DNA of 64,000 bases. Origin: Sediminitomix flava (lineage in GTDB: Bacteria; Bacteroidota; Bacteroidia; Cytophagales; Flammeovirgaceae). The notes under the pieces are model-generated. The model worked only from the letters and a program-made list of their open reading frames with translations. It did no database searches and was not told the origin of the DNA. The position numbers and the translations under genes were made by a program. The stretch is taken from assembly GCF_003149185.1 (NCBI RefSeq), contig NZ_QGDO01000001.1:1-64000 (forward strand), given 5' to 3'. Shown piece after piece: positions 1 through 64,000 of this stretch (the first letter of the stretch is position 1; the number at the start of each line of letters is the position of its first letter).

Positions 1-75
<75 letters not shown>

Positions 76-198
76 AAGATCCTTAACATGTATATTTCAA
101 CATGTCGCTGTGTGACTCTAAGGTTGACTTCGTGTTTTCGATAAAATAACCTTGAAGACTAATCTCCAGAGTCACTTACCTGATTACTACATAACTAT

Positions 199-213
199 TC
201 TTTCAAAGAACTT
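199..213 (-). promoter_or_regulatory. boxA-like antitermination site in rRNA leader
   Basis: The minus strand reads AGTTCTTTGAAAGAA about 125 nt before 16S rRNA. The GTTCTTTGA core resembles boxA (TGCTCTTTAACA in E. coli), which recruits NusB/NusE for rRNA antitermination. The placement in the leader fits. The match is partial, and the sequence is also self-complementary (TTCTTTcAAAGAA), so this is tentative. Confidence 0.4.
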
Positions 214-330
214 TTGAGACTTTCTATCAGAATTTTAAAGCATTTAAAACTCTCAATCTCAATGTAAAAACTGACTTCTTCAGCCTCTATTTATTTCGTT
301 TTCTGAGTCGTTTTCCTCAGAAGACGGATG

Positions 331-363
331 CAAAGGTAAGAACTTTTTCTTTTCAACTCCAAA
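331..363 (-). promoter_or_regulatory. rRNA promoter P1 (proximal)
   Basis: On the minus strand: TTTG (360-363), 21 nt, TACCTTTG (331-338), a full match to the Bacteroidota sigma-A consensus. The transcribed side then shows GCATCCGTCTT and a hairpin (301-322) with a 7-bp stem TTCTGAG/CTCAGAA around the loop GAAAACGA. Confidence 0.85.
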
Positions 364-473
364 ACTTTTTTCAAGTTTTTTTTTTGGAGTGTTTTGAGAA
401 GCATTTCTTCAAAACCTTTACGCATGACATTGTTTTACGTCTTTTCTGTGATCGTTTTCACCAAAGACGGCTG

Positions 474-506
474 CAAAGATAAGAGATTTAATTCGATCTT
501 TCCAAA
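474..506 (-). promoter_or_regulatory. rRNA promoter P2
   Basis: On the minus strand: TTTG (503-506), 21 nt, TATCTTTG (474-481). It is followed, as in P1, by GCAnCCGTCTT and a hairpin (439-468) with stems GTCTTT/AAAGAC and GTGA/TCAC around a loop containing AAAACGA. Confidence 0.85.
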
Positions 507-644
507 TCTAATTTTGTTAAGCGATTTAAATAAAATGAACTGACTTCATTTTCAGCATTAAAAAACTTAAGCTCTTTCTTATTTCTTTAGCAAACTGGTG
601 CTTGAATCTCGTTTTTCAAGCGTGCTTCTCGTTTGAAGCGGGTG

Positions 645-676
645 CAAAAGTGAGGGTTTTATTTGGACTGTGCAAA
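645..676 (-). promoter_or_regulatory. rRNA promoter P3 (distal)
   Basis: On the minus strand: TTTG (673-676), 20 nt, CACTTTTG (645-652), one base off the TAnnTTTG consensus. Immediately downstream lie GCACCCG and two hairpins: GCTTC/GAAGC (624-639, loop AAACGA) and GCTTGAA/TTCAAGC (600-621, loop AAAACGAGA). Confidence 0.7.
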
Positions 677-842
677 TCATTTCAATTAAACACATGCAAA
701 TGGCTTGATTATCAGATTGAATAATTCAAACTATAGATTAATACTATCCAACTATAGAAAGATAAACTAACTAAAACTAGTTGAGAAAGATGGATTCTGA
801 TTACTTTTACTCTCATAATTAAAAGACTAAACAATAGAGAAT

Positions 843-1613
843 ATGATTAGTATTATTTCCCCTGCGAAAACACTAGATTACGAAACAAAGGCGAATACTT
901 CTGATTTTACGATTCCAAACAAACTGCAAAAATCAGAACAACTGATAAAAGAACTCCGAAAACTAAAAGTTGAAGATATAAAGGGATTGATGAAAATTTC
1001 TGATGATTTATCAGCTTTAAACCATCAGAGATTTCAAGATTGGCATAAAGACTTTAGTATTGACAATGCTAAACAGGCTGTTTTAGCATTTAAAGGAGAT
1101 GTTTATGTTGGACTTGATGCATACAACCTTAATGATAAAGATTTTGAATTTGCTCAAGACCATCTAAGAATTTTATCTGGCTTATACGGAATACTAAAAC
1201 CATTGGACCTTATCCAACCATATAGATTAGAAATGGGTAGCAAGTTCTCATTCAAGGAGTATAAACACTTATATGATTTTTGGGGTAACTCACTTACAGA
1301 AGAAATAAATCATGAATTAGAATCCCACAACTCTAAAAACATTATAAACCTTGCCTCTAACGAATATTTTAAAGCAATAAAAAAGAAAGAATTAAATGCT
1401 GAAATAATTACTCCAATTTTTAAAGACTCTAAAAATGGACAATATAAAGTAATTAGCTTTTTCGCGAAGAAAGCGAGAGGTAAAATGGCTGCTTTTATTA
1501 TTAAAAATCAAATTGATCAAGCTGAAGCACTCAAAGATTTCAATGATGAAGGCTACATCTTCAATCAAAACTTATCTAAAGGCAATGAATGGGTTTTCAC
1601 AAGAGAGGAATAA
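843..1613 (+). CDS. yaaA: YaaA family peroxide-stress protein (DUF328)
   Basis: A 256-residue protein matching the YaaA/DUF328 family in length and layout: the N-terminal MISIISPAKTLDY signature, a central SGLYGILKPLDLI block, and the C-terminal FFAKKARGKMAAF block with the basic KKARG segment. In E. coli YaaA lowers free intracellular iron during peroxide stress and has a DNA-binding fold; that function is known from the family and not shown here. It is cytoplasmic, with no signal peptide. It begins divergently from the rRNA operon and lies 34 nt upstream of the S8 peptidase, possibly co-transcribed. Confidence 0.93.
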   Translation: MISIISPAKTLDYETKANTSDFTIPNKLQKSEQLIKELRKLKVEDIKGLMKISDDLSALNHQRFQDWHKDFSIDNAKQAVLAFKGDVYVGLDAYNLNDKDFEFAQDHLRILSGLYGILKPLDLIQPYRLEMGSKFSFKEYKHLYDFWGNSLTEEINHELESHNSKNIINLASNEYFKAIKKKELNAEIITPIFKDSKNGQYKVISFFAKKARGKMAAFIIKNQIDQAEALKDFNDEGYIFNQNLSKGNEWVFTREE

Positions 1614-1647
1614 TACTCCTCTCTCCCATTTTTTAAAAATTACAACT

Positions 1648-3222
1648 ATGAAAGTCTTCATTACAATATTTTTTATCTTATCCACTCCGCTACTTTCATT
1701 TGCTCAATCTGAATACAAGCTTATTCTTTTAAAAGATAAAACATCGTCAAACTATTCAATTGATACCCCCTCAGAGTACCTCTCTGAGAAATCTATCCAA
1801 AGACGGAAAAAACAGAATATTCCAATTAACGAAACAGACCTCCCTGTATCCAATTATTATGTAGAAGAAATTAAAGAAACTGGAGTTGAAATTGATTACA
1901 CAAGTAAATGGCTTAATGCTGTTTTAGTTAAGGGGAATGATGAACAAATAGAATTGATTAGGAATCTAGACTTTGTTGGGAACATAGCTTCTCTTACTTC
2001 AAAAGCAAATGATTATTTTCAGAGCCCAAATGAACTAGAATTTAATGGTAGCAACTCGGTTACTACAACTGAATTGCAAAATAAACTATTAGGGATACCT
2101 CAGATGCATCAAGATGGATTCAAAGGTGAAGGAATTAACATTGCTGTTTTTGATGCAGGTTTTATACACCGAGATTGGAATTCTTATTTCGGGCACATTA
2201 ATATTAATGATGAATATAATTTCGTAGGTAAGAATACAGACATTAATCTATATCATCATCATGGATATTCAGTATTATCTACGATTGCATCTTATAATAA
2301 AAATGAAATGATAGGTACGGCATACAATGCTAACTTCTCTCTTTATATCACCGAAGATGTTTCTAACGAAACTCGGCTAGAGGAGCTTTACTGGTTGTTT
2401 GCGGCAGAAAGAGCTGATAGTGCAGGGGTTGACATCATAAACTCATCTTTAGGGTATTTTACTTTTGATAATTCATCTGAAGATTATTTTCAAGACGAAT
2501 TAAATGGTAAGACCTCATGGATAAGTTTAGCTGCAAATTTTGCATCAACAAAAGGTATGCTTGTAGTTACTAGTGCAGGAAATGAAGGCAATAAAAATTG
2601 GGAGAAAATTATATTCCCTGCCGATTCCCCATTTGTACTTAGCGTAGGTGCTATAAAAAGCGATATGGATTTAGCTGCATTCAGCTCCATTGGCCCAACC
2701 GCAGACAACAGAATAAAACCTGATGTAGTCGCATTAGGACAATTAGCTACTGTCCTGAGTAGCTCATCTAACCCCGTTCTTTCAAATGGGACCAGCTATT
2801 CTGCTCCTCAAATTGCTGGACTTGCTGCCGGACTATGGCAAAGACAACCAGAGTTAACAAACTTGGAGTTAATTGAATTGATTAAAAGCTTAGGTAATAA
2901 TAAGCACACCCCAAACAATAGCTACGGGTGGGGTCTACCCACCTATGATTCATTGATCACTTCGATAGAGTCTCCTTTAAAAAACATTAATGTTTACCCA
3001 ACTCTTGTTGAGGGCAAACAAATAAGTATCCATAATATCCCACAAAATGTAAATGATCTAACTTGTAACATTTACAATATTGAAGGTAAAAATATAGGAA
3101 TACACCATTTTAAAAGCCCTAATGAAATAGTAACGGTTAACATTCCCAATAAACGCCAAGTCTATTTTTTGCAAATTATTGCGGGCAATGCACAAAAAAC
3201 CATACGTATCTTTAAGAAATAG
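1648..3222 (+). CDS. Secreted S8 (subtilisin-like) serine peptidase with T9SS C-terminal domain
   Basis: The start at 1648 is chosen because it gives a clean signal peptide (MKVFITIFFILSTPLLSFAQ), whereas the upstream in-frame start at 1513 lies inside yaaA. The protein is 524 residues. An inhibitor-like prodomain (about 21-150) precedes the peptidase domain: catalytic Asp169 (IAVFDAGF), His205 (HHHGYS), oxyanion Asn312 (SAGNEGN) and Ser383 (NGTSYSAP). From about residue 445 (NINVYPT...) to the end is a type A T9SS sorting domain ending in KTIRIFKK, so it should cross the outer membrane by type IX secretion. It follows yaaA by 34 nt. Confidence 0.93.
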   Translation: MKVFITIFFILSTPLLSFAQSEYKLILLKDKTSSNYSIDTPSEYLSEKSIQRRKKQNIPINETDLPVSNYYVEEIKETGVEIDYTSKWLNAVLVKGNDEQIELIRNLDFVGNIASLTSKANDYFQSPNELEFNGSNSVTTTELQNKLLGIPQMHQDGFKGEGINIAVFDAGFIHRDWNSYFGHININDEYNFVGKNTDINLYHHHGYSVLSTIASYNKNEMIGTAYNANFSLYITEDVSNETRLEELYWLFAAERADSAGVDIINSSLGYFTFDNSSEDYFQDELNGKTSWISLAANFASTKGMLVVTSAGNEGNKNWEKIIFPADSPFVLSVGAIKSDMDLAAFSSIGPTADNRIKPDVVALGQLATVLSSSSNPVLSNGTSYSAPQIAGLAAGLWQRQPELTNLELIELIKSLGNNKHTPNNSYGWGLPTYDSLITSIESPLKNINVYPTLVEGKQISIHNIPQNVNDLTCNIYNIEGKNIGIHHFKSPNEIVTVNIPNKRQVYFLQIIAGNAQKTIRIFKK

Positions 3223-3326
3223 TCACAACCTTAAATATTTGCTGATTTCTTAGTAAGAATCTAAGTCCACAAATAGCAAAACAAACTAATTATATAGAAT
3301 ATGCCATAGATTCTCAGCCATTCTAT

Positions 3327-3334
3327 TATCTTTG
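3327..3334 (+). promoter_or_regulatory. -7 element of the FKBP gene
   Basis: TATCTTTG fits the TAnnTTTG consensus and lies 28 nt before the ATG at 3362; no clear TTTG was found at -33. Its position supports the ATG at 3362 over an upstream TTG inside this element. Confidence 0.5.
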
Positions 3335-3361
3335 AGCTTTCAAATCACGAATCATAATATA

Positions 3362-3796
3362 ATGAGCGTAGCAAAAAAAGGTGACAAAGTAAAAGTACAT
3401 TACGTAGGTACTTTCGACGACGGAGTAAAATTTGATTCATCTGTTGATAGAGGAGAGCCAATCGAATTCGAAGTTGGCGCTGGTCAAATGATCAAAGGTT
3501 TTGACGTTGCTGTTGAGGGAATGGAGTTGAACGAAAAGAAAAATGTTCACATCCCTTGCGAAGAAGCTTACGGACCTGCTTCAGAAGAGAACGTGGTTAA
3601 ATTCCCTATTTCTCAAATTCCAGAAGGAATGAATCCTAAAGTAGGTGATCAGCTACAGCTCTCTGATCCAGAAGGTAGACCAATCCCTGTTGTTGTAAAA
3701 GAAATCAACGCTGAGGAAATCATCTTGGATGCAAACCATCCAATGGCTGGTAAAGACCTTAACTTTGAAATTGAATTAGTAGAAATCGTTGGATAA
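3362..3796 (+). CDS. SlyD-like FKBP-type peptidyl-prolyl isomerase
   Basis: A 144-residue cytoplasmic protein. The first part ([22 protein letters not shown]) and the [16 protein letters not shown] block are the FKBP domain; the insert containing [14 protein letters not shown] and the return strand [16 protein letters not shown] match the SlyD arrangement, where an insert-in-flap domain supplies chaperone activity. It lacks SlyD's His/Cys-rich metal-binding tail. It catalyses cis/trans isomerisation of Xaa-Pro bonds and probably assists folding. The codon pattern (many GTA/GAA, few rare codons) suggests good expression. A strong terminator follows. Confidence 0.92.
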
Positions 3797-3817
3797 TTAC
3801 TTAAAAGTTCATTTCGT

Positions 3818-3857
3818 AAAATCCTTCTCAACATCATTTGGGAAGGATTTTTTTTAT
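3818..3857 (+). terminator. Terminator after the FKBP gene
   Basis: AAAATCCTTC and GAAGGATTTT pair across a 14-nt loop, followed by a run of T. Confidence 0.9.
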
Positions 3858-3920
3858 CAAAAAGCCTAACCAGTTCAACTGATTAGGCAAACACACACTT
3901 ACAAATACATACAGCTAGTT

Positions 3921-5309
3921 TTATATCTTAACTTGAAGCTGTAAAATAAACATTCCTTTATGATCATCAATTGTCAAAGACTCACTATTATAAATTGGCC
4001 TTGTAGAATACTGTCCTGTTACTTTTAGGTTGTTTCCATGAATCAAATAGTGCATACCTAAATCACCCTGCCATGAAGCTTCATTCAAACCTTCTAAATC
4101 TTTATAAGTAGCAGCAGCAAATGGCATCAGTTTTTTATTAGTATTTGGAATCACATATCCAGCATTCAAATAAAATACATTACCTGTACCAAAAGTATAC
4201 TGTTGAATTCCTCCCCCTTGAGCCGGAACCACATCACTATTTGGATCATTTGCAGCAAAACCTCCCATTACAGTTGTTTTCCACAAATAATTATCTCCAT
4301 AGTCATAATGATAAAAAGCAGAATAAACTGTCAAGGCACTTTCATGTGGTAAAGGAGTCTCAAACAAAACATCTGCAGCTACAGCAGATTGACTATGAAA
4401 ACTCACATCATTTGGAGATTCTTCAGAAACAATTGCAGAAGCATCATTTACGTACTGAAAACCCGCTCCAAGATTAAGAATCAGACCTTTGTTGCCAAAA
4501 TAACTCATCGCTTTATATGGAGTAGTTGCTACCTTTTCATTGTAGAAAAAGTTATAAGAAACATATCCTTTATATGAGAAATTATTGTGATATGTATTTT
4601 GAGCTACACCGTAATTCTCAGGATTAGATTCAACCAATTCTAATAATTCATCTTTTGTATATATTTTAGAAGAACCACTTTCTAAGAATGGCTGATTAAC
4701 TGCAAACTGATACTCTAAACGACCTGCTTTACCTTGCCAAAATACACCAACTTGACGAACAACCTGATCACCTACATTTACATTTGGAAAATTAAATCCA
4801 GGATTATCTAATGTCATAATAGAGGCATAACTCACATTTGATAGCCTTGAAAGACCATTCCACATATGAAGCCCTGCTCCTATATACATATCTTTAGCTA
4901 TCTTATATTTCCCCCAAAGTGAGTGAAAATGCATCCCCTTTCCATTCGTTCCGTAAGTAGGATAACTAGTATTACCAAATTGAGTGTAGAAAATAAGTTT
5001 ATTGTCAAAGTTTGCCATCATTGAAGCACGCAATCTCCGCATCTCAAAATCACTGTAATGATCGATTGCTTCCCCTGTATTTTTATCAATTGTCCCAGGA
5101 TTCATTTCCATAGACCTAAACCAAAAGTTCATTCCCATACCAAATGAAAGATAAGAAGAACCTGAGTCATTTAATTTCAGTTTCAAACCTTTACCTAAAA
5201 CGGCTAACGGATCTTTATTCTCCTCTTTTTTCTCCCCAATCTCTTGTCCATATGTAGTTACATATAATGTAATTAAGACTACACTGAATAACCATTTTAA
5301 CTTTTTCAA
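3921..5309 (-). CDS. Outer-membrane beta-barrel porin-like protein
   Basis: A 462-residue protein with a signal peptide (MKKLKWLFSVVLITLYVTTYGQ) and, after a short charged linker, alternating polar/aromatic strands typical of an outer-membrane barrel: DFEMRRLRASMMANFDNKLIFYTQFG near residue 90, and a last strand ending in LQLQVKI. The RRLRASMMANFDNKL segment resembles OprO/P-type and related Bacteroidota porins. No substrate can be named. It is a single-gene unit, convergent with the FKBP gene, with a palindrome 115 bp upstream. Confidence 0.7.
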   Translation of the reverse strand: MKKLKWLFSVVLITLYVTTYGQEIGEKKEENKDPLAVLGKGLKLKLNDSGSSYLSFGMGMNFWFRSMEMNPGTIDKNTGEAIDHYSDFEMRRLRASMMANFDNKLIFYTQFGNTSYPTYGTNGKGMHFHSLWGKYKIAKDMYIGAGLHMWNGLSRLSNVSYASIMTLDNPGFNFPNVNVGDQVVRQVGVFWQGKAGRLEYQFAVNQPFLESGSSKIYTKDELLELVESNPENYGVAQNTYHNNFSYKGYVSYNFFYNEKVATTPYKAMSYFGNKGLILNLGAGFQYVNDASAIVSEESPNDVSFHSQSAVAADVLFETPLPHESALTVYSAFYHYDYGDNYLWKTTVMGGFAANDPNSDVVPAQGGGIQQYTFGTGNVFYLNAGYVIPNTNKKLMPFAAATYKDLEGLNEASWQGDLGMHYLIHGNNLKVTGQYSTRPIYNSESLTIDDHKGMFILQLQVKI

Positions 5310-5423
5310 AATATCTCTTGTTTGTTGCTGTGTATCTCCTAACTAAAGGATAATTATTAGACACAAATTTCATCCTTTAAGGATTTTTAAGAAGTGAGAA
5401 CAATCACCTATTCATGGTAATCT

Positions 5424-5439
5424 TTTATTCATGAATAAA
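5424..5439. promoter_or_regulatory. 16-bp perfect palindrome upstream of the porin gene
   Basis: TTTATTCATGAATAAA is a perfect inverted repeat, and half of it (TATTCATG) recurs at 5409-5416. It lies about 115 bp before the porin start and 117 bp before the small gene at 5556, so it could be an operator for either. No regulator is identified. Confidence 0.4.
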
Positions 5440-5555
5440 TACAAGTAAAAAACACACTGACTATAAGTACATTAAGCACAAAAAACTACCCTTCATTTAA
5501 AAAAGAAAGGCTACAATATATAATAAGTAAAAGTTTTACGTTTTTCTATAGTAAA

Positions 5556-5813
5556 ATGCCAACATCTAAACTACTTCACATAATGCACTTCAAAAATCTT
5601 TCATTAGATAATAGAGCTGAATTAATATTCACTTATGGTACATATCTTGGTTATCAGTTAGAATACAACATGTTAAAAGAATTATTTTACTACAAAGACC
5701 TTTATGTAGAAATGATTTATGAAATGGGAACAGATTTTATTTTAGACATCAGAACGATTGAATTTAATCAGATTGATGAAGATTATCACTTTAGTCAAAG
5801 ATTCGCTCTTTAA
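5556..5813 (+). CDS. Small hypothetical protein
   Basis: An 85-residue soluble protein with no signal peptide, transmembrane segment or recognised domain. ATG at 5556 is used; the in-frame ATG at 5583 (MHFKNLSLDNRAELIF) gives 76 residues and may be the true start because the conserved-looking part begins there. The pattern (helix LSLDNRAELIFTYGTYL, then strands YYKDLYVEMIYEMG and DFILDIRTIEF) looks like a compact alpha/beta protein; I recall similar short unnamed proteins in Bacteroidota but cannot assign a function. It stands alone, 221 bp upstream of the heme-oxygenase-like gene. Confidence 0.6.
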   Translation: MPTSKLLHIMHFKNLSLDNRAELIFTYGTYLGYQLEYNMLKELFYYKDLYVEMIYEMGTDFILDIRTIEFNQIDEDYHFSQRFAL

Positions 5814-6034
5814 AAAATAATAATCTACATTCTTTCATACACGGTTCAATAACTACTTATACACTTCATAAATTATTTATATTATCATAAAATTGACTCG
5901 TATAAAGTAACATTTGCATAAAACGGATAGCATTGCATGGATTTTCAGACATTAGAAGAAGATTTCTTACAGAGATATTAAATTGATAATACTAGATCTC
6001 TCGAAATCATTCTTTTACTATCAACCCAAAAGCC

Positions 6035-6646
6035 ATGTCTGTTCTAATGAATACGATGAGCAAAATCCGGAAGGAGACCCAAAGTCAACGAATAAACATT
6101 GAAAATCATTCGTATTGGAGTCAAATAAGAATGCAAATACTTGACAGATCAGCCTACAACGAACTCATCTTAAAAAACTACTCTTTCTACCGGATCATTG
6201 AAAAAGAGCTAAAAGATAAACTTGATAAAGAACAAAGCCCTCTCATCTTTAAAAACAGAAAACTCCGGTCAACTATTTTAGAAGATGATATCATTCAAAT
6301 TGGCCTCGAAAATATTGCTGAAAGTATTATCCTACCAGGAAAAGTAGAAATTCATAATTTCTACGAGGCACTAGGCGTACTTTATTCAATAGAAGATATA
6401 TCCCTTCTCAATATCATGTTCAAAAAAGATCTTGATTTGAATAAAAGCATTAGCCAGCAGAAATTAAATTTCTTTGATAACCTCAATCACAATGTTTCTC
6501 AAAATTGGACTACTGTCACACAATTAATTGAAGAATATTGCGATTCATATGAAAAAACAAAGCAACTCATCGAAAAATCTAATGATACATTTAGATTCTA
6601 CAATAAGTTGCTCAATACGGATTTATTCTTACAAGAAGCGTTCTAA
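6035..6646 (+). CDS. Heme-oxygenase-like all-helical protein lacking the heme ligand (tentative)
   Basis: A 203-residue, mostly helical protein. Its pattern aligns by eye with the biliverdin-producing heme oxygenase family: IRKETQSQRINIE for the proximal helix, YNELILKNYSFYRIIEKEL for the following helices, EALGVLYSIEDISLLNIM for the distal helix, and FRFYNKLLN at the end. At the position of the proximal heme ligand His there is Arg19, and the flexible glycines of the distal helix (EGSxLGG in active enzymes) are absent. If the fold is right, it probably does not bind heme in the usual way. Members near bacteriophytochromes are common, but no phytochrome is in the window. The stop lies 4 nt from the end of the convergent HupE-like gene. 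Confidence 0.4.
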   Translation: MSVLMNTMSKIRKETQSQRINIENHSYWSQIRMQILDRSAYNELILKNYSFYRIIEKELKDKLDKEQSPLIFKNRKLRSTILEDDIIQIGLENIAESIILPGKVEIHNFYEALGVLYSIEDISLLNIMFKKDLDLNKSISQQKLNFFDNLNHNVSQNWTTVTQLIEEYCDSYEKTKQLIEKSNDTFRFYNKLLNTDLFLQEAF

Positions 6647-6650
6647 TTAT

Positions 6651-7259
6651 TTACCACCTTTCTATCATCATCTGACAAGCCAATGTAAAAGCTCCACCTG
6701 AAATCCAAAGATTCCAATCTCGCTGTCTAGCTCTGAGAAACTCAACTACAAATGTTGACACCAATAATAGAACAAGAACAATAGCGATTTGCCCCAATTC
6801 CAAACCAATATTAAATGACAATAAAGGCAATACAATTTCAGCTTCTTTCCCTAAAAGGCTACTTAAATAGTTAGAAAAACCTAATCCATGAATCAAACCA
6901 AAAAGTAAAGCTGAGGTGTATCTCAATATATCTTTATTAGCAGTCTTTGAATTTCTATTTTCATATATTCTATTCTTAGAATTCTTATTATAGAAAATAT
7001 TAGAAAAAGCAGTAAGTGCTATTGTCAATGGAATTAAAAATTCAATTAGACTTGCATTCACATCTACTACATCCAATACTGCCAACACTAAAGTAATACT
7101 ATGCCCTAGAGTAAATGCTGTTACCAACCAAAGTACTTTCTTCCAATCCACAAGACTATAGATAGCACCCAAAGTCACAATAAATAATATATGATCATAA
7201 CCATTCGGGTCAGTGATATGCTCTAAACCTAACTTTAAATAAATACTTATCTCCTCCAT
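6651..7259 (-). CDS. HupE/UreJ-like membrane protein
   Basis: A 202-residue integral membrane protein with about five hydrophobic helices. The N-terminal LGLEHITDPNGYDHILFIVTLG carries the H...G.DH pattern of the HupE/UreJ-2 family, followed by AFTLGHSITL and LFGLIHGLGFSNYL with further conserved His. Characterised relatives transport nickel or cobalt for hydrogenase and urease, but neither enzyme is in the window and this subgroup is widespread in Bacteroidota without them, so the substrate is unassigned. A -7-like TATTTTTG lies upstream on the minus strand (7286-7293). Confidence 0.85.
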   Translation of the reverse strand: MEEISIYLKLGLEHITDPNGYDHILFIVTLGAIYSLVDWKKVLWLVTAFTLGHSITLVLAVLDVVDVNASLIEFLIPLTIALTAFSNIFYNKNSKNRIYENRNSKTANKDILRYTSALLFGLIHGLGFSNYLSSLLGKEAEIVLPLLSFNIGLELGQIAIVLVLLLVSTFVVEFLRARQRDWNLWISGGAFTLACQMMIERW

Positions 7260-7396
7260 GTTCTGTGTGTTATTTTAGTTGCAATCAAAAATAAGAAAAT
7301 TTATAGGAAATCATTAGATTCAAAGGGATTTCCACAATGTTATATCACAATAATTTCATACCTTATCCGTACTTACAATCAAAGATCAACATTATC

Positions 7397-8071
7397 ATGT
7401 GTGGTAGATATAGCTTAATTACAGATGAAAAAAGTCTTTTAAAACAATTCAGATTAAAAGACTCAACCAAACCTATAATTCCAAGATTTAACGCTGCACC
7501 AGGTCAACTACTCCCAGTTGTCACAAATTTAAACAAAGAAAAAATACAACATTTTCATTGGGGATTTATTAGTAAATTCAACAGCACCCTAAAACCAATA
7601 AATGCACGTACTGAATCGATTAGAGAGACTAAAATGTTTCGGAATGCATTCAACACTCAAGCTTGTATTGTTTTTGCTGATGGTTATTATGAATGGGAGA
7701 AAAATGCAAAACAGAAAATACCATATAGGATTCAATTAGAAAGTAAAAAAGTGTTTGCTATGGCTGGAATTTGGAGCACGATTAACACTTCAAATACGAT
7801 AATTGAGTCTTTTTCCATCCTTACAAAACCCGCTTCAGAAAGCATAAATAAAATTCATGATAGAATGCCCGTTATCCTTAATGATCAAAATATTGACTTA
7901 TGGTTAGACAATAATCTCAGTACCAATCAACGTTACGACCTAATCACAAACCCTAACATTCTAGATTTGAGTTTTTATACCGTAAATCCTAAAATTGGTA
8001 ATGTTCGTAATGATTCAAAAACGGTGATTGAACCTTACAAATACTACAAACAAAAAAGTTTATTTTTATAA
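7397..8071 (+). CDS. SOS response-associated peptidase family protein (YedK/HMCES)
   Basis: The start at 7397 is chosen because maturation must expose Cys2: the protein begins MCGRYSL, the hallmark of this family; the longer form from 7337 would bury it. At 224 residues it has the family's blocks: RFNAAPGQLLPVV, HWGFI, NARTESI (Asn/Arg/Glu), CIVFADGYYEWEK (catalytic Glu), and IHDRMPVIL with the active-site His. Relatives form a covalent thiazolidine link between Cys2 and abasic sites in single-stranded DNA, shielding them during replication. It is a single-gene unit. Confidence 0.94.
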   Translation: MCGRYSLITDEKSLLKQFRLKDSTKPIIPRFNAAPGQLLPVVTNLNKEKIQHFHWGFISKFNSTLKPINARTESIRETKMFRNAFNTQACIVFADGYYEWEKNAKQKIPYRIQLESKKVFAMAGIWSTINTSNTIIESFSILTKPASESINKIHDRMPVILNDQNIDLWLDNNLSTNQRYDLITNPNILDLSFYTVNPKIGNVRNDSKTVIEPYKYYKQKSLFL

Positions 8072-8327
8072 AAAATGCAACCAAAATATTATATCTCCGT
8101 AGCTAAAGAAGAAAGCTACAATAACTTAGCTTCGCACAGTTTAAACAAATATTTACGTTCGTTCCTTTTCATATTACAATATTTTATTCTATAATCGCAC
8201 ATATATTAAACTTATATCCCTAAGACATCATAGAATATATGGGAATCTGAGTTTTAAATCATCACATAATAGTATACATCTACACACATTAGAATAATCA
8301 TCTGTTCAATAAAGAAGCCGAAGACTT

Positions 8328-9095
8328 ATGTTCAGTGAAACGACCAAGGATAAGCGTTCTTCAGCTACATTTATTTCAGCTTTGAGGACATATCCCCTAG
8401 CAATAAAGTGGCTATTCGCTGATGGTAAAAAATATTTATTTCATTTTGGAGTAATTGCTCTATTAGTTATCCTTCTTTTAGGATTCTTTGCTAGTCAGAC
8501 AAGTTATTGGACTTCTCAGTGGCTAAGCACATTTTTCTCTGAAAGCTATGGAGGTGAATACGGCCAATATTACACCATCCTTACTGGAATACTTATTTTC
8601 ATTCCACTTATATGGATAAGTACCTACTTGTATAAAACACTTTATCTGTTATTTGCAGGATCGTACATCAATCTATTTGGAGAACATATTTACTCTGATT
8701 TGTTGAAAAAACCAGCTGCTAAAATTTCTTTTGGATCTGCTCTAAGAAGTTTTTGGATAATTTCAATTCCGATTATATTTATTGAAGTTATCATTACTAC
8801 ATTACTAGGAGGAATTAGCCTTATTCCTGTGATTGGAATTCCAGCAGCTATACTAGGTATGATTATGAGTAGCTATTTTTGGGGTGCTAGTATGTTTGAC
8901 TTATACCGAGAAACATCAGGAGTAGACATACCTACTCGAAAGAGAGATTTAAAATCTAATAAGATGTTTTCAATAGGAAATGGCATTGGCTTTTTTCTAT
9001 TATTACTTATACCGATTGCAGGACTCTTTATTGCTCCAGCCGCTTCATTTGTTGCAGCTTTTATGGCTGCTGATAAAGCTGAGATTTCAAGGTAA
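8328..9095 (+). CDS. EI24-domain membrane protein
   Basis: A 255-residue integral membrane protein. Hydrophobic helices lie at about residues 36-57, 84-110, 141-165, 166-190 and 220-250, and the layout (TYPLAIKWLF at the start, YSDLLKKPAA before the paired helices, GIPAAILGMIMSSYFWGASMFDLYRE, final LFIAPAASFVAAFMAADKA) matches the EI24 domain family that includes CysZ. CysZ carries sulfate into enterobacteria, but no cysteine or sulfate genes are near, so the substrate is unknown. Its ATG is preceded by 256 bp of AT-rich sequence with nothing recognisable. Confidence 0.8.
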   Translation: MFSETTKDKRSSATFISALRTYPLAIKWLFADGKKYLFHFGVIALLVILLLGFFASQTSYWTSQWLSTFFSESYGGEYGQYYTILTGILIFIPLIWISTYLYKTLYLLFAGSYINLFGEHIYSDLLKKPAAKISFGSALRSFWIISIPIIFIEVIITTLLGGISLIPVIGIPAAILGMIMSSYFWGASMFDLYRETSGVDIPTRKRDLKSNKMFSIGNGIGFFLLLLIPIAGLFIAPAASFVAAFMAADKAEISR

Positions 9096-9169
9096 TTAAA
9101 GTCATTTATTGAATGTTCGATCAACAATTTCACTAAATAATTAGATAACTTAAGAAACAATCCATTGTT

Positions 9170-10054
9170 ATGAAACCAAACGATCATGACAAACAGTCAA
9201 CAATAGAAGAAATCGTGGAGGAGTGGAAACAACTAGACTTCACAGACCACAAATATGAGATTTCCAATTATGGAAAAGTAAAATCATTCGCCAGAAATAG
9301 TAAAGGTGAGCTTATAAAAGGGCGTGATTCTACAGGATATTTACAATTAGACTTACGAGTTAAAGGGAAAAGAAAATCGTTCTTTATCCATAGGCTTGTA
9401 GCTGAATATTTCTGCCGTAAATCATATGCAAATTCTACTATCGTTATCCACAAAGATGGCGATAAGAAAAATAATCATTTCTCAAATCTTGAATGGTGTC
9501 TACCTGAAGAACAGATCAAGGTTAAAAGAAAATATTTACCTAAGCATCTACATAGTAAGTTAGGAGGTAGTGTCAGTAAAAAATCTGATAAAAAACCAGA
9601 AGATGGAAAAGACTACTTCATGTTTGGGGATAAATACCATAGAATTTCAGACAATGGTAGCTGTTTATTTATTCGTGTAAAATTCGGAGATAAGTGGAAA
9701 AGCTTAGCCCTTGCCGAAATTATCATGGAACGAGACGACAGACCAAAACCTTCAAATAAACACAAACTAGGATATATAGATTGGGATTATAAAAACTTAG
9801 ATCCTAATAACCTTATTTGGGAAACTCAAGCCGATAAAACTGAACGTTTATATGACGTCCGTCCTCTTCAAAAGGAACGAGTAAGACAAATGGGGTTATC
9901 GCACACTAAAGATATTCACCCAAAAAAGAAACAGAAAATAGATGAGTATTTGAGTAAAGGAAAGACAGTTAGTTTTATTTCTAGAGTCTTAAATATGCCT
10001 TACTCAAGAGTTAGAAAATACGTTTTAGCTCAAAAAGAAACTGAGCAAAGTTAA
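9170..10054 (+). CDS. NUMOD4/HNH endonuclease-like protein with internal duplication
   Basis: A 294-residue protein. Residues 19-40 (EWKQLDFTDHKYEISNYGKV) are a NUMOD4 DNA-recognition motif; residues 72-110 are an HNH nuclease module with His74, His94, Asp96, Asn102 and Trp109. Residues 149-222 look like a second, decayed copy: YHRISDNG, then LALAEIIMERDD, then YIDWDYKNLDPNNLIWETQ, in which the catalytic His are gone. Residues 256-288 form a helix-turn-helix (KKQKIDEYLSKGKTVSFISR). Such proteins are homing-endonuclease relatives and may be mobile. It sits alone between unrelated genes, with a terminator; no intron or intein host was seen. Confidence 0.85.
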   Translation: MKPNDHDKQSTIEEIVEEWKQLDFTDHKYEISNYGKVKSFARNSKGELIKGRDSTGYLQLDLRVKGKRKSFFIHRLVAEYFCRKSYANSTIVIHKDGDKKNNHFSNLEWCLPEEQIKVKRKYLPKHLHSKLGGSVSKKSDKKPEDGKDYFMFGDKYHRISDNGSCLFIRVKFGDKWKSLALAEIIMERDDRPKPSNKHKLGYIDWDYKNLDPNNLIWETQADKTERLYDVRPLQKERVRQMGLSHTKDIHPKKKQKIDEYLSKGKTVSFISRVLNMPYSRVRKYVLAQKETEQS

Positions 10055-10062
10055 TTAGATGA

Positions 10063-10091
10063 AGACTACCCACTGTGGTAGTCTTTTTTTT
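10063..10091 (+). terminator. Terminator after the HNH gene
   Basis: AGACTACC/GGTAGTCT form an 8-bp perfect stem with a 6-nt loop, followed by eight T. Confidence 0.93.
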
Positions 10092-10224
10092 AACCTTTTC
10101 CTTAATATGATTTCTTTGTAGAAATCGTATATTTACCTATAACACTATATTAAATACTATTTCTCAATATGTGTTTATATTTTCATTCAGACTAAGCATC
10201 ATTCAAACTATTGTATTATCCATA

Positions 10225-12858
10225 ATGTCTAAGGACTTCTTTCATAAATTTTTTCTGTTTTTTTTAACTTTCACCTTTCTATTCTTTGGGCACATCAAGA
10301 AATCCATTGCTCAAAGCGAAAAACTATATACACTTACTATTTCAGATCTATCTTATGAAGAAGCAATAGAAAGTATTAGTAAAACGACCGACTTAAATTT
10401 CATTTATAGTTCTGATCAAATTCCTCAAATCAAAAGGGTAAACATACAGCTAAAAAAAGAACCGATATCAAAAGCTCTAAACCTTCTATTCGATGGAAAA
10501 AAATTATCTTATAGATTAAATGGAAATGATGTCATCATCAAAACAATCACAAAAGCTGAAAGAGAGAAATTAAAATCCGTATTAAGTGGTGTAATAAAAT
10601 CTGCTGACCAAAAAGACCGTTTGATCGGTGTCTCTATTTATATAAATGAATTAAAATCAGGAACTATCTCCAATGAAGATGGTAAGTTTTCACTAGCTAT
10701 ACCCAAAGGAAAATACACATTCCGTTTTAGTTATCTAGGATATAAACCCATCCAAAAAATTATTGAACTAGATGGAAATAAAGAGCTTGAAGTCTTGATG
10801 GAAAGTAAAGACGAAGAGCTTGAAGAAATTTGGGTCTATGGTAAAGAAGAAGAATGGCACATCCGAAAAATGGAAAGTAGCAACGGTATAAAAGGCTACT
10901 TTGTAAAAGAAGCTCCTGCCATGCTTGGAGAAGCTGATGTAGTAAAATCACTACAACTGCTTCCCGGAATTACCGGAATAGAAGGACACCCAGGTTTTTA
11001 TGTAAGAGGTGGAAATAACGGACATAATCTTATGCTTCTCGATGATATCCCAATCTATGGGAGTTCTCATATGCTAGGCTTCTTTTCTATTTTCAATCCT
11101 TACATTGTAAATGAAGTAGAACTATATAAAGCAGGATTACCAGCTAGATACGGAGGACGATTATCCTCAGTGACCAATGTGAGTTTAAAGGAAGGTAACA
11201 ATGAAAGACTTGCAGTTTCTGGTGGCTTAGGTTCTTTAGCAAGTAATCTTATGCTTGATGGACCACTCTTTAATAAAAAAGCTAATTTCGTTTTTGCAGT
11301 AAGAAGAAGTTATATTGACTTATTATTCAGAGATATTTCAAATACATCCTCAGCTACCAATGACCTTTCATTCTTTGACTCAAACTTTAAATTCAGTTAT
11401 GATTTCGATAAATCTAATTCATTTGATGTCGAATCTTACTTAGGCTCTGATCATACTGGAGTCAAAAATATATTATCTAATGATTGGTCTAGTTACTTTA
11501 TTTCTGGAAAATGGACACATACATTTTCCCCTCAACTTTACGCAAAACTTTCGGGTTGGCATTCAAAATACAATGCAGAATACAGTGTAAACTTCATTCA
11601 GCTTTTAGGTTATAAATCTGGCTACTCAATTAAAGATAATGGGCAAAAGTCCGAACTGCTTTATTATCCCAGCCCAGAAACAAGCATTGTTCTTGGCAAT
11701 GAACTCATCTCTCATACATTTGACTATGGAGATATTCAACCTATATCTGATGTTACAGTTGTAGATGGAAAACCAGCAACACCACAAAATAATCTTGAAA
11801 CCAACTTCTATGGAAGTATCGAACAGCAATTAGGAACCAGATTCTTTTTGCGAGCAGGATTGAGATACTCTAGATTTACGAGTATTGGAGAGGCTAGAGA
11901 ATACGTATACGATTATCACGAACAAGACATCAATGGAAATTTCTACACAATAACTGACACTCTTTTCCATGGCAAGGGAGAAAGATACCATTATTATGAT
12001 AATTGGGAACCCCGAATTTCCCTCAATTACATTGTTAACAACCAAAGTTCAATCAAACTTTCCTACGACAAGACTGTTCAATACCTTCACCAGTTAACCC
12101 AAACTAACACACCATCAGATGCACAAACTTGGGTACCATCAAATAGATATTTGAAACCTGAGATCAATCATCAATTGTCTTTTGGTTTCTATCATTCACT
12201 ACCTAAACTAAAGTTAGAGTTCTCTTTAGAAGGCTATCATAAGCAGATGTACAATATTCTTGACTACAGACCTAACGCTGATCGTCAACTTAATGATAAC
12301 TTTGAAACTCAATTATTATCTGGAGAAGCTTCAGCAAAAGGATTAGAATTTCTTGTAAGAAGGAACAAAGGTAGACTTACAGGCTGGGTGGGCTACAACT
12401 TAGCTTTTGTAGACCAACAAATAGATGGGATAAATGATAACAATCTTTATCCTGCAAATAATGACAGTAGACATCAAGTCAATATTGTAGGTAACTACAA
12501 ATTCAATGATCAGATAAATGTTTCAATGAATTGGAACTACGCATCAGGCCTTCCATCTACTTTTCCAGTAGGAAAATACGAACAAGATGGTTTCATCATT
12601 CCATACTATTCTGAAAGAAATGGCTTCAGACTACCACCAACCCATCATTTGGATGTTGCCGTGACAGTATACAGAAGGATGAATCCATACAAGAAAAATG
12701 AAAGTAGTTTTCAATTTTCAATTTATAACCTATACGCAAATAAGAATACTTATGCCTATATATTTAGGCAAAGTGAAACAGACCGAACACAGATAGAGGC
12801 GGTAAAAATCTATTTATTTACCATTTTACCTTCATTTTCATATCACTTTAAATTTTAG
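10225..12858 (+). CDS. TonB-dependent outer-membrane receptor with STN and CarboxypepD_reg domains
   Basis: ATG at 10225 (MSKDFFHKFF) is preferred because it puts the signal peptide at the N-terminus; it gives 877 residues. Order: signal peptide ending near SIAQS; STN domain (about 35-105, LYTLTISDLSYEEAIESISK); CarboxypepD_reg-like beta-sandwich (LSGVIKSADQKDRLIGVSI...); plug with LQLLPGITGIEG, FYVRGG and YGGRLSSV; 22-strand barrel to the final LPSFSYHFKF. It imports a ligand across the outer membrane using TonB energy. STN receptors often signal through FecR/sigma pairs, but none is adjacent. The next gene, 2 nt away, is its DUF4249 partner. The ligand is unknown. Confidence 0.94.
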   Translation: MSKDFFHKFFLFFLTFTFLFFGHIKKSIAQSEKLYTLTISDLSYEEAIESISKTTDLNFIYSSDQIPQIKRVNIQLKKEPISKALNLLFDGKKLSYRLNGNDVIIKTITKAEREKLKSVLSGVIKSADQKDRLIGVSIYINELKSGTISNEDGKFSLAIPKGKYTFRFSYLGYKPIQKIIELDGNKELEVLMESKDEELEEIWVYGKEEEWHIRKMESSNGIKGYFVKEAPAMLGEADVVKSLQLLPGITGIEGHPGFYVRGGNNGHNLMLLDDIPIYGSSHMLGFFSIFNPYIVNEVELYKAGLPARYGGRLSSVTNVSLKEGNNERLAVSGGLGSLASNLMLDGPLFNKKANFVFAVRRSYIDLLFRDISNTSSATNDLSFFDSNFKFSYDFDKSNSFDVESYLGSDHTGVKNILSNDWSSYFISGKWTHTFSPQLYAKLSGWHSKYNAEYSVNFIQLLGYKSGYSIKDNGQKSELLYYPSPETSIVLGNELISHTFDYGDIQPISDVTVVDGKPATPQNNLETNFYGSIEQQLGTRFFLRAGLRYSRFTSIGEAREYVYDYHEQDINGNFYTITDTLFHGKGERYHYYDNWEPRISLNYIVNNQSSIKLSYDKTVQYLHQLTQTNTPSDAQTWVPSNRYLKPEINHQLSFGFYHSLPKLKLEFSLEGYHKQMYNILDYRPNADRQLNDNFETQLLSGEASAKGLEFLVRRNKGRLTGWVGYNLAFVDQQIDGINDNNLYPANNDSRHQVNIVGNYKFNDQINVSMNWNYASGLPSTFPVGKYEQDGFIIPYYSERNGFRLPPTHHLDVAVTVYRRMNPYKKNESSFQFSIYNLYANKNTYAYIFRQSETDRTQIEAVKIYLFTILPSFSYHFKF

Positions 12859-12860
12859 AC

Positions 12861-13682
12861 ATGAAACACCCATACCTTATATTATCAATCTTTATCATCA
12901 CTTTTTTCAATTCTTGTGAACAACTAATAGACTTAAAATTAACCTCTATACCACCAATACCTGTAGTTGATGCTTGGATTTATAGTGATTCTGTTTTTGC
13001 TTATATCTCTGAAACTACTCCTTATGATAATAATAACAACACTCCTTTATTAGATGTAGACTATATCAAATTAGAAGTAGGTAATAATTCTATTTATTTG
13101 AATAAAATAGAAACTGGAAAATATGGTGTTAAGCTCTCTGAAACACCACCTTCATTTACCCCAATTAACTTAGAAATTAAAGTAAAAGACAACACATTTA
13201 TATCTGCAAGTAACTCTTTACCTTCAAAAGTAGCTATAGACTCAACTTACACTGTTTACAAACCACAAGGAGGTATTTGGGGATCTGGGTATTATATCAC
13301 GATTCTTTTTGAGGATATTTTTGAAGAAGAAAACTTCTATAGAATCAAAATCTTTAACAATGGTATAGAACTAACCGCAAACAATATTTTATTGGAGTCA
13401 GATATCAATAAAAATGGCGTTCAAATTCCATACGAGTTACCTTATGCTTTTTCATTAAATGATTCAGTAGAGGTTGAATTATTAAGTCTATCAAAGTCTA
13501 GCTATCAATATTTAGTAAGTCTTGATCAATTAAGTGCAATCGGAAGCCCTTCTCAAAGTACCCCTGAAAATCCTCCTTTCAATGTAAAAGGTGATGCTAT
13601 TGGTTTTTTTGGTGCTGCCACAAAAGATCAAAACAAATTACGTATTCACGTAGAAAATGATTCTTCAGTATTCTCCAATTAA
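12861..13682 (+). CDS. DUF4249 lipoprotein paired with the TonB receptor
   Basis: A 273-residue lipoprotein: hydrophobic start (MKHPYLILSIFIITFFNSC) with a lipobox Cys at residue 19, then the DUF4249 pattern (PPIPVVDAWIYSD near the start, IYLNKIETGKYGV, INLEIKVKDN, EEENFYRIKIFNNG, a C-terminal GFFGAATKDQNKLRI). DUF4249 proteins regularly follow this receptor type in Bacteroidota and probably sit on the outer membrane surface as its accessory. Only 2 nt separate the stop of the receptor and this ATG, so the pair is one transcript. No terminator was found after it. Confidence 0.9.
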   Translation: MKHPYLILSIFIITFFNSCEQLIDLKLTSIPPIPVVDAWIYSDSVFAYISETTPYDNNNNTPLLDVDYIKLEVGNNSIYLNKIETGKYGVKLSETPPSFTPINLEIKVKDNTFISASNSLPSKVAIDSTYTVYKPQGGIWGSGYYITILFEDIFEEENFYRIKIFNNGIELTANNILLESDINKNGVQIPYELPYAFSLNDSVEVELLSLSKSSYQYLVSLDQLSAIGSPSQSTPENPPFNVKGDAIGFFGAATKDQNKLRIHVENDSSVFSN

Positions 13683-14241
13683 TACACCAAACTTACTTAA
13701 TCTCTTAACGAACACAGCTTCAGCTTAAAAACTCTTAGTAAAGAATGAAATTCGCATTATAAATAACACTATAACAACTTCAAATTGAATCTTTACAAGT
13801 ATTTTTAACACTTGTTAAATTTAAATATATTTATTTTAAAACCCCTTCATTTACAATATTCACATTAATCAGTGTGTTATTTTTTAATTTACGTAATTAT
13901 GTAAATATTTTTCACAATTCTTTTCATTTACTAAGTATTTACTTAATTTTACATTAAAGAAATAGGAAATATTATTAATTAATTTCGTTTCTAATCAATC
14001 CCTCAAAATAATATTCCTTTTCCTGACAACTAACATCATTTAATTACTCTAAACCATACTGCACATGAATTCTACTAAAACAACAAATTTAAGTATATAC
14101 ACTTAACACAATTACTCTTTAGTTAAGAACATTTCTTCGTGAGCTTTGCTCACACTTAAAAAATCATCGCTGCCATTTTTTCCCTTTTGTCACAAAAGGG
14201 GTTGGCTAAATACATTCTAAAGTTTTCTAAAAACTATAATT
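13683..14241 (+). other. Long AT-rich leader upstream of amt, with two hairpins
   Basis: This 559-base gap has no gene. Its last 110 bases hold GTGAGC/GCTCAC with a TTT loop (14139-14153) and CCCTTTTGT/ACAAAAGGG around one base (14182-14200), the second preceded by a run of T. Both lie just upstream of the ammonium transporter. They could be transcript structures or operators controlling amt; there is no direct evidence. The rest (13683-14130) is AT-rich with nothing else recognised. Confidence 0.5.
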
Positions 14242-15579
14242 ATGCTTATTACTCAAAACTTGATGCATGTAGCCTCAACATTTGCGGCTGAAGCTACTGC
14301 TGGAACTGCTGCGACAGCTGAATCTGCTGCAACTCTTGCGTCTCAAATTTCTGCAAATGCACTAACTACCAACAATGTATGGATGATGCTTGCTACAGCA
14401 TTGGTATTCATCATGCACCTTGGTTTCGCTGGTGTAGAAGCTGGTTTTACGCAAGCTAAAAACACTGTAAATATTCTATTCAAAAACACACTTACTCCTG
14501 CTATAGGTCTCCTATCTTATGCGGTTGTAGGTTTCGTTATGATGTATCCATCTGAATGGATTGTTGATGGTGTATTTGGTATTGGTTTCGGACTTTCTGC
14601 TCCTACTGGTGCTGATGGATCTTTAGACCTTACTTACAATGCTGGTTATACGTATTGGACTGACTTCCTTTTCCAAGGTATGTTTGCTGCTACTACAGCT
14701 ACTATTGTATCTGGTGCTGTTGCTGAAAGAATCAAAATCAGCTCTTACTTGATTTTCACTGCTATCTACGTAAGCTTTGTATATCCTTTAGTAGGATCAT
14801 GGCACTGGGGTGGTGGATTCCTTGCTGAACTAGGTTTCCATGACTTTGCTGGTTCAACTATTGTACACTCTGTAGGTGGATGGGCTGCTCTTGCTGGTAT
14901 CATCGTTTTAGGTCCTCGTTTAGGAAAATATACAAAAGATGGTAAAGCAAATGACCTTCCTGGTTCTTCAGTGCCTTTGGCTGTAATTGGTGTATTCTTA
15001 TTATGGTTAGGATGGTTCGGATTTAATGGTGGTTCTGTATTGAGCGCTGACCCTGCATCAACTTCTCTTGTATTGGTAACTACGTCTCTTTCTGCTTGTG
15101 CTGGTGCTGTAAGTAGTATCATCGCTGCAAAATTATTATTGAAAAGACTTGATCTTGGAATGGGACTTAACGGTATCCTTGCAGGTCTTGTAGGTATTAC
15201 TGCTGGTGCAGATTTGATGAGCCCAATGGAAGCAATCATCATCGGTTTGATCTCAGGTGTTATCGTAGTTGTTGCTGCAATTTCTCTTGATAAATTGAAA
15301 CTTGATGACTGTGTAGGTGCGATTCCTGTACACTTAGCAACTGGAGTATTCGGTACTTTAGCTGTAGGTATTTTCGGTTCTAAAGCTGGTATGGATCAAG
15401 TGATTAACCAATTGATCGGAATTGGAGCAATCGGAGCTACATCATTTGTATGTTCATTCATCATCTTCAAAGGACTTGATATGATCAGAGGTATCAGAGT
15501 TTCTGAAGAGCATGAGAAAACTGGTCTTGATAGCCACGAACATGGCATGAGAGGCTACACTATCGTCTTCGACGAATAG
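14242..15579 (+). CDS. amt: Ammonium transporter (Amt family)
   Basis: A 445-residue polytopic membrane protein with about 11 helices after an Ala/Thr-rich N-terminal stretch (residues 1-45). Family blocks: MHLGFAGVEAGFTQAKN, the pore-lining first His in DFAGSTIVHSVGGW (near residue 212), LLWLGWFGFNGGS, and the second His in GAIPVHLATGVFG (near 375). It conducts ammonium/ammonia into the cytoplasm. The usual Bacteroidota or proteobacterial neighbour glnK (PII) is absent; instead an outer-membrane barrel follows 123 bp downstream, after a hairpin. Codon use is even and T-ending, consistent with strong expression under nitrogen limitation (inference). Confidence 0.96.
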   Translation: MLITQNLMHVASTFAAEATAGTAATAESAATLASQISANALTTNNVWMMLATALVFIMHLGFAGVEAGFTQAKNTVNILFKNTLTPAIGLLSYAVVGFVMMYPSEWIVDGVFGIGFGLSAPTGADGSLDLTYNAGYTYWTDFLFQGMFAATTATIVSGAVAERIKISSYLIFTAIYVSFVYPLVGSWHWGGGFLAELGFHDFAGSTIVHSVGGWAALAGIIVLGPRLGKYTKDGKANDLPGSSVPLAVIGVFLLWLGWFGFNGGSVLSADPASTSLVLVTTSLSACAGAVSSIIAAKLLLKRLDLGMGLNGILAGLVGITAGADLMSPMEAIIIGLISGVIVVVAAISLDKLKLDDCVGAIPVHLATGVFGTLAVGIFGSKAGMDQVINQLIGIGAIGATSFVCSFIIFKGLDMIRGIRVSEEHEKTGLDSHEHGMRGYTIVFDE

Positions 15580-15617
15580 AATTGACGCTACATTACTATT
15601 ATATACTTACTTTTCTT

Positions 15618-15646
15618 AAGCATGGAGCTTAATCCCCTCCATGCTT
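15618..15646 (+). terminator. Hairpin between amt and the porin gene
   Basis: AAGCATGGAG/CTCCATGCTT, a perfect 10-bp stem with a 9-nt loop, followed by TCCCCCC and not by a T run. It may be a partial terminator or an mRNA processing/stability structure, allowing some read-through into the porin gene. Confidence 0.6.
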
Positions 15647-15702
15647 TCCCCCCTACTGCATATAGAACTCTACTATATATATAAACCAAACACTCTACTA
15701 TT

Positions 15703-16881
15703 ATGAAAATTCTTAATCTAGTAGTCACAGGACTATTACTGATCTCGTACACCCAATTGTTTGCTACAGACAAAGACAAGGACAAAGAGAAATCTAATGA
15801 AGTAACAGAAGAAACTAAAGTTGATGCGCCTGTTTTTGGAGGTCTTCAAATTTCAGGTTTCGTTGATACTTACTACAAGATGAACTTTGGCGAATCTGGC
15901 GTACCTACTTCGTTTATGGAAGAAAGTAATTCGTTTGCTCTAGGTATGGCTAATATTGTTTTATCAAAACAAACAGGCAAGGTAGGATTTGTTGCTGATC
16001 TAGCATTTGGTCCAAGAGCTGAAGTTGCTAATGGTTACACAGGTATCTACACTGATTTATCAACTGGTGAAGGAGTTTCATCTCCTACATTATCGATAAT
16101 TAAGCAATTGTATGTTACTTATTCTCCAACGGAGAAATTAACTTTTACAATGGGTAATTTCTCTACGTTTGTAGGTTACGAATTGATTGATTCTCCAGGT
16201 AACTTCAACTACTCTACTTCTTACATGTTCTCAAATGGTCCTTTCTACCACACAGGGGTAAAAGCTGACTATGCCATTTCAGATAAAGTTGGCGTTATGG
16301 TTGGTGTATTCAATGAGACTGACTCAAAAATGTCTTTCCAAGATCCTAAGTTATATGGTGCTCAACTTTCATTTGCACCAAATGAAAAGACGGCAATCTA
16401 CTTAAACTACTTAGGAGGTAACTATGAATACAGTGATATCGATAAAGATGCTTTTGCTCAGATCGACCTTACTGCTACATTCCAAGCGAATGATCAATTA
16501 TTGATTGGTGTAAATGCTACAAACCAGTCATGGAATTACCAAATGGAGGGACAAGACGATATTAAAACTTCATGGTTTGGAGGAGCTCTTTATTTGAATT
16601 ATATGCTTACTGAAACAGCTGGAATCGGTTTCAGAGGTGAATATATTGGCGATGATGACGCACTAATTCTAGGAGGTTATGATACAGGTGATGTAGAAGA
16701 TATGGGCGGAAGTATCACTTCATTCACTCTATCAGGAAACATCAACATAGGAGACCTTAAACTTATACCAGAAGTTCGTTATGATATGGCTTCAGACAAT
16801 GTTTCTGAATTCCTTGACGGCGATGGTATGGCGACTAACTCAACAGGCTTCCTAGGTTTAGCGGCTGTTTACAGCTTCTAA
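15703..16881 (+). CDS. Outer-membrane beta-barrel porin (BBP2-like)
   Basis: A 392-residue protein: signal peptide (MKILNLVVTGLLLISYTQLFA), a short Lys/Asp/Glu-rich linker, then a barrel with repeated amphipathic strands (GLQISGFVDTYYKMNFG, MANIVLSKQTGKVGFVADLAFG, KLTFTMGNFSTFVGYELID) ending SGNINIGDLKLIPEVRYDMAS and a terminal aromatic residue (AAVYSF). It resembles the putative beta-barrel porin-2 family (OmpL-like). Its place behind amt suggests it admits ammonium or small nitrogen compounds through the outer membrane; that is an inference from position only. Confidence 0.8.
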   Translation: MKILNLVVTGLLLISYTQLFATDKDKDKEKSNEVTEETKVDAPVFGGLQISGFVDTYYKMNFGESGVPTSFMEESNSFALGMANIVLSKQTGKVGFVADLAFGPRAEVANGYTGIYTDLSTGEGVSSPTLSIIKQLYVTYSPTEKLTFTMGNFSTFVGYELIDSPGNFNYSTSYMFSNGPFYHTGVKADYAISDKVGVMVGVFNETDSKMSFQDPKLYGAQLSFAPNEKTAIYLNYLGGNYEYSDIDKDAFAQIDLTATFQANDQLLIGVNATNQSWNYQMEGQDDIKTSWFGGALYLNYMLTETAGIGFRGEYIGDDDALILGGYDTGDVEDMGGSITSFTLSGNINIGDLKLIPEVRYDMASDNVSEFLDGDGMATNSTGFLGLAAVYSF

Positions 16882-16941
16882 CATCGCAGTATGATAAATC
16901 TGTTCCTAGTGGAAACACAAGAAAGAGAACAGTAAATTACA

Positions 16942-16979
16942 ACACCTTACAGACAGATGTTTGTAGGGTGTTTCTTTTT
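16942..16979 (+). terminator. Terminator after the porin gene
   Basis: ACACCTTACAGAC pairs with GTTTGTAGGGTGT using two wobble or mismatched positions, followed by TTTCTTTTT. Confidence 0.75.
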
Positions 16980-16987
16980 AAAAGAAA

Positions 16988-17014
16988 AAAGACAACGAAT
17001 ATATCGCTGTCTTT
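16988..17014 (-). terminator. Terminator of the carboxynorspermidine dehydrogenase gene
   Basis: AAAGACA/TGTCTTT stem; on the minus strand it is followed by TTTTTTCTTTT. It lies 27 bp past the minus-strand stop. Confidence 0.75.
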
Positions 17015-17040
17015 CATCTTAACTACACCCTTTGAGATTA

Positions 17041-18255
17041 TTAATAATAATCTTCGTGAGGTAAAATAGGATTGAATTCTTCTTTCCAAGGTAAACCTTG
17101 TACATTCAATTGGTGCATAAATGGATCAGGGTTGAACTCTTCTACATTATAAACACCGGCTCCAGACCACTCTCCTTTCAATACCATCATGGCACCGATC
17201 ATAGCAGGCACGCCTGTAGTATAAGCAACTGCTTGCCCTCCGACTTCCTTGTATACTTCTGCGTGGTCACAGTTGTTATAAACATAATATGTTTTTTCCT
17301 TACCATCCTTTAGGCCTTTCAATTGACAACCAATAGATGTTTGCCCTTCGTAATTCTCTCCTAGTTCAGATGGCTCAGGAAGAACAGCTTTAAGGAACTG
17401 AAGAGGAACAATTTCTTTTCCTTCATAAATAATTGGATCAATACGAGTCATTCCAACATTTTGAAGCACTTCTAAATGCTTGATATACTCTTGTCCGAAA
17501 GTCATCCAGAAACGAGCACGTTTCATATGAGGAATATTTTTCACAAGAGATTCCAATTCTTCATGATAAAGCAAATAAGATTCTCTAGGACCAATATTAG
17601 GATACTCAATTGGTTTATGAATCTCTAGAGGCTTTGTTTCTACCCAAGCTCCTTTTTCCCAAAATTTACCATTCTGCGTAATCTCGCGAATATTAATCTC
17701 GGGGTTAAAGTTTGTAGCAAATGCTTTCCCGTGATCTCCAGCATTACAATCTACAATATCCAAGAAATGTATTTCGTCAAATTGGTGCTTTTGGGCAAAT
17801 GCTGTAAACACACCAGTAACTCCAGGGTCAAAACCACACCCTAGCACTGCAGTAATTCCAGCTTCTTTAAATCTTTCTTGATAAGCCCATTGCCAACTAT
17901 ACTCAAACTTAGCCTCATCAATCGGTTCATAGTTAGCGGTATCCAGGTAATGAACCTTTGTTTCCAAACATGCATCCATAATCGTTAAATCTTGATATGG
18001 AAGTGCCACATTGATCACAATAGCAGGTTTTACCTTATTGATTAGTTCCACTAATTCTGGAACATTATCAGCATCAACTTGAGCTGTGGAAATTTCCACG
18101 CCTGTACGTTGCTTTACTTCAGCTGCAATCTCATCACATTTGATTTTACGGCGACTAGCCAAAGTAATTTCAGAAAAAACTTCTGAATTCATCGCACATT
18201 TATGAGCTACGACGTTACCTACGCCACCAGCTCCAATTATCAATACTTTACTCAT
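17041..18255 (-). CDS. Carboxynorspermidine dehydrogenase (saccharopine dehydrogenase family)
   Basis: A 404-residue cytoplasmic enzyme. The N-terminal Rossmann motif is VLIIGAGGVGNVVAHKCA, followed by ITLASRRKIKCDEIA for cofactor choice, VNVALPYQDLTIMDACLE, HYLDTANYEP and the GCGFDPGVTGVFTAFA block; all are typical of carboxynorspermidine synthase/dehydrogenase, which condenses aspartate semialdehyde with a diamine to make carboxy(nor)spermidine, the spermidine route used by many Bacteroidota. The decarboxylase partner (nspC) is not in the window. The closely related saccharopine dehydrogenases are an alternative. It has a full Bacteroidota promoter with a perfect palindrome behind it. Confidence 0.88.
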   Translation of the reverse strand: MSKVLIIGAGGVGNVVAHKCAMNSEVFSEITLASRRKIKCDEIAAEVKQRTGVEISTAQVDADNVPELVELINKVKPAIVINVALPYQDLTIMDACLETKVHYLDTANYEPIDEAKFEYSWQWAYQERFKEAGITAVLGCGFDPGVTGVFTAFAQKHQFDEIHFLDIVDCNAGDHGKAFATNFNPEINIREITQNGKFWEKGAWVETKPLEIHKPIEYPNIGPRESYLLYHEELESLVKNIPHMKRARFWMTFGQEYIKHLEVLQNVGMTRIDPIIYEGKEIVPLQFLKAVLPEPSELGENYEGQTSIGCQLKGLKDGKEKTYYVYNNCDHAEVYKEVGGQAVAYTTGVPAMIGAMMVLKGEWSGAGVYNVEEFNPDPFMHQLNVQGLPWKEEFNPILPHEDYY

Positions 18256-18363
18256 TTTCTATGAATAGAATTTAACCTATCCTTTCAACACATACACGAT
18301 TGAAATAATTTTATTATTAGCTTAAAACCATGTTTGTATTTAGGCTAATAGCTAACTTTTCCG

Positions 18364-18394
18364 CAAAAATAGAAGGTCAAACCAAAACTGCAAA
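18364..18394 (-). promoter_or_regulatory. Promoter of the carboxynorspermidine dehydrogenase gene
   Basis: Minus strand: TTTG (18391-18394), 19 nt, TATTTTTG (18364-18371), a full consensus match, about 110 bp before the start codon. Confidence 0.75.
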
Positions 18395-18411
18395 AGAGTT
18401 GTCAGATTTGA

Positions 18412-18425
18412 TTGACAATTGTCAA
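18412..18425. promoter_or_regulatory. Perfect palindrome, probable regulator site
   Basis: TTGACAATTGTCAA is a perfect 14-bp inverted repeat located 17 bp upstream of the -33 box of the dehydrogenase gene, a position that suits an activator. A further GTTGTCAGA half lies between them (18399-18407). The cognate protein is unknown. Confidence 0.5.
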
Positions 18426-18618
18426 GTATTCATTTAAAAAGGCGTGATTTTAACACCTTATTGGCTTAATTATGAAAATTTCTCTCCATTAAATCATATC
18501 ATATGTGAAAAAAAACATATTTTTGACCTGTATTAGTGTTTATGCTCTGTGTAGTAACATTGAGTGTTTATTATTTTTCACTCGATAATGTAAAACAACA
18601 TTTTATTACCTAAAATTT

Positions 18619-19086
18619 ATGGCTAAAAGAAAGAATTACTTGTCGCTTATTGTTTTATCATTACTAATGATTTTTGGTCTTGTTTCATGTAAGATTCACG
18701 AACCAGAATTTAAGAGCATAGATAACCTGAGTGTTAAACGTATAAGTAGCGGAGACATCCTACTTACTGCAGATGCTGAATTTTACAACCCGAATGGGAT
18801 TAAAATGGCTCTAGACAGCGTAAGTATTGATGTAATCATTAACGATGAGATTGTAGGTTCAATCAATCAACCTTTGAAAACAACAATGCCATCAAAAGCT
18901 GATTTCACACTACCTTTGGAGGTTAGATTTCCTTCAAAGAAGTTATTCAGCAATGTATTAGATGGTCTTTTCAAGGTTCTATCGAATGAAAAATTTGAAG
19001 TGAAATATAATGGTTTTGTTCAGACCAAAGCAGTAGGTATTCCTGTAAAAGTACCTGTGAGAGCAAAATCGACCATTGAGATTTAG
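18619..19086 (+). CDS. LEA type 2 (WHy-like) lipoprotein
   Basis: A 155-residue lipoprotein with lipobox Cys at residue 25 (LLMIFGLVSC). After it comes one LEA-2/WHy-like beta-sandwich: IDNLSVKRISSGDILLTADAEFYNPNGIKMALDS, then VDVIINDEIVG, then SKADFTLPLEVRFP. The NPN motif after the third strand is characteristic. Plant and archaeal relatives protect proteins under desiccation; bacterial roles are unclear. It is followed at 67 bp by an acyl-CoA ligase, possibly on the same transcript. The name reflects a fold match and carries no functional proof. Confidence 0.8.
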   Translation: MAKRKNYLSLIVLSLLMIFGLVSCKIHEPEFKSIDNLSVKRISSGDILLTADAEFYNPNGIKMALDSVSIDVIINDEIVGSINQPLKTTMPSKADFTLPLEVRFPSKKLFSNVLDGLFKVLSNEKFEVKYNGFVQTKAVGIPVKVPVRAKSTIEI

Positions 19087-19153
19087 AAAATACACTGTCT
19101 GTATTTTTTAAGTATTATCAAAAAACATAACAAACAAATCAAAGTAGCAAAAC

Positions 19154-20962
19154 ATGAACGATTCAAAAAGAGTGCATCTCGTTGAGGCGATAAGGGCTAA
19201 CGTTCAGAAGTATGGAGAGCGAGCTGCATTCAAATATCAATCTCCAGGATCAAATGAATGGGTTGCCACTTCTTGGAAATCCTTTGGTGAGAAAATAGAT
19301 AAATTAGCAAAGTCTCTAATCAAACTTGGGGTTAAATCTCAAGAAACGATTGGTATCTTTTCTCAAAATATGCCACAATGGTCTATCACAGACCTTGGCG
19401 CACTTAGTGTAAAAGCCATCACAGTTCCTATTTACGCCACAAATACAGCCGAACAAGCTAGTTATATCTTAAAAGATGCTGCTGTCCGAGTATTGTTTGT
19501 TGGAGAGCAGGATCAACTTGATAAATCCCTAGAAATTCTTGATCAACACGAAGAACTACTGAAAATTGTAGCCTTTGAAAAAGACATTGATCTTAGAGGT
19601 TGTCAGAAAGCAATTCATTTTGATGATTTAATTGCTCAAGAATTCACTGCTGAAGAAGAAGCCGAATATCAAGAAAGATTAGCAAATGCAAAATTTGACG
19701 ATCTTCTTACCCTAATCTATACTTCTGGTACTACAGGTACGCCTAAAGGGGTAATGCTAGACTACAGCAACTTTGCTAAAACTTTTGAGATTCATGATAT
19801 CCGAGTTCCTGTAAATGAGTCCGACCATTCTTTATGTTTCCTTCCACTTAGCCACGTTTATGAGCGTACATGGAGTTTCTATGTATACTACAACGGAGCT
19901 ACAAACTTCATTTTGAAGGATCCAAAGCAAATTGCACAAGCAATTCCTGAGGTTGCACCAACAGCCATGTGTTCTGTTCCTCGTCTTTATGAAAAAATCC
20001 ATACAGGAATTCTTCAAAAAGCTGGACAAGCAACTGGCGTTAAGAAAAAGCTATTTGATTGGGCTATTGCTACAGGATTAGAATTTGTTGAGCACAAAAT
20101 TGAAGGAACTTCTCCTTCTATCATCTTAAAAGCTAAGAACTCAATTGCCGACAAACTTATTTTCTCAAAATTGAGAAATGCCATTTTTGGTGGTCAACCT
20201 CGTCTACTTCCTGTAGGTGGTTCTAAACTTTCTGATGAAATCACGAAGTTTATGCATGCCATCGGTCTTCCTATCAATTATGGGTATGGAATGACTGAGA
20301 CTGTAGCTACCGTTTCATGTTTTGTAGAGAATGAGACACCTATCGGTTCAATCGGTACACCAATGCCAGATGTTCAAATTAAGATTGGTGATAACAATGA
20401 AATCTTAGTGAAAAGTGAAACAGTAATGAAAGGTTATTACAACCTTCCAGAAGCTACTGCTGAAGTTTTCACAGAAGATGGCTGGTTCAGAACTGGAGAT
20501 GCTGGTTACATCGATTCTAAAGGTCATATGGTACTTACAGACCGTATCAAAGACTTGATGAAGACCTCTGGAGGTAAATATATTGCTCCTCAATTAATTG
20601 AAGCAAAAATCTCAAATGACCAGTTTGTAGAACAAATTGCAGTTATTGGAGATGAAAGAAAGTACGTTTCTGCTTTGATTGTCCCTGCCTTTGAAGCGTT
20701 GGAAGAATATGCTAAAAACATGGGTATCATGTTTAAGAACAGAAAAGAATTGATCGAAAATGTTCAGATCAAAGAAATGTTCGATCAGCGTATTGAAGAA
20801 CTTCAAAAGAGCTTGGCTAAATTCGAGAAAATCAAGAAGTTCACTCTTTTACCAGCAGAGTTTACAATTGAAAAAGGTGAAATCACTCCTACACTTAAAG
20901 TTAAGCGTAAAGTAGTGATTGATAACTATAAGAAACTGATTGAGAAAATGTATAAACATTAA
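19154..20962 (+). CDS. Long-chain fatty-acid--CoA ligase
   Basis: A 602-residue AMP-dependent synthetase. Motifs: P-loop YTSGTTGTPKGV (about residues 188-200), the YGMTET A5 motif, GWFRTGDAGYIDSKGHM with the ATP-binding Asp, and DRIKDLMKTSGGKYIAP where the class normally keeps its catalytic turn. It makes acyl-AMP and then acyl-CoA from fatty acid, ATP and CoA, in the cytoplasm at the membrane. The length and the KTSGGKYIAP A8 region match the eukaryote-like long-chain (ACSL/FAA1-type, COG1022) ligases, unlike the second ligase in the window. A bidirectional terminator follows. Confidence 0.94.
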   Translation: MNDSKRVHLVEAIRANVQKYGERAAFKYQSPGSNEWVATSWKSFGEKIDKLAKSLIKLGVKSQETIGIFSQNMPQWSITDLGALSVKAITVPIYATNTAEQASYILKDAAVRVLFVGEQDQLDKSLEILDQHEELLKIVAFEKDIDLRGCQKAIHFDDLIAQEFTAEEEAEYQERLANAKFDDLLTLIYTSGTTGTPKGVMLDYSNFAKTFEIHDIRVPVNESDHSLCFLPLSHVYERTWSFYVYYNGATNFILKDPKQIAQAIPEVAPTAMCSVPRLYEKIHTGILQKAGQATGVKKKLFDWAIATGLEFVEHKIEGTSPSIILKAKNSIADKLIFSKLRNAIFGGQPRLLPVGGSKLSDEITKFMHAIGLPINYGYGMTETVATVSCFVENETPIGSIGTPMPDVQIKIGDNNEILVKSETVMKGYYNLPEATAEVFTEDGWFRTGDAGYIDSKGHMVLTDRIKDLMKTSGGKYIAPQLIEAKISNDQFVEQIAVIGDERKYVSALIVPAFEALEEYAKNMGIMFKNRKELIENVQIKEMFDQRIEELQKSLAKFEKIKKFTLLPAEFTIEKGEITPTLKVKRKVVIDNYKKLIEKMYKH

Positions 20963-20982
20963 TCTCAACTTTGTTTAAAAAT

Positions 20983-21022
20983 AAAAGAGTCATTCCGATT
21001 TTAATCAGAATGACTCTTTTTG
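20983..21022. terminator. Bidirectional terminator
   Basis: AAAAGAGTCATTC/GAATGACTCTTTT is a 13-bp perfect stem with T on both flanking strands. It serves the plus-strand ligase and the minus-strand AGE-family gene. Confidence 0.93.
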
Positions 21023-21046
21023 TTTATCTAAAAATTGACTTTTACC

Positions 21047-22312
21047 TTACTCACTTTCTTTCTCCATCAGAAAACGAATCATTTCAGTTGTATGATAAGT
21101 AGATTTTCCGATACTGCCTTTCCACTCTGTCCTCACAGGCTCATTATCTTTAGTGATAAAGAAATACTCTCCACCATATTTATGGTCTGGGAAATGACTG
21201 AAAAAGAAATTCTTTAGCAACTTTAACTCTTTTTCATATCGATCATCTTTCACTAAAGATAATGCTAAAATAGCTTCAGCATGTTGCCACCATGTTTTTC
21301 TTTCATCTAAGATTTCATTTGTGAATGGATTTACCTCGCTGTAAAAACCATTTTTAATTTTCCCTTCATGATAAATACTTCTCTTATTCAGCGTAGCTTC
21401 TAATATTTCAATTCCTCTTCTTTGATATTTCTCGATTTCTTTATCTGTAAAAAAAGTAAATCGATCAGTTCTTAGAAAAAGAGAGGCTAACTGAAAATTA
21501 TGACCAGGGGTAACTGTAAAACATGGCTTATTTGGATCTTCAGAATTGCAAACTGACCAATCATCATTGAATTTGACATTCACCCAATTTGTGTCTTCAT
21601 TCCATGCATTTTTATAAAGAAGTGCTATATTTTCTTGAATGAAAGGCTCATACTTCTTTCTATTCTCTTTGTCAGCAAGCCATAAATTGGCTGTATAAGC
21701 TGTTATCGGATACATCAGAGATTGTAAGGATTTACTGCCCGATTGTCCACCTTTCCCTATCTCATAGTTACTCCAAAAACCACCATTAGTTACATCATGG
21801 AATCGTGATACAAAACCATCGTGTAAAGCATGGATTTTTTCTAATAGCGCTTTATTAGGTTTTTGTCTGTAAAATTCACTCAAACCACACAAACCATAAG
21901 CTTGTTGCCAAATATCTAAAACTTGAGTTGAATCCTTTACCCCATTTTCAATTGAAGAAATAGAATAAAGCCCAATAGTGTCAGAAGCAATCAAAGATTC
22001 TAACTGGAACTTGATGAGTCGTTCAGCTTTATCTAAATTTTCTGGGTAAAATTCTGAGGTATATGACAAACCATAAATCAATCTACTCAGAGCAACTGTA
22101 TATACTTTTTCAGACTGTAAATTCCCTTCATTATCAAGCTCGGAATAATACACACCCAAGGAATCATTCCAAGCATTTTTATCAAAAAAGCCAATTAAGT
22201 TTTCGATATTCTGCTTATAGACATCTGGTAACTTTGGTGTACTAACTTCTTTTTGGGGAGCACAAGAAAATACTGTCAGAAAGAAAACAGAAAGTAATGT
22301 TTGTCGAATCAT
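21047..22312 (-). CDS. AGE-family (N-acylglucosamine/cellobiose 2-epimerase-like) lipoprotein, altered active site
   Basis: A 421-residue protein with a lipobox (TVFSC, Cys17) and then an (alpha/alpha)6-barrel of the AGE superfamily: VALSRLIYGLSY (Arg77), PGHNFQLASLFLR (His271), KTWWQHAEAILAL (Trp-Trp and Glu346), and KSTYHTTEM (His407). In active epimerases the second motif is GHxxE, whose Glu is catalytic; here it is Gln274. Relatives are cytoplasmic, so lipidation is unusual. It may act on oligosaccharides at the cell envelope or be a non-catalytic sugar binder. It is a lone gene between two terminators. Confidence 0.8.
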   Translation of the reverse strand: MIRQTLLSVFFLTVFSCAPQKEVSTPKLPDVYKQNIENLIGFFDKNAWNDSLGVYYSELDNEGNLQSEKVYTVALSRLIYGLSYTSEFYPENLDKAERLIKFQLESLIASDTIGLYSISSIENGVKDSTQVLDIWQQAYGLCGLSEFYRQKPNKALLEKIHALHDGFVSRFHDVTNGGFWSNYEIGKGGQSGSKSLQSLMYPITAYTANLWLADKENRKKYEPFIQENIALLYKNAWNEDTNWVNVKFNDDWSVCNSEDPNKPCFTVTPGHNFQLASLFLRTDRFTFFTDKEIEKYQRRGIEILEATLNKRSIYHEGKIKNGFYSEVNPFTNEILDERKTWWQHAEAILALSLVKDDRYEKELKLLKNFFFSHFPDHKYGGEYFFITKDNEPVRTEWKGSIGKSTYHTTEMIRFLMEKESE

Positions 22313-22396
22313 AATTTAGTTTTGATCATTATTTAGACAAAACTACGCTTTCTATTCTTAAAAAAGAGGGGGATTTGTTTCAATTTGGAAACAAAA

Positions 22397-22425
22397 AAGG
22401 CAAGAAGTATATAACTCCTTGCCTT
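22397..22425 (-). terminator. Terminator of the isocitrate dehydrogenase gene
   Basis: AAGGCAAG/CTTGCCTT stem followed on the minus strand by TTTTTTG, 25 bp after the stop codon. Confidence 0.9.
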
Positions 22426-22449
22426 CATCTATTCTTAAAGAAGTGACAA

Positions 22450-25141
<2,692 letters not shown>

Positions 25142-25807
25142 TTGCAGGAACTTGACGAACAACAGGAACGATTTGTAGCATCCAACATCACATTTTATAA
25201 TAACATGGAGATTTCGCAGTTTAAAAAATTTGCGAATCTTATCGGGTTGGATCAAGGTGAAGATATTGACGAGATTTATGATGAAATTTCGAAGGCTGAT
25301 CGTGTCCTAGAATTAGGTTCTGGTTATGGTCGCGTGATTGAAGTTTTACGTCGTAAAGGATTCAAAGGAGTTATATCGGGTGTAGAAAGATCCCTAAAAC
25401 TACGCGAATATGTTCAAAATACCTTTAACGAAGATGTTAGACTTTTTAAAGAACTTCCTTTAGAATTAAATGAGAAATTCGATGCGATACTTTACGTATG
25501 GTCGGGTATTCTAGAACAAGAAAGAGACATTCAGAAAGACATTGTTAAACAGTGTGCAGAACTGTTAGACGAAGGGGGGAAATTATTGATAGAAACTCCT
25601 TTTAAGGAAATAAAAAAACTAGGTGACTTAAAAGAAGACACCAAAACGATTAGGGTGAAAGAAGAATGGGGTACACTCTCAGCTTATTTTACTTCTGCTC
25701 AAGACATTGAAGAATATGCCAAAGAAGCAGGATTTAAAAACATTAGAGAGGTTTACTATCACACAAGGACAAATCTGTCTCGTATTTTTTACATTCTTCA
25801 AAAATAA
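25142..25807 (+). CDS. Class I SAM-dependent methyltransferase
   Basis: A 221-residue cytoplasmic protein with the SAM-binding motif ADRVLELGSGYGRVIEVL, acidic Glu at the end of strand 2 (VISGVERSL), FDAILYVWSGILEQE as motif IV, and GGKLLIETPFKE. No substrate is evident. An in-frame stop lies at 25136, so the start is TTG at 25142 (221 residues) or ATG at 25205 (200 residues); TTG keeps the N-terminal helix that such enzymes usually have, but the ATG cannot be excluded. It stands alone, 154 bp before the acyl-CoA ligase. Confidence 0.85.
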   Translation: MQELDEQQERFVASNITFYNNMEISQFKKFANLIGLDQGEDIDEIYDEISKADRVLELGSGYGRVIEVLRRKGFKGVISGVERSLKLREYVQNTFNEDVRLFKELPLELNEKFDAILYVWSGILEQERDIQKDIVKQCAELLDEGGKLLIETPFKEIKKLGDLKEDTKTIRVKEEWGTLSAYFTSAQDIEEYAKEAGFKNIREVYYHTRTNLSRIFYILQK

Positions 25808-25961
25808 TCACTAAAATTGCTGTTCTTAGTTTGTACACTATGAACTAGATAATTAACAAACTCCTAATCTATACTAACTTTTTGGCATTAAAATGTGCTT
25901 TCAGAGTTGGAGAAACTGCGTGGGTTTAAAGAAAGAAAGGTATTACTAATTTTCAATAAGA

Positions 25962-27632
25962 ATGTTGTTTCCTTGGTATGCAAAATACGATGAACAAGTA
26001 GTTCATGACATCGATTTAACGAAATACAATTCAATCCTAGATATATTAGAAGAAGGCTTTGAGAAATATGCTGACCAACTCGCTTATGAGTGTATGGGGC
26101 AGCAAATGACTTACCGCCAAGTTGACGAAGCCTCCAAACAGTTTGCCGCTTATCTACAAAAAGACCTTGGTTTACAAAAAGGTGACCGAGTAGCTATACA
26201 GATGCCTAACACATTGCAATACCCTATTGTAATGTTTGGTGTACTTAGAGCTGGTATGATTGTAGTAAACACCAATCCTCTATATACAGAAAGAGAAATG
26301 AAGCATCAATTCAATGATGCGGGTGTAAAAGCAATTGTTATCTTGGCAAACTTTGCTTCAAAACTAGAGCGTATTTTAAAAGACACTCCTGTTGAGCATA
26401 TCATCGTAACAGAGCTTGGAGATCTTCATTCGCCATTAAAAGGTTGGTTTATTAACACTGCGGTGAAGCATCTCAAAAAGATGGTCCCAGCTTATAATTT
26501 ACCAACTGCAATTGGATTCAAGAAGGTAATGAAAAAAGCAGCTTCCTTGACTTGGGATAAACCTAAGGTAAAACAAGAAGATGCAGCATTTTTACAATAT
26601 ACAGGAGGTACTACAGGAGTTTCTAAAGGTGCAATTTTATCTCATAGAAACATTATTGCCAATGTAGAACAGAATTACCAGTGGATGCGCTACAAATTAA
26701 ATGAGGGCGAAGAAGTTGTTATTTCTGCATTGCCTCTTTACCATGTCTTCTCAATGTCAGTAAACTGTCTGACTATGTTTAGAATGGGCGCATTCAATGT
26801 ACTAGTTACGAATCCTAAAGACATTCCTGGATTCATCAAAATCTTATCTAAGCATAGATTCACCTTCTTCACAGGAGTAAATACATTATTTAATGCTTTG
26901 ATGAATGATCCATCTTTTGCTCAACTAGACTTCAGTGGACTACATATTTCTATTGGTGGAGGTATGGCTGTACAACAAGCCGTTGCTAACCGTTGGGAAG
27001 AAATGACTGGATGCCCTCTAATGGAAGGCTATGGACTTTCTGAAACATCACCTGTAGTAAGTACACAGCCTTTTAAAGGTGAAGTAAGATTAGGTACGAT
27101 TGGTCTACCATTCCCAAGTACACAAATGTCTGTTCGTGATGATGATGGAAATGTGGTAGAACAAGGTGAAGCTGGAGAAATCTGCATCAAAGGCCCTCAA
27201 GTTTTTAGCGGATACTGGAATTTACCAGAAGAAACTAAAGAGGCATTCTTCGAAGGTGATTGGTTCAGAAGTGGCGATATCGGGACAATGGATGAGGATG
27301 GATATTTCAGAATTGTAGACCGTAAAAAAGATATGATCTTAGTTTCTGGTTTCAATGTATATCCAAATGAAGTAGAAGATGTACTCGCTATGCATGAAAG
27401 TGTAGCAGAAGTAGCTGTAATTGGTATTCCTGATGAAAAAACTTCTGAAGCAGTAAAAGCATATATTGTATTTAAAGAAGGCAAAGAAGCTACAGATAAG
27501 GAATTACAACAACATTGTAGAAACTACCTTACAAACTATAAAGTGCCAAAGCATTACTCTTTTGAAAAAGAACTTCCTAAGTCAGGTGTAGGTAAGATCT
27601 TAAGAAGATTATTAAAAGAAGATGCTAAATAA
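25962..27632 (+). CDS. Long-chain fatty-acid--CoA ligase, FadD type
   Basis: A 556-residue AMP-forming synthetase of the bacterial FadD class: starts LFPWYAKYDEQVVHDID, P-loop YTGGTTGVSKGAILSH (about 214-229), GYGLSETSPVVS, GWFRSGDIG-like DWFRSGDIGTMDEDGYFRIVDRKKD (A8 includes the conserved Arg and Asp), and the C-terminal catalytic Lys in PKSGVGKILRRLL. It activates fatty acids to acyl-CoA for beta-oxidation or lipid synthesis. With the ligase at 19154 the window encodes two distinct acyl-CoA ligase types. It is followed by a strong terminator. Confidence 0.95.
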   Translation: MLFPWYAKYDEQVVHDIDLTKYNSILDILEEGFEKYADQLAYECMGQQMTYRQVDEASKQFAAYLQKDLGLQKGDRVAIQMPNTLQYPIVMFGVLRAGMIVVNTNPLYTEREMKHQFNDAGVKAIVILANFASKLERILKDTPVEHIIVTELGDLHSPLKGWFINTAVKHLKKMVPAYNLPTAIGFKKVMKKAASLTWDKPKVKQEDAAFLQYTGGTTGVSKGAILSHRNIIANVEQNYQWMRYKLNEGEEVVISALPLYHVFSMSVNCLTMFRMGAFNVLVTNPKDIPGFIKILSKHRFTFFTGVNTLFNALMNDPSFAQLDFSGLHISIGGGMAVQQAVANRWEEMTGCPLMEGYGLSETSPVVSTQPFKGEVRLGTIGLPFPSTQMSVRDDDGNVVEQGEAGEICIKGPQVFSGYWNLPEETKEAFFEGDWFRSGDIGTMDEDGYFRIVDRKKDMILVSGFNVYPNEVEDVLAMHESVAEVAVIGIPDEKTSEAVKAYIVFKEGKEATDKELQQHCRNYLTNYKVPKHYSFEKELPKSGVGKILRRLLKEDAK

Positions 27633-27693
27633 AAGCAATACAACGATATAACTTCTTGCCCTTGGCAGTTGAAAGTACTTAGAAAATGAAATT

Positions 27694-27726
27694 AGGAGAC
27701 CTTATAGTGAGGTCTCCTCTTTTTTT
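27694..27726 (+). terminator. Terminator after the fadD-type gene
   Basis: AGGAGACCT/AGGTCTCCT perfect 9-bp stem, 7-nt loop, then CTTTTTTT. Confidence 0.95.
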
Positions 27727-27823
27727 ACAATTATCATTAGGAGTGTAAGAATGGTTTTGGCTTATAATTAAAAATTAAAAACAATCCTCCCACCTTTGAG
27801 CTACCAAACCTATTATCACCTAA

Positions 27824-29797
27824 ATGAAAAAACTAAGACACTTTATTTTAATCAGCTTTTGTATTAGCTTTTTGGCTTGCCAAGATCAAACTTTAGATAC
27901 AACACCAGATAACACAGATGATGCATCTTCTTTTGAAAAGCTAAATGTCGACCCAGACTTTAACTACAAAACTGCAGAAGGTTTTGAAATAAATTTCTCA
28001 GAAGAAAGTACTGATATTTCAGCTGTATATACATTTTTCTTGCTAGACGACAGTCGTCAAATGATTGAAATAGGAAAAGGGAGATCAATTGAGGGTAATT
28101 TGTACATGAAAATTACGCTCCCCACTTCTACTCAAAAAATCTATGTACAACGCAGTGAAATGGGTTTAGTAAGAGGGGCTTCTTTTCCAATTTCAGGAAA
28201 TACCCTTGAGCATACTTTTAATGCAGAAGAAATACCATCAAACACTCAAGTTTTCTCAAATAATACTAGAATTTCGTCAGGTTGTACTGAAAAACTATAT
28301 GCAGTAAATGGTAATGGAGAATTCTATTGGATAAATTCCGAATCTGGAGATTATGAAGCTACACAATTATCCGACTTGGCAGGAGGAAGTTCTATTGCCT
28401 GTGCTGTAGATCGTGAAAATAGAATTGTATACTACAATACAGGAACTACGCTTCGAAAGTATGATATCGATGCACAAACCTTCCATGTGGCACAACAAGG
28501 AAATCCTTTTAATGGAAACTATCCTCGAATGGAGTATAACAATACAAATGGGCTTTTATACATAGCCAAGAATGAAGATATGTACATTATCAACCCCTTA
28601 AATAACAATGTCGTGTCTACTATTGACATTGTAGGGCTAGAAGAACCTGTAAGTGGTGGAGATATGGCGATATCTTTGGATGGAACAATCTATATGTGTT
28701 GCTTTTCTGGCTTATACCGATTAGAAGTCACTGGTAATACAGCAAATGCGACTCGTATTAGTGCAGAAAACCTACCTTTCCAACCTACTTCTATGGCTAT
28801 TGATAGAAACGATCGTTTGTACCTAGCTACAAATGATAATAATTCACAGGTCATTGAAATGGATAAGTTTGATGGAGCATGGGTCGTTAGAGAAACATAT
28901 AACCATAAAATAAACGACTTGGGTTCTTTACCTTGTGCCGCTGATGAACTTGATCAAACAGACTCTGATGGAGATGGAGTAATTGATATTGAAGATGACT
29001 ATCCTAACGATGACACCAAAGCAACAGATATTTATACTCCTAGTAAATTAGGATGGGGTTCTTATGCTTTTGAAGATTTATGGCCAAGAAAAGGTGATTA
29101 TGACTACAATGATCTAGTTGTAAATTACAGATACACTGGTGTTCATAATTCATCTAATGAATTAGTAGAGTTCAAATTATCCTACCAAATAAAGTCTCTC
29201 GTTGGAGGATATCATAATGGGTTTGGTATAGAGATTCCGATAGATGCTTCATTGATTTCATCAGTTACTGGTTCAAAACAAACACTCGGACTCACTACCC
29301 TTAATGCAAAAGGACTTGAAGATGGTCAAGCAAGTCGTTCAGTCATCGTCGTTTTTGAAGATGCCTATCATCATACCACGGCGGGTAACTGTAACAATCA
29401 AAACTCTGAATTGCTAGAATTAACAGTGGTATTTAACAATCCTGTAGCATCAAGTTCTTTTGATATGACAGCGCTTAATCCGTTCATATTTACCAATGGC
29501 GTTAGGTCACGAGAAGTACATTTGGCTGATAAAGCACCAACTGAACTGGCTGATCCTGGACTATTCCAAACAGAAGATGATAACTCAGATGCTAACGAAT
29601 CAATTTATTATAAGTCAACAGAAAACCATCCTTGGGCAATCGATATTATTCACAGCTTCAAACCTCCTAGAGAAGGTAGGGCAATTACCTTAGGCTACAG
29701 AGAATTTGGTAACTGGGCTGAATCTCGTGGAGTGAACAAAAGGGACTGGTACAAAGATAACTCTGGTTACAGAGATGAATCTAAGCTATGTAACTAA
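27824..29797 (+). CDS. LruC-domain lipoprotein with a beta-propeller-like region
   Basis: A 657-residue lipoprotein: lipobox ISFLAC (Cys19). Residues about 30-160 are unassigned; 160-370 show repeated short strands (LYAVNGNGEFYWINSESG, NRIVYYNTGTTLRKYD, GLLYIAKNEDMYII, GTIYMCCFSGLYRL) like an NHL/SMP-30-type propeller. A calcium-site DSDGDGVIDIEDDYPND follows, then the LruC domain (WGSYAFEDLWPRKGDYDYNDLV to the end), with its conserved GDYDYNDLV. LruC proteins are surface or secreted lipoproteins of unknown function, seen in Bacteroidota and leptospires. It ends in a bidirectional terminator shared with the next gene. Confidence 0.9.
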   Translation: MKKLRHFILISFCISFLACQDQTLDTTPDNTDDASSFEKLNVDPDFNYKTAEGFEINFSEESTDISAVYTFFLLDDSRQMIEIGKGRSIEGNLYMKITLPTSTQKIYVQRSEMGLVRGASFPISGNTLEHTFNAEEIPSNTQVFSNNTRISSGCTEKLYAVNGNGEFYWINSESGDYEATQLSDLAGGSSIACAVDRENRIVYYNTGTTLRKYDIDAQTFHVAQQGNPFNGNYPRMEYNNTNGLLYIAKNEDMYIINPLNNNVVSTIDIVGLEEPVSGGDMAISLDGTIYMCCFSGLYRLEVTGNTANATRISAENLPFQPTSMAIDRNDRLYLATNDNNSQVIEMDKFDGAWVVRETYNHKINDLGSLPCAADELDQTDSDGDGVIDIEDDYPNDDTKATDIYTPSKLGWGSYAFEDLWPRKGDYDYNDLVVNYRYTGVHNSSNELVEFKLSYQIKSLVGGYHNGFGIEIPIDASLISSVTGSKQTLGLTTLNAKGLEDGQASRSVIVVFEDAYHHTTAGNCNNQNSELLELTVVFNNPVASSSFDMTALNPFIFTNGVRSREVHLADKAPTELADPGLFQTEDDNSDANESIYYKSTENHPWAIDIIHSFKPPREGRAITLGYREFGNWAESRGVNKRDWYKDNSGYRDESKLCN

Positions 29798-29850
29798 CTC
29801 AGACTTCCTAACTTTAGTTGATATTATCAATTACCTTAATTAAATAAATG

Positions 29851-29883
29851 AAATAACCACTTCATCATGTGAAGTGGTTATTT
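29851..29883. terminator. Bidirectional terminator
   Basis: AAATAACCACTTC/GAAGTGGTTATTT is a perfect 13-bp stem, 7-nt loop, with T-rich flanks on both strands; it serves the LruC gene and the minus-strand gene at 29898. Confidence 0.9.
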
Positions 29884-29897
29884 ATCTTATTTTGATT

Positions 29898-30341
29898 TTA
29901 CTTTTTATCTAAACGATGATTTTCAAACATCTCAATTGCAGACTTTAAAAGTCCCAAAAAACCAATACCAAAAACTATAATCCCAAATGACAATTCTTCT
30001 AATTGTGGATTTTCTGTTGAAAAATAGGCATACATGCCGCATCCTAGGATAAAGAAGGTAAACAAAGAAAATAGCAGCAACACAACCTTTCCTTTGACAG
30101 GATTCTCCCAAATTCTCCTAGAAAACTGATTTTGAGTCTTTGTGGTATCTTGTAACGTAGAAAAGCTGATTCCTAAGCCTATAAAAACTAATACATTATT
30201 CAAGTTTTTGAAGATCATATCTAGACTTTCCTCACTTTTATCAATACTATTTAAATATGGCAAAAACATAAAGTAACAAGCTCCAAAAATAAAAGGATAT
30301 TGGAGGTAGCTGATATAATGAAAAAACAATTTAACTTTCAT
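29898..30341 (-). CDS. Hypothetical four-helix membrane protein
   Basis: A 147-residue protein starting MKVKLFFHYISYL; the ATG at 30341 is preferred because a start further upstream would overlap the hydrolase. Hydrophobic helices lie at about residues 8-28, 45-62, 83-105 and 112-135, with a conserved-looking polar loop between helices two and three (STLQDTTKTQNQFSRRIW). No family recognised. It lies 4 nt after the hydrolase stop on the same strand, so the two are co-transcribed. Confidence 0.7.
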   Translation of the reverse strand: MKVKLFFHYISYLQYPFIFGACYFMFLPYLNSIDKSEESLDMIFKNLNNVLVFIGLGISFSTLQDTTKTQNQFSRRIWENPVKGKVVLLLFSLFTFFILGCGMYAYFSTENPQLEELSFGIIVFGIGFLGLLKSAIEMFENHRLDKK

Positions 30342-30345
30342 AGAA

Positions 30346-31248
30346 TTAAGAATTATGACCAACAGGACTCTTCAACTTCTCTTTGATAAATAAATCGATA
30401 TAATTGGCTATTTCTTCGCCACTTTCTTCTTGTAAGAAGTGTCCAGCATTCTTGATAATGATTCTTTCTTGCTCCTTACTGCTCGGAATTAATTTATAGA
30501 AAAAATTTTCTAAACCAGACATAATCTGATCTTTATCAGAAAAAAGAACTAAGGCAGGCTTATTCCATTCAGAAAGGACTTTTCTTGCTTTCTTCATTCT
30601 CTCCACTCCTTGTCCATTTGGACTTGTTGGTACTAAAGATGGAAATGCCTTAGCACCATCTTTATATCTTTTACTAGGGAAAGGAGCTTTGTAAGCTTTT
30701 TTGACTTCCTTCGGTAGAAAGTTATATGTTCCCATATCCATAATGTACCCTATTGGTAAAGACGGATGGAATTTTGAAAATAGTTGCCATACTTTAAAAA
30801 ACGGAGACAAAGGCTTTCCGATAGGAAGAAAAGTATTCATAATTACAACTCTCTTAAATCGGTCTGGATACTCTCCCAATAAGCTTAAGCCTAATAAACC
30901 GCCCCAATCTTGCACAACTAGAGTTATATCATTCAACGCTAGCTTATCAATAAAATTGACTAACGACCTGAAATGTAATTCAAAAGTGTAATGCTTCTGC
31001 CCTACTATTTTATCAGATTTCCCAAATCCAATTAAATCGGGAGCAATAAAACGGTATTGATCTAGCGTTGGTAAAAACTTACGATAAAGGTATGACCAAC
31101 TTGGTTCTCCATGTAAAGCAAGAATAACCTCTCCTTTTCCTTCATCTATATAATGCATATCCATGCCTTCAAACTCAACATAGTTTTCTTGATAAGGAAA
31201 GTCTTTGATAAATTTGAATTGGCTTAAATCCGTTTTTAGTATTTCCAT
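30346..31248 (-). CDS. Alpha/beta hydrolase, haloalkane-dehalogenase-like
   Basis: A 300-residue alpha/beta hydrolase. LALHGEPSWSYLYRKF (oxyanion/halide Glu48 and Trp51 positions), VVQDWGGLLGLSLL with nucleophile Asp114 and Trp115, LIGFGKSD, and the catalytic His in NAGHFLQEE near the C-terminus. The HGEPSW and QDWGG motifs are those of haloalkane dehalogenase subfamily I, which replaces halide by hydroxyl through an Asp ester. Epoxide hydrolases share much of this. No signal peptide. The true substrate is unknown. First gene of a pair with the membrane protein downstream. Confidence 0.85.
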   Translation of the reverse strand: MEILKTDLSQFKFIKDFPYQENYVEFEGMDMHYIDEGKGEVILALHGEPSWSYLYRKFLPTLDQYRFIAPDLIGFGKSDKIVGQKHYTFELHFRSLVNFIDKLALNDITLVVQDWGGLLGLSLLGEYPDRFKRVVIMNTFLPIGKPLSPFFKVWQLFSKFHPSLPIGYIMDMGTYNFLPKEVKKAYKAPFPSKRYKDGAKAFPSLVPTSPNGQGVERMKKARKVLSEWNKPALVLFSDKDQIMSGLENFFYKLIPSSKEQERIIIKNAGHFLQEESGEEIANYIDLFIKEKLKSPVGHNS

Positions 31249-31368
31249 GTGCTTTTGAGTTTACTATCAATCAATTTAATGGAATATTGATACTGTTAAT
31301 AGAAATCAGATAAAAAATATAGTAATCTCATTGCCTGCTAACCCAAAATAGGAAAAGGTAACCAGCTA

Positions 31369-31875
31369 CTAATTTAAGCTAGTTACAAAATCACCTAATT
31401 TCTGTTTTACCGTTGTTGGTATTTCACCATCTTCTAACCAACCATGGACGTCTGCTAGATAATTCATCCCTAAGTAATTTGCACTTTCCTTAAAAGGCAT
31501 ATGAAAACCCTCTTTCAAAATATGATCAGAACCACAGCTTATAACCGCCATATTCATCCCTCTCAATTTTCGTCCTGTTTCTTTCTCAATCTTTAAACAA
31601 TCTGAAATTCGGTCAAAGAACGTTTTCATTATACCGCTCATTGTGTACCAATAAACCGGGGTAGCAAACAATATTGTATCATAACTTTCAACTATAGTTT
31701 TAATCAGCGGAAGAAAATCATCTTCTTGATTCTTAAACTCATAATCAAATTCAGCAATATTTTTAGTCTTTAAATCTACTATATCAAAATCAGTCTGACC
31801 ATTGATATAAGATACTAATTGGCTAGTCTCTCCTTTGCTGTTTGAACTGCCTAAAATAATTACTCCTTTTTTCAT
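31369..31875 (-). CDS. Flavodoxin-fold NAD(P)H-dependent FMN reductase family protein
   Basis: A 168-residue protein with a flavodoxin-like fold: GVIILGSSNSKGETSQLVSYI (FMN phosphate loop), VESYDTILFATPVYWYTMSGIMKTFFDR (the signature of the iron-sulfur flavoprotein/WrbA-like reductases), and RGMNMAVISCGSD. It lacks the CxxC cluster motif of true iron-sulfur flavoproteins. Likely an FMN-dependent reductase with unknown acceptor. It is a lone gene; a minus-strand TAGGTTTG (31907-31914) may be its -7 box. Confidence 0.85.
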   Translation of the reverse strand: MKKGVIILGSSNSKGETSQLVSYINGQTDFDIVDLKTKNIAEFDYEFKNQEDDFLPLIKTIVESYDTILFATPVYWYTMSGIMKTFFDRISDCLKIEKETGRKLRGMNMAVISCGSDHILKEGFHMPFKESANYLGMNYLADVHGWLEDGEIPTTVKQKLGDFVTSLN

Positions 31876-32103
31876 ACTATCGTTAGTTTTATTTCAACTC
31901 AAACAACAAACCTAACTGATTGTTTGAATAGTGACTGACTTTAAACTTAATAATCAGAGTAGAATTAAAAATGGATATAACACTTAAGTAATTCCTTTTA
32001 CTCATTGTTATACCCATTTCTAAATGATATAAGAAGTAAGACTGAACATTAAATTTCAGCCGATTCTTTGTCTTTTATTTACTTGAGTTTCTCCTGTTCT
32101 ATA

Positions 32104-33144
32104 CTATTGTTCTGAAGCCATTATTTCAATACCTAATGAAAGATGCCTTTCAATGAGTACTTTGTTAAGTTGACTTCCATTATCGCCATTTGAGAAGATA
32201 ATCAGCCCCTCCTTTGTATCAGGCAGAAGCATAATAAGTGTTCTAACTCCGACATCTCCTCCACCATGGAGAACGGCTTTTTGGCCTTGTTTAAGATCCG
32301 GTAAAATCTCCCAACCTAATCCCATTTTGAATTTCTCATCAGGATAAAGAGGTTTCACCATTTCTTGGTATAGAGGATTATCTGAATGGATTTTACTTAA
32401 GACATAAATGCCAAATTTGGTATAATCTTCCACCGTAGTTACAAGATCATCAGCGGCACTTGTTCTGATATTTTTATGTGTAGGATAAGTATTTTCACCA
32501 TCTGAGTTATGCCATACTGCAAAACGACTTTCATCAATTCCTGTATTCCAGTTAAAAAAAGTATCATTCATTTCTAGAGGCTTAAAAATGTACTCTTTAG
32601 CTAACTCATCCAATCCTTTTTGAAATTTATTTTCTAAGGCTTTTTGCAAATACTCAAAACCTTCTCCCGAGTAATTATGCTTTGTTCCTGGTTCAAAATC
32701 AAAAGCCAGCTTCTTGTCTTCGTACTCCCAACGCCAATTTCTAAAGCCTGTCCGATGCGATAAGACATGTCTTGTACTTAAAATATTCGTATATGGATGC
32801 TCACCTACATCTGGATCAACCCAATATTTTTTTAAAGGTTCATCCAAATCCCACTCTCCCATTTCAACCAATTTAAGAGTTAGCATACTTACAATTGGTT
32901 TAGCTAAAGAAGCTACATTAAATAGGGTATTTTTTGGTGCTTTGACTCCCTCTTTAATTTCACCGTAAACAGTAATTTCATTGATCTCACCATCTTTGAT
33001 AGTCCCAATACCAAGTGCAGGTACTTTCTTTTCATTGAGCCATACCTCAACACTAGCGCTATCGTCTAGGAATGAGTGCTGTTTTGTCTGTGCCAAAGCC
33101 GAAAAAGTGCAAAGGAACAAACATAGTAGTTTCAAAAATTTCAT
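32104..33144 (-). CDS. Exported serine hydrolase, beta-lactamase/PBP-like
   Basis: The ATG at 33144 is used because it gives a signal peptide (MKFLKLLCLFLCTFSALAQ); a longer in-frame start at 33273 would bury it. The 346-residue protein belongs to the beta-lactamase class C/PBP4* superfamily: S79-L-A-K82 (nucleophile and general base) in NVASLAKPIVSM, Tyr of the YSG motif in KHNYSGEGFEYLQ, and HGGGDVG at the third motif. It probably acts in the periplasm as an esterase or a peptidase on D-amino-acid peptides. A plain beta-lactamase role is not supported. Confidence 0.88.
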   Translation of the reverse strand: MKFLKLLCLFLCTFSALAQTKQHSFLDDSASVEVWLNEKKVPALGIGTIKDGEINEITVYGEIKEGVKAPKNTLFNVASLAKPIVSMLTLKLVEMGEWDLDEPLKKYWVDPDVGEHPYTNILSTRHVLSHRTGFRNWRWEYEDKKLAFDFEPGTKHNYSGEGFEYLQKALENKFQKGLDELAKEYIFKPLEMNDTFFNWNTGIDESRFAVWHNSDGENTYPTHKNIRTSAADDLVTTVEDYTKFGIYVLSKIHSDNPLYQEMVKPLYPDEKFKMGLGWEILPDLKQGQKAVLHGGGDVGVRTLIMLLPDTKEGLIIFSNGDNGSQLNKVLIERHLSLGIEIMASEQ

Positions 33145-33445
33145 AGTTCTAAAAATTGACACTGATAGTAAACGAGCCTCTTTTAAAAGACTCTCATTTA
33201 ATAACAACTTAGTAAAAAGTAGTGTAAAACAGAAGATTTTACTACTCCCTTTTACTAGTGAACTATAAGACACTTCTATTACAAATATATCTTAATGAGA
33301 TGAATGACTTAACTATCTAATTCTCTATAATTGCGGGATTTTTTACGATTCAGTCTTGAAATTATTTCATAGGCACCTAATAATGAAGGGGTTTCATAGA
33401 CTGTTGGAGTAACAAAATCAGGTATGATGATAATTGGAATGTCTT

Positions 33446-34933
33446 ATGAAGGCAGCACAACAACCACTCAATAAAACGAAGCAAAAAGGTACGGGTTATC
33501 TTTTGCATTCCCTCAAGAAATACACCTATGACATCTTAAGTATTAGTGATGGTGTAAATCATGAGCAAACACTAGAAGATATTAAAAAGGACTTAACTTT
33601 TAGAGGTCCTTCTGCTTGGATTTTGATCTTTTCTATATTCATAGCTTCTATCGGATTGAATGCGAATAGTACTGCTGTGATTATTGGAGCCATGCTTATT
33701 TCTCCATTAATGGGGCCAATTTTGGGTATTGGTACAGCTGTTGCAATTCAAGATATCGAGATGCTTACACGCGCATTGAAGAACCTTGGTATTGCAGTAA
33801 CTATTAGTTTACTTACCTCTACTCTGTACTTTTCAATCACACCTCTTGATCTAGAACAATCAGAATTATTAGCTCGAACAAAACCGACTATACTAGATGT
33901 GTTAGTTGCTATTTTTGGTGGTTTTGCTGGAATTATTGCCAGTTCTAGAAGAGAAAAAACGAATGTAGTTCCTGGTGTAGCCATAGCCACAGCCCTTATG
34001 CCTCCTTTATGTACTGCAGGCTTTGGAATTGCAACAGGTAGATATATGTATTTCTTCGGAGCATTTTATTTATTTTTCATCAACTCTGTATTTATCAGTC
34101 TAGCAACTTTTATTGTCGTTAAGTATTTAAAATTTCCTGTAAAACAGATTATCGATGTCAATAAATACCACAGATATAGAGTATTCTTACTTTCATTTCT
34201 CATCGTGACGGTGATACCTAGTGGTGTTATTTTTTTCAATGTCATTCAAGAAACACGTTTTAAAATCACAGTAGATCAATTCATTCATGAAACTACGGCA
34301 TTCCCAAATAGCGAGTTAATTACTTCTAAAGTTTCGTACTCCGATTCTTTGTCTATCATAGACCTTTATTACATGGGAGATGAAATCACAGGCGAACAAA
34401 TCACTTATTTGAATGATCGTCTGACTAATTACGCTTTAGATAATAACGACAGTAGATGGTTTCCATTAACTCATAAAACAGTAGTGCAAGTACACCAGCA
34501 AAAAGGAAATAGCATAGACTTAGACGAAACTTTCAGTGAGTATAATGACAAACTCCATATCAATATTCTTGAAGATCTTTACAAGAAAAATGAAGATGTA
34601 ATTAAGTCTAAGGAGCAAAAAATAAAGTTGCTTGAAGCTCAAATAGTAGACATGAACAGGCAATTGAGTAAGGTTTCATCAGATACTATCCCTGTAACTC
34701 AGATCATCCAAGAAGTTAAACTTCAATACCCTAAAATTCAGAGTGTGGGCTTTAGCGAAGGGGAAAGTTTCAATTTAGTAAAAGGAACAAAAGGTGATCA
34801 TGTCACTACTGTATTCATGTATATGAAATCTGGCTATCCTTACAAACAACGTAAAGAGTATGCTAAATCTCTGGAACAATGGCTGAGAGTTAGGTTAAAT
34901 GATCCTAAGTTGAATGTTATTGAGTACCGATAA
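33446..34933 (+). CDS. DUF389 membrane protein (TIGR00341 family)
   Basis: A 495-residue protein; ATG at 33446 chosen, as the next start upstream in frame is a TTG (33434). Helices at about residues 45-65, 70-95, 105-125, 145-165, 180-210 and 235-255 with the DUF389 signature (WILIFSIFIASIGLNANSTAVIIGAMLISPLMGPILGIG and GVAIATALMPPLCTAGFG). Residues 370-405 form a predicted coiled coil (KNEDVIKSKEQKIKLLEAQ), ending in a soluble tail. Function unknown. It is convergent with marC and shares a terminator with it. Confidence 0.9.
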   Translation: MKAAQQPLNKTKQKGTGYLLHSLKKYTYDILSISDGVNHEQTLEDIKKDLTFRGPSAWILIFSIFIASIGLNANSTAVIIGAMLISPLMGPILGIGTAVAIQDIEMLTRALKNLGIAVTISLLTSTLYFSITPLDLEQSELLARTKPTILDVLVAIFGGFAGIIASSRREKTNVVPGVAIATALMPPLCTAGFGIATGRYMYFFGAFYLFFINSVFISLATFIVVKYLKFPVKQIIDVNKYHRYRVFLLSFLIVTVIPSGVIFFNVIQETRFKITVDQFIHETTAFPNSELITSKVSYSDSLSIIDLYYMGDEITGEQITYLNDRLTNYALDNNDSRWFPLTHKTVVQVHQQKGNSIDLDETFSEYNDKLHINILEDLYKKNEDVIKSKEQKIKLLEAQIVDMNRQLSKVSSDTIPVTQIIQEVKLQYPKIQSVGFSEGESFNLVKGTKGDHVTTVFMYMKSGYPYKQRKEYAKSLEQWLRVRLNDPKLNVIEYR

Positions 34934-34946
34934 AATTCAAAATATG

Positions 34947-34990
34947 AAAGCCCTTTCTCAATCTTTAGAATGGAAAAAGGGCTTTTTCCT
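34947..34990. terminator. Bidirectional terminator
   Basis: AAAGCCCTTT pairs with AAAAGGGCTTT across about 18 nt, with T on both flanks; it serves DUF389 (+) and marC (-). Confidence 0.85.
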
Positions 34991-35003
34991 AAATAACACA
35001 TCA

Positions 35004-35630
35004 TTATAAATTATAAGAAAGTTTAATCCCTTCTGTCACCATTCCTGTACCAATAATCGCCAAAATCAAACCCATTAACTTTCCGATCACTGCAATCATG
35101 TCATCACCCACTTTATCTACTATGTAATCACTGAGAGAAAATGCGAAGTAGGTTAAAACAATCATTACTCCAAAAACAGCAATCACAATACCGACATGAG
35201 ATACATTAGCTTCGGTTACATAATTCATGGCTGTCACAATTGTTCCTGGCCCTGCCAAAATGGGAATAGCCAAAGGTGAAACCGCAATGTTTCCATCATC
35301 AGAGTCATTATCTTCTAAGTTTTCATTGGTATGAATCTTTGATGTTTTTGACATCAACATTTCAAATCCTACATAAAAAATCAAAATCCCTCCAGTAATT
35401 TTGAAAGCAGGTATAGTTATACCAAAAAGTTGAAAAATGTATTTACCACCCAAGACAAAACAAACGACAATAATAAAAGCTGTTATTGTAGCTGTTTTAG
35501 CAATCTTTTTCTTCTTTTCAGCCTTTTTACCTTCTACCAAACCCAAAAATATTGGCGTATTCGCAATTGGATTCATGATGGCAAAAAAGCCCATAAATAC
35601 GCTCAATGCATATGTAATAAGGTTATCCAT
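35004..35630 (-). CDS. MarC family integral membrane protein
   Basis: A 208-residue protein with six hydrophobic helices, matching the MarC/UPF0056 family: FFAIMNPIANTPIFLGLVEG at the start, FGITIPAFKITGGILIFYVGFEML, then SPLAIPILAGPGTIVTAMNYV after a Asp/Glu-rich loop (ENLEDNDSDDGN). Despite its name the family is not shown to give multidrug resistance. No start alternatives; ATG at 35630. Confidence 0.93.
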   Translation of the reverse strand: MDNLITYALSVFMGFFAIMNPIANTPIFLGLVEGKKAEKKKKIAKTATITAFIIVVCFVLGGKYIFQLFGITIPAFKITGGILIFYVGFEMLMSKTSKIHTNENLEDNDSDDGNIAVSPLAIPILAGPGTIVTAMNYVTEANVSHVGIVIAVFGVMIVLTYFAFSLSDYIVDKVGDDMIAVIGKLMGLILAIIGTGMVTEGIKLSYNL

Positions 35631-35666
35631 AATTTTTGAGAAGAATATTTTTACTTGAATTAATTC

Positions 35667-36632
35667 CTACTTAAGTCTATATTTTGACGGAGAAACACCA
35701 AACTCTTTTTTAAATGCTTTTGTAAAATGACTAACATCCGTAAAACCCAAATCATAGGCTATTGCTGAAATTGACTTTTTCCCTCTTTTCACTTCTCTAT
35801 ATGCTATCTGATACCGTTCTCTCAGCACATATTTGTGAGGAGGTAAACCAAAAAGCTTTTTGAAATTACGCCTTAATCGACTTTCACTCATTCCATACTT
35901 TTTTGTCAATTCTTCAGCTGAAGGTGGATCACTCAAGTTGGATAGCAATTCTTCTTTAATTAAGAACAAGCTCGCTACATCTTCAGTCAGTAATCCGATA
36001 CTATCCTTTTCATCTTTCCGTTCTAATACTTGTAACAGAAAATGAGTCATCAGAATAAATGTATGACCAAGTGTAAAGCCAATTTTAGCCTCCTTTTGAT
36101 ACTGAGCTGCAAATATTTCACTGATACAATCTTCCATTTGTAAGCTCAAAGACTCAAAAACCAACCATTTATCTTCACTCAAAACCATTTCATCTAATTT
36201 GGGCCAAGTAGATTGGGTAATTTTAGTCCAAGCATCCATACTTATTCGCACAGCTATCCATTCAACCAACTCATTTTTTGGCGTAAATACATTGATCGGA
36301 TGAAGTGTACTGTAAAGCGTAGCTCCCCTTCTAGCATAGGTTGTTTCTTCAGATAGACCTTTTCTTTCTTCCGATATAGAGTTACGCATGAAACGAGCAA
36401 TCAATTGAGGAGATTCCCCAACTTTTTCTACAAAGAGAAGATCTTCTGCACTCAAAAAATGATTTACGGTTATCTCAATTCCATCAAGATTATCATAACA
36501 AAATATTTCTCCTTGAGCAATCTCATTGTCAACAGTAAAACACAGGCCTTCTACCTTCGATCCTTTTATCTGTTTGGTAAGACTGTCAAAAGTGTGTTGA
36601 ATAGAATCTTGATAGAGATAGATAGTTTTCAT
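35667..36632 (-). CDS. AraC family transcriptional regulator
   Basis: 321 residues from the ATG at 36632; the reading frame also opens at a GTG at 36650. The last ~95 residues are the double helix-turn-helix DNA-binding domain (LTKKYGMSESRLRRNFKKLFG and SISAIAYDLGFTDVSHFTKAFKKEFGVSPSKYRLK); the N-terminal ~220 residues are a sensor of no recognised family. No effector can be named. The neighbours are MarC and a Cys-rich protein, so no target is obvious from context. Confidence 0.92.
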   Translation of the reverse strand: MKTIYLYQDSIQHTFDSLTKQIKGSKVEGLCFTVDNEIAQGEIFCYDNLDGIEITVNHFLSAEDLLFVEKVGESPQLIARFMRNSISEERKGLSEETTYARRGATLYSTLHPINVFTPKNELVEWIAVRISMDAWTKITQSTWPKLDEMVLSEDKWLVFESLSLQMEDCISEIFAAQYQKEAKIGFTLGHTFILMTHFLLQVLERKDEKDSIGLLTEDVASLFLIKEELLSNLSDPPSAEELTKKYGMSESRLRRNFKKLFGLPPHKYVLRERYQIAYREVKRGKKSISAIAYDLGFTDVSHFTKAFKKEFGVSPSKYRLK

Positions 36633-36685
36633 TAGCTTGGATACAAGCACAAACTATTATTCGTTCGGGGAGGTATGAAAAAACA

Positions 36686-36717
36686 AAGAGCTAAATGCTC
36701 TAAAGCATTTAGCTCTT
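36686..36717 (-). terminator. Terminator of the Cys-rich gene
   Basis: AAGAGCTAAATGCT/AGCATTTAGCTCTT is a perfect 14-bp stem with a 4-nt loop, followed on the minus strand by TTGTTTTTTC. It lies 45 bp after the stop of the small gene. Confidence 0.93.
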
Positions 36718-36761
36718 ATCTCAAGGAATAAATTTCTTGTTGAGAGTAGTTTTTAGTGTCT

Positions 36762-36998
36762 TTAGACTGCTGCATAAGAAGTACACAACATTCCTTCAAC
36801 TGCTGTAGATGGGTGAGCACAAGATGTTTGCTCATGTTTCACACAGTTACCACAATCAGAGTTTTTGTGGATTACAAATCTAGCGTCAAAGCTTTCGCAA
36901 GTTTGGTTGAACGTAACCTTTACATTATTAACGCTACACATGTTTCCTGCCATTAAGTTGTCACAGTTAATACAAGAATTTAAAGTTTTGATTTCCAT
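36762..36998 (-). CDS. Small eight-cysteine protein
   Basis: A 78-residue protein with eight Cys at positions 9, 12, 21, 34, 49, 52, 60 and 72: two CxxC pairs (C9-C12 and C49-C52), each followed by single Cys, plus four His or so (44, 55, 62). The spacing looks like a metal- or Fe-S-binding fold, or two zinc-ribbon halves. No signal peptide. The clean ORF, an upstream AT-rich gap of 288 bp and its own perfect terminator argue that it is a real gene. I do not recognise the family; an unrelated disulfide-rich role is possible. Confidence 0.7.
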   Translation of the reverse strand: MEIKTLNSCINCDNLMAGNMCSVNNVKVTFNQTCESFDARFVIHKNSDCGNCVKHEQTSCAHPSTAVEGMLCTSYAAV

Positions 36999-37250
36999 AA
37001 CTAAGTGATTGATAATTGTACTTATAATTTCCTAAATCAAATAAATATAATATTGTACTTAGAATCATTTTAAATGACTGATTTCAGGTTATTTATAACT
37101 AATCTTAATCAAGTGTAAGGTTGAAAAATCGCATCAACCTAAATGATAATAAAAGTAAATCTTATGCTTTTCATTTTTGAATAATAAGAATCTGAGCTAA
37201 ATTTTTACTCCTTTGAGCAATGGCATAATTATTTCGACAAAAAGTTATAT

Positions 37251-37258
37251 TACTTTTG
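37251..37258 (+). promoter_or_regulatory. -7 element of the LacI-family gene
   Basis: TACTTTTG matches TAnnTTTG and lies 28 nt before the ATG at 37287; no -33 TTTG at the usual spacing. Confidence 0.4.
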
Positions 37259-37286
37259 AGTAACCTATAATTTTTAGACTAAACCA

Positions 37287-38315
37287 ATGAGCAAAAAAAG
37301 ATACACAATAAAAGACATCGCTATAAAATTAGACATTTCAGTTTCTACTGTTTCGAGAGTACTGAGAGGAGCTCCAGATGTCAATGAAAACACACGTAGA
37401 AGGGTTTTAAGTATGGTTGAAGCACTTAACTACAAACGTAACCCTCTTGCCATGAGCCTTGCTAGTAAAAAAAGTTATACAATTGGGGTTATCGTTCCTG
37501 AACTGAGTGTTCCTTTTTTTGGTGAAGCCATTACAGGTATGCAAGATTACTTACAAAATAATGGATACAAGGTTATTGTCTGCCCGACAGGAGAAAGCTA
37601 TGAAAATGAAGTCAATCAAGTTGAAATGCTTCGAGAAAACAGGGTCGATGGTATCATTATTTCAGTTTCAAAGGAAACCGAGAACTACGAACACTTGTAC
37701 TTGGCTAAAGAAGATTTACCTGTCGTGATGTTTGATAGAGTGATACCAAGCTTAAAAAAAGACTTTTCTAAAGTTATTGTAAATGACAGAGAGGGGGCTT
37801 TCAATGCTACTGCACACCTTATAGAACACGGGTATAAACGCATTGCTCATATCAGTGGTCCGAAAAATCTTTTTATCTGTCAAGAAAGATTAATGGGCTA
37901 CAAAGAAGCCTTAGAAGTGTATGGTTTAGAATTCGACGAATCATTGCTTATTCATTGCAATATGAGAATCAATGCATCTAAAGCAACTCTTCAACTTCTA
38001 CACCTAGAAAATCGTCCTGATGCTATTTTCGCAATTAATGATCCTGTAGCTTTTGAAATCATGAGTAAACTCACTCGCTTAGGAATTAAAATACCTAATG
38101 AGATGGGCGTAATTGGGTATACAGGAAGTAAAATGGCCAAACTCTTCAATCCTAGTCTGAGTACAATTCGTCAGCCTGCACAACGCATGGGAGAAGAAGC
38201 GGCTCGTCTGATTCTTGACGAAATCACGCAACGTTCAAGAAATGAAAAAAATATAGAACCTAAACAAATTGAACTTCCAACAGAGCTTATCTCAGGAGAA
38301 TCAAGTATAAAATAA
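37287..38315 (+). CDS. LacI family transcriptional regulator (probable galactose repressor)
   Basis: 342 residues. Residues 5-48 are the LacI helix-turn-helix with hinge (YTIKDIAIKLDISVSTVSRVLRG), the rest a periplasmic-binding-like ligand domain (GVIVPELSVPFFGEAITGMQDYL, DGIIISVS, VIVNDREGAFNATAHLIEHG, FAINDPVAFEIMSKL). It is convergent with galM and located next to the Leloir genes whose two promoters carry a shared palindrome, so it is probably the regulator of galactose use; galactose or a derivative as effector is inferred. This is the strongest candidate for the operators at 41817 and 43051. Confidence 0.92.
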   Translation: MSKKRYTIKDIAIKLDISVSTVSRVLRGAPDVNENTRRRVLSMVEALNYKRNPLAMSLASKKSYTIGVIVPELSVPFFGEAITGMQDYLQNNGYKVIVCPTGESYENEVNQVEMLRENRVDGIIISVSKETENYEHLYLAKEDLPVVMFDRVIPSLKKDFSKVIVNDREGAFNATAHLIEHGYKRIAHISGPKNLFICQERLMGYKEALEVYGLEFDESLLIHCNMRINASKATLQLLHLENRPDAIFAINDPVAFEIMSKLTRLGIKIPNEMGVIGYTGSKMAKLFNPSLSTIRQPAQRMGEEAARLILDEITQRSRNEKNIEPKQIELPTELISGESSIK

Positions 38316-38319
38316 CAAA

Positions 38320-38347
38320 AGAGGTCTTACCAATTTGGAAGACCTCT
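38320..38347 (-). terminator. Terminator of the galK-galT-galM operon
   Basis: AGAGGTCTT/AAGACCTCT stem with a 10-nt loop. The T-rich tract (CTTTTGTTATTTT) is on the minus strand, so it terminates galM; the plus strand side lacks a T run. Confidence 0.8.
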
Positions 38348-38393
38348 ACTCACTTTTCACTTTAATTATGTATTCACTTCACCTGCAAAAGCA

Positions 38394-39449
38394 TTATATC
38401 TTCGAAAACTTGTAAACCGTTTTCTGATAATACTTCTCGCCTTTTTTTAATGCTGTTGTTGGAAAATTACTTTGGTTAGGTGTATCAGGAAAATGCTGAG
38501 CTTCAAAACAGAAGCCATCTCTTTCTTCATAAATCACCCCAGCTTTTCCTTGAGTACCCCCAATCCAATTTCCCGAATAAAATTGCATGCCTGGTTCAGT
38601 CGTAAACATGCTTAACTTTCTTCCCGATTCTAAACTTACGGCTGAAGCAGCCAACTCAAGAGCGCCATCTTTCGACTTATTCAAGACATAATTATGATCG
38701 TAGCCCTTTCCAAACTCCAGTTGTTGGTCTTCTTCGTATAAATCTGTACGAATCAATTTTTGAGTCCTGAAATCCATGACGCTATTCTCTAAATCTTGGA
38801 GCTCTCCAGTTGGGATTGAATATTCATCTGTTGGAGTAAACCTATCTGCATTGATCTGAATGGCATGATCTAATGCTGTACCTGTGCCATTCAAATTGAA
38901 ATAGGCATGATTAGTCATGTTCACTATTGTATCCTTATCAGATACCGCCGAATACTCTATTTCCAACTCATCGTCTTCAGACAGGTGATAACTAACTTGA
39001 ACCTTCAAGTTTCCTGGATAGCCTTCTTCACCATCTGCACTTTCATATGAAAATACGATGCGATCATCAACTATTTCCGTAGCCCAAATCTTTCTATGAA
39101 AGCCTTCTATTCCACCATGCAAATGATTAGGGCCATTATTGATCACAAAAGAATAGTCTTTTCCGCCTATCTTACACAGACCTTTTGCTATTCTATTCGC
39201 ATGTCTACCGACAATTGCCCCCATGTATAGCTGATCATTTTGAAGTCCCTCCAAATCATCATAACCTAGCAATACATCTGTTCTTACTCCTTGAGTATTT
39301 ATATGAAAAAATGAAACCCAATTCGCTCCATAGTTACTCAAGACGGCTTCATTACCATTTTTATTTTTTAAGCTATAAAGGTAGATTTCTTCTCCATTGA
39401 TTTCTCCCCAGAGCTTTTTACTGATTTTAGAACTAACAACACCTCCCAT
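38394..39449 (-). CDS. galM: Aldose 1-epimerase (galactose mutarotase)
   Basis: A 351-residue cytoplasmic protein. ATG at 39449 lies 6 nt after the galT stop. Family blocks: GAIVGRHANRIAKG (first active His), NHLHGGIEGFHRKIW (His-Gly-Gly), VNMTNHAYFNLNG (catalytic His), GKGYDHNYVLN, and GFCFEAQHFPDTPNQ with the catalytic Glu. It interconverts alpha- and beta-D-galactose so that GalK receives its alpha substrate. Third gene of galK-galT-galM. Confidence 0.96.
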   Translation of the reverse strand: MGGVVSSKISKKLWGEINGEEIYLYSLKNKNGNEAVLSNYGANWVSFFHINTQGVRTDVLLGYDDLEGLQNDQLYMGAIVGRHANRIAKGLCKIGGKDYSFVINNGPNHLHGGIEGFHRKIWATEIVDDRIVFSYESADGEEGYPGNLKVQVSYHLSEDDELEIEYSAVSDKDTIVNMTNHAYFNLNGTGTALDHAIQINADRFTPTDEYSIPTGELQDLENSVMDFRTQKLIRTDLYEEDQQLEFGKGYDHNYVLNKSKDGALELAASAVSLESGRKLSMFTTEPGMQFYSGNWIGGTQGKAGVIYEERDGFCFEAQHFPDTPNQSNFPTTALKKGEKYYQKTVYKFSKI

Positions 39450-39455
39450 AACATT

Positions 39456-40514
39456 TTAGCTAAATACTGATGAACTTTGTTTGTAGTGTACAGTGGATAA
39501 TGATCGTAAACGGTAAGCTGCTTGTTCTGGAGTAATATCTCTCTGTGCATTTGCTAGCATTTCATACCCTACCATAAACTTTTTCACTGTAGCTGAACGT
39601 AACAACGGTGGATAGAACAACATATGCATATGCCATTCAGGATGATCTTTTCCATCTGTTGGTGCCTGATGAATACCTGCAGAATAAGGGAAAGAAATCT
39701 CAAAAAGGTTATCATAAAGCGTAGTCAACTTTTTATACGCATCTGCAAAAGCATCTTTTTCCTCTTCTGTAAGATCTGTGATACGCTGAACATTCCTTTT
39801 CGGAACAATCATAGTCTCAAATGGCCAAGTAGCCCAATATGGCACCAAAGCAACAAAATGATCATTTTCAAAAAGTAAACGCTCCTCTTTTTCTAACTCC
39901 GAAGCAATATAATCTGACAATAAAGTTCTGCCCTTTTTATCAAAGTATTCGGATTGTTTTATCTGCTTCTTTGCTGGCTCTTGTGGAATGGATTCTTGTG
40001 CCCAAATTTGACCATGTGGATGCGGGTTTGAACACCCCATTACAGCTCCTTTATTTTCAAAAATCTGAACATGATTGATAAAGGATTTCGAACCTAGTTC
40101 TTCGTATTCTTTTGCCCATAAATCAATCACTTTTCTAACCGAGGGAAGCTCTAATTCAGGTATTGTAAGATCGTGTCTTGGTGAAAAACAGATCACTCGA
40201 CAAATACCTCTTTCACTCTTCGCTACAAATAAATCATTCTCGTTCACCTCTCCTTCTGGGGTATCTTCCAACAAAGATGAAAAGTCGTTTTGGAAAGAAT
40301 ATGTATCTGAATAATCTGGATTTACCTCACCTCCTATTCTCGTATTTCCTGCACACAAGTAACAAGAAGGATCATGCTCTGGACGACTTTCCTCTTCCAT
40401 TTTCTCAACCTGCCCCTGCCAAGGTCTTTTTGCTCTATGCGGTGATACTTGAACCCAGTCTCCAGTCAATGGATTAAGTCTTCTATGTGGATGATCTTCT
40501 GTTGAAAATTTCAT
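39456..40514 (-). CDS. galT: Galactose-1-phosphate uridylyltransferase
   Basis: 352 residues. Zinc-binding pair Cys/His in [15 protein letters not shown], nucleophilic His in the [13 protein letters not shown] motif (HPHGQ), and [13 protein letters not shown] and GIHQAPTDG. It transfers UMP from UDP-glucose to galactose-1-phosphate, releasing glucose-1-phosphate. The start overlaps nothing and lies 13 nt after galK; the stop is 6 nt before galM, fitting a tightly packed operon. Confidence 0.97.
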
Positions 40515-40527
40515 TCTGTAATTGTTT

Positions 40528-41691
40528 TTAGCTAAGAATTTCTACACTTTCTGAACGCGCACCTTCACCGATCACAACCACATATGCGTCCATTTTCTTT
40601 GATAGTTTTGATTGATAAGCTTCAGTCATTTCATCAATGAATTGATCTACAGCTTCTTCTTTGACCAAATTGATAGTACAACCACCAAAGCCTCCGCCCA
40701 TCATTCTTGCTCCAAGAACATAGTCTTTGTCTCTCGTTTGCTCAACCAAAAAGTCTAGTTCATCGCAGCTTACACCATATTTTTTACTCAAACCATCATG
40801 AGAACCGTACATTTGAACACCTAAACCGTCAAGGTCATTTTTCAACATACAATCACAGGCTGCTTTCAATCTTATATTTTCTTCAATGACATAAGAACAA
40901 CGGTCATAAACCTCAGCATCAAGCTCGTCCTTAAACTCATTTAGCATTTCTAAAGAAATATCTCTGAGGCTATTTACATCTGAGTATACTTTTTTCACAA
41001 CCGCAACACCTGCCTCACATTGAGCTCTACGTGTATTATACTCAGAAGAAGCCAATGAATGAGTCACGTTTGTATTACACAATACAAGTTTGTGACCTTG
41101 AATATTTAATGGAAAATATTCAAACTCTTGTGATCTACAGTCTAACTGAATCACTTGATTTATTTTACCAAAAGTTGATGCAAACTGATCCATGATTCCA
41201 CATTTCACTCCGGCAAAATTGTGCTCAGAAGCTTGACCAACTAGTGCAATTTCTTTTTGAGTCAGACTGCCTTCAAATAAAGTATTCAGTCCTATACCCA
41301 ACCCACATTCGAGAGCTGCAGAAGAAGACATACCTGCACCGAGTGGAACATCACCAGCAAAAACAACATCGAAGCCTTCGACAGCCAATCCTTTTTTCTG
41401 ACTCTCTGCAACTACACCAATGATGTAATTTATCCACCCTTCTTTGGGTGACAGTTCTGAAATCAGGAAATCAGACGCTTCATTGAGATCAAGAGCATAA
41501 GCTCTCACCTGGGCTGTACCATTTTTTGCAAGCGCAAAAACCATTTCTTTGTCAATAGCTGCAGGAAGTACAAAGCCTTCATTGTAATCCGTATGCTCAC
41601 CAATGATATTTACTCTACCTGGTGCTCTAGATATTAGACTTGGTGTTCCATAAAGTTCTTCAAACTTCTTAACGATGTTGTCTATCTGCAT
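40528..41691 (-). CDS. galK: Galactokinase
   Basis: A 387-residue GHMP kinase: signature [22 protein letters not shown] (substrate binding), [15 protein letters not shown] (ATP loop), and [15 protein letters not shown] (C-terminal motif 3). It phosphorylates alpha-D-galactose at C1 with ATP. First gene of the minus-strand operon with galT and galM; the LacI-type palindrome lies about 125 bp upstream of its ATG. Confidence 0.97.
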
Positions 41692-41816
41692 GATCTTAAT
41701 ATTTAATGTGAATTGTTTGTTTGTTAGAAATGTGTTGTCCTAACACTTCTGAAATTCCAAGTTCTTGACTGATTAGAAAAATTTTCAAAAGGTTAATTTG
41801 AATCAAAACATTAAAA

Positions 41817-41834
41817 AGCGTTACCGGTACCGTT
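41817..41834. promoter_or_regulatory. LacI-type operator upstream of galK
   Basis: AGCGTTACCGGTACCGTT is an 18-bp imperfect inverted repeat (14/18) centred on CCGG. The larger surrounding 31-base block (41817-41847) matches 24 of 31 bases with the block upstream of galE. It lies just downstream, on the minus strand, of the galE terminator. Confidence 0.75.
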
Positions 41835-41850
41835 TCCGAAAACCGTCAAA

Positions 41851-41882
41851 AAAAGACGATCATTAAAGAATGATCGCTTTTC
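41851..41882 (-). terminator. Terminator of galE
   Basis: CGATCATT/AATGATCG stem with a 4-nt loop and T-rich minus-strand tail (CTTTTTTTG). It separates galE transcription from the galK promoter. Confidence 0.85.
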
Positions 41883-41916
41883 ATAGTTGTACTAAGTCAG
41901 TTGATTTTGCCTGAAA

Positions 41917-42948
41917 TTAAATCTTCGCAGTGGCATCTGCTAAATGCTTTTCCCACTTCCAAGCGGAAGCCGTCATCACATCTAAATCTAATTTAGCGTC
42001 CCAATTAAGTTCTTGATTGGCCTTTGTTGGTTCAGCCCATATTTTCTCTACATCACCAGCTCTTCTTTCAGCTAAAATGTAGTTTAATTTTTCTCCTGAA
42101 GTCTTTTCAAATGAATTGATTACTTCTAAAACCGTTTGACCATTTCCTGTACCCAAATTAAAAAACTCGAAAGATCCGGTCATCTTTTCTTCGAGCATCC
42201 GCTCAACAGCATTTACATGTGCTTTTGCAAGATCTACTACATGAATATAATCTCGAATACATGTACCATCTTTCGTCTCATAATCAGTCCCAAATACTTT
42301 TAATTGAGCCAATTTCCCAATAGCTGTTTGCGTGATAAAAGGCATCAAGTTATTTGGTGTACCTAAAGGAAGTTCTCCAATTAGTGCAGATTCATGTGCG
42401 CCTACAGGATTAAAATATCTTAGAGAAATTCCTTTCAAACGATCATATGCGTTTGTGCTATCTTCTATAATTTCTTCCCCTATTTGCTTCGTATTCCCGT
42501 AAGGAGAAGCTGCTTTTTGGAATGGTGAATCTTCGGTAACTGGCAATACTTCTGGCTGACCATAAACCGTAGCTGATGAAGAAAAAACGATATTTTCAGT
42601 TCCTGTAAGCTTCATTGCCTCTAGAACATTAATTAAAGTCATCAGATTGTTACGATAGTATTTTAAGGGTTTTGCAACGGATTCACCTACCGCTTTAGAT
42701 GCTGCAAAATGAATAACCCCATTAAATCGATGATCTTGAAATAGCTCTAAAACATGAGCCATATTTTTCAAATCTATTTTTTCAAAAGTTGGTCTAGCCC
42801 CACAAATTTTCTCAATACGAGATAAAGTATCTATTTCAGAATTTGAGAGATCATCTGCAATGACTACTTCATAACCTTTATTTATGAGTTCTACTGTCGT
42901 ATGCGAGCCAATATAGCCCATACCACCTGTTACAAGAATCTTTGCCAT
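41917..42948 (-). CDS. galE: UDP-glucose 4-epimerase
   Basis: A 343-residue short-chain dehydrogenase/reductase-type epimerase. NAD motif GGMGYIGSH at the N-terminus, SSSATVYGQPE with catalytic Ser, and the YGNTKQIGEE Tyr-Lys pair; then RYFNPVGAHES and GTGNGQTVLEVI. It converts UDP-galactose to UDP-glucose, closing the Leloir cycle. It is a separate transcript from galK-galT-galM, with its own terminator and its own upstream operator. Confidence 0.97.
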   Translation of the reverse strand: MAKILVTGGMGYIGSHTTVELINKGYEVVIADDLSNSEIDTLSRIEKICGARPTFEKIDLKNMAHVLELFQDHRFNGVIHFAASKAVGESVAKPLKYYRNNLMTLINVLEAMKLTGTENIVFSSSATVYGQPEVLPVTEDSPFQKAASPYGNTKQIGEEIIEDSTNAYDRLKGISLRYFNPVGAHESALIGELPLGTPNNLMPFITQTAIGKLAQLKVFGTDYETKDGTCIRDYIHVVDLAKAHVNAVERMLEEKMTGSFEFFNLGTGNGQTVLEVINSFEKTSGEKLNYILAERRAGDVEKIWAEPTKANQELNWDAKLDLDVMTASAWKWEKHLADATAKI

Positions 42949-43050
42949 AGTAATGTATTGCTTTTCGAAGTTTTAATTGAATACAAGGTATAGCAGAAAT
43001 CAGATACAGTAGTTATTCTAGGTTTTGATTTTTCTTTTCAGATACAAAAT

Positions 43051-43068
43051 AACGTTGCCGGTAGCGTT
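43051..43068. promoter_or_regulatory. LacI-type operator upstream of galE
   Basis: AACGTTGCCGGTAGCGTT, an 18-bp imperfect inverted repeat (14/18) of the pattern AACGyTrCCGGyArCGTT, about 100 bp before galE. It shares 24 of 31 bases with the galK block. On the minus strand a TTATTTTG lies directly beside it (one base off TAnnTTTG), so a bound repressor would cover the promoter. Confidence 0.75.
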
Positions 43069-43155
43069 CTCGGAAAACGTCATTGTATACCAAAAGTTGA
43101 ATTCTATTTGAATACTACTCCTTGATTTTATTCAAGAATGAAAACACTTAGGCGT

Positions 43156-43203
43156 AAAAAAAGCAGTTCTGAATGGATTAAAAAACTCATTCAAAACTGC
43201 TTT
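43156..43203 (-). terminator. Terminator of the MRJP/DJ-1 gene
   Basis: AAAGCAGTTnTGAATG pairs with CATTCAnAACTGCTTT, and the minus strand continues TTTTTTTACGCC. It lies about 23 bp past the stop codon. Confidence 0.88.
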
Positions 43204-43225
43204 AATTCTCTTTATTATTAAAAGC

Positions 43226-44953
43226 TTAATTCCCTTGAAGAAGCTGAATCATTGCCTCGGCAACTCCTTTTGCTGAAGCTGGATTTTGTCCGGTAACTAG
43301 CCTTTTATCTACCACAACTTTAGACTCCCACTTTGGTCCTTCTTCAAAAATACCACCTCTTTCTTTCAATTTATCTTCTAAAAGGAAAGGAACAATTTCT
43401 TCTTTATTGATCGCTTTTTCTTCTTCATTTGTAAAACCATTCACCTTCTTCCCATCTACCAAATAACTTCCATCTGCTAGTTTTATATTTACTAAACCTG
43501 CAGGTCCATGACAAACAGCTCCAACTACAGCACCAATATCATACAACTGACTGGTTAATTCAGATAGTAACTCAGCATCAGGTAAATCCCACATGACACC
43601 ATGACCTCCAGCATAATAAATCGCCTCATAATCTATCACATTTACTTGATCAGGTGTTAAAGCATTATTGATATTTTGTTGTGCTACTTTGTCTTCTACA
43701 AACTGCTTATTTTCTGGATCAGTCAAATCATAACCATCAACAGGTGATTGCCCCCCCATCGGACTTACAAAATCGACATAATAACCTGCATTGGTAAATG
43801 CATAATAAGCATGTGCGACTTCAGACAAATAATAACCTGTTGCATCTCCTGTCGAATCCCCTAAAGTACCATGATTTGTCAAAGCGATAAGGACTCTTCT
43901 TTTAGGAAGTTGCTCTGTTGGTTTTACATTAATTCTATAGACATGGAACTTCCCTCTATCCCATTCGGGTGTATTAATTTGCGAAGTTGTAAAATACATA
44001 TTCCCTTCTGCATCTTTTGCGAAAGAGTCCGCCCACTTTATCTTCTCATCAGTAACTAAAGGGTAATATTTTCCTTGGTTATCCAGCACACAGATCTGAT
44101 TTCTTTCCAATCCACCCAAATAAAGATTCCCATTGTTATCGAACATCATTCCATCTGTAGCTCTGATTGCACAAACTGTTTCTACCATACTCGATACTAC
44201 TTGTTCATCATCACTTTGGAATAAGGCCCTTGTTGGAATTTTATATAATGTATGCCCTACTAAAGCAGCATAGTAGAGTGTCGACTTATCAGGACTTAAA
44301 GCTATTCCGTCGGAATTAACCTTATTATTCCATACTCCGTTAGGAAACTTCAAATAATCAGCCTCAGCTTTCACCGAAAAATGATCCTTTAACGGCTTTC
44401 TAACTTCTCCTGTTTTTAAGTTTAAAACTAAGATTCCCCCTATGCCCGAATCTGTGATATAAACAATCTCTTTGTCTGTATCTATTCTGAAATCATTTAG
44501 GTAAGAATCTTTCTCTATAAACTCTTTAGGAAAACTATATTCTTTTACCATCTTATCCGATTTTAAATCGAACTGATATAATCGGACTTTTTCTTCAATT
44601 ACTCCCTCAAATTTCGGATTAGCAGGGTCTAAAACCCAAAGTCTGTCTTTATCGTCAACTACCACACTTTGTACACAAACGAATTGATGTTTTTTTCCTT
44701 GGTGAGAATTCCACTTTTCATTTGGGTAAGGAACAACCTCATTATCTATCACCTCTCCTACCGACATTTGAATATTATCACTCCAAGTAGGGAAATTCAC
44801 AAACATTCTTCCATCCTTACTAATTGCAATACCTGTCAACTGTGTATCGGAATATGCAATTTCTGTTAAAACACCATCTTCTTTTTGTTCTTTTTCTTTT
44901 ACAGTACAGGAGAAGAAAATTAAAAGTATAGGAAGTAAAAGTAAGCGCTTCAT
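43226..44953 (-). CDS. Lipoprotein fusion: major-royal-jelly-protein-like propeller + DJ-1/PfpI domain
   Basis: 575 residues from the ATG at 44953 (MKRLLLLPILLIFFSC, lipobox Cys16); an upstream start at 44995 would bury it. Residues 25-345 are a six-bladed propeller of the MRJP/yellow family (FPTWSDN, QSVVVDDKDRLWVLDP, YLNDFRIDTDKEIVYITDSG, NSDGIALSPDKSTLYYAAL). Residues 353-575 are a DJ-1/PfpI-like domain with Glu378, nucleophile Cys481-His482 (GAVCHGPAG) and GGHGVMWD. The first half may bind or oxidise small phenolics or sugars; the second suggests glyoxalase- or chaperone-like chemistry. Function of the fusion is unknown. It is a lone gene. Confidence 0.88.
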   Translation of the reverse strand: MKRLLLLPILLIFFSCTVKEKEQKEDGVLTEIAYSDTQLTGIAISKDGRMFVNFPTWSDNIQMSVGEVIDNEVVPYPNEKWNSHQGKKHQFVCVQSVVVDDKDRLWVLDPANPKFEGVIEEKVRLYQFDLKSDKMVKEYSFPKEFIEKDSYLNDFRIDTDKEIVYITDSGIGGILVLNLKTGEVRKPLKDHFSVKAEADYLKFPNGVWNNKVNSDGIALSPDKSTLYYAALVGHTLYKIPTRALFQSDDEQVVSSMVETVCAIRATDGMMFDNNGNLYLGGLERNQICVLDNQGKYYPLVTDEKIKWADSFAKDAEGNMYFTTSQINTPEWDRGKFHVYRINVKPTEQLPKRRVLIALTNHGTLGDSTGDATGYYLSEVAHAYYAFTNAGYYVDFVSPMGGQSPVDGYDLTDPENKQFVEDKVAQQNINNALTPDQVNVIDYEAIYYAGGHGVMWDLPDAELLSELTSQLYDIGAVVGAVCHGPAGLVNIKLADGSYLVDGKKVNGFTNEEEKAINKEEIVPFLLEDKLKERGGIFEEGPKWESKVVVDKRLVTGQNPASAKGVAEAMIQLLQGN

Positions 44954-45209
44954 ATTTACGGATTCTTTTTCAATTACATGAGTGGAGCAAATCAACTTTT
45001 TCTATTATATAGTACATATTCTATAACACAGCTTGCCTCTAACATGGTAGAGATACCTAAGAATTACTCCAAATATTTGTACCGCATCAAGGTATAATTC
45101 ATATTTTAAAATTCAACTACTGAATTGTATAACATATTTTAATAGTTCTACTACAAAACTTTTTATTGTGTTGGGAGTTCTTTTCTCGTAATACAATCAG
45201 AAAATTGAT

Positions 45210-45836
45210 ATGAAAAAAATCTACTTACTCTTTATTACTTTATTTACAGTATTATTTCAATCTAATGCTCAAGATGTTGCACAAACTGCAAATGACATCA
45301 ATCCATTATTGATTGGCCAAAATATTCCGGAGGTACTCCTTAAAACTGCAGACAACAAAGAAGTGTCACTTATTGACATGGTAAAAAAACAACCTACTGT
45401 TATTGTATTTTACAGAGGTGGATGGTGTCCTTATTGTAACAAACAACTTTCAGGTCTTGGTAAAATTTCAGCAGATCTTGTAGAAATGGGCTATCAAATT
45501 TTAGCAATCAGTCCAGATAAACCAGAAAACTTACAGGTAACGTTTGAAAAACATAAAATGACATATACGCTTCTTTCAGATAGCAAAATGGATGCTGCGC
45601 GTAAATTTGGTATTGCATTCCAAGTAGACGATGCTACTTTAGAAAAGTATAAAAGTTATAACATCGATTTGGTAGATGCTTCTGGTAATAGCCATAATCA
45701 GCTTCCTGTTCCATCGGTTTTCTTTGTAGATAAAACAGGTGAAATCAAATTTGAATATGTAAACCCTGACTACTCAGTGAGAATCAGCGATTCTTTATTG
45801 ATGAGCGCAGCTAAGAGTTTACTTGAAGAGAATTAA
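45210..45836 (+). CDS. Exported peroxiredoxin-like (AhpC/TSA) protein
   Basis: 208 residues with a signal peptide (MKKIYLLFITLFTVLFQSNAQ). The thioredoxin-fold core contains FYRGGWCPYCNKQLSGL, a CxxC motif typical of the peroxiredoxin-like family (AhpC-TSA), LAISPDKPENLQ, YTLLSDSKMDAARKFGI, and PSVFFVDKTGEIKFEYVNPDYSVR. Likely a periplasmic thiol-dependent peroxidase or disulfide reductase. Its terminator follows; the preceding gap has nothing recognised. Confidence 0.88.
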   Translation: MKKIYLLFITLFTVLFQSNAQDVAQTANDINPLLIGQNIPEVLLKTADNKEVSLIDMVKKQPTVIVFYRGGWCPYCNKQLSGLGKISADLVEMGYQILAISPDKPENLQVTFEKHKMTYTLLSDSKMDAARKFGIAFQVDDATLEKYKSYNIDLVDASGNSHNQLPVPSVFFVDKTGEIKFEYVNPDYSVRISDSLLMSAAKSLLEEN

Positions 45837-45863
45837 TTCAAACACATCTCATAACTATTTATA

Positions 45864-45899
45864 AAGATCTTGTGGTAAAACTGCAAGATCTTTTTTTTA
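45864..45899 (+). terminator. Terminator after the peroxiredoxin-like gene
   Basis: AAGATCTTG/CAAGATCTT stem, 11-nt loop, then eight T. Confidence 0.95.
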
Positions 45900-45953
45900 T
45901 CATATGATAATTTTTCTAATGACAGATGATAACGCATTCGTATTAAGAAAGTG

Positions 45954-45961
45954 TAATTTTG
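45954..45961 (+). promoter_or_regulatory. -7 element of the PLP decarboxylase gene
   Basis: TAATTTTG fits TAnnTTTG, 43 nt upstream of the ATG at 46005; no -33 box. Confidence 0.35.
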
Positions 45962-46004
45962 CATAAAATTAAATAGCACTATTCAAACGAACGATTTCTC
46001 ACTT

Positions 46005-47258
46005 ATGTGGAAAAAATTATCGAAGCAAGAAATTAACGAGGCCGTTTTCTCGGCATTAAGACAAAACAGACACTACAAACATGAGCATGTTCTAGGTATT
46101 CCTGTTTCACACCTAGATGACAAAGTCTTTTATGACAACTTTGAGATGCTGAAAGATGCTCCTTTTTTATCTACAATGGTCGACAACCCTAACCACATTG
46201 GTTGTCATACACTAGGGGAATCCGAAGCATTTTTTGCTGGTACACAAGCAATCGAACGTGAGTTGGTAGCAATGTGCGCAGAAGATATATTTAAAGGTGA
46301 TGAAGGAGAATTTGATGGTTATGTAAGTTCTGGAGGTACAGAAACAAACATACAAGCTGTATGGATTTTCAGAAACCTTTTCAACAGAGAGTTTGGTGCT
46401 AAAAATGAAGAAATAGCCGTTATCTGTTCAGATGACACACATTACTCAGGAGCTAAATCTGCAAACTTACTAAACGTAAATTACATCACTGTCCCTGTTG
46501 ATCAAGAAACAAGAAAGATTGATGTAAAGATACTTCACCAAACAGTTGCGGAAGCTAAAGCTAGAGGAATCAAATATTTTGCTGGTATTGTCAATATGAT
46601 GACCACTATGTTTGGTTCAGTAGACAATCCTCAAGATTACATTGATGCCTTCCAAGCAAATGATGTCAAATTCCATTTGCATGTAGATGCTGCTTTTGGC
46701 GGTTTCATGTATCCTTTCTCAAACAACAATAATCCTGTAAACTTCCAAAATCCATATATTACATCTATTGGAATGGATGCCCACAAAATGGCTCAAGCGC
46801 CATTTGGTACAGGTATTTTCTTAATCAGAAAAGATTATATGCAATATGCCCTTACTGAAGAAGCGCAATATGTTTCTGGTATGGACATGACACTAGTGGG
46901 AAGTAGATCTGGAGCAAATGCTATTTCTGTTTGGATGATACTAAAAACTTACGGTTACTACGGATGGACTGAAAAAATCAATATGCTTCTCTATCGTACC
47001 AACTGGCTATGTAAAAAATTGGATCAATTGGGTGTAGAATATTACAGAGACGAGCATTCAAACTTGGTAACGATGAAAAGTAAATTCATCCCTACTGAAT
47101 TAGCTCAAAAATACGCTCTTGTTCCTGAAAGTCACACTAAAGAAAATAAGTGGTACAAGATTGTCGTGATGGATCACGTTTCTATCGATGCCCTAAATCT
47201 TTTCTTAGAAGAACTGGAGCAATCACTAGCACAGACTGATGAAGGCGTTTTAGTCTAA
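46005..47258 (+). CDS. PLP-dependent decarboxylase (group II, aromatic/glutamate decarboxylase-like)
   Basis: A 417-residue PLP enzyme. SSGGTETNIQAVW (phosphate-binding), THYSGAKSANLL with stacking His146, HVDAAFGGFMYPF with Asp228 against the pyridine N, and Schiff-base Lys261 in MDAHKMAQAPFGTG. Group II decarboxylases act on Glu, Asp, Tyr or other amino acids; the substrate cannot be read here. Aspartate, tyrosine or glutamate decarboxylation are all possible. It is a single-gene unit with a bidirectional-looking terminator. Confidence 0.9.
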   Translation: MWKKLSKQEINEAVFSALRQNRHYKHEHVLGIPVSHLDDKVFYDNFEMLKDAPFLSTMVDNPNHIGCHTLGESEAFFAGTQAIERELVAMCAEDIFKGDEGEFDGYVSSGGTETNIQAVWIFRNLFNREFGAKNEEIAVICSDDTHYSGAKSANLLNVNYITVPVDQETRKIDVKILHQTVAEAKARGIKYFAGIVNMMTTMFGSVDNPQDYIDAFQANDVKFHLHVDAAFGGFMYPFSNNNNPVNFQNPYITSIGMDAHKMAQAPFGTGIFLIRKDYMQYALTEEAQYVSGMDMTLVGSRSGANAISVWMILKTYGYYGWTEKINMLLYRTNWLCKKLDQLGVEYYRDEHSNLVTMKSKFIPTELAQKYALVPESHTKENKWYKIVVMDHVSIDALNLFLEELEQSLAQTDEGVLV

Positions 47259-47280
47259 TTCGCAATAATTATTATAACAA

Positions 47281-47316
47281 AAAAGAGACTTTCTCATTAC
47301 GAGAAAGTCTCTTTTG
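47281..47316 (+). terminator. Terminator after the PLP decarboxylase
   Basis: AAAAGAGACTTTCTC/GAGAAAGTCTCTTTT, a perfect 15-bp stem with 5-nt loop. Confidence 0.93.
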
Positions 47317-47381
47317 ATTGGTATTAAAATACAAAAACCTTTTGGGGTTAAATATGTATTGAGTTGAATGGTAAGCGTAAA

Positions 47382-47573
47382 TTAGATTACTTTTACGTTC
47401 ACAGCATTCAATCCTTTTCTACCTTCTGTTAGTTCAAACTCTACTTTGTCACCTTCACGAACGTCATCGATAAGACCTGAGATGTGAACGAAGTATTCTT
47501 TGTTTGAATCATCTTCGATGATGAATCCAAAACCTTTAGACTCATTGAAGAATTTTACTGTACCTTTATTCAT
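47382..47573 (-). CDS. Cold-shock domain protein
   Basis: A 63-residue single cold-shock domain: GTVKFFNESKGFGFI (RNP-1, KGFGFI), YFVHIS (RNP-2) and the closing strands VEFELTEGRKGLNAVNVKVI. It binds single-stranded RNA/DNA and acts as an RNA chaperone; some family members are not cold-induced. A minus-strand TACCTTTG (47603-47610) starts transcription about 25 nt before the ATG; no long 5' UTR, so the E. coli cspA-type thermosensor leader is unlikely. Confidence 0.95.
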   Translation of the reverse strand: MNKGTVKFFNESKGFGFIIEDDSNKEYFVHISGLIDDVREGDKVEFELTEGRKGLNAVNVKVI

Positions 47574-47602
47574 TGTAATAATTAAATAGTAATATAATAC
47601 CC

Positions 47603-47610
47603 CAAAGGTA
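47603..47610 (-). promoter_or_regulatory. -7 element of the cold-shock gene
   Basis: Minus strand TACCTTTG, 29 nt upstream of the start codon; no clear -33 TTTG. Confidence 0.45.
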
Positions 47611-47852
47611 AGTCTATAATATTTGATCTTATAGTTTTTTGTAAACTATTTTTTATTAAAAATGCTAATAAGCCTATATATCAAACCTTTTTTACAATAA
47701 AATAAGCTGAAGAAAACACGCTATTAATTCTCAAAAAACAAGCTTTATGGTATCTTAAAGCTAGAATATTCTAACTAAAGCCATTAATAAACATTTGTTT
47801 TAGGAGCATAAAATGTGATTAGATTTTTTTTAAGGTTTTTGTAGCTCAATGG

Positions 47853-48659
47853 CTAGTTTTGGAAGTAAATCTCTTTCAAAAATAGATGCAAGTCTTCTTT
47901 GGTCTTATACTTATTCTGAAAAAATACCATTCCCACTTTATGCAGATCAATAGAATGACTCACTTTCGGATGTGATTTAATTTCATTCCATGCCTTATTC
48001 ATTTCTTTTGACCAATAGATATCATCAAAAATAAGAACAGAATCTTGATGTACTTTTTCTAAAAATTGATGAAAGTACCGCACAGTTGGTTCATACCTAT
48101 GATTAGCATCTATAAATGCAATGTCTACGTTATCTACTTTTGCCAGTTCATTGGGTAAAGTCTCATCTATATTACCTGCCACTGTCTTTACATTAGAGTT
48201 AAATCTAGAAAAAGCCTCTTCTGCAATTTTTTGAAGTCCTTCATTTCCTTCAAACGTTCTCACATAGCTTTTGCTAAAACCCTTCGATAAATACAGAGCC
48301 GAAAAACCTAAACACGTTCCGAGATCAAAAATTGTTTCTGCCTTTTTATAGATGGTCAATTTGTACAATATCTCACCAATGGCCAGCGGACTTCCAGAAT
48401 TTTTTGCAAATGTTCTTACCTCCTTTTCTTTAGCTGTCTGTACTAATGAGCCTGCCCCCAAGTCGAGTCCTTCAATCTTTCTTTTATCCGATTTGAGTTC
48501 TTGTCTGTAAGCATTGATCTCATCAAAAAAATAGAAATGTTGGTCATTGAAAATGACTTCTTCCTTCAATTTTTCTATAAAATCAGAATTCTTTTTGTTG
48601 AAAAATGAAGCCTTAAAAAAGTGTTCTAAATACTTCAAACCCCACCATACTTTAGACAT
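47853..48659 (-). CDS. Class I SAM-dependent (O-)methyltransferase
   Basis: A 268-residue protein: KAETIFDLGTCLGFSALYLSKG is the SAM motif, VRTFEGNEGLQKIAEEAF follows, and VDIAFIDANHRYEPTVRYFHQFL is the methyltransferase-24 signature (as in caffeoyl-CoA-like enzymes). No obvious substrate. It is monocistronic, divergent from ychF. Confidence 0.85.
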   Translation of the reverse strand: MSKVWWGLKYLEHFFKASFFNKKNSDFIEKLKEEVIFNDQHFYFFDEINAYRQELKSDKRKIEGLDLGAGSLVQTAKEKEVRTFAKNSGSPLAIGEILYKLTIYKKAETIFDLGTCLGFSALYLSKGFSKSYVRTFEGNEGLQKIAEEAFSRFNSNVKTVAGNIDETLPNELAKVDNVDIAFIDANHRYEPTVRYFHQFLEKVHQDSVLIFDDIYWSKEMNKAWNEIKSHPKVSHSIDLHKVGMVFFQNKYKTKEDLHLFLKEIYFQN

Positions 48660-48749
48660 CTTAAGGAATATTTTAGATTTCGACAGTCAAATGACTTCTC
48701 AAAAAGTGATACAATTAAAAATCTATATACTTACAAAAATAAGTTTTTA

Positions 48750-48757
48750 TATCTTTG
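48750..48757 (+). promoter_or_regulatory. -7 element of ychF
   Basis: TATCTTTG, 87 nt before the ychF start; no recognisable -33. Confidence 0.35.
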
Positions 48758-48844
48758 CAAATTCAGAATCAGCACTAACTAAAATTGTTTGTTAGGTAGA
48801 GCATCTGAAATCTTATTTAGAAATAAAGTTTTAAAGATAATATA

Positions 48845-49945
48845 ATGGGTCTGAAATGTGGTATCGTAGGTTTACCAAATGTGGGAAAATCTACGCTTTT
48901 CAACGCGCTAACAAGTGCCAATAATGCAGAATCTGCTAACTTTCCGTTCTGTACAATCGAACCAAACGTAGGGGTAGTTACTGTACCAGACCCTCGTTTG
49001 AAAGTACTTGCAAGTTTAGTAAATCCTGAAAAAGTTTTACCAACTGTATTTGAGTTTGTAGATATCGCAGGTCTTGTAAAAGGAGCCAGCAAAGGTGAAG
49101 GTCTAGGAAATAAATTCTTGGCTAACATCCGTGAAGTTGATGCAATCGTACACGTAATCAGATGTTTCGAGGATGACAACATTGTCCATGTAGATGGTAA
49201 AGTTGATCCTGCTTCTGACAAAGACGTAATCGATATGGAACTTCAACTTAAAGATGTTGAGTCTGTTGAGAAAAAATTAGCTAAGACTGCTAAAATGGCT
49301 AAGACTGGAAACGCAACAGCTAAAAAAGAAGCTGACGCGCTTACTAAGTTTAAAGAGCATTTGGAAGGCGGAAATAACGCTAGAAGTATTGAAGCTACTG
49401 AGGATGAATGGGCTACAGTTGCGGATCTTTTCTTGCTTACAGCTAAGCCAGTGATCTACCTTGCAAACGTTGAAGAAGAATCTGTAAACACAGGTAACCA
49501 ACACACTGAAGCACTTCAAAAAATTGCTGATGCAGAAAATGCACAGGTAATCATGGTTTGTGCATCTTTGGAAGAGCAAATTTCTTCATTAGAAGATGAT
49601 GATGAAAAAGCGATGTTCTTGGAAGAATATGAGCTTAGCGAGTCAGGTCTTGATAAATTGATTCGTGCATCATACGCATTATTGAACTTGATCACTTACT
49701 TTACAGCTGGTGTAAAAGAAGTTCGCGCATGGACAATCACTAAAGGATGGAAAGCGCCTCAAGCAGCGGGTGTAATTCACACAGACTTCGAAAAAGGATT
49801 TATCAAAGCGGAAGTTATCAAATACAATGACTACGTTGAATATAAATCTGAGAATGCTTGTAAAGAAGCTGGTAAACTTTCAATTGAAGGTAAAGAGTAT
49901 ATTGTTGGTGATGGTGACGTAATGCACTTCCGTTTCAACGTTTAA
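48845..49945 (+). CDS. ychF: Redox-regulated P-loop ATPase YchF
   Basis: 366 residues. G1 GLPNVGKSTLFNAL, G3 DIAGLVKGASKGEG, a helical coiled-coil insert (KDVESVEKKLAKTAKM), NVEE (ATP-favouring G4 variant, usually NxxE), and C-terminal TGS domain (ITYFTAGVKEVRAWTI ... GDVMHFRFNV). OLA1/YchF is an ATPase linked to ribosomes and stress responses. It is followed by a strong terminator. Confidence 0.97.
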   Translation: MGLKCGIVGLPNVGKSTLFNALTSANNAESANFPFCTIEPNVGVVTVPDPRLKVLASLVNPEKVLPTVFEFVDIAGLVKGASKGEGLGNKFLANIREVDAIVHVIRCFEDDNIVHVDGKVDPASDKDVIDMELQLKDVESVEKKLAKTAKMAKTGNATAKKEADALTKFKEHLEGGNNARSIEATEDEWATVADLFLLTAKPVIYLANVEEESVNTGNQHTEALQKIADAENAQVIMVCASLEEQISSLEDDDEKAMFLEEYELSESGLDKLIRASYALLNLITYFTAGVKEVRAWTITKGWKAPQAAGVIHTDFEKGFIKAEVIKYNDYVEYKSENACKEAGKLSIEGKEYIVGDGDVMHFRFNV

Positions 49946-49969
49946 GAAAATATACTTTACAATTTATAT

Positions 49970-50006
49970 ATTAGGGATGCATTTAGGTGTATCCCTAATT
50001 TTTTAC
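49970..50006 (+). terminator. Terminator after ychF
   Basis: ATTAGGGAT/ATCCCTAAT stem, 12-nt loop, then TTTTTTAC. Confidence 0.88.
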
Positions 50007-50049
50007 TTTTAATTGAAGACAAACTGACTTTTTTGAATTACAGCCTTAA

Positions 50050-51153
50050 ATGATCGAATTAGTTTCTTATTTATTTTTCTTTAGTCTAGGCATTCAAATT
50101 CTATTTTGGATAGTTACACTTTTCACACCTTTCAAAGATGAAAAGTATACTTCTCAAAATACAGAAGGTGTAAGTATCATTATCGCTGCTAGAAACGAAT
50201 ATCATAACCTTAGGACATTTATCCCTAAAATTTTAGAACAGAATCACCCACAATTTGAAGTAATCATAGCCAACGACAGGTCAACGGATAATAGCTCAGA
50301 AATTCTAAGATCATTTGAAGAGAAATACGCTAATTTTCACTATGTCGAAATCGAAAATCAACATTCGGATATAGTGCCTAAAAAATATGCCCTAAGTACA
50401 GCCATAGCTAAAGCATCTTACAATACTCTTTTATTTACCGATGCTGATTGCATTCCTGCTTCTAATTCTTGGATTCAAGAAATGAGCGACGGTTACCAAA
50501 ACGATAATGATCAGATTGTTTTAGGAATAGGAAGGTACTTTTCTGAAGACGGATTTCTGAATAGAGTTATCCAGTTTGAGACGCTTTGGACTGCCATCCA
50601 TTATATCACTTTTGCAATATTAGGAAAGCCGTATATGGGCGTTGGAAGAAATTTATCTTTCAGAAAAGATGTTTTTAATACCTCCGAAGGATATGGAAAA
50701 CACAAAAAAATTCTTAGTGGCGATGATGATCTTTTGATCAATCGGATTGCAACCGCAAAAAATACGAGAATCCGAGTAAACCCTAATGCTCACACGATTT
50801 CTGTACCGAAATCGTCATGGCATGAATGGCTAAAGCAGAAAAAACGTCACCTTTCAGTAGGTAAATATTACAAAATGGCAGACAAAATCATTTTGGCAGG
50901 ATTATCGTTCAGCCATTTAACTAGTTGCTTAAGCCTTATTCTCTTATTTTTTCACAAAATTAATCCCATAGTGATATGTTTGTTATTCGGGATTAGACTT
51001 TGCTTAGTAACTTTGGTAATTAAAAGAAGAGGGGAATATTTAGATATGCCAATGAAAATCTGGGAAATTTGTATTTTCGACTTCCTTTTCCCTTTTTATC
51101 AAACAAGTATTGGCATCATCTCACAGTTGACAAAAAAGATAATATGGAAATAA
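50050..51153 (+). CDS. Glycosyltransferase family 2
   Basis: 367 residues with an N-terminal membrane helix and two C-terminal hydrophobic helices. The GT-A core has VSIIIAARNEYHNLRTFIPKI (nucleotide binding), FTDADCIPAS (DxD-like metal site), LSGDDDLLINRI, and the QxxRW-like HEWLKQKKRHLSVG. It likely transfers a sugar to a membrane-bound acceptor. The start precedes the sigma factor by overlap: its stop lies inside that gene. Confidence 0.9.
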   Translation: MIELVSYLFFFSLGIQILFWIVTLFTPFKDEKYTSQNTEGVSIIIAARNEYHNLRTFIPKILEQNHPQFEVIIANDRSTDNSSEILRSFEEKYANFHYVEIENQHSDIVPKKYALSTAIAKASYNTLLFTDADCIPASNSWIQEMSDGYQNDNDQIVLGIGRYFSEDGFLNRVIQFETLWTAIHYITFAILGKPYMGVGRNLSFRKDVFNTSEGYGKHKKILSGDDDLLINRIATAKNTRIRVNPNAHTISVPKSSWHEWLKQKKRHLSVGKYYKMADKIILAGLSFSHLTSCLSLILLFFHKINPIVICLLFGIRLCLVTLVIKRRGEYLDMPMKIWEICIFDFLFPFYQTSIGIISQLTKKIIWK

Positions 51154-51749
51154 ATAAGAAATTTTCTGATAAAGCTTTAGAAGACTTTGAACTTATAGAC
51201 AAAGCGATTGAAGGCGATGAAAAGGCTTATGCAAGTCTTATGAATCGTTATCGTAAGTCTGTATACCATACTATTCTAAAGATGATCAGAAATGTAGATG
51301 ATGCTGAAGACTTAACCATCGAAGCTTTTGCGAAGGCTTTCAAGAACCTTCATAAGTTCAAGAAAGACTATACCTTCAGTACTTGGCTCTTCCGTATCGC
51401 TACAAATAATACTATTGACTTTATCCGTAAAAAGAAATTGGATACTATGAGTATTCACTCGGGTATCACTACTAAAGATGGCGATGAAGTTACTTTCAAC
51501 ATTAAAGATTCGGGTAGAGACCCTCAAGAAGAAGCGATAAGAAGTCAGAAAATTGAAATTGTACGTCAATTTGTCAGCTTACTACCTCCAAAGTATCAGC
51601 GTTTAGTGAAACTCAGATATTTTGATGAATTATCTTATGACGAAATAGCCAAAGAATTAAATGCTCCATTAGGAACTGTGAAAGCTCAATTGCACAGAGC
51701 CAGAGAGTTACTGTATGACTTGGTAAAAAATAAAAAGAATGTTATCTAA
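51144..51749 (+). CDS. RNA polymerase sigma factor, ECF-like
   Basis: 202 residues from the ATG at 51144; the frame is open further upstream, but an earlier start would only extend into the glycosyltransferase. Sigma-70 region 2 (ELIDKAIEGDEKAYASLMNRY, DAEDLTIEAFAKAFKNLHKF, FSTWLFRIATNNTIDFIRKKKL) and region 4 (LPPKYQRLVKLRYFDELSYDEIAKEL, LGTVKAQLHRARELL), no sensor domain and no anti-sigma gene alongside. It directs RNA polymerase to a regulon not identifiable here. Its first 10 bases overlap the glycosyltransferase, so the two are probably translationally coupled. Confidence 0.92.
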   Translation: MEINKKFSDKALEDFELIDKAIEGDEKAYASLMNRYRKSVYHTILKMIRNVDDAEDLTIEAFAKAFKNLHKFKKDYTFSTWLFRIATNNTIDFIRKKKLDTMSIHSGITTKDGDEVTFNIKDSGRDPQEEAIRSQKIEIVRQFVSLLPPKYQRLVKLRYFDELSYDEIAKELNAPLGTVKAQLHRARELLYDLVKNKKNVI

Positions 51750-51776
51750 AGCATTCTTAACTGAATGAACCTTTAT

Positions 51777-51810
51777 AACCGCAAGAAAAGTTATTTTCTT
51801 GCGGTTTTTT
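51777..51810 (+). terminator. Terminator after the sigma factor
   Basis: AACCGCAAGAAAA/TTTTCTTGCGGTT perfect 13-bp stem, 4-nt loop, then T. Confidence 0.95.
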
Positions 51811-51871
51811 ATTAAATCAAGAATAGTCTTACCCAAAATAATTCAATAAATTAGCAGTTTAAATACATTAC

Positions 51872-51879
51872 TACCTTTG
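51872..51879 (+). promoter_or_regulatory. -7 element of rsmG
   Basis: TACCTTTG, 35-47 nt before the candidate starts; no -33 TTTG at the usual spacing. Confidence 0.45.
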
Positions 51880-51906
51880 TGTAGTTATTCATGGAGGTCA
51901 TAAAGA

Positions 51907-52539
51907 GTGTCAGTTGATATGCAAATCATCGAAAAATACTTTCCAGATATTACGGAGGATCAAGCAAATAAATTTGCTCAGTTAGAAGAGTTGTACAAAG
52001 AATGGAACGAGAAAGTAAATGTTATTTCTAGAAAGGATGTTCAAAACCTTTATGAAAGACATGTTTTGCATTCGTTGAGTATTGCCAAGTTTGTCACTTT
52101 CAATGACGGCGCAAGAGTTTTAGATGTTGGAACAGGAGGAGGTTTCCCAGGTATTCCTTTAGCAATTCTGTTTCCTAACACACAATTTCACTGTGTAGAT
52201 TCTATTGCCAAAAAAATCCGTGTAGTAAATGGAGTAGCAAGCGAACTTAAATTGGATAACCTGCTTGCAGAGCAATGTAGAGCTGAAAAAGTTAAGGGTG
52301 AATTTGATTTTGCCGTTACTCGTGCTGTTGCAACTATTGACATCTTACATAGATGGGTTCAGAAGAAAATCAGTAAAAGCCAACAACATGAGGTAAAAAA
52401 TGGTTTATTCTGTTTGAAGGGGGGCGACTTAACTGAAGAGTTTGCCAACTTCAAGAAACACTATCGTTTCTACGACCTAAAAGACATCTACGAAGAGGAA
52501 TTCTTCGAGACGAAAAAGGTTGTATACGTTCCAATGTAA
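51907..52539 (+). CDS. rsmG: 16S rRNA (guanine-N7-)-methyltransferase RsmG (GidB)
   Basis: 210 residues if it starts at the GTG 51907 (preceded by GGAGG at 51892-51896), or 206 from ATG 51919; the ATG is more usual. Motif RVLDVGTGGGFPGIPLAIL binds SAM, FHCVDSIAKKI is motif II and FDFAVTRAVATI motif IV, all of the RsmG family, which methylates G527 in the 530 loop. It is followed 39 nt later by the polyprenyl synthase. Confidence 0.95.
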   Translation: MSVDMQIIEKYFPDITEDQANKFAQLEELYKEWNEKVNVISRKDVQNLYERHVLHSLSIAKFVTFNDGARVLDVGTGGGFPGIPLAILFPNTQFHCVDSIAKKIRVVNGVASELKLDNLLAEQCRAEKVKGEFDFAVTRAVATIDILHRWVQKKISKSQQHEVKNGLFCLKGGDLTEEFANFKKHYRFYDLKDIYEEEFFETKKVVYVPM

Positions 52540-52578
52540 GATTATTGAGTTTAGATTTTTACCCTCAAAAAATATAAA

Positions 52579-53553
52579 ATGGCTGCTAGTATGAAAAGTA
52601 TCCAAAATCCGATTTCGAAAGAAATGGAGATTTTTGGAAAAAAATTTAAAGCAGAACTGAAAAGTAAGGTTTGGATGCTAGATAAAATCACTTCCTATAT
52701 GCTTAAGCAGAAAGGAAAGCAGGTTCGTCCTGTATTGGTTTTTCTATCGGCAGGTCTTGCTGGAGGTATTTCCGAGGCAAGTTATAGGGGAGCTTCTCTA
52801 ATTGAATTGTTGCACACAGCTACTTTAGTCCATGACGATGTAGTCGATGCTTCAGAACAACGAAGAGGGTTCTTCTCTGTGAATGCTCTTTGGGGCGATA
52901 AGGTAGCGGTCCTACTAGGCGATTACCTATTAGCTAAAGGGCTATTACTTTCCTTAGATCATAATGATTTCAAATTACTTCAGATCGTTTCTAAAGCAGT
53001 CAAAGAAATGAGTGAAGGTGAACTTCTTCAGTTGGAAAAAGCTAGGAAGCTAGACATCACAGAAGATGTATACTATGAAATCATTCGTCAGAAAACGGCT
53101 ACTTTGATTGAAGCTTGTTGTGCTGTTGGGGTTGCCTCTACTGGGGCTGATGATGCCACAGTTCAAAAAGCGGCTCTTATGGGGGAAAAAATCGGTATGG
53201 CATTCCAAATCAAAGATGACCTGTTTGACTTTGGTACAGATGAAATCGGTAAACCACTTGGCATAGATATCAAGGAAAAGAAGATGACTTTACCTTTAAT
53301 CTATGCTCTTTCTCAAGCCGATAAATCTACCCAACGCAAAATCCGAAAGATGATGCGTAACCATAATGAAGACCCTAAAAAGATCAATGAAATCATTGAT
53401 TTTGTAAAAAAATCTGATGGTTTAGGCTACGCGACAAAAGTGATGAATCAATACATTACTGATGCACGAAAAATCTTAGATAGCTTTCCGGAGTCCGACT
53501 ATCGTACCTCAATGCATGACTTAATTAGTTATGTGATTGAGCGTAAAAAATAA
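52579..53553 (+). CDS. Long-chain polyprenyl diphosphate synthase
   Basis: 324 residues. First aspartate-rich motif LVHDDVVDASEQRRG (DDxxD), second FQIKDDLFDFG, and the substrate-entry KGKQVRPVLVFL. It condenses isopentenyl diphosphate onto an allylic primer to make the polyprenyl side chain of menaquinone (menaquinone is the usual Bacteroidota quinone; product length not readable). Likely co-transcribed with rsmG. Confidence 0.93.
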   Translation: MAASMKSIQNPISKEMEIFGKKFKAELKSKVWMLDKITSYMLKQKGKQVRPVLVFLSAGLAGGISEASYRGASLIELLHTATLVHDDVVDASEQRRGFFSVNALWGDKVAVLLGDYLLAKGLLLSLDHNDFKLLQIVSKAVKEMSEGELLQLEKARKLDITEDVYYEIIRQKTATLIEACCAVGVASTGADDATVQKAALMGEKIGMAFQIKDDLFDFGTDEIGKPLGIDIKEKKMTLPLIYALSQADKSTQRKIRKMMRNHNEDPKKINEIIDFVKKSDGLGYATKVMNQYITDARKILDSFPESDYRTSMHDLISYVIERKK

Positions 53554-53577
53554 GATCAAAAGTCTTCAATAATATAA

Positions 53578-53625
53578 AAGCTGTTTCAAAAGTAGATCAT
53601 CTATCTTTTGAAACAGCTTTTTTTT
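53578..53625 (+). terminator. Terminator after the polyprenyl synthase
   Basis: AAGCTGTTTCAAAAG/CTTTTGAAACAGCTT, a perfect 15-bp stem, then eight T. Confidence 0.95.
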
Positions 53626-53690
53626 ATTCATTTTAGGACAAATTCATAAATATGAAGTATAATGCATAACTAAATTTATTTCATATAACT

Positions 53691-54179
53691 ATGCGATTTT
53701 TACTTTTTTTCATTGTCTCTTCTTTTTTCCTTACTTCGTGCGGTAGTAACAACAATACTCGATTTAAATTTGAAGGCTTTACCTACAGAGATCCAGTTGG
53801 TAATATACTTTCCATCGACCCTACGGATTGGAACTTTACTGATAATTGGAATAGCCAAGAACATGCACTCTTTGAAGAATCCAAACAAACTTGTATACTC
53901 AACAACGATATGTTACGGATATTAGCGTTTCCGAACCCCATCGTTTCTGATTTTAATTTACAGATAGATAAGAATAATGAAAGCTTATTTTCTTATCGTG
54001 TAGTAGATCAAAACTTCAACTTATACTTTTCTGGCGACTCTATTACTGATCAAAGTATACGTTTCAAGCTAAAGGAAAATATAGATGTAAAAGGTAATAT
54101 TCTAAGGGTTTATTATAAAGTTATTGAAGAAAACTGCGAGTATATTGGACATGGAGATATTGAAATATATCCATATTAA
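53691..54179 (+). CDS. Hypothetical lipoprotein
   Basis: 162 residues with a lipobox (FFLTSC, Cys17). Mature part is a short beta-rich chain with no recognised domain (DPTDWNFTDNWNSQE, LRILAFPNPIVSDFNLQI, YYKVIEENCEYIGHG, a single extra Cys pair 48/149). The ALAFPNPI-like LAFPNPIVSDF segment vaguely recalls T9SS sorting-like sandwiches, but the length is short. Standalone. Confidence 0.6.
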   Translation: MRFLLFFIVSSFFLTSCGSNNNTRFKFEGFTYRDPVGNILSIDPTDWNFTDNWNSQEHALFEESKQTCILNNDMLRILAFPNPIVSDFNLQIDKNNESLFSYRVVDQNFNLYFSGDSITDQSIRFKLKENIDVKGNILRVYYKVIEENCEYIGHGDIEIYPY

Positions 54180-54245
54180 GATCGTAAGACGAAAACTCGA
54201 CTCTTTTCAGACTAACAAAGTGACTATTTTTTATTCTTATTTTTA

Positions 54246-54656
54246 ATGACACAAATTACAATTTCAGAAACTAGAGATATCAAATTAGAAGATATCATCC
54301 AACTGTATAAAGCCAATGAGTGGAGTGCTGCCCAAAAACCACAAAAGCTTTACAATGCCCTCATCAATTCTCATGGATTAGTTTCTGCTTGGGAAAATGA
54401 AAAACTAGTAGGTATTGGAAATGCAATCTCTGATGGACACCTTGTCGTATATTATCCACATTTACTGATACTCCCAGAATATCAAGGAAAAGGAATTGGC
54501 AAAATGATAATGAATAAAATGCAAGAAATCTATGGCGATTTCCATATGCAAATGCTAACGGCAGATGGAAAAGCAATTGATTTTTATCAGAAAATGGGAT
54601 TTGAGCGCGCAGGTGAAACAGAACCTATGTGGATTTATAGTGGTGGAGAACACTAA
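54246..54656 (+). CDS. GNAT family N-acetyltransferase
   Basis: 136 residues with the GNAT core: VAMENEK... strand (LVGIGNAISDG), ILPEYQGKGIGKMIMNKM (acetyl-CoA pyrophosphate loop Q/RxxGxG/A), and AIDFYQKMGFERAGE. It acetylates an unknown primary amine. Convergent with the ankyrin gene; their stops are about 20 nt apart. Confidence 0.92.
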   Translation: MTQITISETRDIKLEDIIQLYKANEWSAAQKPQKLYNALINSHGLVSAWENEKLVGIGNAISDGHLVVYYPHLLILPEYQGKGIGKMIMNKMQEIYGDFHMQMLTADGKAIDFYQKMGFERAGETEPMWIYSGGEH

Positions 54657-54679
54657 ACTTGACTTTTACCGACAACTGT

Positions 54680-56011
54680 TTACCTATTTAAGGATTTTAA
54701 ATAAGTATACACTTCTTGTTGCCTATGTTGAAATGCCATTTCTTCAGCGGTTTTACCCATGTAGTTCTTGGCATTTCGGTCGACACCACCTCTAATCAAA
54801 AGTTGAGCTACATCCACATGATTACTCACAGCAGCTAGGTGTAAAGGTGTATCCCCTTCTGCATTTTTCTGATTGGCTTTTGCTCCTTCTCTCAGTAAAA
54901 GATTTACGATTTCGGTATAGCCTCCCAACGCTGCCAAATGTAAGGCTGAATTTCCCATATCAGAGATTGCCAAGATATCGACATCATTGTTTATTAGCAT
55001 CCGAACAATTGCAGCATGCCCTTTAAAAGCTGCTAAATGAAGAGGTGTTAAGCCTTTTTCATCCTTCACATCTTTATTAATATCTTTTTCTAGAAAAAGC
55101 TCTAATACACTAATTTGATCATTTTCACTTGCTAGATGTACTGGCGTACGTCCTTCATTATTTGCTACATTTATATACGCCCCTTCATTAATCAAATAAT
55201 TAATACAAGAGACATGACCGTGTTTAGCAGCTAAATGTAGAGGAGTGTTATCATGTTTATCTCTAATATCGACTTTTCCTCCATATTCAACTAAAAATGC
55301 AGCCATTCTTAATTGTCCATTTCTACAAGCAGTATGTAAAGGAGTCCTACCCAAAATATCCCTTTGTTCTATAGAGGCTCCATGGTCTATCAAAAAACGA
55401 GCGGTCTTTAAATCTCCTCTTTGTACTGTGATATGAAGAGGCGTATAACCAACATAGTTAGGGCGATCTACCCAATCATCCTGTACCAATAATCGGGACA
55501 AGGTGGTTGTATCAAAGCCTATGAAAATTGCTTGATGGAATGGTAGATTTCCATTTTCATCAATTAGAAGTCGATCAGCTTCATTATCTAACAGATAATT
55601 CACAAAATCTGTATTCGAGTTATTGATCGCAATAAATAACGGGGTATAGCCGTGATTATTTTGAGGGTTTATCTCACTATCATTTTCTAACAATAACTTC
55701 CCTACGCTTACTTCTCCACTTTTAGCGGCCATATGAATTGGAAGATTCTCTGAGAAATCAGCCAATTGAACATCTGCTCCATTGAACAGAAGATAGCTCA
55801 CTAAAGAAGAGTCACCTCTTTCACTTGCTAAGTAAAGTAAGGTTTTCTTCTGTTTGTCTTGTGCATTTACAGATGCTCCTTCTTCAAACAACTTTTCAAT
55901 TGTTTTCTGATTCGAATTTTCAATCGCTTTTATAGCTTTTTTATCCAAATCTTGAGCAGTCAAAAACTCACAACTCAATAATGTCACCAATAGGAAAAGT
56001 AAATTCTTCAT
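54680..56011 (-). CDS. Secreted ankyrin-repeat protein
   Basis: 443 residues: a signal peptide (MKNLLFLLVTLLSCEFLTAQ) and then an unbroken stack of about 12 ankyrin repeats (each ~33 residues, TPLHLAAxxGHxxxVxxLLxxGA), for example TPLHITVQRGDLKTARFLIDHGA, TPLHLAAKHGHVSCINYLI and SALHLAALGGYTEIVNLLL. No other domain. Ankyrin stacks mediate protein binding; the export signal places it in the periplasm or outside. It may have grown by internal duplication. Lies between a GNAT gene and gmhA. Confidence 0.93.
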   Translation of the reverse strand: MKNLLFLLVTLLSCEFLTAQDLDKKAIKAIENSNQKTIEKLFEEGASVNAQDKQKKTLLYLASERGDSSLVSYLLFNGADVQLADFSENLPIHMAAKSGEVSVGKLLLENDSEINPQNNHGYTPLFIAINNSNTDFVNYLLDNEADRLLIDENGNLPFHQAIFIGFDTTTLSRLLVQDDWVDRPNYVGYTPLHITVQRGDLKTARFLIDHGASIEQRDILGRTPLHTACRNGQLRMAAFLVEYGGKVDIRDKHDNTPLHLAAKHGHVSCINYLINEGAYINVANNEGRTPVHLASENDQISVLELFLEKDINKDVKDEKGLTPLHLAAFKGHAAIVRMLINNDVDILAISDMGNSALHLAALGGYTEIVNLLLREGAKANQKNAEGDTPLHLAAVSNHVDVAQLLIRGGVDRNAKNYMGKTAEEMAFQHRQQEVYTYLKSLNR

Positions 56012-56032
56012 AATGTAGCATTATAATGAAAA

Positions 56033-56064
56033 AAAGGGCTATCAAGTTCACCTCTTGACAACCC
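56033..56064 (-). terminator. Terminator of gmhA
   Basis: On the minus strand AGGGTTGTCAAG pairs with CTTGATAGCCCT and continues TTTTTTC; it is 59 nt after the gmhA stop and upstream of the ankyrin gene. Confidence 0.8.
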
Positions 56065-56122
56065 TCCTACCTATTGGAAAGGTAAATTATATCTGATTAG
56101 AAACCAACCTTAATGAATTGAT

Positions 56123-56704
56123 TTAAGCTTCCATGTACTTTTCAATCAATTGTATCATGATATGAATCACTTTGATATGGATTTCTTGAATACGATCAGC
56201 AAATCCAAAATGAGGTACACGGATTTCAACATCAGCACTTCCTGCTAATTTCCCTCCATCTTTACCCGTCAATAATACAATCTTCATTCCTTTATTTTGA
56301 GCGACCTCAACAGCTCTAATGATATTTGCAGAGTTACCACTAGTACTGATACCTAGCAAAACATCATTTTTATTGCCCAAACCTTCCAAGTAACGAGAAA
56401 AGATTTCATTATAACCAAAATCATTACTCACACAAGACATATGACTAGGGTCTGAGATTGCTATGGCAGGATAAGCAGGTCTGTTTTCTCTATATCTTCC
56501 CGTCAACTCTTCTGCAAAATGCATGGCATCACAGTGTGAACCTCCATTCCCGCAAGAGAGTACTTTTCCTCCTTGTTTAAAAGAATCTGCAATCATTTTT
56601 GCCGCAGTCTCAATACGCTCAATGTTTTGCTCATCGGCTAAAAAATTCTCCAAAACTTGTTGTGCCTCTTGGAGTTCCTGACGTACAATCTCTCTATAAT
56701 CCAT
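56123..56704 (-). CDS. gmhA: Sedoheptulose-7-phosphate isomerase (phosphoheptose isomerase)
   Basis: 193 residues from the ATG at 56704 (a GTG one codon upstream is less likely). SIS fold with [28 protein letters not shown] (CGNGGS and HFAEEL, zinc/phosphate site) and [17 protein letters not shown], then [14 protein letters not shown] with His-Glu of the metal site. It makes D-glycero-D-manno-heptose 7-phosphate for LPS inner core. Same strand as the BtuF-like gene 62 bp upstream. Confidence 0.95.
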
Positions 56705-56766
56705 CACTAATTATGATTCGATCCAAAATTTAGGTTCTAAAGTTATAAAAACTTTTGTTCGTGAGC

Positions 56767-57546
56767 TTACTTTAACTCCTTAATTAAATCATTAAAATAA
56801 GCTGGAGCGTATTTTATTCTACTTCCAACCCAAGAAAATAGCTCGCCATCAACTAGCTTTATTGTTGTTTTAGGATAGCTTTTTTGCAATTCCTCTAAAT
56901 GCTTTTCTTTAAACGGATATGGCTCCGAAGAAAGCAAAATTGCATCTAAATCATTGTACTCAGATAATTTCACTTCTGGGTATCGACTCTCTTTCACTAC
57001 ATTTTCAAAACCACATTCAGCAATCATCTTATCGATAAATGTATCTGTCCCCACAGCCATATAAGGCTCTCTCCAAATGAGGTAAGCAACTCTAGCACTT
57101 TTATTTTCATTTTTCACAATGCTAGAAAAATTGGTTCTGATTTCTTCATTCAATTCATTTGCTTCCTTTTCTACAGCTAATACTTCCCCTAAAAGAGTAT
57201 TCATCTCATAAAGTTCTTCAAGAGTATTCACATCTGCAATCCAAACAGGGTAATCCTTCTCTAAGGTTTGTACAATTTCAAGTGTATTTTCCTCTTTATT
57301 CCCAATCACTAGATCAGGTTGAAGTTCTTGAATTCTATCGTAATGTACAGACTTTGTCCCCCCTATTATTTTCCTTGACTTTGCTTCTAGTGGATGATGG
57401 CAAAACTTTGTTACTCCTACTACCCTTTCTCCTAAACCTAAATCAAAAAGTAATTCAGTCATAGAAGGTACAAGGCTGATAATTCTTTTAGGTACACTTT
57501 CTAAAGAAATCTTACGTCCTGTTTGATCTGTATATGCGAACATCAT
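56767..57546 (-). CDS. BtuF-like substrate-binding-fold protein without signal peptide
   Basis: 259 residues of the helical-backbone metal receptor class (BtuF/FhuD-like): PKRIISLVPSMTELLFDLGL, VVGVTKFCHHP, RIQELQPDLVIGNKEEN, and YLIWREPYMAVGTDTFI. These normally follow a signal peptide or lipobox and bind heme, cobalamin or siderophores in the periplasm; here the first residues (MMFAYTDQTGRKISLESV) start directly in the mature domain, and no permease or ATPase gene is near. Either the export signal was lost or it works in the cytoplasm. In a possible two-gene unit with gmhA. Confidence 0.85.
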   Translation of the reverse strand: MMFAYTDQTGRKISLESVPKRIISLVPSMTELLFDLGLGERVVGVTKFCHHPLEAKSRKIIGGTKSVHYDRIQELQPDLVIGNKEENTLEIVQTLEKDYPVWIADVNTLEELYEMNTLLGEVLAVEKEANELNEEIRTNFSSIVKNENKSARVAYLIWREPYMAVGTDTFIDKMIAECGFENVVKESRYPEVKLSEYNDLDAILLSSEPYPFKEKHLEELQKSYPKTTIKLVDGELFSWVGSRIKYAPAYFNDLIKELK

Positions 57547-57660
57547 CTTAAATTTTTTACTCTTTCAAAGAAAAATATCTGTCTTCCCTCATCGGTTGGT
57601 CAAAGTAAAACAAAATCTTCTTAAATAATTATTAATAAATAGATTAACCCAAAACAAAAA

Positions 57661-58482
57661 ATGGAATTTGAAACTTCAAAGCTTTTAGAGCAGGCTGAAC
57701 ACCTTATTATCGCATATGCCGTCGTATTAGTTGAAGCTGCGGCTATACTTATTTTCGGTTGGATTGTGATCAACTGGATTGTAAATAAGGTTAAACATAA
57801 ACTCAAAAATAAAACTGATAATCATGAGCTTCTCGACTTTGTATCAAACACCGTAAATTTCTTACTGAAAATTGTTCTTATTTTAGCCGTTATCAGTAAG
57901 CTAGGAATTGAAACTACATCTATAATTGCATTACTTGGTTCTGCTGGTTTAGCCGTGGGTTTAGCTCTTCAAGGGTCTCTTTCAAACATAGCAGGAGGCT
58001 TAATTATTTTGATTCTTCGCCCTTTCAGAAAAGGTCATTTTATAGAAGCTCAAGGGCAAATGGGTGAAGTCATTGAAATCGGACTTTTTACAACCATCAT
58101 CGCATCTCCTGAAAACCGAAAAGTTATCATTCCCAATGCTCCTTTGTCAAATGGAATCATCACTAATTATACTGAAAGAGGTACTGTTCGTTGCGATATA
58201 AGTATTGGGATTGCTTATGATGCAAATATCGGAGAAGCTAAAAAAGTATTATTAGATGTTATCTCAAATCATCCGAATAGTCTAGATGAACCAGCCCCAA
58301 CAGTTATTGTCTCACAATTAGCTGATAGTTCTGTTAACCTAATTGCAAGGGTATTCACGAAAGTTGAACATCTTTGGCCTACTTTTTTTGATCTGAATGA
58401 AAAATGCAAAATAGCACTCGATGAAGCAAATATTGAAATTCCATTCCCTCAAAGAGTTATCCATATGAAAAAGGAAGAATAG
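57661..58482 (+). CDS. Small mechanosensitive channel (MscS family)
   Basis: 273 residues: three transmembrane helices (about 20-45, 60-85, 90-120), the TM3 pore motif AGLAVGLALQGSLSNIAGGLIILILRPFR, then the cytoplasmic beta domain (VIEIGLFTTIIASPENRKVIIPNA). Opens at high membrane tension, protecting cells from hypo-osmotic lysis. Its TAG stop is directly followed by the RadC ATG (TAGATG, no gap), a translational-coupling arrangement. Confidence 0.94.
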   Translation: MEFETSKLLEQAEHLIIAYAVVLVEAAAILIFGWIVINWIVNKVKHKLKNKTDNHELLDFVSNTVNFLLKIVLILAVISKLGIETTSIIALLGSAGLAVGLALQGSLSNIAGGLIILILRPFRKGHFIEAQGQMGEVIEIGLFTTIIASPENRKVIIPNAPLSNGIITNYTERGTVRCDISIGIAYDANIGEAKKVLLDVISNHPNSLDEPAPTVIVSQLADSSVNLIARVFTKVEHLWPTFFDLNEKCKIALDEANIEIPFPQRVIHMKKEE

Positions 58483-59187
58483 ATGAATTATTTCGAAAAA
58501 AATCATCAAAGCATTAAAAACTGGGCAGAGGAAGATCGACCTAGAGAAAAGTTTGTTTTAAAAGGGCGATCATCTCTTTCCAATGCTGAATTACTCGCTA
58601 TTTTAATCCGAAATGGAAGAGCTTCTTATTCAGCTTTGGATATTGCCAAAGACATTTTAAGTTCTGTTGATCACTCTTTAGATGATTTAGCCACACTTTC
58701 TTTAGCTGAATTCACTAAAATAGATGGAATTGGAGAGGCTAAAGCTATTACCATTTTGAGTGCACTTGAACTAGGTCGAAGACGGAAGGGAGAAAAACAA
58801 AAGTCAAAACCGCAAATAAAATCTTCTAAAGCTGCTTTTGAACTTATGACTCCTCATTTGATGGATCTTATGCATGAGGAATTTTGGATTGTTGTTTTGA
58901 GTAGAGCTAATCATGTTTTAAGAACTATTCAAATTAGCAAAGGTGGCGTTGCTGGAACAGTCGCAGATCCTAAACTCGTTTTTAAATTAGCTCTTCAAGT
59001 TGAAGGGGCTTGTTCACTCATTCTTGTTCATAATCATCCATCTGGAAACATCCAACCAAGTCAAGCAGATATACAACTCACTAAAAAAATGAAGAAAAGT
59101 GGAGAATTTTTAGACCTCCCAGTACTTGATCACCTTATTTTTTCAAATCACAAATATTTCAGTTTTGCAGATGAAGGCATATTATAG
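58483..59187 (+). CDS. radC: RadC family JAB-domain protein
   Basis: 234 residues: helix-hairpin-helix region (LSLAEFTKIDGIGEAKAITILSALELGRR) and the C-terminal JAMM domain with the HNHPSGNIQPSQADIQLTKKM metal site (HxH...S...D) and the EEFWIVVLSRANHVL entry. Once thought to be a DNA-repair protein; its JAMM is a predicted zinc protease or deubiquitinase-like domain with unproven role. No gap from mscS. Confidence 0.95.
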   Translation: MNYFEKNHQSIKNWAEEDRPREKFVLKGRSSLSNAELLAILIRNGRASYSALDIAKDILSSVDHSLDDLATLSLAEFTKIDGIGEAKAITILSALELGRRRKGEKQKSKPQIKSSKAAFELMTPHLMDLMHEEFWIVVLSRANHVLRTIQISKGGVAGTVADPKLVFKLALQVEGACSLILVHNHPSGNIQPSQADIQLTKKMKKSGEFLDLPVLDHLIFSNHKYFSFADEGIL

Positions 59188-59264
59188 CTTTTGATAATCC
59201 AACTTTTATGATTAGGTTTCTAAAACTAAACTAGATTCAGTATACAAGTAAAAAGAAACAAGCT

Positions 59265-59894
59265 ATGAATAAGAAACTAATTGTAGGCTTAGCAATTTTA
59301 GCAGCTATCGCATATACTTTTTTAGGACAAAATAATGATGCATCTCCTGAGGAAAAAGAAGCTTTTAATACTGAAATCCTTAAATATAGAGACGATCAAG
59401 TTAAAGGATTACAAGCCACAGATTACGAGCCTTTTTACAATGACTCAACTTTCCAAGGGCTCTCATACTTCTCACCTAATTTACAGTACAAAGTAAATGC
59501 ACGCCTAGATTGGAATGATAATGCAGAAAGAATAGCAGTACCTACCTCATCGGGTAAAAAGAAATATTTTAAGAAAGCAGTAACAGCACATTTTAGCTTA
59601 AATGGAAACGATCATGAATTGATTCTTCTAAAACCTGAAGCCAATGCTATGCTCAATTATTACTTTTTAGCATTTACTGACCTAACAAGTGGTGAAGAAA
59701 CTTATGGAGGAGGCCGTTATATAAATATTGAAGGATTAAAAAAAGGACAGCTCCAAACAACTATAGACTTCAATAAAGCGTATAACCCTTATTGTGCTTA
59801 TAAAGATGGATATAATTGTCCTATACCTCTCAGAGAAAATAGACTTGCCACAAAAGTAGAAGCTGGAGAGAAAAACTATCAAGCTTCACATTAA
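59265..59894 (+). CDS. DUF1684 protein with N-terminal membrane anchor
   Basis: 209 residues: an N-terminal hydrophobic helix (MNKKLIVGLAILAAIAYTFL) without a clear signal cleavage, then the DUF1684 domain: EILKYRDDQVKGLQ, YEPFYNDSTFQGLSYFSPN, ETYGGGRYINIEGL, and DFNKAYNPYCAYKDGYNCPIPLRENRL near the C-terminus. DUF1684 proteins are small beta-barrel lipoproteins or exported proteins of unknown function. Not in an obvious operon. Confidence 0.88.
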   Translation: MNKKLIVGLAILAAIAYTFLGQNNDASPEEKEAFNTEILKYRDDQVKGLQATDYEPFYNDSTFQGLSYFSPNLQYKVNARLDWNDNAERIAVPTSSGKKKYFKKAVTAHFSLNGNDHELILLKPEANAMLNYYFLAFTDLTSGEETYGGGRYINIEGLKKGQLQTTIDFNKAYNPYCAYKDGYNCPIPLRENRLATKVEAGEKNYQASH

Positions 59895-60155
59895 AAAGGA
59901 ACTCACATTTGTTATTCATGTATAGAAACGTGAATAGGAATAAATGGAGAAAAACCTTTTTAAATACATAAAACAGCTGAGTTAAAATTGTTTAAATAGA
60001 TATAGTTCTGTTATTATCTGCATTATATTTATTGATTAACACCATAGTCTAATTAGACAAATAGTTAGCAATTCTAGCTCACATTCAATGACCACAGTTG
60101 TTTCCAGACGAAGTGAGCATTTCTTGATCGATAATATTTGACAAAGAAACATAAA

Positions 60156-62315
60156 ATGAAGAAAAAGTTACTATCAGTTTTCATCCCGTTACTCCTTATT
60201 GGGGCTTTGCTAGGAGTCGGATTTAATTATTCTCAATTTGAGGGAGATGGAGATACAGTCACCAAAGAAAAACTCTTAAAGCAACTTCTATTTATGGGAC
60301 TTGAGAAAGTCCACTATGAGCCCAAAAAGATAGATGATTCTTTTTCTGAAGCTTCTTTTAAGGAATACTTTAAGCAAACAGACCCTAATAAAAGATTCTA
60401 TCTTGAATCAGATATAGAGCAGCTTAGCGCATATAAAGACCAAATAGATGAAGATATCAACTTTGGTAATGTTCCATTTTTAGATAATGCTGAAGAAATT
60501 TATAAACGCCGTACTGAAGAAATCAAAAAATATACAGAAGAGATTCTTTCTTCACCTTTTGATTTTTCCATTGAGGAAGATTTTGAAACTTCATCAGATA
60601 AAAGAGCTTACGCAAAAAACTCTGAAGAATTAAGAGAGCGTTGGAGAAAATTCTTAAAGTATGCCGTTCTTACTCGTTATGCTGGAAGAATTGAAGACCA
60701 AAATAAAGCGAAAGAAACAGCCGAAAAGGAAGGAAAAGATTTTGAAGAAAAATCGTTAGAAACTATCGAGAAAGAGGCTAGAGAAAGCATCAAGAAAAAT
60801 TATGATGATTACTTCGTTCGTTTAGATAGAATGACTCGTGATAAAAGAGTTGCAAACTACCTAAATGCTGCCATCAGTACTTACGACCCACACACAAGTT
60901 ATTTCCCACCAAAAGACAAACAAGATTTTGATATCGGAATGTCTGGACAACTTGAAGGAATTGGAGCATCTCTGACTCAAACAGAAGGCGAAGTTAAAGT
61001 TGTAAGAATTGTACCTGGTAGCCCATCTTGGAAACAAGGAGAGTTAAAAGAGGAAGATATTATCATTAAAGTAGCTCAAGGAGAAGAAGAGCCAGTTTCT
61101 ATTGAAGATATGCTACTTGATGATGCCATCAAGTTGATCAGAGGTAAAAAAGGTACTGAGGTTAAACTTACAGTAAGAAAACCAGATGGTAGAATCACTG
61201 TTATCCCAATCATTCGTGATGTAGTGGTTTTCGAAGAATCATATGTAAAATCAGCGATATCAATTACACCAGAAGGTAAGAAAGTTGGTATAATCAACCT
61301 TCCTAGCTTCTATGTTAACTTCAATCAAGCTGGAGGCGGAAGAAGATGTGCGACAGATGTTGAGAGAGAGCTTTTAAGATTGAAAGCTGAAAACGTTGAA
61401 GGAATTGTATTTGACTTAAGAAACAATGGAGGTGGCTCACTGCAAGATGTGATCGAAATGGTTGGTCTATTTGTTGGTGAAGGCCCTGTTGTTCAAGTGA
61501 AAGGACGTAATGATGAAATTGAAGTTCACACAGCTCCTGCGAGACCTGCAATCTATGACGGCCCATTAGTAGTAATGGTAAATAGATTAAGTGCTTCTGC
61601 TACTGAAATTTTCTCTGCTGCAATGCAAGACTACGGAAGAGCAATTGTTGTTGGAGCACAAACATACGGTAAAGGTTCTGTACAGAGATTTATTGACCTT
61701 GACTTCCTGTTGAACGACTATTATGCTGACTACAAACCTCTTGGTTCTTTGAAACTTACAATTCAAAAGTATTACAGAATCAATGGTGGCGCGACTCAAG
61801 TGGAAGGTGTAAAACCTGATATCACTATTCCAGACATCTACTCATACATGGATGTGGGTGAAGGAAAACTACCTTATGTTCTTCCTTGGGATGAGATTAA
61901 ATCTGCTGAGTACAAAACTTGGAATAAAGATAAATATGATCTTAAATCTCTTGATAAGAAGAGTCAAAAACGTCAGAAAGAAAATCCTTTCTTCGAAGAA
62001 CTTGTAAGAGGTGGTGAACAATTGGCTGCAGAAAGAGAGAATACACTTCAATCTTTGAATTATAAAAAGTACGCTGACAGACAAGAGAAACTGAAAGAAG
62101 AGTCTGATAAACTTGAGAAATTCCAAGAAAAGCTAGAAGGTTATGAATTCACAATATTGAAAGATCCTCAATCAAAAGAATTCTCAGCGACTTCTGAACA
62201 AGAGAAAGAAGAGTTTGCTAAAATTCAAAAAGAGTCTGAAGATAGATGGAAAGAGTCTTTAGAAAAAGATGATTACATCCAAGAAGCTACAAATATCCTT
62301 ATCGATATTCTGTAG
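60156..62315 (+). CDS. prc: Tail-specific protease (carboxy-terminal processing peptidase, S41)
   Basis: 719 residues from the ATG at 60156; the longer open frame starts at a TTG 18 bp upstream and is not used. Membrane anchor or signal (LLSVFIPLLLIGALLGVGFNYS), an N-terminal helical region (EALSSPFDFSIEEDFE), a PDZ domain (QLEGIGASLTQTEGEVKVVRIVPGSPSWKQGELKEEDIIIKV), and the S41 core with catalytic Ser481 (RLSASATEIF) and Lys506 (TYGKGSVQ). It cleaves unstructured C-termini of envelope proteins. The C-terminal 90 residues are a charged coiled coil (KYADRQEKLKEESDKL). It is followed by a strong terminator. Confidence 0.95.
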   Translation: MKKKLLSVFIPLLLIGALLGVGFNYSQFEGDGDTVTKEKLLKQLLFMGLEKVHYEPKKIDDSFSEASFKEYFKQTDPNKRFYLESDIEQLSAYKDQIDEDINFGNVPFLDNAEEIYKRRTEEIKKYTEEILSSPFDFSIEEDFETSSDKRAYAKNSEELRERWRKFLKYAVLTRYAGRIEDQNKAKETAEKEGKDFEEKSLETIEKEARESIKKNYDDYFVRLDRMTRDKRVANYLNAAISTYDPHTSYFPPKDKQDFDIGMSGQLEGIGASLTQTEGEVKVVRIVPGSPSWKQGELKEEDIIIKVAQGEEEPVSIEDMLLDDAIKLIRGKKGTEVKLTVRKPDGRITVIPIIRDVVVFEESYVKSAISITPEGKKVGIINLPSFYVNFNQAGGGRRCATDVERELLRLKAENVEGIVFDLRNNGGGSLQDVIEMVGLFVGEGPVVQVKGRNDEIEVHTAPARPAIYDGPLVVMVNRLSASATEIFSAAMQDYGRAIVVGAQTYGKGSVQRFIDLDFLLNDYYADYKPLGSLKLTIQKYYRINGGATQVEGVKPDITIPDIYSYMDVGEGKLPYVLPWDEIKSAEYKTWNKDKYDLKSLDKKSQKRQKENPFFEELVRGGEQLAAERENTLQSLNYKKYADRQEKLKEESDKLEKFQEKLEGYEFTILKDPQSKEFSATSEQEKEEFAKIQKESEDRWKESLEKDDYIQEATNILIDIL

Positions 62316-62340
62316 AAGACTAATTCTTAGAAAATAGAAC

Positions 62341-62376
62341 AAGGCATTCCTTAATTAAAAGGAATGCCTTTTTTTA
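62341..62376 (+). terminator. Terminator after the tail-specific protease
   Basis: AAGGCATTCC/GGAATGCCTT perfect 10-bp stem, 10-nt loop, then seven T. Confidence 0.95.
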
Positions 62377-62456
62377 CACGATACAGATAACATCATTAAA
62401 TAAAGAATTGTTAAATTGCATTTTAGTTTAATGCTTTAACAATTTATAATAAAATC

Positions 62457-64000
62457 ATGGGTAGACACTTTTTATTTTTTTATTTATTTTCACTCACTCT
62501 TTTTTCTTGTACTGAAAAATACAATACACAAAAAGTCTATGATTATCAAGTAAGAGGACTCGTACAAAAAGGACCATATGTTTCAGGTTCTCCAATTACA
62601 ATTCAAGAATTAGATGAAAACTTCATTCCTACTGGGCTTTCTTTTAATACTATTATTCAAGATGATTTTGGTTCATTTGCAATAAGACCTAAAATATCCT
62701 CTCCTTTTATCGAAATAATAGCTCAAGGTTACTATTTCAATGAAGTATCTGGAGACCTTTCAAATTCTAGTTTATATTTACGATCTATTTTAGAGGTCAA
62801 AGAAGGTACTACAGCAAATATTAATATACTCACTACCTTAACAAAAGATCGAATCATTAGTCTTATTGAAGAGTATGGCTACACATTTAGGGATGCAAAA
62901 TCTCAAGCTACTTTTGAATTATTAAAAGTATTTGATATTGAAGAAAATACTCTTCATTCATTTAATGAAATGGATCTTAGCTCTACCAATAATGAAGCTG
63001 CAATACTCATTGCTATTTCATCCATCATTCAAGGTCAAAATACAATTGCTCAATTATCTGAATTCATTTCAAAGTTTTCTGTAGATTTTAAAGAGGATGG
63101 GAAAATTGATTCTGAACTTATTTTAAGACAAATAAAAGAAAACTCAGAAACTTTAAATCCTTCACAAATAGCTAATAATCTAAAAACTAGATATACATCT
63201 CTTGGATATGACATTCAAATACCTAAGTTTGACCACTACATCAACAAACTTATAGACTTGAAAGTCATGATGGTATATCCGAATGATCAACAAAAAGACC
63301 TATCTAATGATACAGAAATAAAAATCTTTTTCAATAAAAAACTTGATCCTGCTAGTATTAGCTTAAATACAATTTATTTAAGTCTCAAAAATGAAATAGT
63401 ATCAACCAGTCTTAGCTATAATGAAAAAGACAATTCTATTACTATACGCCCTCTAGAGGAACTGAAATCATTATCAAGCTACACCATTAATATAAAATCA
63501 AATCTTAAAGCTCTTGATGATACAAAAATGTCAGATGAATTTATAAGTCAGTTCACAACAGTAAGATTAGATATTGTAAGTGACCTTACTAATCATTATA
63601 TATTTTCAGGAAATGTAAATGATATAAGTGGTAATAATAATCAAGTAATTCTATCTCAGACTTCCTATTCATCAGATATAAAAGGAGATAGCAATCAAGC
63701 TTTAAACTTTAATGGAAATGGTCACTACATGGATTTTAATAGATCTATAAACCCAGTTACTGAAGATTGGACTTTCTCCATATGGTTTAAACTAGATCAA
63801 CTCCCTTCAAATAAAGACGATGCATTTTTCTTAACTAGTAATAATCATAGTAATGAAAGTGATATTTACCTATATGTAGATAATGATGATAATATGATCA
63901 AAACAGGGATTGCTAGTAGTCGTTCTAAAGTCTCTACAAATGTTGTGGTGTCAAAAGATCAATGGTATCAAGCTGCAATTACTTATTCTTCTGATTCATT
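62457..64000 (+). CDS. Large lipoprotein with Ig-like and LamG-like segments (partial, runs off the window)
   Basis: An open frame from the ATG at 62457 runs to the end, 514 codons without a stop. The N-terminus MGRHFLFFYLFSLTLFSC has a lipobox Cys18. Residues ~28-110 (VYDYQVRGLVQKGPYVSGSP) resemble a carboxypeptidase-regulatory-like beta-sandwich; ~110-260 is helical; ~275-370 (VYPNDQQKDLSNDTEIKIFF ... PLEELKSLSSYTINI) is a bacterial Ig-like domain of the SbsA type; from ~375 (DIVSDLTNHYIFSGNVNDISGNN ... WTFSIWFKLDQLPSN) a LamG/concanavalin-like domain begins. Probably surface-exposed and carbohydrate- or cell-binding; the C-terminus lies outside. Confidence 0.85.
   Translation, partial: MGRHFLFFYLFSLTLFSCTEKYNTQKVYDYQVRGLVQKGPYVSGSPITIQELDENFIPTGLSFNTIIQDDFGSFAIRPKISSPFIEIIAQGYYFNEVSGDLSNSSLYLRSILEVKEGTTANINILTTLTKDRIISLIEEYGYTFRDAKSQATFELLKVFDIEENTLHSFNEMDLSSTNNEAAILIAISSIIQGQNTIAQLSEFISKFSVDFKEDGKIDSELILRQIKENSETLNPSQIANNLKTRYTSLGYDIQIPKFDHYINKLIDLKVMMVYPNDQQKDLSNDTEIKIFFNKKLDPASISLNTIYLSLKNEIVSTSLSYNEKDNSITIRPLEELKSLSSYTINIKSNLKALDDTKMSDEFISQFTTVRLDIVSDLTNHYIFSGNVNDISGNNNQVILSQTSYSSDIKGDSNQALNFNGNGHYMDFNRSINPVTEDWTFSIWFKLDQLPSNKDDAFFLTSNNHSNESDIYLYVDNDDNMIKTGIASSRSKVSTNVVVSKDQWYQAAITYSSDS

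Follow-up and report, generated by a model that had tools for sequence, protein, structure and literature searches.

We identified a start module at each rRNA promoter in a stretch of the Sediminitomix flava genome and at most of the rRNA promoters that we sampled across Bacteroidota, composed of the -7 box, the motif CANYC(C/G)C and a short hairpin. These hairpins, whose stems co-vary, tend to lie at the presumed transcription start. We tentatively interpret it as a 5'-terminal hairpin on stable-RNA transcripts, the most likely role of which would be to shield the 5' end from 5'-sensing decay. The window, i.e. the whole stretch of 64,000 nucleotides that was analysed, covers positions 1-64,000 of the forward strand of contig NZ_QGDO01000001.1 (assembly GCF_003149185.1; contig C1 of genome G000 in our labels).

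An earlier note on this DNA had proposed three tandem rRNA promoters on the minus strand (P1, P2 and P3) that repeat one module with spacings of 20-21 nt. The sequence agreed with this layout, and the 5' end of a 16S rRNA gene at window positions 75-1 confirmed P1-P3 as rRNA promoters (Table 1). The primary-sigma promoter consensus of Bacteroidota is TTTG / TAnnTTTG, as given in excerpts of PMC6847099, and all three promoters fit it: the -7 boxes of P1 and P2 agreed with TAnnTTTG, that of P3 deviated at its first base (CA for TA), and the -33 TTTG was found within about 19-21 nt upstream in each case. GCAnCCG directly followed the -7 box at all three promoters. For F. johnsoniae, the same excerpts place the G of TTTG at -5 and transcription starts at 4-5 nt past the -7 box; the +1 positions predicted here for S. 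flava were transferred from those starts. In the Rfam 15 search of the window, the 16S alone reached the gathering score, and seven other matches at E values up to 10 in positions 1-1000 were all far below the cut-offs; a known structured-RNA family was therefore rejected for the hairpins, which had no covariance-model match at cut-off. We also rejected an intrinsic terminator suggested by a simple scan at 598-623, since it lies on the plus strand, opposite to transcription.

Table 1. Features of the rRNA leader in the window, with predicted +1 positions.
Feature	Position	Strand	Basis
16S rRNA gene 5' end (contig ends inside the gene)	1..75	minus	Rfam RF00177, 56.3 bits, E 2.5e-13
boxA-like GTTCTTTGA	203..211	minus	sequence
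Promoter P1: -33 TTTG 363-360, 21 nt, -7 TACCTTTG 338-331, then CATCCG	331..363	minus	sequence, Bacteroidota consensus
P1 start-site hairpin, loop GAAAACGA 315-308, predicted +1 326 or 325	297..326	minus	fold
Promoter P2: TTTG 506-503, 21 nt, TATCTTTG 481-474, then CAGCCG	474..506	minus	sequence
P2 start-site hairpin, loop AAACGA 457-452, predicted +1 469 or 468	438..469	minus	fold
Promoter P3: TTTG 676-673, 20 nt, CACTTTTG 652-645, then CACCCG	645..676	minus	sequence; in 7/7 leader copies
P3 first hairpin GCUUC-AAACGA-GAAGC, predicted +1 640 or 639	624..639	minus	fold
P3 second hairpin GCUUGAA-AAACGAGA-UUCAAGC	600..621	minus	fold

Folding recovered the one or two hairpins that had been noted after each promoter, as well as the AAACGA common to all four of their loops. 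Stems started 4 nt after the -7 box at P1 and P2 and 5 nt after it at P3, next to a +1 taken from F. johnsoniae. In short stretches, the P1 hairpin reached -13.2 kcal/mol compared with -4.8 in shuffles (z -4.2; 0/200 shuffles as stable), the P2 hairpin -10.5 kcal/mol compared with -5.5 (z -2.3; 5/200), and both P3 hairpins together (stretch 645-595) -14.5 kcal/mol compared with -5.4 (z -4.1; 0/200). When the promoter was included (106 nt fold), z was -3.7 for P1, -1.1 for P2 (24/200 shuffles as stable) and -2.1 for P3; that is, the excess stability was smaller for P2 and P3 once the promoter was in the fold.

Seven leader matches were found in the S. flava genome: P3 was represented in all seven, P1 and P2 in five, and two held P3 alone. 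The P2 hairpin read CUUUGGUGA-AAACGA-UCACAGAAAAG in the window and CUUCAGUGAA-AACG-UUCACUGAAAAG in the other four copies (L016-L019), a compensated change that lengthens the stem and keeps AACG but loses AAACGA (-15.2 kcal/mol in L016 vs -10.5 in the window copy). The P1 loop was AAAGCAA in one out of five copies (L016), the loop of the second P3 hairpin was AACG in two copies, AACA in three and AATG in two, with a stem that varied too, and the first P3 hairpin was identical in 7/7 copies. The loop is not constant among the rrn leader copies of this genome. All seven leader matches sit at contig ends (C1, C4, C6, both ends of C9, C11 and C12) and a 16S search of the S. flava assembly gave no match, so collapsed rRNA operons are probably where the assembly breaks.

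Among the relatives, the pattern TACCTTTGCANNC...AACG matched 13 out of 18 family genomes (the reversed control pattern had 2 hits in total), and the stems around the loop vary freely within the family, e.g. CCCUUU-AACG-AAAGGG, GCCUUU-AACG-AAAGGC, CCUUC-AAACG-GAAGG and CUUCAGC-AAACG-GCUGAG. The 16S searches gave a match in 5/17 family genomes and in 37/192 genomes of the order (family included), and the scan of named genomes comprised at least 119 DNA stretches. We selected modules with a TAnnTTTG within 700 nt of the 16S, a TTG at a spacing of 17-23 and a C directly after the -7 box; 252 raw modules were reduced to 234 by deduplication and to 200 below 75% identity, from 125 loci, while 18 out of 156 leaders were without a recognised promoter. 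The start motif of these 200 non-redundant rRNA modules was TAnnTTTG-CANYC(C/G)C: past the -7 box came C (required by the selection), A (87%), N, Y, C (97%), C or G (95%) and C (75%), followed by a T- or A-rich stretch. Given that F. johnsoniae transcripts start 4-5 nt past the box, the conserved C/G would be at or beside +1. The published sigma consensus, as presented in excerpts of PMC6847099 and PMC9723704, has neither the CANYC(C/G)C start nor a hairpin, and the excerpt of PMC9723704 mentions variants of the Bacteroidota promoter motif as being in a supplement. Our literature search, which covered open-access papers without their supplements, found no description of start hairpins or of the CANYC(C/G)C motif at Bacteroidota rRNA promoters. 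One locus titled Candidatus Saccharibacteria (L189) had TACCTTTG promoters and the Bacteroidota-type 16S start that was used as search pattern, and therefore its bin is probably contaminated.

We then measured the offset, defined as the number of nt from the -7 box to the start of the hairpin. With all offsets from 0 to 21 allowed, the best hairpin started 3-6 nt past the -7 box in 114 out of 200 modules, compared with 45.2 in shuffles. Mean hairpin energy peaked at offsets 4 and 5, the distance at which F. johnsoniae transcripts begin, and was low from 7 on, with little at 7-21. The best energy at offsets 3-7 averaged -5.05 kcal/mol vs -1.96 in dinucleotide shuffles, and 46% of the modules reached -5 kcal/mol there (13% in the shuffles). 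A hairpin of -4 or better was present anywhere in 142/200 modules, the best one at offset 3-6 in 86, at 0-2 in 34 and at 7 or more in 22; in shuffles, 91.4 modules had such a hairpin, 21.6 of them at 3-6. At offsets 3-7, about 35% of the modules lacked a hairpin reaching -3 kcal/mol.

The earlier note had also suggested selection on RNA structure, and three measures of stem co-variation agree with it, all with shared ancestry not fully corrected. First, when the 5' arm of one module was combined with the 3' arm of another, the mean energy was -2.91 kcal/mol, a loss of 2.14, and the same swap lost 0.49, 0.0 and 0.06 in nulls built on shuffled modules; 138 out of 200 modules beat the average stability of the swaps built from them. 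Second, the native flanks of AACG (n=87) reached -3.63, compared with -2.12 when the flanks were permuted (sd 0.18, 200 permutations, lowest -2.57). Third, we counted pairs in 29 family rows selected solely on where AACG lies (a set of 8 rows hand-picked for fit was partly circular), and the covariation score was 0.445 vs 0.191 in shuffles, with 0/500 shuffles reaching it. Sliding this register by +1 gave 0.368, which is close to the native score, as expected because loops of 4, 5 and 6 are mixed. The 4-base-loop register scored 0.334 vs 0.176, and its -1 slide, equivalent to the 5-base-loop register shifted, was slightly higher (0.377). Neither pairs changed on both sides nor further pair types exceeded the shuffles in the 29 rows.

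The rRNA start motif is shared with the tRNA promoters of the S. flava genome. TTTGC[AC] was found within 160 nt of 26 out of 29 tRNA clusters, and 23 of those 26 had CAN(1-2)CGC directly past the -7 box. Folded from the start, the 26 tRNA leaders averaged -2.82 (shuffles -1.07) and 12 of them were at -3 or better; a start hairpin was lacking in another 10 (0 to -0.9), among them five leaders of just 18-20 nt. The genome had 103 tRNA matches, many of them in equal-scoring arrays (e.g. nine at C1:945162-945951 and seven at C1:1513738-1514427). Within the family, GACAC-AAACG-GUGUC opens tRNA-Val arrays, each of seven or eight genes, that lie upstream of an IMP dehydrogenase gene; this start sequence was matched in nine family genomes, and the IMP dehydrogenase neighbour was read in three loci, with a family match for L053. 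The promoter of a tRNA-Tyr/Gly array in one genome (G010) was similar to the tRNA-Val array start. In a genome of another family (G059), the start motif was weak at tRNA promoters (30 out of 40 tRNA matches examined), and for this reason we do not claim the tRNA part for the phylum. A small SRP RNA gene (Rfam RF04183; L223:2043-2150, minus strand) lies directly behind TATCTTTG-CGCCCGGG, which is close to the stable-RNA start motif. We predicted 32 mRNA promoters in the window and a further 220 kb; not one had the start motif, and their mean was -0.54 compared with -0.91 in shuffles; only 5 of the 32 have a -33 TTG, so that some of these controls are not real promoters.

In the reading that we favour, primary rRNA transcripts, and some of the tRNA precursors of S. 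flava as well, would begin with a nearly blunt, triphosphate-ended hairpin at the predicted start sites. Enzymes that sense the 5' end, namely an RppH-type pyrophosphohydrolase and RNase E/G, would then find no single-stranded end to act on, and the untranslated nascent pre-rRNA could thereby escape attack until it is packaged and processed. Each tandem promoter would need its own hairpin because each makes its own 5' end. Across the sampled modules the stem sequence is free and the loop sequence mostly free too, and a 5' shield fits best with a hairpin that is indifferent to sequence and flush with the predicted +1. RNase E/G was above cut-off in 18/18 relatives. TIGR00649 (named MG423 in the output), which we take to be an RNase J-type family, reached its cut-off in 0/18 relatives, with weak matches in 10; RNase J was thus dropped as the threat and RNase E/G taken instead. 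Since processing normally strips the leader off the pre-rRNA, a shield would bring an indirect benefit. Excerpts of PMC3997798 report that 5' structure blocks RppH and the entry of 5'-tethered RNase E, and that B. subtilis RppH requires at least two unpaired nucleotides. The S. flava hairpins resemble the 5'-terminal stem-loops that stabilise mRNAs in their predicted place at the 5' terminus, where few bases would stay unpaired, and in a sequence-independent stem; they differ from them in being on rRNA and tRNA precursors and part of a promoter module, and here stabilisation would be the expected effect. Counting against the shield are the 56 out of 142 modules with their best hairpin elsewhere, the roughly 35% lacking one that reaches -3 kcal/mol at 3-7 and the 10/26 tRNA leaders without a start hairpin, and the enrichment of AACG described below is not needed by a pure shield. 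The GC-rich start sequence may itself serve rRNA-type initiation control.

A possible alternative, to which we give less weight, is a boxB- or put-like signal in the nascent RNA, in which the AACG loop or the hairpin would recruit a protein or touch RNA polymerase and make elongation on the untranslated rRNA and tRNA operons termination-resistant. AACG was the most enriched of the 256 tetramers at offsets 8-26 (72/200 modules vs 22.3 in shuffles), and it was found in 46 out of 713 18-nt windows just before the 16S. Hairpins of -4 or better numbered 113 at offsets 3-7; AACG was present in 44 of them and at the apex in 22 (55, 7.6 and 1.9, respectively, in shuffles). The flanks of AACG in the modules were complementary. 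Of the 113 loops, 12 were GNRA and 88 were at least 75% purine. A recruited factor accounts better for the enriched AACG loop, and we keep this alternative for that reason. Against it, 128 out of 200 modules lacked AACG in the counted stretch and half of the AACG hairpins (22/44) did not have it at the apex. The AACG loop signal is real, and it is neither universal nor fixed. A constant AAACGA loop, as first noted from the window, was consequently rejected as a general rule, since the copies within the genome differ and most modules are without AACG; the relatives supported the excess of hairpins at the start and the AACG enrichment across the phylum sample, and often lacked the loop sequence.

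The same alternative would draw on boxA. Of 156 rrn leaders, taken to a length of at most 700 nt, 124 contained a boxA-like GTTC[AT]TT (control: 1.6% of 66-nt genome windows, roughly 17% per 700 nt), and such a word stood before the 16S at 103/138 16S-proximal promoters. At E. coli rrn P2, the hairpin comes first and boxA second. The upstream copies mostly lack a boxA that belongs to them: 24 out of 113 upstream promoters had a boxA-like word before the next promoter (23 within 60 nt) and 89 had none. Hairpins were of similar strength at 16S-proximal (-5.47, n=134) and upstream promoters (-4.83, n=100). In the window, there are about 85 nt from the P1 hairpin to the boxA, and P2 and P3 are without one of their own. 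The hairpin thus goes with each promoter and not with boxA, and the 89 upstream promoters weaken the idea of a hairpin that is part of boxA/nut. Together with the start motif common to the tRNA promoters of S. flava, this linkage adds to the earlier reading of the element. Transcripts from P3 and P2 would traverse the P1 hairpin anyway; for antitermination, copies at every promoter would be redundant, and their presence points to the 5' end, or to the start as such, as what counts. At four loci (L228, L218, L217 and L209), several tandem promoter hairpins were closely followed by their own boxA-like GTTCTT, forming compact hairpin-boxA modules.

HK022 put RNA is a phage element with specific stem-loops that act on RNA polymerase, and the S. 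flava hairpins are like put in being, as predicted, nascent 5' hairpins near a promoter. For E. coli K-12, using what we take to be the rrn start sites, we found best hairpins near the start of P1 transcripts of -15.2 or -14.5 kcal/mol (rrnA, B, C and G) and of -12.1 (rrnH and E, about 3 nt in), with shuffle means of -3.9 to -5.8, and no clear start hairpin at rrnD P1 (-3.3 kcal/mol). P2, matched in four operons (rrnA, B, C and G), begins with the boxB hairpin, of -9.6 to -11.8. For whole rrnB stretches (41 and 55 nt), z was -1.0 at P2 and -2.1 at P1, and the stability at P2 is therefore unexceptional for its composition. The P1 hairpins differ in sequence among the operon groups (6/7 operons). 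The Bacteroidota module is like E. coli rrn P2 boxB in being a leader hairpin a few bases from the presumed start, which in E. coli P2 lies upstream of boxA; it is unlike it in its sigma factor and start motif, in its presence at every tandem promoter of the window, often without boxA, and in its loops, which are AACG or GAAA-like in many relatives. According to excerpts of PMC10250234, rrn boxB is puzzling, and its removal in E. coli had little effect on 30S activity, which also speaks against an antitermination role. Slightly more doubtful is a phylum-wide form of this alternative, in which a +1 hairpin, often AACG-looped, would be read by a dedicated factor or by RNA polymerase and give processive, termination-proof rRNA and tRNA transcription. 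If true, Bacteroidota would have in this nascent-RNA signal their own equivalent of the puzzling rrn boxB of E. coli.

It is unlikely that the hairpin acts on early elongation, forming while the first 20-30 nt emerge from RNA polymerase and preventing backtracking, pausing or R-loops at busy promoters. Such a role would agree with an element that is anchored at the start of what are presumably the busiest promoters, has no strict sequence requirement and was not seen at the 32 predicted mRNA promoters; hairpins further downstream would serve equally, yet offsets 7-21 show little. We consider a by-product of composition very unlikely. The conserved start is indeed pyrimidine-rich (CCGCTTT) and followed by purines, with which it could pair by chance, and swapped arms keep -2.91 kcal/mol; the arm swap disfavours this artefact, as native pairing beat swapped pairing by far more than in any of the three nulls, and so does a covariation score above all 500 shuffles. 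Least probable of all is a DNA-level operator for a dimeric regulator, for although inverted repeats do lie just downstream of the presumed start at P1-P3, their arms differ among promoters, copies and species, unlike those of a single operator, and arms that vary in length, together with G-U pairs, speak for RNA.

The 5'-terminal rRNA hairpin may reach beyond Bacteroidota, judging from the E. coli rrn P1 hairpins, and the unexplained rrn boxB would then be a possible case of a wider rule, by which rRNA transcripts begin with a hairpin. rRNA output sets how fast a cell grows, and the literature that we found says little about how Bacteroidota control it. A start-anchored, co-varying hairpin, together with a signature shared by the tRNA promoters of S. 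flava, offers an element that can be mutated for studying how stable RNA is made, protected and controlled in Bacteroidota, where a hairpin at the very first bases may protect or control the most abundant RNA of the cell.
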